Both the position numbers and the translations under genes were made by a program. Below the pieces are notes generated by a model that was not told the DNA's origin, did no database searches, and worked only from the letters and a program-made list of their open reading frames with translations. From Candidatus Undinarchaeales archaeon SRR5007147.bin71 (lineage in GTDB: Archaea; Undinarchaeota; Undinarchaeia; Undinarchaeales; Undinarchaeaceae), in NCBI GenBank assembly GCA_014189675.1, contig DVAE01000025.1, forward strand, positions 1-16,207: DNA of 16,207 nucleotides, given 5' to 3'. Shown piece after piece: positions 1 to 16,207 of this stretch (within the stretch, counting starts at the first letter, position 1; each line of letters opens with the position of its first letter).

Positions 1-1195
1 CTCTGAGGTTCCATGCCTTTACTCCACAGGCTGCCTGAATGTGAGCTGCGTGGGCATCATCAACTTCCCAGTTTCTGTATTCCAAGTCCTTTCCTATGGA
101 ATTTCCAGATATTCCAGCATCCTCAGATATTGCGCTTACTGTCTGAACTGCTCCATTAACAATTGTAAGTGCATATGAGAGCTTTTCCATGACCCCAGTT
201 TCACCTGTGAATAATTTGTATACCTGTCCGAGTCTTTCAGTGCTTGTCGGATTTCCATCAGCATCCACTCCTGTTGTAATAGAAGTTCGAACTTTTGCTG
301 CCTTAATTTTTGGTGAAAATCCTCTTCCTCTCAACTGGCTTGCCACTAGGTAAAGTCTCTGAGATGCTATAAGAGCTTCCTCATAAATTTCAGTTATTAT
401 TGTCTCATTCCCTCTTCCAGCTTCCTTATTCAGTCTAGCTGTCAAGTCTCTCTTCTTTCCTGATCCGTACTTCTTTATGAATTCATCTATCTTTTCTATG
501 AGTCCGTCAAGAGCCTCTGCTCCTAGATTAGCTATGTCAAAGTCTTTTCCACTTGGGTCTTTCTTAGTTATCATCTTGAGCATTTCTTCGCTAACATTCT
601 TTACTTCGAAAGTGTATCCGTTTGTTCCTGAACTTCCTCCTGGAGCCGATGCCGCTCTTAGTTCTCCGAGTTCTATTTTCATCGCTCCTGCGCTCTTGAT
701 ATCTTTCTTCATTTGCTCAAGTCCCTTCTTTGTCTTTTCAAGATGCTCAATTCTTTCTTCAAGTTCCTTTGGTATGTCGTCGGCCCAGAATTTGTTTAAC
801 CTGTTACCATACCGTTCTTCCACCAACTTCCGACCCTGTCTCATAACAAAGACAAGTAAGACAACTCCTATCATGATGAGTTCTGCCTGGTCTCCGTCAA
901 CAAAGAGTGTGCCTATAATAAGAGCTCCGTAGAAGGTTCCTACCATCAGTCTGAATTCGGGGACTCCCTTTTCTCCACCCTTTGAAAGGTAATCAAAAAC
1001 AAAGGAGTACATCAGGATGTATATGATAAGCTTCATAACATCCATCATACTGGCGCGCCAGAAGGGGTGCAGTGAAAACTGTCCTGTAAGGAAACCGTTT
1101 GTAAAGTATCCAACAACTATAACTATGCCTACCCAGTAGTAGGCTCTCATCAGGAGAACCGGTACCGGTGACTGTGATGAGGGGATATCTGCCAT
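1..1195 (-). CDS. Polytopic membrane protein with cytosolic helical tail (C-terminus cut by window edge)
   Basis: This reading frame starts at an ATG at 1195-1193 and stays open for 398 codons to the left edge, so the C-terminus is missing. I read it codon by codon and found no stop. About four hydrophobic segments lie near residues 20-37, 52-69, 83-99 and 103-118. A charged, helix-rich and probably cytosolic region follows, with a heptad-like stretch near residues 138-162 (KELEERIEHLEK), then a Gly/Ser-rich break (APGGSSGTNG) near 185. The start is supported by a TATA-like element at 1219-1230, about 27 bp upstream. I do not recognise the family. The next gene to the right (1234-2409) has the same layout: start MAD, four membrane segments, long helical tail. 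The two may be distant paralogues or partners, although I see no clear sequence identity. Confidence 0.8.
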   Translation of the reverse strand, partial: MADIPSSQSPVPVLLMRAYYWVGIVIVVGYFTNGFLTGQFSLHPFWRASMMDVMKLIIYILMYSFVFDYLSKGGEKGVPEFRLMVGTFYGALIIGTLFVDGDQAELIMIGVVLLVFVMRQGRKLVEERYGNRLNKFWADDIPKELEERIEHLEKTKKGLEQMKKDIKSAGAMKIELGELRAASAPGGSSGTNGYTFEVKNVSEEMLKMITKKDPSGKDFDIANLGAEALDGLIEKIDEFIKKYGSGKKRDLTARLNKEAGRGNETIITEIYEEALIASQRLYLVASQLRGRGFSPKIKAAKVRTSITTGVDADGNPTSTERLGQVYKLFTGETGVMEKLSYALTIVNGAVQTVSAISEDAGISGNSIGKDLEYRNWEVDDAHAAHIQAACGVKAWNLR

Positions 1196-1218
1196 TTTAA
1201 CTATGTTCGAGTGGTAAA

Positions 1219-1230
1219 CTTATTATTTAA
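1219..1230 (-). promoter_or_regulatory. TATA box for the gene starting at 1195
   Basis: On the minus strand TTAAATAATAAG lies just after the stop codon (1234-1236) of the preceding gene. Its centre is about 28-30 nt from the ATG at 1195, the spacing expected for an archaeal leaderless or near-leaderless transcript. Confidence 0.5.
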
Positions 1231-1233
1231 GGC

Positions 1234-2409
1234 TTATTCTTCGCCAGCTTCAGGACTTTCTCTTGCCCCTTTTCTCTCTTCCTTTCTCTCAACCCGTATA
1301 AGCTTTCCTTTCTTCTTTATTTCACGGTTCATGAGCTTCAACTGCTCTTCATATTTTCCAATAAGTCCTGTAATCATTCCGGATAATTTTCCAGCTTCTT
1401 CGATAAGTTTTGTTCCTTTTTCAGTATCTTTTTTAGTTCTTTTCCACTTATTACTTGTACTCTTCTCAGTTCTTAGATAATTTTTAGTAGTCACTACAGC
1501 TGTTTCAACATGGTGGAGTAGCTGTATCTCATATCCTACTGCTTCTGCTTCTTCCCCTCCCTCTGCTTTCTCCTTCTTCTGGAGTCTCATAACTCGTCTG
1601 AATATTTTGTGCTCGGCTGCCACAAGTTCTTCTCTACCTTCTCCCTTTTCCATCGCCTGGATAAGTGGAGCAAGCATCGAAATGAGTACCAACTTCTCCT
1701 GGTGTTCTTCGAGCTCTTCCTCTCCTATTTTTAGTTCTTTAAGGATTCCTACTAGGTCTGCAAGTTCTTCATGCTGAGGAAGTTCGTCACCCTCTATGTG
1801 CTCCTTAACTTGTTTAAGAAGACTCATTATATCTTCATCATGCTCCATCTGGGAATTTATCCTTGTTCTTAGGTCTCCATTTTTCTCAAGGAACTCAATT
1901 ACCTTGTCAATCTCTTCTTCAATTTCCATTGCAGAGGATATGAGCTTGTTAACAGTTTTCGTAACTCCCTTTATTAGCCTTGCTTCCTTGTTATCAACGT
2001 CTTTGGCAAGAGCAGCTTCTGTTTTTTCCTGGTCTCTTCTCTTCCCATACTCCGTCTTTTTCCTACCCCAAAACCATAATCCTAGCTCAACAAGCGCCAG
2101 CACTCCAAGCGGAAGAAGTACCTGTGTTCTTGGCGTTACAAATATGGCAATCATTGACATAATAACAATCATCACTCCAATATTTGCCGCGAAAGCTCCG
2201 TACTTCTCTTTCTTGGAATAATGGCCTAACATAGCTCCGGACACCATAATTGCCAGAATCGTAAGCGAGACTTGGGTTGTGTCAAATGAAAAATCAAGTT
2301 CAGCTTCACCGCTACTGATAAGTGTATATGTGTATCCAATAAGAACTACTATCATAACAAAATTGAGAAGTGTAGAAAGTGTTTTTACTGACTTATCATC
2401 ATCGGCCAT
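1234..2409 (-). CDS. Four-TM membrane protein with long cytosolic coiled-coil domain
   Basis: This is a 391-aa protein of unrecognised family. Hydrophobic segments lie at about residues 13-32, 46-64, 72-92 and 96-115. A positively charged stretch follows (RKKTEYGKRR near 116-125), indicating a cytosolic tail by the positive-inside rule. Residues ~126-391 are almost entirely charged and helical, with heptad-like runs (SAMEIEEEIDKVIEFLEK; LKELKIGEEELEEHQEKL) and a very basic end (KKKGKLIRVERKEERKGAR) before a short acidic tail. The layout suggests a membrane-anchored scaffold or sensor, which is inference only. The start is supported by a TATA box at 2431-2443. The gene sits 35 bp after the DUF357 gene but has its own promoter, and precedes a protein of the same layout. 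Confidence 0.8.
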   Translation of the reverse strand: MADDDKSVKTLSTLLNFVMIVVLIGYTYTLISSGEAELDFSFDTTQVSLTILAIMVSGAMLGHYSKKEKYGAFAANIGVMIVIMSMIAIFVTPRTQVLLPLGVLALVELGLWFWGRKKTEYGKRRDQEKTEAALAKDVDNKEARLIKGVTKTVNKLISSAMEIEEEIDKVIEFLEKNGDLRTRINSQMEHDEDIMSLLKQVKEHIEGDELPQHEELADLVGILKELKIGEEELEEHQEKLVLISMLAPLIQAMEKGEGREELVAAEHKIFRRVMRLQKKEKAEGGEEAEAVGYEIQLLHHVETAVVTTKNYLRTEKSTSNKWKRTKKDTEKGTKLIEEAGKLSGMITGLIGKYEEQLKLMNREIKKKGKLIRVERKEERKGARESPEAGEE

Positions 2410-2430
2410 ATATCTTTAGAGACCAGTATT

Positions 2431-2443
2431 CCTTAAATATATT
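2431..2443 (-). promoter_or_regulatory. TATA box for the gene starting at 2409
   Basis: AATATATTTAAGG on the minus strand is centred about 28 nt before the ATG at 2409. It lies in the short gap after the stop of the DUF357 gene, so transcription can be initiated separately here. Confidence 0.55.
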
Positions 2444-2444
2444 C

Positions 2445-2702
2445 CTAAAACACGAAAAGTTCTTCGTTTTCAAGGACTTTTATAGCACCGGAACCGACCG
2501 CTCCGTCTAACAGACCGTGAGCATATTCCACAGCCGCGAGAGCCGTGACAAGTTCCCCTTTCTCAGCGAAATGTTTTGCATCATCGCGGTAGGAAAGAGC
2601 CATATCGTAAACTGCTTTTCCACCTTCTAAAACTTCAAGAGATTTAAGAGCCTTCGAGGTCTTTTCTATCAGTCCCTGAACATATTCCGGTGTTAGTTCC
2701 AT
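2445..2702 (-). CDS. DUF357 family small archaeal protein
   Basis: This 85-aa, probably soluble, all-helical protein matches the archaeal DUF357 family (usually under 100 aa). The diagnostic stretch is near residues 37-68: YRDDAKHFAEKGELVTAL followed by AAVEYAHGLLDGAV, matching the family pattern of a DA.yF...gd...AlaavsYAhG.LD core. The molecular function of the family is not established. The ATG starts one base after the dphB stop codon, so the gene is the third cistron of a PiT transporter - dphB - DUF357 operon and is probably translated by coupling. The protein ends shortly after a hydrophobic LFVF tail. Confidence 0.85.
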   Translation of the reverse strand: MELTPEYVQGLIEKTSKALKSLEVLEGGKAVYDMALSYRDDAKHFAEKGELVTALAAVEYAHGLLDGAVGSGAIKVLENEELFVF

Positions 2703-2703
2703 T

Positions 2704-3447
2704 TTATTTCTTCAAAAGCTCTAGCGCTTCCTCCTCTGCGAAGTGAAGCTTTCCTGGTATTATCAGAACCTGCAAAGGCTCTCCAAAATTCTTCTTCAAA
2801 AGCTCTTCTGCTGTTCCTGCTTTGACTACTGGCTTCGGCGAGCCTGCTCTTGCTATCCCTACTGCCAGACTGTCCTTCATAAAAACATTCTCCCCTCTTG
2901 TCTTTTCAATCTTCAGGAGTTTCCGTATCGCTTCATTGACTGTCATAAATTTTCCGTCTCGTATATCTAGAAGGCAAAGAGTATGCGCTCCTATGCTCTG
3001 ATTTTCCTCTATAATGTTGTAGGGACTCTCAAGATCTTCGAAAGGTATCGATACAGTCTTCCCAAACTTGTAGACTTGCAGTCCGGAAAGTCCTGCCGCC
3101 GAGCTAACAATTGAAACACCGTGAATTATTTTGCTCTCTACACCAACTTTTGCTGAGTCTAAAATCAACTGAGAATGAGTCGTCGCAGTCATCGCATCTC
3201 CGCCGACAAGAAGCCCGACTTTCTGAGTCTTCGCCTTTTTTAGTATTTCTGTTCCGGATTCAACTTCCTCCCTGCTGAGTTCCTGAATTTCCCTTCCTAT
3301 TTTCTTCTCCAGTTTCTTCAAACTCGAGCCGAACATTTTTGACGTATAGAATTCAGCGTAAAGAATGTCACAGTCCGCGGCCTCCTCCTGAGCCTGAATG
3401 GTCATACTGCGTTCATCCCATAATCCAATTCCGATTATTTTTATCAT
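2704..3447 (-). CDS. dphB: Diphthine synthase (diphthamide biosynthesis methyltransferase)
   Basis: A 247-aa SAM-dependent methyltransferase of the tetrapyrrole-methylase fold. It methylates the modified histidine of translation elongation factor 2 during diphthamide synthesis and acts in the cytosol. Typical archaeal DphB motifs are visible: the N-terminal GIGLWDERSMT (residues 6-16), the SAM-pocket motif LLVGGDAMTATTH (79-91), HGVSIVSSAAGLSG (109-122) followed by QVYKFGKT, and LHFAEEEAL near the C-terminus. The length is normal for the family. The ATG overlaps the stop of the upstream PiT transporter gene by 4 bp (ATGA), and the DUF357 gene follows after one base, so all three are probably cotranscribed. 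No other diphthamide gene is in the window. Confidence 0.95.
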   Translation of the reverse strand: MIKIIGIGLWDERSMTIQAQEEAADCDILYAEFYTSKMFGSSLKKLEKKIGREIQELSREEVESGTEILKKAKTQKVGLLVGGDAMTATTHSQLILDSAKVGVESKIIHGVSIVSSAAGLSGLQVYKFGKTVSIPFEDLESPYNIIEENQSIGAHTLCLLDIRDGKFMTVNEAIRKLLKIEKTRGENVFMKDSLAVGIARAGSPKPVVKAGTAEELLKKNFGEPLQVLIIPGKLHFAEEEALELLKK

Positions 3448-4373
3448 ACTATCAATCCTACTCCTGCGGCCAGTAATATTGCCAGAGGGAGTCCTACGAA
3501 CCAGCTGAATAATATATTTCTTGACACCTCTCCTCCGACTCTACCTCTTGCAATTCCGACTCCCATAGTCGCCGATATGAGAGTTTGCGTAATAGAAATT
3601 GGTATGCTGAGATATATAAATGTCAGGGCAACGACTCCGGCGGATATCTGAGCCGAGAAGCTTCTTATTGGGCTCAAGTCCGTTATCTTTATCCCTACTG
3701 TTTTCGCAATTTTATAACTCCAGGTTGTAAGTCCTATAAGGACTCCAATTGCTCCAAGAGCTGAAAGAGGACCTACTTCCATGGCTCCTCTGAGCATTCC
3801 AACAACAACTCCTATTGAGTTTCCTCCAATTGAAAGGGACATTAAAATCAGCGCTATAATTCCAGGGATTGCGAACTTTCTCTCAAACTTTTCCCTCTCT
3901 CTAATTGACTTCCTTTTGGAAAGCGCAGTCTTCTTTATGATATTATATAGTAAATAACCTCCGGCAAATCCAGCGAGAGGGGAAACAAAGAGTGCTATCA
4001 ATATATTTCTGAAAAGCCCGTAGTTGAAAACAATTCCTGCAGTATAGGCATATCCTGCAGCGGCTCCCAGAACAATATAGGTCGTAAATATTGGAAGCTC
4101 CTTTTTCGCTGTGACTGTCAGAAGAAGACCAGTTATAACAAGAACAACAGTCATTCCAGTAGCATCAAATGAAACCAATTCATTTCCGACAGTTTCTATA
4201 ATTCTTCCGGAAAGGTAGGCGGCTCCAACAATTACAGAAAGCCCGGAAATTATTACAGCCTCTCTGAGTCTCATCATTCCACTACCTATACTGATTCCCA
4301 ACATTGCGCCCATAGTGTGGACTCCTACTGACCATGCAAGATAGAGTGCAAAAATAACTGCAAGTAATTCCAT
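3444..4373 (-). CDS. PiT-family inorganic phosphate (anion) transporter, atypical signature
   Basis: A 309-aa polytopic membrane protein with the two-fold repeat of the PiT (phosphate permease) family, about ten hydrophobic segments and a basic loop near residues 147-167. Each half has a recognisable signature, but key residues are replaced. The usual GxNDxxNxxG reads GVHTMGAMLG (17-26) in the first half. In the second half GGNSIGVVVG (183-192) keeps the first Asn but loses Asp and the later Asn. The STT motifs read LPIFTTYIVLG and IPISITQTLIS. A TTG codon at 4421 could start 16 codons earlier. I choose ATG 4373 because a TATA box is centred 27 bp upstream and because PiT proteins begin directly with the first membrane segment. 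First gene of the dphB-DUF357 operon; a DUF47 protein, the usual PiT partner, is divergently encoded. Confidence 0.85.
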   Translation of the reverse strand: MELLAVIFALYLAWSVGVHTMGAMLGISIGSGMMRLREAVIISGLSVIVGAAYLSGRIIETVGNELVSFDATGMTVVLVITGLLLTVTAKKELPIFTTYIVLGAAAGYAYTAGIVFNYGLFRNILIALFVSPLAGFAGGYLLYNIIKKTALSKRKSIREREKFERKFAIPGIIALILMSLSIGGNSIGVVVGMLRGAMEVGPLSALGAIGVLIGLTTWSYKIAKTVGIKITDLSPIRSFSAQISAGVVALTFIYLSIPISITQTLISATMGVGIARGRVGGEVSRNILFSWFVGLPLAILLAAGVGLIV

Positions 4374-4394
4374 GGTTTTCAAATCTCTCTGCAC

Positions 4395-4408
4395 TATATT
4401 ATATATTT
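4395..4408 (-). promoter_or_regulatory. TATA box for the PiT-dphB-DUF357 operon
   Basis: The AT-only stretch TATATTATATATTT (plus-strand reading) is centred at ~4401. This places the minus-strand transcription start at ~4374, on the ATG at 4373. It decides the transporter start against the upstream TTG at 4421, which would lie upstream of this promoter's transcription start. Confidence 0.6.
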
Positions 4409-4420
4409 CGGTGAATCCCA

Positions 4421-4434
4421 AAATTATAAATATC
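4421..4434 (+). promoter_or_regulatory. TATA box for the DUF47 gene
   Basis: AAATTATAAATATC has its core centred at ~4428, exactly 27 bp before the ATG at 4455, so the mRNA is probably leaderless. It is 27 bp from the divergent TATA box of the transporter operon, and the two promoters are arranged back to back. Confidence 0.6.
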
Positions 4435-4454
4435 TGTCATCTCATTTTCTGTTC

Positions 4455-5117
4455 ATGGTGGAGTTTTTCTCTGTTCTAAAAGCGGACAAGACAGACGAGT
4501 TCTTCTCGTCCCTTGAGCTCTTCATAGGGCACATTCATGATAGCGTAGTCTCTATGGAAAAAACTTTGGAGCACTACTGCAATGATGATATAGATGCTGT
4601 CAAAGAGCTCTCAGAAAAAGTCCTTCGTTCTGAAAAGAAAGCCGACGTTATCAGAAGGCATATGGAGCAGATGCTTTACAAAGGAGTTTTAGTTCCCTTC
4701 GGAAGGGAAGACAAATACAATCTTCTGGAAGCTCTCGACGATGTTGCCGACCGCGCAGAAATCGTTGTAAGAATTGCAAGAATAGAGAGGCCAAAAGTTC
4801 CTGACACAATAAAAGATGGTCTCAAGGATATGGCTTCTCTTGTCGTAAAAACATCAAAAAATCTCAAGAAATCCGTTCTGAGTCTGGATAAAAACCTTGA
4901 CAAGTCGATACAGGAAGCCACATCTGTTGAGCTCGATCGTGAAAGAGTTCGAAATGAAGAATTTAAACTTCTAGAGGCTCTTTTCAGTGACAAGAAGAAC
5001 ACAAAACTTCAGCTGATGCTTATTAAAGAATTAATTTCACTCTTGGGAAGAGTTGCAGACAGGGCTGAGGAAGCAGCTGACAGAGTAACGACTCTTGCAG
5101 TAAAATACCAGAATTAA
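4455..5117 (+). CDS. DUF47 / PhoU-like protein, putative PiT regulator
   Basis: A 220-aa all-helical, probably cytosolic protein of the DUF47 (PhoU-like, TIGR00153) family. These proteins accompany PiT transporters in bacteria and archaea and are thought to regulate phosphate uptake. Features seen: E60-x-x-AD-x-x-RR (60-68), the KGVLVPFGREDKYNLL segment (76-91), and PhoU-type acidic repeats, one per half: EALDDVADRAE (92-102) and GRVADRAEEAADRV (198-211). These acidic clusters bind metal in characterised PhoU proteins. It begins with a leaderless-type promoter and is divergent from the PiT gene rather than in an operon with it. Its stop codon directly abuts the stop of the convergent AI-2E gene. 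Confidence 0.92.
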   Translation: MVEFFSVLKADKTDEFFSSLELFIGHIHDSVVSMEKTLEHYCNDDIDAVKELSEKVLRSEKKADVIRRHMEQMLYKGVLVPFGREDKYNLLEALDDVADRAEIVVRIARIERPKVPDTIKDGLKDMASLVVKTSKNLKKSVLSLDKNLDKSIQEATSVELDRERVRNEEFKLLEALFSDKKNTKLQLMLIKELISLLGRVADRAEEAADRVTTLAVKYQN

Positions 5118-6056
5118 TCACTCACTTTTGAAGCTGTCAAGAACTATTTTTAGGCTTCCTATTATTATAGGACCAAGTATTATTCCGGCTACTCCAAATG
5201 CCATTGGTCCTCCTATAAATCCGAGCAGAAGAAGGGCCGGATGTACAGGACTTCTCCTCTTCGTCAGAATCGGCGTGACTATTATTTGGGCCACTCCAAA
5301 TATTACTCCTGCAATTGCCAGAACAAGAGCCGTCGTGATATTTCCTACAAGATAGCTGTAAACACCAAGTATCGCGAACATTACCCAACTCCCGACCATT
5401 GGTATCAATGTCGTCACAGAAACTAATATGGCATTAAATGTCGCCAGTTCTATTCCAAGACTCAGAAATAGCGGATAGGAAAGAGCTCCGAAAAGGATTG
5501 CAGTTCCAAAGTAGCCGTCTATTATACCAATCATCAGGCTGTTTATATTCTTGACAATTTTCCTGTGTTTCGGCTTCCTCGCCAAGTGTGTGATATATTT
5601 TGAAATACTGTCCCAATTCTTCAGGAGCTCGAAAAGCGCGAGGAGCATTATGAAAAGATTGAGAACGAGTATTGGGAGGCTGATGAAGAGCGTTCCTGAT
5701 GCCTCAACTCCTGCCTGTATAGCCGGCGAGAGTGAATTGATATCAAAACTAAGAGCGGTTCCTTCAAAAATTACCGAAAGTTTTCCTATAATTTTCGTAG
5801 CGAAGGCGGCTATGCTTCCTGCATTTGATACAAGTGATTTAACTACTGCGGCGACTGGGAATAATATTATGAGCAGAACAAGGGCAGTAACTGTTGCCGC
5901 AGAAGTTCCGTCTCCAATTTTTTCTGCAAGCCTCTTATGAAGAGGCCTTCCGAGATAGCCGAACACAATTGCAAAAACTAAGGGGGCAATTATCGGATAG
6001 AGAACTATAAGAGCCAGTAAAAGAATCAGCGCCAGTTTAGCTTGTCGAACTTTCAT
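5118..6056 (-). CDS. AI-2E family transporter (PF01594-type permease)
   Basis: A 312-aa polytopic membrane protein of the AI-2E/PerM (UPF0118) family. It starts with a long N-terminal hydrophobic hairpin (residues 7-35). A less hydrophobic extracytosolic region (75-120) carries FDINSLSPAIQAG. Several membrane segments follow, and the C-terminal signature is HPALLLLGFIGGPMAFGVAG and IILGPIIIG (272-300). Members export diverse small molecules, and some act as Na+(Li+)/H+ antiporters. The autoinducer-2 name does not imply quorum sensing here, and the substrate cannot be told from sequence. The start is set by a TATA box centred ~26 bp upstream, which overlaps the end of the preceding isomerase gene. 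The stop codon abuts that of the convergent DUF47 gene with no spacer. Confidence 0.9.
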   Translation of the reverse strand: MKVRQAKLALILLLALIVLYPIIAPLVFAIVFGYLGRPLHKRLAEKIGDGTSAATVTALVLLIILFPVAAVVKSLVSNAGSIAAFATKIIGKLSVIFEGTALSFDINSLSPAIQAGVEASGTLFISLPILVLNLFIMLLALFELLKNWDSISKYITHLARKPKHRKIVKNINSLMIGIIDGYFGTAILFGALSYPLFLSLGIELATFNAILVSVTTLIPMVGSWVMFAILGVYSYLVGNITTALVLAIAGVIFGVAQIIVTPILTKRRSPVHPALLLLGFIGGPMAFGVAGIILGPIIIGSLKIVLDSFKSE

Positions 6057-6074
6057 AGATTCATCTAATCAAAG

Positions 6075-6086
6075 TTATTATATAAA
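6075..6086 (-). promoter_or_regulatory. TATA box for the AI-2E transporter gene
   Basis: TTTATATAATAA on the minus strand is centred ~25-27 nt before the ATG at 6056. It directly follows the stop codon (6088-6090) of the upstream isomerase gene, so the transporter has its own near-leaderless transcript. Confidence 0.6.
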
Positions 6087-6087
6087 T

Positions 6088-6948
6088 CTACCACTTCAGT
6101 CGAACTCCGCCCTCTGTTATTATTCCTTTGAAATATGATTTTTTCGTTATGTCAAAAACAAGGTTTTCTATTTCAACTCCAGGTAGTTCTGCACCCTCTA
6201 AAATTTCCTCAGCCGGTCTGCTCTCAATACCGACACCCTTTCCCTTCGTATCAAATTTGAGTCTCTGCGTCGCCACATACATTGGAACTCCAAATTCCTT
6301 CGCGGCAAGCGCAACCCCCAGAGTTCCTATTTTATTCACAACATCCCCGTTCTTTAGAACAGTATCCGCTCCGACAAGAGCCATATCGACTCCGGCCATA
6401 ACACTTGCCACCGCAGAATCGACTACAATAGTTGTCGGTATTTCGTGCTCAGCGAGCTCTTTCGCTGAGATAAATCCCTGCTTGCTTGGCCGAGTTTCTG
6501 TGCATATTACATTGAACCTTTTCCCACTGTCCCAGGCCTTTTTCAGTATTCCAGTTACTGTGCTGGAGTGGCAGTGTATTAGAATGAGCTGTCCGTCTCT
6601 GACGATTTCAGATCCCTTCTCTGTGAGTTCTTTGAAAGAGTCTTTTGTGTCCTCCATCAGTTCCTTTCCTGCAAGAAGTGCAGCATCTTTCAGATCCGGC
6701 ATTCCAAGATTGATAGCCTCAACATTTTCTATAAACATATCCACGGCATTTGGAAGGGCTATTGCACTCGGTCTTGCTTCTGCAAGTTTATTTCCTTCTG
6801 CTCTGAGCTGGGAAAGGAAGTCCTCACGGCTTCCGGCCTGACAATTTTTTATGAACTCTTCCAGAGCCTCCTCTGCTGCCATTGCTATGGTAAGGGCTCC
6901 CTGAATTTTCATCTCCCTTATGTCGCGTGCGACACTTTCAACACTCAT
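6088..6948 (-). CDS. Ribose-1,5-bisphosphate isomerase, e2b2 / eIF-2B alpha-related
   Basis: A 286-aa cytosolic protein of the eIF-2B alpha/MtnA superfamily. It best fits archaeal ribose-1,5-bisphosphate isomerase, which converts ribose-1,5-bisphosphate to ribulose-1,5-bisphosphate in the AMP phosphorylase/form III RuBisCO nucleotide-salvage route. Motifs: LIHCHSSTV with the probable catalytic Cys126; VICTETRPSKQG (147-158); TIVVDSAVASV with the probable catalytic Asp177; LVGADTVLKNGDVVNKIGT (191-209). A frame with TTG starts extends 5 codons upstream to 6963. I prefer ATG 6948 because of a weak TATA-like TTAAAAC ~27 bp upstream; the choice is uncertain. A generic aIF-2B-like role cannot be excluded. 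The partner enzymes are not in the window. Confidence 0.85.
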   Translation of the reverse strand: MSVESVARDIREMKIQGALTIAMAAEEALEEFIKNCQAGSREDFLSQLRAEGNKLAEARPSAIALPNAVDMFIENVEAINLGMPDLKDAALLAGKELMEDTKDSFKELTEKGSEIVRDGQLILIHCHSSTVTGILKKAWDSGKRFNVICTETRPSKQGFISAKELAEHEIPTTIVVDSAVASVMAGVDMALVGADTVLKNGDVVNKIGTLGVALAAKEFGVPMYVATQRLKFDTKGKGVGIESRPAEEILEGAELPGVEIENLVFDITKKSYFKGIITEGGVRLKW

Positions 6949-6979
6949 AATATTCAATAACAATTCCTTCGTTTTAAGC

Positions 6980-7621
6980 TTATTGGGGCTGGACTGTATT
7001 AACTACTTGCTCGGCGAACTCGACAAGAGTACCTTCACAATAATCTTTTATCTTGTCAACATTTGAGACGCTTATTGTTCCTGTTTCTTTCAGTAGAGAT
7101 GTCGGAATATCACAGTCCATTGACCTCCCCTTTACAGTTATACCAAGAACAGAGCCTGCGTCCTCTATTCTTACAAAGACTTTGCAATTCTCTCCCTTCA
7201 TCCCCTTAACTTCAGTGTAGCTCACTGCCATGCTATCTCCCTCTCCCCTTGAGGTAAGTCCTGTCGCCGGGGAGCAGGACATCAGAGCAGATTTAAGGCA
7301 GGCTTCGTCATTTCCACATTCCTGCAGTTCTACTCCTTTCCAAACTCCGGACTTGGCTACGAATGTCACAAGAACAATTAATAAAATGACTCCGAGGACT
7401 ATTCCGGATATAAAAAATATTCTCTTCGTTTTTGTGTTCTTCACATCTTTCGTTGTTTCTGCAGTCTGTGGTCTGACTTTTTTCGGAAGAGCTTTGGAAA
7501 TAGCAGCTTCGACCTCAATGGATTTCCACCCTGTCTCATCAAGAGCCTTGCGCACCTCGTCCGGGCTGTGTCCGGCAGCCAGCTGTTCCTTTACGTAGTT
7601 TACAATTTCCTTTTCAGTCAT
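6980..7621 (-). CDS. Single-pass membrane protein with UBA-like N-terminal helical domain
   Basis: A 213-aa protein, not assigned to a named family. Residues 4-42 form a short helical repeat with a conserved Gly-Trp (EQLAAGHSPDEVRKALDETG then W). This resembles the UBA-like 'L..G.s.deir.aL...GW' unit found at the N-terminus of several archaeal membrane proteins. A basic linker (47-67) and one hydrophobic segment (68-89) follow. Residues 90-213 are probably outside the cell and contain six cysteines (102, 108, 116, 146, 170, 195), enough for three disulfides, with the motif CGNDEACLKSALMSC at 102-116. The ATG overlaps the end of pelA by 8 bp, so it is cotranscribed and probably translationally coupled. 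Why a surface protein is tied to pelA is unclear. Confidence 0.8.
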   Translation of the reverse strand: MTEKEIVNYVKEQLAAGHSPDEVRKALDETGWKSIEVEAAISKALPKKVRPQTAETTKDVKNTKTKRIFFISGIVLGVILLIVLVTFVAKSGVWKGVELQECGNDEACLKSALMSCSPATGLTSRGEGDSMAVSYTEVKGMKGENCKVFVRIEDAGSVLGITVKGRSMDCDIPTSLLKETGTISVSNVDKIKDYCEGTLVEFAEQVVNTVQPQ

Positions 7622-8687
7622 TTTTTATTTTGAATCTCAGTGTCGCCCCGATTCCTCCGAGGCTCTCAAACTGTTCAGATTGTTCATGGGATCCGCTGAT
7701 TATTAGTATTTCTCCTTTCATCTCTCGTATATCTTTTATGAGTGTCTCAACTTCTGTAATTCCTTCTATCTTCGATTTCTTCAGCCTTGCATTTGAAACC
7801 ACAAGAGTGTCTATCGCTCCCATATTCCTAGCTTCCATAACTTCTTCTATTCCGCGGACAGCGAGTCCTCCATCTTTACTTATTTCGACAAAGAATTTTT
7901 CCAGGAATTGCATTTCTATCCTAATTTTTGTCTCCTTTACAATGCGATCTATAATCCCGCGCTTTACAATCTCCTGAAGGCCCCGATTTCCTCCGGCGCT
8001 TATGTGCTCGAGAGCTACTTTGTCGACGAGTTTTGGGTATTTATTTTTCAGAAAGGCTCCGAAGTCGTCCCTGATAAATCCTGGTCCGGCGACAACAGCG
8101 CGGTCGATGTCAGGATAGTTCTCAATAGCCTTGGCGACTAGATGGAAAAATTTGATTGTGTCTGACTCGTGGGCTTCCTCTTCTTGCTTTCCGGATATAC
8201 TCTCGCTGACTTCTCCTAGTTCCTGCACTCCGTAATCTCTGAGCATTCCAATAGCTCCATGACCGTCTTCGATTGCGAGAAGAAGTATTTTTGAGCGGAC
8301 TGCCTTTGCGGCCTCATCAAGTCTGAGAAGCTCGGAAGGAGTCCACTCAAGTTTCTGTAGTGTAACTGTCATTCCGGTTTTCAGATTCAGCGTATGTGTG
8401 ACTCCAGTAGGCACCGTTTCTGGACCTGCTACTATATTACCTGTCACTCTGAGCCTGTCAACTGTCTTGTCAAATTCAATATTTTCTGCTTTCACTGAAA
8501 TTAGAACTGTGTCTTTCTCCTGTCTCTCCGCTCTTTTCGTATCTCTATTTAATTCAAGCCTTCTTTTTGTCAGAGCCCTGACTATATTGCCAGTTTCCAT
8601 AAGCTCTGAAAGGTACCAGAGGTCATCAGGCACTTCCAGTTTCAAATCAATACGACCTTCTTTGAGGACTTTTTTCAGGATTTTCAT
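7614..8687 (-). CDS. pelA: mRNA surveillance / ribosome rescue protein Pelota
   Basis: A 357-aa archaeal Pelota (Dom34) homologue of full normal length. With aABCE1 and a GTPase partner (aEF1A in archaea) it splits stalled ribosomes in no-go and non-stop decay. It has the three-domain eRF1-like order: N-terminal Sm-like domain with PDDLWYLSELM (20-30) and NIVRALTKRR; a central domain containing AVVAGPGFIRDDF; and a C-terminal domain ending in ISGSHEQSEQFESLGGIG plus ATLRF (330-352), a hallmark of Pelota. The GGQ peptide-release motif of eRF1 is absent, as expected. It is transcribed from the bidirectional TATA palindrome at 8714-8725 with a leader of only a few bases, and is followed by an overlapping membrane-protein gene. 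Confidence 0.97.
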   Translation of the reverse strand: MKILKKVLKEGRIDLKLEVPDDLWYLSELMETGNIVRALTKRRLELNRDTKRAERQEKDTVLISVKAENIEFDKTVDRLRVTGNIVAGPETVPTGVTHTLNLKTGMTVTLQKLEWTPSELLRLDEAAKAVRSKILLLAIEDGHGAIGMLRDYGVQELGEVSESISGKQEEEAHESDTIKFFHLVAKAIENYPDIDRAVVAGPGFIRDDFGAFLKNKYPKLVDKVALEHISAGGNRGLQEIVKRGIIDRIVKETKIRIEMQFLEKFFVEISKDGGLAVRGIEEVMEARNMGAIDTLVVSNARLKKSKIEGITEVETLIKDIREMKGEILIISGSHEQSEQFESLGGIGATLRFKIKND

Positions 8688-8713
8688 CTTCTGATATTCT
8701 TTACCAATAGCTT

Positions 8714-8725
8714 TATAATATTATA
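8714..8725. promoter_or_regulatory. Palindromic bidirectional TATA box (pelA operon / surface cluster)
   Basis: TATAATATTATA is a perfect 12-bp palindrome centred at 8719.5. Leftwards, ~27 bp leads to ~8692, five bases before the pelA ATG at 8687. Rightwards, 27 bp leads to the ATG at 8747. The single AT-rich site between the two genes probably serves both. Confidence 0.6.
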
Positions 8726-8730
8726 TCTAC

Positions 8731-8741
8731 TAGTCCCCTTA
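8731..8741 (+). promoter_or_regulatory. C-rich element downstream of TATA (copy 1)
   Basis: TAGTCCCCTTA lies between the TATA box and the predicted start. A near-identical element, TAGCCCCCTTA, sits at the same relative place before the lipoprotein gene at 11368. It could be an operator or initiator-type element; this is inferred from the comparison only. Confidence 0.4.
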
Positions 8742-8746
8742 GCACT

Positions 8747-8800
8747 ATGGCCGTCAATGAAATGCTATTCAGGAGCCCAGTTCGGAGGATGATTTATTAA
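8747..8800 (+). CDS. Possible 17-codon leader ORF ahead of the large surface gene
   Basis: ATG at 8747 begins a 17-codon frame (MAVNEMLFRSPVRRMIY) ending in TAA at 8798-8800, immediately followed by the ATG of the 842-aa protein (TAAATG). The ATG sits exactly at the transcription start predicted from the palindromic TATA box, so a leaderless mRNA would begin with it. It is in the same frame as the large gene. A GGAGG at 8784-8788 could recruit ribosomes to the downstream start (12-nt spacing, longer than ideal). It may be a leader peptide with termination-reinitiation, or chance. No homology is recognised. Confidence 0.35.
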   Translation: MAVNEMLFRSPVRRMIY

Positions 8801-11329
8801 ATGGCTCTGAAAGATATTTTCTCCTTAATAGTTCTCGTTGTTGTTCTTATTTTCTCTATTTACGGAGCACTTTCCATGTCAGGCTGGCTCTGGCTCGTTA
8901 CAATTGGAGTTCTTCTCTATATATTAAAGAAATATGGACTGCCAATTCTTCTAAAATCAATCCCTTGGGTTGGAACAGCTTATTGCGGATGGAGGGCCTT
9001 CAAGGAGTTCCAAGAAGCTGATAAAACAGAAGCAATGAAAGAGCTAGCACTTGCTGCTGGAGCACTTTTCCTTCCAGGTATGGGTCTTGTCTCTATTATA
9101 ATAAAGAAAAGTGATGATGAAAAAGAAGGCTCAGAATCTATTGGAGACGCTATTACAGAATTTGCCGACGCCTCAAGAGAACAGGCTGAAACAGAGAGAG
9201 AAATAGCCCGTGAGCAGGAAAGAATACATTTAATTGAGGAGCAAAGAGAGGCTCTAGAAGCTGATGAGGCAGGAACTGCTGTTCCTCCGTCTTCTGCGGT
9301 GGAGGGAGAAGAAGGTGCAGTTCCCAGGGAAAAACCATCAACTTGGAGTAGATTTTCTAAATGGCGTAAAAAGAGAAAACTCGATAAGGCAGAAGCGGAA
9401 ATAATTGATCCGGATAAAGCGCTTGTCCCTACAGAAGCTCACTATATGTTTGTTGTAGGACTTTCCGTAGTTTTGCAGGCATTCTATTTCAGAGCCGGTC
9501 TATTCTCCAATGCCTGGCTTGGAACTGCACTCCTCATTTTGATAGTTACTGCTCTTATACTGCTGGTAGACCGCAAACTCTATGGTTGGTACGGTGCTCT
9601 TGACCTCAGCTATGGTCAGAAGACTGCCTTAGTAGCCGGTCTGGCTGTTATTGTTATGCTTATATCTATCTCTCTAAATCCTCTCATAGCGGCGGACTTT
9701 GATGCAACTATGGACCAGATAAAAGCTGTTCCAGGGCATATTGGGGATGGTATTGTAGACAGCTGGTACTATGTCAAAGCGAAGATACTTCCTCCCACTG
9801 TTGCCGGAGTTGCAATAAGAGGCCCAATGGATTTCGAGGCCTGTTACCCCTTCTGCGTCACTGAAGGCGGTAGTAAAAAGGAGATATGGCAGGGTTTCGA
9901 GATAACGACTCTTAAAATGATTCCTAGTTCAGTCTACGATTATCAGCCATTTAGCGTAGTTACAGAATTCCAGAACAAAGGAGTTGGCGATACAACTTTC
10001 GAACTTCCACTGTCAAGCCTTGGAGCTCAGACTGTCATTGAATTCCAAGGAGAGGTAATAAACTGTGATATATTTGCTTTGGTACGAAAGACTATTCAGG
10101 ATGTAGCTGGGGAATTATCTGGAGAAGATTACTACAATACAAACCTCTGTCTTTGGTCTTCTCCTCTCGCACAAAAAGGCAACGGTAATGTCACTCCTGT
10201 TGTAACTGGAGCATGCAGAAGCCAGATATTTGATGACGATGGCTATCCGATTGCTCTTGATGACGGAAAAGAAGTCAGCGTTTCCTATTCTGAAACCACA
10301 GACGCCGAGGCTTCATACAATGATTCTGAAAATCTTCTTACACTTCCGGTTGGTCACCATCTAGGCTTTGATTTCTCTGGAGAAGCCAGGGTTATTGAGG
10401 ATGAATCCGGAGATCCAAATTCTACTCACTCTATTCCTTCAAGTTACGGACTCATTCAGAAAACTGAATGCACTCTAAAACCTCAAGATATAACACAAAT
10501 CCGCTGGTATGGAATGAAAATCGGCGGAGCAAATCTCGGTGTCGGAGATGTCCAGCAGCCGGATATCATGCTTACAGTAAATTACACATTCCTTCCAAAG
10601 ACGGACTTAGTCGGAACTCTTGTTATACAGGATGTCCAGACTCAAGTTACAGCAACATCTGCCGAGCAGAAAATCGTCAATAAAATAAGCAAGAGCTATT
10701 CTCCTGCAGGACCTCTCATGATGGCTTTCGGAACTGCAGAAGAGCAGATTATAGCCGAAGTTCCTACTCTCTTTCTTGTCCAGCTTCGGAACAAGGGTTC
10801 AGGCATTGTCCAGAAAATTGAGCAAGACAAGATGGTGATATATATTCCTACAGATTTCACAATAGCAAGGAGTGGCACAGCATTCTGCGACTTTGTTAAG
10901 AATGATTCAAATGACCTTGACTCTTACTTTAGAGAAGGCTTTGAAAACAATAATGACGGAACTCTCACCGATCCGACTTCAGGCACTATATATAGGACAT
11001 ACACTCCTGGAACAAAAGCAGCAAGAAGTTCTCTTACTGACATAGAGTCAGGAAGCAATGTACTGAAAAACCCACCATTCGGTTGTCTCCTAAGAGCTCC
11101 GAAACTTGCTGAAGGCCGTGAATTTGAAACTTATGATTTCAGAGTCCGACTTAAGGAATATATATATCAGGAAGCCGGTGTAGAAAAAATCACTATATAT
11201 GGAACCTGCGCAGATGCCTGCGGAACTGCAACTGCTTGCTCCTGTGATACTTTTTATGAAGAGGGTATGGATACAATAAATGACTACTTTAATACAATGA
11301 CTGGCGAGTGGACCAATGGCACAGGATAA
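8801..11329 (+). CDS. Large multi-pass surface protein with coiled coil and two extracellular beta modules
   Basis: An 842-aa protein of unrecognised family. Hydrophobic segments lie at about 6-24, 29-45, 82-101, 213-232, 238-256 and 275-297. Between the third and fourth is a charged coiled coil (118-155, rich in E, R, Q) and a basic linker (SRFSKWRKKRK, 183-193), so this loop is probably cytosolic. Residues 298-842 are probably outside. They hold two CARDB-like beta modules: one from ~383 (FSVVTEFQNKGVGD, with C422 and C557) and one from ~653 (FLVQLRNKGSGIV, with C696 and C762). The exterior ends in a cysteine cluster (C803, C807, C813, C815). The second module matches the C-terminal module of the lipoproteins encoded next, suggesting one complex in which this is the membrane-spanning anchor. 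No C-terminal membrane anchor or sorting signal is present. Confidence 0.82.
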   Translation: MALKDIFSLIVLVVVLIFSIYGALSMSGWLWLVTIGVLLYILKKYGLPILLKSIPWVGTAYCGWRAFKEFQEADKTEAMKELALAAGALFLPGMGLVSIIIKKSDDEKEGSESIGDAITEFADASREQAETEREIAREQERIHLIEEQREALEADEAGTAVPPSSAVEGEEGAVPREKPSTWSRFSKWRKKRKLDKAEAEIIDPDKALVPTEAHYMFVVGLSVVLQAFYFRAGLFSNAWLGTALLILIVTALILLVDRKLYGWYGALDLSYGQKTALVAGLAVIVMLISISLNPLIAADFDATMDQIKAVPGHIGDGIVDSWYYVKAKILPPTVAGVAIRGPMDFEACYPFCVTEGGSKKEIWQGFEITTLKMIPSSVYDYQPFSVVTEFQNKGVGDTTFELPLSSLGAQTVIEFQGEVINCDIFALVRKTIQDVAGELSGEDYYNTNLCLWSSPLAQKGNGNVTPVVTGACRSQIFDDDGYPIALDDGKEVSVSYSETTDAEASYNDSENLLTLPVGHHLGFDFSGEARVIEDESGDPNSTHSIPSSYGLIQKTECTLKPQDITQIRWYGMKIGGANLGVGDVQQPDIMLTVNYTFLPKTDLVGTLVIQDVQTQVTATSAEQKIVNKISKSYSPAGPLMMAFGTAEEQIIAEVPTLFLVQLRNKGSGIVQKIEQDKMVIYIPTDFTIARSGTAFCDFVKNDSNDLDSYFREGFENNNDGTLTDPTSGTIYRTYTPGTKAARSSLTDIESGSNVLKNPPFGCLLRAPKLAEGREFETYDFRVRLKEYIYQEAGVEKITIYGTCADACGTATACSCDTFYEEGMDTINDYFNTMTGEWTNGTG

Positions 11330-11330
11330 T

Positions 11331-11345
11331 AAAGTATATAAGTTA
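11331..11345 (+). promoter_or_regulatory. TATA box for the first lipoprotein gene
   Basis: AAAGTATATAAGTTA begins just after the stop of the large surface gene. Its centre (~11338) is about 29 bp before the ATG at 11368, predicting a leader of at most a few bases. The lipoprotein can therefore be transcribed separately from the gene before it. Confidence 0.6.
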
Positions 11346-11346
11346 T

Positions 11347-11357
11347 TAGCCCCCTTA
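11347..11357 (+). promoter_or_regulatory. C-rich element downstream of TATA (copy 2)
   Basis: TAGCCCCCTTA differs from the element at 8731-8741 in one base and lies in the same place between TATA box and start. A looser C-run (TATCCCTACCC, 13652-13662) lies in the same place before the third lipoprotein gene. Confidence 0.4.
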
Positions 11358-11367
11358 AGAAGTCATA

Positions 11368-12723
11368 ATGAAAAAGTCAACCACAGTACACAATAAATTC
11401 TTTCTAACTCTCGTTGTTCTTTCAGCCACACTTCTTATTGCTGGCTGCACAGGCGGAGACACCGGAGCAGCTGTCGGAACTGCAGGCGCGGATTCACTTG
11501 TACTTTCTATAGACACAGAAGGAAGAGACTTGTTTGACTCTAATGAAGCATTTCTTATCTCAGTCCAGGCAGAGAACATTGGACCTGTCAATACTGAAAA
11601 TGTTGAAGTAAGACTTCAAGGATATGACGGTATCAGCGGAACAAGCCTTGGAACTTACGTTTCACTAAGTCCAGCTACACTTGAGAGACCAAACAGTGAA
11701 GAAGGTCTTGCAGGTGGAGTAGGCAACATAGAGTGGGATGTAACAGCCCCATACGTTTCAGCAACATCCCCTGACAGAGAAATTTCACTAACAGCAGCTG
11801 TCAGATATGACACAAAGAGTATAGTATCACAAAAGGTTGTAATCGCAGAAGCATCTCATCTTACAGAGCTAGAGGCGCGTGGAGAGAGAGTTCCAGCATC
11901 ACCTACTCAGGAAGCCAGGAATGGTCCGGTAGGTATTGCAATGGAAGCACCAGCACCATATGTCAGGATGACAGGCTCCGAGGACGATTTCATACTAAGA
12001 GTTACAGTATACAATGACGGAAGCGGAACTGTCTACGACTCTACAGGTGAGAGAGACCGAGTTTCCTCTATAAGACTGAGCGTTCCTTCAGGTTTGACAG
12101 TTGACGAGTCCAAGTGCGACTTTGACCTAAGGACTTCAAACAGCCTTGACGGAGTAAAAGTCCTTTTGATAGACTCAAGCTCAAGCTCAGCAAAGCAGAA
12201 CAAGCTCCGCCTCACAGAAGGCGGCTACACAAGAACTGTTCAGTGCCACTTGCAGTCCTACTCTGACAGAGTCAATGGCTACAATACATTCGCGATAGAA
12301 TCTGAGGTTTCTTATAGCTATGTACAGTCAGTTTCCACAAACCTTGACATCATCGGAACTTCTGAAGGCGCACTCGCTCTCGAGATTACTGACCCAGCAA
12401 CTACTTCACAGGGAACCTGGACATCCACAGCAAGCGAAACAATAACATTCACTCTAACATACCAAGGAGAACCTGTAACAGATACAAACCCGTCCTTTGA
12501 TGTTACAGGTGCAAGTTATCTGAACTTCACTCTTATCAACGGTTCTACTGAGCTAAATGTTCCGGTTTCAACAAGCGGAAACATCTATTCAAACGGTGTA
12601 TGGTCTGTAACAATTACAGCACCAAGTGGAACTACATCTGACCACATAACTCTCAGAGGAACAGCAAATTACCTCGGAGAGACAGCTACTGATAGAAATG
12701 TCAACTCAGTCGAGCTGCAGTAA
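11368..12723 (+). CDS. Surface lipoprotein 1, two beta modules plus C-terminal Ig-like domain
   Basis: A 451-aa predicted lipoprotein: basic N-terminus, hydrophobic segment, lipobox LIAGC with Cys27. Module 1 (about 42-160) is CARDB-like (AFLISVQAENIGPVNTENV) and ends in AAVRYDTKS, matching the YDY-S signature of the other three lipoproteins. A linker with PVGIAMEAPAP (187-197) leads to module 2 (about 205-332): FILRVTVYNDGSGTV, then CDF (Cys250), VQCHL (Cys293) and the closing strand EVSYSYVQS. Residues ~335-451 are an extra Ig-like domain (FTLTYQGEPVTDTNPSFDVTG) absent from the paralogues. Thr, Ser and Ala are abundant, as in exposed proteins. It has its own promoter. The function is unknown; a structural or adhesive surface role is inference. 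Confidence 0.87.
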   Translation: MKKSTTVHNKFFLTLVVLSATLLIAGCTGGDTGAAVGTAGADSLVLSIDTEGRDLFDSNEAFLISVQAENIGPVNTENVEVRLQGYDGISGTSLGTYVSLSPATLERPNSEEGLAGGVGNIEWDVTAPYVSATSPDREISLTAAVRYDTKSIVSQKVVIAEASHLTELEARGERVPASPTQEARNGPVGIAMEAPAPYVRMTGSEDDFILRVTVYNDGSGTVYDSTGERDRVSSIRLSVPSGLTVDESKCDFDLRTSNSLDGVKVLLIDSSSSSAKQNKLRLTEGGYTRTVQCHLQSYSDRVNGYNTFAIESEVSYSYVQSVSTNLDIIGTSEGALALEITDPATTSQGTWTSTASETITFTLTYQGEPVTDTNPSFDVTGASYLNFTLINGSTELNVPVSTSGNIYSNGVWSVTITAPSGTTSDHITLRGTANYLGETATDRNVNSVELQ

Positions 12724-12742
12724 AAGAGTAGATAACAAAGCT

Positions 12743-13633
12743 ATGAAACACTCAAGAGTTTTGCCTTTAATATTACTTCTCTTAGTAGTTTCTATATCCG
12801 GATGTGCCGGAAAGGACACAGAAGCCCCTCCTTCAGGCGATGGCGTGGCTGTGAGAAGCTTTCAGTCTGATTTTGGCGATGTTTATTCCGGAGAGTCCGC
12901 CAGTATTACACTTGTTGCTGAAAACAGGGGAGATTTCACAGCATCTAATGTAAAGGCGAAGCTCATTAGATCTGGCTCATTCACTAACACAACAGCTCTG
13001 GAAATCACTGGCTCCGACTTAGGTATTCCTCTTGGCGATACATACGCTAGTGATGCATTCTTCTGGGAGCTTGAGGCGCCCACTATACTTCAGGACAGAA
13101 GTGAGGAAGTTCAGGCAGAAGTTTCATATGATTACAAATCAAGCGCAGTATCTACTGTACACTTCGTTCCTCGTGATTTTTTGAGAGAGGCAGGACTTGG
13201 AGCCTACCCTGACGCGTCCAGTAGCAGTCGTTCTCCTATTTTCATAGATATAGTAGCTAATCAACCCGTTCAGGTAAGAGGAACAGGTAATATGTCAGTC
13301 CGTTTCACTGTAATACTTGTTAACAAGGGTGGCGGAAAGGTGGAGAGTCTTACTACAATAGCCTCAGACAATAAAAAAGGAGACTGCACAGAGGCCTTTG
13401 GATGTATTGACAACATCACAGTACGAGGTCTTGGTCCTGGTTGTACTGGTTTCAATAATAATGTAATTGGCGTTAAACTCATACAGGGCAAAGAAGGAAG
13501 GAAGAACTTCGACGTAACATACAACATTAATGACGACAGCGTTTCAACATCCTGCCAGCTTCAAGTCACAGCAGAATACCGCTACAAACTACTCTCTCCT
13601 ATTGAGAGCCTGATGGTCCTAAAATCGGACTAA
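12743..13633 (+). CDS. Surface lipoprotein 2, two beta modules
   Basis: A 296-aa predicted lipoprotein. The frame is open from an ATG at 12698 inside the previous gene, but that start would put 15 polar residues before the signal. ATG 12743 gives MKHSR, a hydrophobic core and lipobox SISGC (Cys21), so I use it. Module 1 (about 35-142) has SITLVAENRGDFTASNVKAK and ends in AEVSYDYKSSAVS. The linker includes SPIFIDIVANQP (164-175). Module 2 (about 180-296) has VRFTVILVNKGGGKV, cysteines at 215, 221, 234 and 271, and the closing strand AEYRYKLLS. It is the minimal two-module form, 19 bp after lipoprotein 1 with no clear promoter, so probably cotranscribed with it. Confidence 0.85.
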   Translation: MKHSRVLPLILLLLVVSISGCAGKDTEAPPSGDGVAVRSFQSDFGDVYSGESASITLVAENRGDFTASNVKAKLIRSGSFTNTTALEITGSDLGIPLGDTYASDAFFWELEAPTILQDRSEEVQAEVSYDYKSSAVSTVHFVPRDFLREAGLGAYPDASSSSRSPIFIDIVANQPVQVRGTGNMSVRFTVILVNKGGGKVESLTTIASDNKKGDCTEAFGCIDNITVRGLGPGCTGFNNNVIGVKLIQGKEGRKNFDVTYNINDDSVSTSCQLQVTAEYRYKLLSPIESLMVLKSD

Positions 13634-13646
13634 AAATAAATATAAA
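13633..13646 (+). promoter_or_regulatory. TATA box for the third and fourth lipoprotein genes
   Basis: AAAATAAATATAAA is centred at ~13640, about 28-30 bp before the ATG at 13670. It directly follows the stop of lipoprotein 2 and predicts a near-leaderless mRNA for the lipoprotein 3-4 operon. Confidence 0.55.
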
Positions 13647-13653
13647 CTCCTTA

Positions 13654-13670
13654 TCCCTACCCATTAGGGA
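13654..13670. repeat. Perfect inverted repeat at the lipoprotein 3 start
   Basis: TCCCTA (13654-13659) and TAGGGA (13665-13670) are exact inverted copies separated by five bases. The right arm ends on the A of the start codon. If the mRNA starts near 13667 as the TATA spacing predicts, the repeat would not fold in RNA, so a DNA operator is the better guess. Confidence 0.45.
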
Positions 13671-14578
13671 TGAAATCTAAGCTCTTACTTACAATTCTCA
13701 TTATTTCTCTTGCTCTATCTATATCGGGCTGCACAGACATAGTTGACAAGTTTCCACTGCCTACTGAAGAAGCAGAAGTAAGTTCGGCTGGCTTCGGTAA
13801 GTCACTGACTTACGGAATCATCATAAGGGACTTTAGTCCCTCTCAGTTAAGTGTTGACTCTGGCGACGAGGTCGAGCTCGGTCTTGATATTGAGAATGTC
13901 GGTGCTCATGATGCAGAAAATATTGCAATTAATCTTTTCCAGAAAAGTGGTTTCTCAATAGTGAGCGAAAACTCTGTTTCTGCTACTTCCTTGCTTTCCC
14001 CTGACCTGAAGTTTGAACAGCCCGGAGAACGCCTCTACAGTTACTGGGTAATGGCTGCCCCAAGCGTTTCAGTAAATCAGCAGAAGTTTTTGAAAGCAAG
14101 GATAAGTTATGATTACAGCTCTCTGGCGACATCAAATATTCACCTTGTTTCCAGGGACATTTACAATGAGCAGGGTCCCGGAGCCTTCTCTATACAGAGT
14201 ACAACTTCCTCAGCTCCTGTTAGTTTCGCAATTTACGATGTCCCTCCTATAAAGGTTTCATCTTCTCCTCTAGGGAGTGTGGATGTAAGCCTCAATATAG
14301 TAATAAGAAATACAGGCTCCGGTTCGGTCAGTGGTAATATACAGAATTTTGTGGTCTATACTGTGCGCGGACCAGTCAGAAATGATGTAACTAGTGGCTG
14401 TTCTGACGATGTTAGTGGTGGCGAGGTATCACTCTTCGGAAAAACACAGGAGCGCAGTGTCAAGTGCGATCTCAGCCTGGACTACCTCGAGGACATCACT
14501 TCCTACACAATTGAAGTCCTTGGAGATTATACATACATAATGGACACAGACCCGGTAAGTATATTGGTGAAAGAATGA
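13670..14578 (+). CDS. Surface lipoprotein 3, two beta modules
   Basis: A 302-aa predicted lipoprotein with a hydrophobic signal and lipobox SISGC (Cys21). Module 1 (about 49-160) begins IIRDFSPSQLSVDSGDEVEL, continues with GLDIENVGAHDAENIAINLF, and ends in ARISYDYSSLATSN. The linker contains SAPVSFAIYDVPPIK (181-195). Module 2 (about 201-302) has LNIVIRNTGSGSV, the cysteine pair Cys244 and Cys266 (SVKCDLSL), and the closing strand LGDYTYIMDTDPVSILV. It is the closest visible match to lipoprotein 4 outside that protein's inserted domain. It has its own TATA box, and its stop overlaps the start of the next gene (ATGA), so genes 3 and 4 form an operon. Confidence 0.87.
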   Translation: MKSKLLLTILIISLALSISGCTDIVDKFPLPTEEAEVSSAGFGKSLTYGIIIRDFSPSQLSVDSGDEVELGLDIENVGAHDAENIAINLFQKSGFSIVSENSVSATSLLSPDLKFEQPGERLYSYWVMAAPSVSVNQQKFLKARISYDYSSLATSNIHLVSRDIYNEQGPGAFSIQSTTSSAPVSFAIYDVPPIKVSSSPLGSVDVSLNIVIRNTGSGSVSGNIQNFVVYTVRGPVRNDVTSGCSDDVSGGEVSLFGKTQERSVKCDLSLDYLEDITSYTIEVLGDYTYIMDTDPVSILVKE

Positions 14579-16203
14579 AAAACGCAATTTTCCTGATAAC
14601 ACTGGCAGTTCTCGTAACAGGCTGTACAGGAAGTCCTGATGTTTCAGACTTATTAGGTTACCCTGGAGTTTCAATAACAGAATTTTATTCACTTTCCTCA
14701 ACAGTTATGGAAGGCGGCGAGATAGACCTTCTGCTACAGGTTCAGAATACAGGACATTTCGATGCAGTAGATGTTGATGTAATGCTCTTCGGTTGTGGAA
14801 CTTCAGAAGAATCTGATGGCGCGACTTGGGTCTGCGATGAGTACTCTGACTTAGAAGCTAAACTCTCAAAACCAGATTTGGAGCTTAATGTCCCCGGCGA
14901 GATAGCCGAGAAGCAGTTTAGACTGACAGCACCTGACAATATAATTGGAGGAAAAGTTTCACACACCTTCCTTTCCCGTGTAAGATATGATTACAGTACA
15001 TCAGCCGGCGCTGATGTAGTTCTGAGTTCCTTCGAAAACTGGAAGGCCAGCAATCAGCAGATTGATGTCGGAGCCTTGAACTCCTACAGCACTGATGCTC
15101 CAATGAGTATAGAAATAAATGTCCCCTCAAAACCTGTTATTCTTCCTGCCGATTCAAATGAGGACAAGTTTATCACAGTCGTAGTTACTGTAAGGAATTC
15201 TGCAAATGGCATAATAGAGGGGGGAAAGCTAAATGAGATAAGCCTATACTTTAATCCAGAATTTCTAACGCCGATGCCAATGATGGGAACTATGTTCTTG
15301 TCAGACGAACTGTATACAGGTGATCTAGGTGGTCTTGCCGGCGCTGACAGAGTGTGCCAGCAGGATGCGGAGGAAACCGGCTTGGGCGGCGCCTGGATAG
15401 CAATGCTCAGTGACGAGAATGTGAACTTGGGAGACAGGGTACCGTCTGGACCTTATTATAATATTAGGGGAGAGCTTGCTTACGACGGAAGTTCAAATCT
15501 CTTTGATGCTTCTCTGAATGGTGCAGATTACGCCTATACTGCAGACGGTTCTCGTGTTCCATCAGAAACTAGGTTTAAGTCGTGGGGCTCTACTTGTTCT
15601 GGAAAATGGATGGTTACATCAGAGGGCTGGGTTGATGTATGCGCAGAGTGGAATGACGACGAAACAACCTGTAATGATCCTCCTCCTATAGAAAGCAGTG
15701 AAGGATGGTCTGAGATCAAATACTGCACTTGGGATGACGGCTACTATGAGGCTGAACCTGAATTCTGGTCTGGTACAAAAAGGGATGGGACTTATTCTAA
15801 ATTTGAAACAATTAACTATGGATGCAATTCCTGGACAAGTAATTCTCCTAACGAGAACGGAGTATACGGAAAGTCAAGAACCACATCTAGCATCAGTTCA
15901 ATTTTCAGCGACTCTTTTATGGCTTCCTGCGATTCTGAGTACCGTATACTCTGCATGAATGGTGACAGGTCGGGTTTCCACAGAATGGAATCTGTCCATT
16001 ATGAAGGTATTGGTGATACACTTTTCGTGGACACTCCTGATGTACTTAATCTCCTAGGTTTGGCAAGCCAGTGGAAAACTTACAAGGCAAGATTCAAAAT
16101 AAAAAATCTACAAGGACTCATCCAAGAAGTTATAAGCTTCAGCGCTGAAGCCGACTATACATACATAGAGGAGGGGCAGGCTACTGTCGTAATTGAGGAA
16201 TGA
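14575..16203 (+). CDS. Surface lipoprotein 4 with inserted DUF1554/endostatin-like domain
   Basis: A 542-aa predicted lipoprotein with lipobox LVTGC (Cys17). Module 1 (about 31-152) has IDLLLQVQNTGHFDAVDVDV, an extra Cys74/Cys87 loop, and the SRVRYDYSTSA signature. Module 2 begins at ~198 (FITVVVTVRNSANGIIEGG) and resumes at ~478, ending in EADYTYIEEGQATVVIEE. Between them, residues ~240-462 resemble DUF1554/endostatin-type C-type-lectin-fold domains: FLSDELYTGDLGGLAGADR, CQQDAEETGLGGAWIAMLSD, FWSGTKRDGTY, YGCNSWTSNSPNENGVYG and SCDSEYRILCMNG. Such domains often bind ligands on bacterial and animal surfaces. The two module-2 cysteines of the paralogues are absent. The ATG overlaps the stop of lipoprotein 3; GGTGA at 14566-14570 is a good ribosome-binding site. 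Confidence 0.87.
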   Translation: MKNAIFLITLAVLVTGCTGSPDVSDLLGYPGVSITEFYSLSSTVMEGGEIDLLLQVQNTGHFDAVDVDVMLFGCGTSEESDGATWVCDEYSDLEAKLSKPDLELNVPGEIAEKQFRLTAPDNIIGGKVSHTFLSRVRYDYSTSAGADVVLSSFENWKASNQQIDVGALNSYSTDAPMSIEINVPSKPVILPADSNEDKFITVVVTVRNSANGIIEGGKLNEISLYFNPEFLTPMPMMGTMFLSDELYTGDLGGLAGADRVCQQDAEETGLGGAWIAMLSDENVNLGDRVPSGPYYNIRGELAYDGSSNLFDASLNGADYAYTADGSRVPSETRFKSWGSTCSGKWMVTSEGWVDVCAEWNDDETTCNDPPPIESSEGWSEIKYCTWDDGYYEAEPEFWSGTKRDGTYSKFETINYGCNSWTSNSPNENGVYGKSRTTSSISSIFSDSFMASCDSEYRILCMNGDRSGFHRMESVHYEGIGDTLFVDTPDVLNLLGLASQWKTYKARFKIKNLQGLIQEVISFSAEADYTYIEEGQATVVIEE

Positions 16204-16207
16204 AAAA
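16200..16207 (+). CDS. Start of a probable further gene (cut by window edge)
   Basis: ATG at 16200-16202 overlaps the TGA of lipoprotein 4, and the sequence continues AAAAA to the edge, giving ATG AAA then two bases. The junction is identical to the one at 14575 between lipoproteins 3 and 4 (ATGAAAAA). A further lipoprotein gene beginning Met-Lys is therefore likely, but only two codons are visible. Confidence 0.4.

Follow-up and report, generated by a model that had tools for sequence, protein, structure and literature searches.

A conserved archaeal gene cluster for a polytopic membrane protein and tandem two-module lipoproteins: a candidate surface apparatus with exchangeable heads

The DNA analysed here, referred to as the window (16,207 nucleotides), is the entire contig C10 of a genome of 623,718 bases in 39 contigs. 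Its size, contig number and GC match those given for the Undinarchaeales genome SRR5007147.bin71 (0.62 Mb, 39 contigs, 42.0% GC) in the paper naming the Undinarchaeota (PMC7414124), and from these statistics we infer that the host belongs to the marine Undinarchaeota within the DPANN archaea. It is closely related to 'archaeon UBA55' and 'Euryarchaeota archaeon ARS1358'.

The part of the cluster within the window comprises the genes for the membrane protein A and the lipoproteins L1-L4, all of which lie on the forward strand with short or overlapping junctions (Table 1). Comparison with orthologues indicated that L2 starts at 12743 rather than at the listed position 12698, which lies too far upstream. 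At the opposite end of the window, two adjoining genes on the reverse strand (2-1195 and 1234-2409) encode membrane proteins with an N-terminal group of transmembrane (TM) segments and a long charged domain; neither product had a convincing family match, and both are retained in the related genome G005.

Table 1. Positions of the cluster genes and their parts in the window.
Feature	Position	Strand	Basis or remark
pelota	7614..8687	-	divergent neighbour of A; flanks the cluster in many other archaea too
A, polytopic membrane protein, 842 aa	8801..11329	+	ORF; also matched in 4 other Undinarchaeota genomes
A ectodomain module 1, residues ~352-631	9854..10693	+	hhalign of A profile against lipoprotein profile
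A ectodomain linker SYSPAGPLMMAFGTA and module 2, residues ~632-804	10694..11212	+	Cys pair CDF...GCLL
L1, lipoprotein, 451 aa, two-module unit and extra C-terminal domain	11368..12723	+	unit profile match; orthologues
L2, lipoprotein, 296 aa, minimal two-module unit	12743..13633	+	unit profile; weak CARDB match in module 1
L3, lipoprotein, 302 aa, minimal two-module unit	13670..14578	+	profile and AlphaFold2 model
L4, lipoprotein, 542 aa, module 1 common with sister species, module 2 of another type	14575..16203	+	orthologue comparison
Exchanged module-2 cassette of L4, codons ~202-514	15178..16117	+	identity break against sister-species L4
Lectin-like (DUF1554/endostatin-like) insert in L4 module 2, limits approximate	15301..15978	+	Pfam DUF1554
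Final 90 nt of the window	16118..16207	+	identical to contig C11, where they close a thrombospondin-3-type L4 ahead of L5 and L6

A preliminary description of the window had reported four consecutive lipoproteins with common motifs. Indeed, L1-L4 each have a signal peptide and a lipobox (IAGC, ISGC, ISGC and VTGC, respectively) from which lipid attachment is predicted, and a lipobox-like motif is also present in most of their relatives. Moreover, the four proteins follow the architecture module 1, GP-linker, module 2, and the reported signatures are present, i.e. xYDYxS (RYDTKS in L1), a GP/AP-x-x-I linker and a final Y-x-Y. In BLASTP comparisons, the window proteins matched non-orthologous paralogues of sister genomes with E=1e-10 to 1e-19, and the homology among the lipoproteins is therefore not due to chance. 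A profile built from 32 sequences of the unit recovered its own members L1-L3 with E-values between 4.5e-76 and 1e-82; for L4, which is outside the profile and interrupted by an insert, the E-value was 1e-43. As had also been claimed, the add-on domains differ between the subunits: L1, the orthologues of which in other families are 42-44% identical, ends in an extra domain (residues ~334-451) without a Pfam match, and L4 has a lectin-like insert.

The AlphaFold2 model of L3 (pLDDT 87.7, pTM 0.79) consists of two beta-sandwich domains joined by a linker. In comparisons with solved structures using Foldseek and VIA-align, the matches were to generic single Ig-like domains (best Z 10.8 over ~100 of the 302 residues), and no two-domain relative was prominent. 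Similarly, module 1 gave weak matches to Ig-like adhesion domains, i.e. CARDB in L2 (15.9 bits) and DUF11 in L3 (14.9 bits), both of which are below the respective cut-offs of 22.7 and 24.6 bits. Neither Pfam nor NCBIfam has a family that covers the complete two-module unit, and a sequence comparison with the PDB gave no significant relative. A generic Ig-like fold, the best module 1 matches of which are CARDB and DUF11, could equally be that of structural surface proteins, and A and the lipoproteins might accordingly form or anchor an S-layer-like coat of the archaeon itself, to which the add-ons would be incidental decoration. We consider such a structural envelope scaffold unlikely on the evidence of gene conservation and of the recurring heads described below.

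In A, residues 1-290 contain ~6 hydrophobic segments with a charged stretch between them and are followed by a large ectodomain. The preliminary description had assigned two copies of module 2 to A; instead, the ectodomain aligns with the whole lipoprotein unit, i.e. module 1, linker and module 2 (hhalign E=1.5e-11), and the segment SYSPAGPLMMAFGTA corresponds to the linker. Because the alignment extends over both halves, A represents a copy of this unit that is held in the membrane. The structure check suggested earlier supported two Ig-like sandwiches in L3 and gave a poor model of the A ectodomain (pLDDT 46.8, only five related sequences); the fold of the latter therefore rests on the profile alignment. 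As A matches the same two-module profile as the lipoproteins, the unrelated folds that had been named as a possible refutation were not seen. In the A protein of genome G001 (L016:1-2490), module 2 is followed by three Cys-rich CGAQNxxxHNDxLDxxxCC repeats without a Pfam match.

Comparison of six Undinarchaeota genomes showed that the gene order A-L1-L2-L3-L4-(L5)-L6 beside pelota is kept in two sister species, in one of which A is divided between two contig ends, and that the same A-to-L6 order is present in a Naiadarchaeum-like genome from another family of the phylum. The conserved order claimed earlier is thus borne out within the genus and beyond it; by contrast, the four lipoproteins taken for the full set are not the full set, as the window ends at L4 while L5 and L6 of the same genome are located on contig C11. 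L5, which is 39% identical to L4 over module 1, appears to have arisen from L4 by a duplication at the level of the genus. Identity to the Naiadarchaeum-like proteins is 35-44% for each position compared with ~20-35% between positions. Moreover, dN/dS was 0.08-0.31 for the cluster genes tested compared with 0.11 for pelota, and the tested paralogues are under purifying selection. Position-specific orthology together with constrained paralogues supports the previous suggestion of specialised subunits, and one A with three to six divergent, constrained paralogues fits fixed subunits better than a coat made of a single abundant protein. The preliminary description is thus confirmed in part, the two module-2 copies in A and the end of the set at L4 being corrected. 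G003, a relative within the order with a 78% complete genome, had no clear copy of the cluster. In G004, L2 is split; we set aside a true frameshift because the break coincides with a run of N at an assembly gap.

Within L4, codons 1-200 have 85-100% DNA identity to the sister species; at codons ~202-514, the identity to sister L4 drops abruptly to ~60% or the sequences become unalignable. Contig C11 starts at this point of divergence and carries a module 2 with thrombospondin-3-like calcium repeats, which is 75-98% identical to that of the sister species, followed by L5 and L6. Hence, the same genome bin holds a lectin-type and a thrombospondin-3-type module 2 of L4 that rejoin at an identical 3' end. 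These represent population alleles or, alternatively, a tandem duplication. The two versions rejoin at the contig break. A chimeric assembly is spoken against by the reading frame of L4, which is intact across both junctions, and by the lectin-type module 2, which aligns with other L4 proteins. The lectin-like insert noted previously was confirmed as a DUF1554/endostatin-like domain (DUF1554, 29.0 bits against a cut-off of 27.5 with the best stretch at residues 246-281; Endostatin, 22.8 bits and under its cut-off), with the refinement that it lies inside a module-2 cassette differing from that of the sister species. This domain resembles the endostatin-like/DUF1554 domain of the Leptospira lipoproteins LenA-LenF (NF047482, NF047483); however, L4 scored far under the cut-offs of the NCBIfam LenA/B and LenF families, and in L4 the domain sits inside an Ig-like module of an archaeal lipoprotein.

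Beyond the phylum, a profile of the unit (A5) identified full-length, strongly scoring copies in tandem sets in ~40 archaeal families. The carriers of strong two-module matches mostly have genomes of 0.5-1.5 Mb, and the small genomes and the gene context suggest that the unit is spread DPANN-wide; the weak matches that this profile gave in numerous further archaea (E ~1e-3 to 1e-9) were attributed to general Ig-like similarity and not counted. At least two tandem lipoproteins are encoded in 55 of 70 loci and at least three in 38, and in six loci (L032, L033, L084, L088, L098 and L114) only one or two lipoproteins are kept and no A was detected. The preliminary description had named scattered or lost genes as a refutation; the membrane protein and tandem lipoproteins recur together in many families, with G003 as a relative without a clear copy. 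The ectodomain was detected directly by the lipoprotein profile in ~20 A-type proteins, and the remaining A-type proteins were assigned from position and topology. A direct profile comparison of Undinarchaeota A with A of family f21 gave no match, and the A profile of the phylum matched set A7 weakly and over module 2 only (E=1.3e-4). Because direct alignment fails while Undinarchaeota A and f21 A each match the lipoprotein profile, the distant A proteins are tied together by the shared unit and gene position.

The recurrent neighbours among the 70 loci are pelota (30 loci), a protein here referred to as SP380 (34), a DUF63 membrane protein (23; Pfam 165 bits) and a PHP-domain gene (20), and the usual order is pelota on the opposite strand, SP380, A, in some cases DUF63 on the opposite strand, the lipoproteins and in some cases PHP. 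SP380 has ~380 residues, a single N-terminal TM segment and repeated beta-rich segments, and is encoded just before A in many lineages. Its profile found the protein in 87 of 394 other archaea. Of the 83 genomes with strong matches to the lipoproteins, 73 encode SP380, compared with 14 of the 311 genomes without such matches (Fisher, 1.6e-53). Counted by family, the co-occurrence has P about 1.5e-21, a count compiled by hand from tables, kinship being otherwise uncorrected. SP380 was not found by profile in the Undinarchaeota. Among the 70 loci, large CARDB/Ig-like proteins are often encoded downstream (14 and 11 loci), which, together with the many subunits per cluster, is what a structural scaffold would also lead one to expect. 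Across lineages, the cluster is flanked by housekeeping genes, i.e. pelota, a PHP-domain/EndoQ-like gene, the RFC small subunit, eIF2-alpha and PAC2, suggesting an old and stable location.

Gram-positive VirB6-type proteins carry hydrolase domains, and a polytopic base with a large ectodomain and, in some A proteins, a C-terminal SLT or M23 domain recalls these proteins, but Pfam gave no VirB6 family match. A could accordingly be the VirB6-like part of a channel for secretion or for transfer of DNA or protein, with an external wall-cutting domain and the lipoproteins as outer collar; moreover, an earlier study placed a secreted DPANN family next to a component predicted to act in secretion (PMC6393860). 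However, when the four genes flanking the cluster on each side were scanned for P-loops in the 70 loci, no ATPase proved to be conserved; a replication-factor-C-like gene, present in ~9 of 70 loci, was the sole P-loop gene that recurred there. In addition, the number of TM segments varies widely among A proteins, and there is as a rule no pilin set in the cluster. With no conserved ATPase in the cluster, a transfer system is not supported, and we regard this reading as improbable. In type IV secretion/VirB systems, a VirB4/VirB11-type ATPase is encoded with the channel proteins; no conserved gene of this kind was found within four genes of the cluster in the 70 loci. The predicted archaeal secretion or membrane-remodelling complex of arCOG01314/arCOG02884 combines an ATPase of the MoxR type with a vWA protein and a membrane-anchored protein that resembles flavodoxin (PMC5898192); the ATPase and vWA protein of this complex have no conserved counterpart around the A-lipoprotein cluster, as P-loop and MIDAS scans of the 70 loci gave a single MIDAS match (L100) and no conserved ATPase.

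Five of 39 A-slot proteins end in a peptidoglycan-hydrolase domain that scores over the curated cut-off, i.e. SLT (L119, 62.7 bits; L095, 32.4 bits), glucosaminidase (L118, 56.6 bits; L122, 35.2 bits) or M23 (L029, 67.0 bits), and the other 34 have no recognised hydrolase. Moreover, L3 of the Naiadarchaeum-like genome (L017:8560-10041, G002:C2) ends in SLT (30.7 bits); the phylum's six genomes gave no other SLT match. The catalytic motifs (Glu, GLMQ, HxH) are intact in each hydrolase head. In the 65 cluster-bearing genomes, the two A-slot glucosaminidase domains are the only ones over the cut-off; SLT occurs at ~40 places in 28 genomes and M23 over the cut-off at 16 places in 11 genomes. A rough estimate, for which each genome was assumed to have 1,050 genes, puts the expected number of SLT and glucosaminidase domains together at ~0.02 among the 39 A-slot proteins, compared with 4 seen (P about 1e-8). 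Thus, wall-cutting domains from three families have entered the A slot in separate lineages. The genome of the window has no SLT or glucosaminidase match, and its only M23 match is sub-threshold and lies elsewhere in the genome; for this lineage, the case therefore rests on the lectin-like and calcium-repeat heads found in its genus. In G129, a 1464-aa ORF with SLT (G129:C3:50109-50507, reverse strand) lies ~10 kb from the lipoprotein cluster and is probably the A protein of that genome.

That three families of peptidoglycan hydrolases recur at one place, in archaea in which peptidoglycan is unexpected, argues against heads that merely decorate an S-layer-like coat. DPANN archaea are thought to rely on scavenging, and the lectin-like, calcium-repeat and hydrolase heads might serve this dependence in a complex for nutrient acquisition, in which lectin-like heads would catch polysaccharides or wall fragments and hydrolases would release muropeptides or sugars without a specific partner. 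Among the conserved neighbours, however, there is no recurrent transporter-like family apart from the DUF63 membrane protein, and we give this alternative a low probability.

Altogether, we see nearly an even chance that the cluster encodes the Undinarchaeota form of a conserved archaeal surface apparatus, anchored in the envelope and equipped with exchangeable binding or lytic heads, probably for partner contact. In this apparatus, one copy of the unit would be held by polytopic A, the presumed membrane base, and three to six lipid-anchored copies would lie beside A on the outer face of the membrane. The proteins would form one complex, in which paired Ig-like domains may provide reach as well as contacts among the subunits. 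The heads, i.e. lectin-like domains, thrombospondin-3 calcium repeats or peptidoglycan-cutting enzymes, are added to the C terminus of A or, in single lipoproteins, either within module 2 or behind it, where they would meet an outside surface, presumably that of a partner cell. To our knowledge, peptidoglycan is not expected in archaea of this kind, and because it is foreign to them, the hydrolase heads would point to the wall of another cell; the lectin or calcium-repeat heads would point to the glycans of a partner. The most likely work of the apparatus would then be to hold and, in some lineages, to open locally the envelope of another cell. We propose more tentatively that this is an undescribed, ancient surface machine of small-genome archaea, in which a membrane base and fixed lipid-anchored two-domain subunits present exchangeable heads that engage and locally open partner envelopes, those of bacteria included.

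Cultivated DPANN archaea are contact-dependent ectosymbionts (PMC11291902), and archaeal peptidoglycan hydrolases, as shown in another archaeon, can kill bacteria and have prominent homologues in Nanoarchaeota (PMC12352652). For the question of how DPANN archaea attach to and open their partners at the molecular level, the cluster supplies candidate genes in dozens of lineages, some of which have complete genomes, so that the question becomes testable in co-culture. In agreement with the preliminary description, literature searches of limited coverage found no described cluster of this composition. We regard only the assembly as new; its parts (Ig-like domains, lipoproteins, SLT and M23) are ordinary, and some of them may individually have drawn attention earlier. 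In Pacearchaeota and Woesearchaeota, large SLT-type proteins, which have been proposed to act on bacterial walls, likewise place SLT on large surface proteins of small-genome archaea (PMC8204110), and an overlap in members with the cluster proteins is possible; however, these are a protein family and not a gene cluster, whereas in the present cluster A or a lipoprotein can carry SLT as one among several exchangeable heads. Similarly, cls.004306 (NEQ255) is an uncharacterised, DPANN-wide secreted family located beside arCOG02487 (Makarova et al. 2019, PMC6393860), and is likewise without an assigned function and adjoins Ig-like S-layer-type proteins. This family may be SP380 or one of the lipoproteins, but it was catalogued as a single family, and no cluster that combines A and tandem lipoproteins with hydrolase heads was described for it. 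Finally, the N termini of SP380 in some lineages (L118, L119, L122 and L128) have a KGQ- or KAQ-like segment that is class III-signal-like and recalls archaeal pilin precursors; the segment is missing in other lineages.
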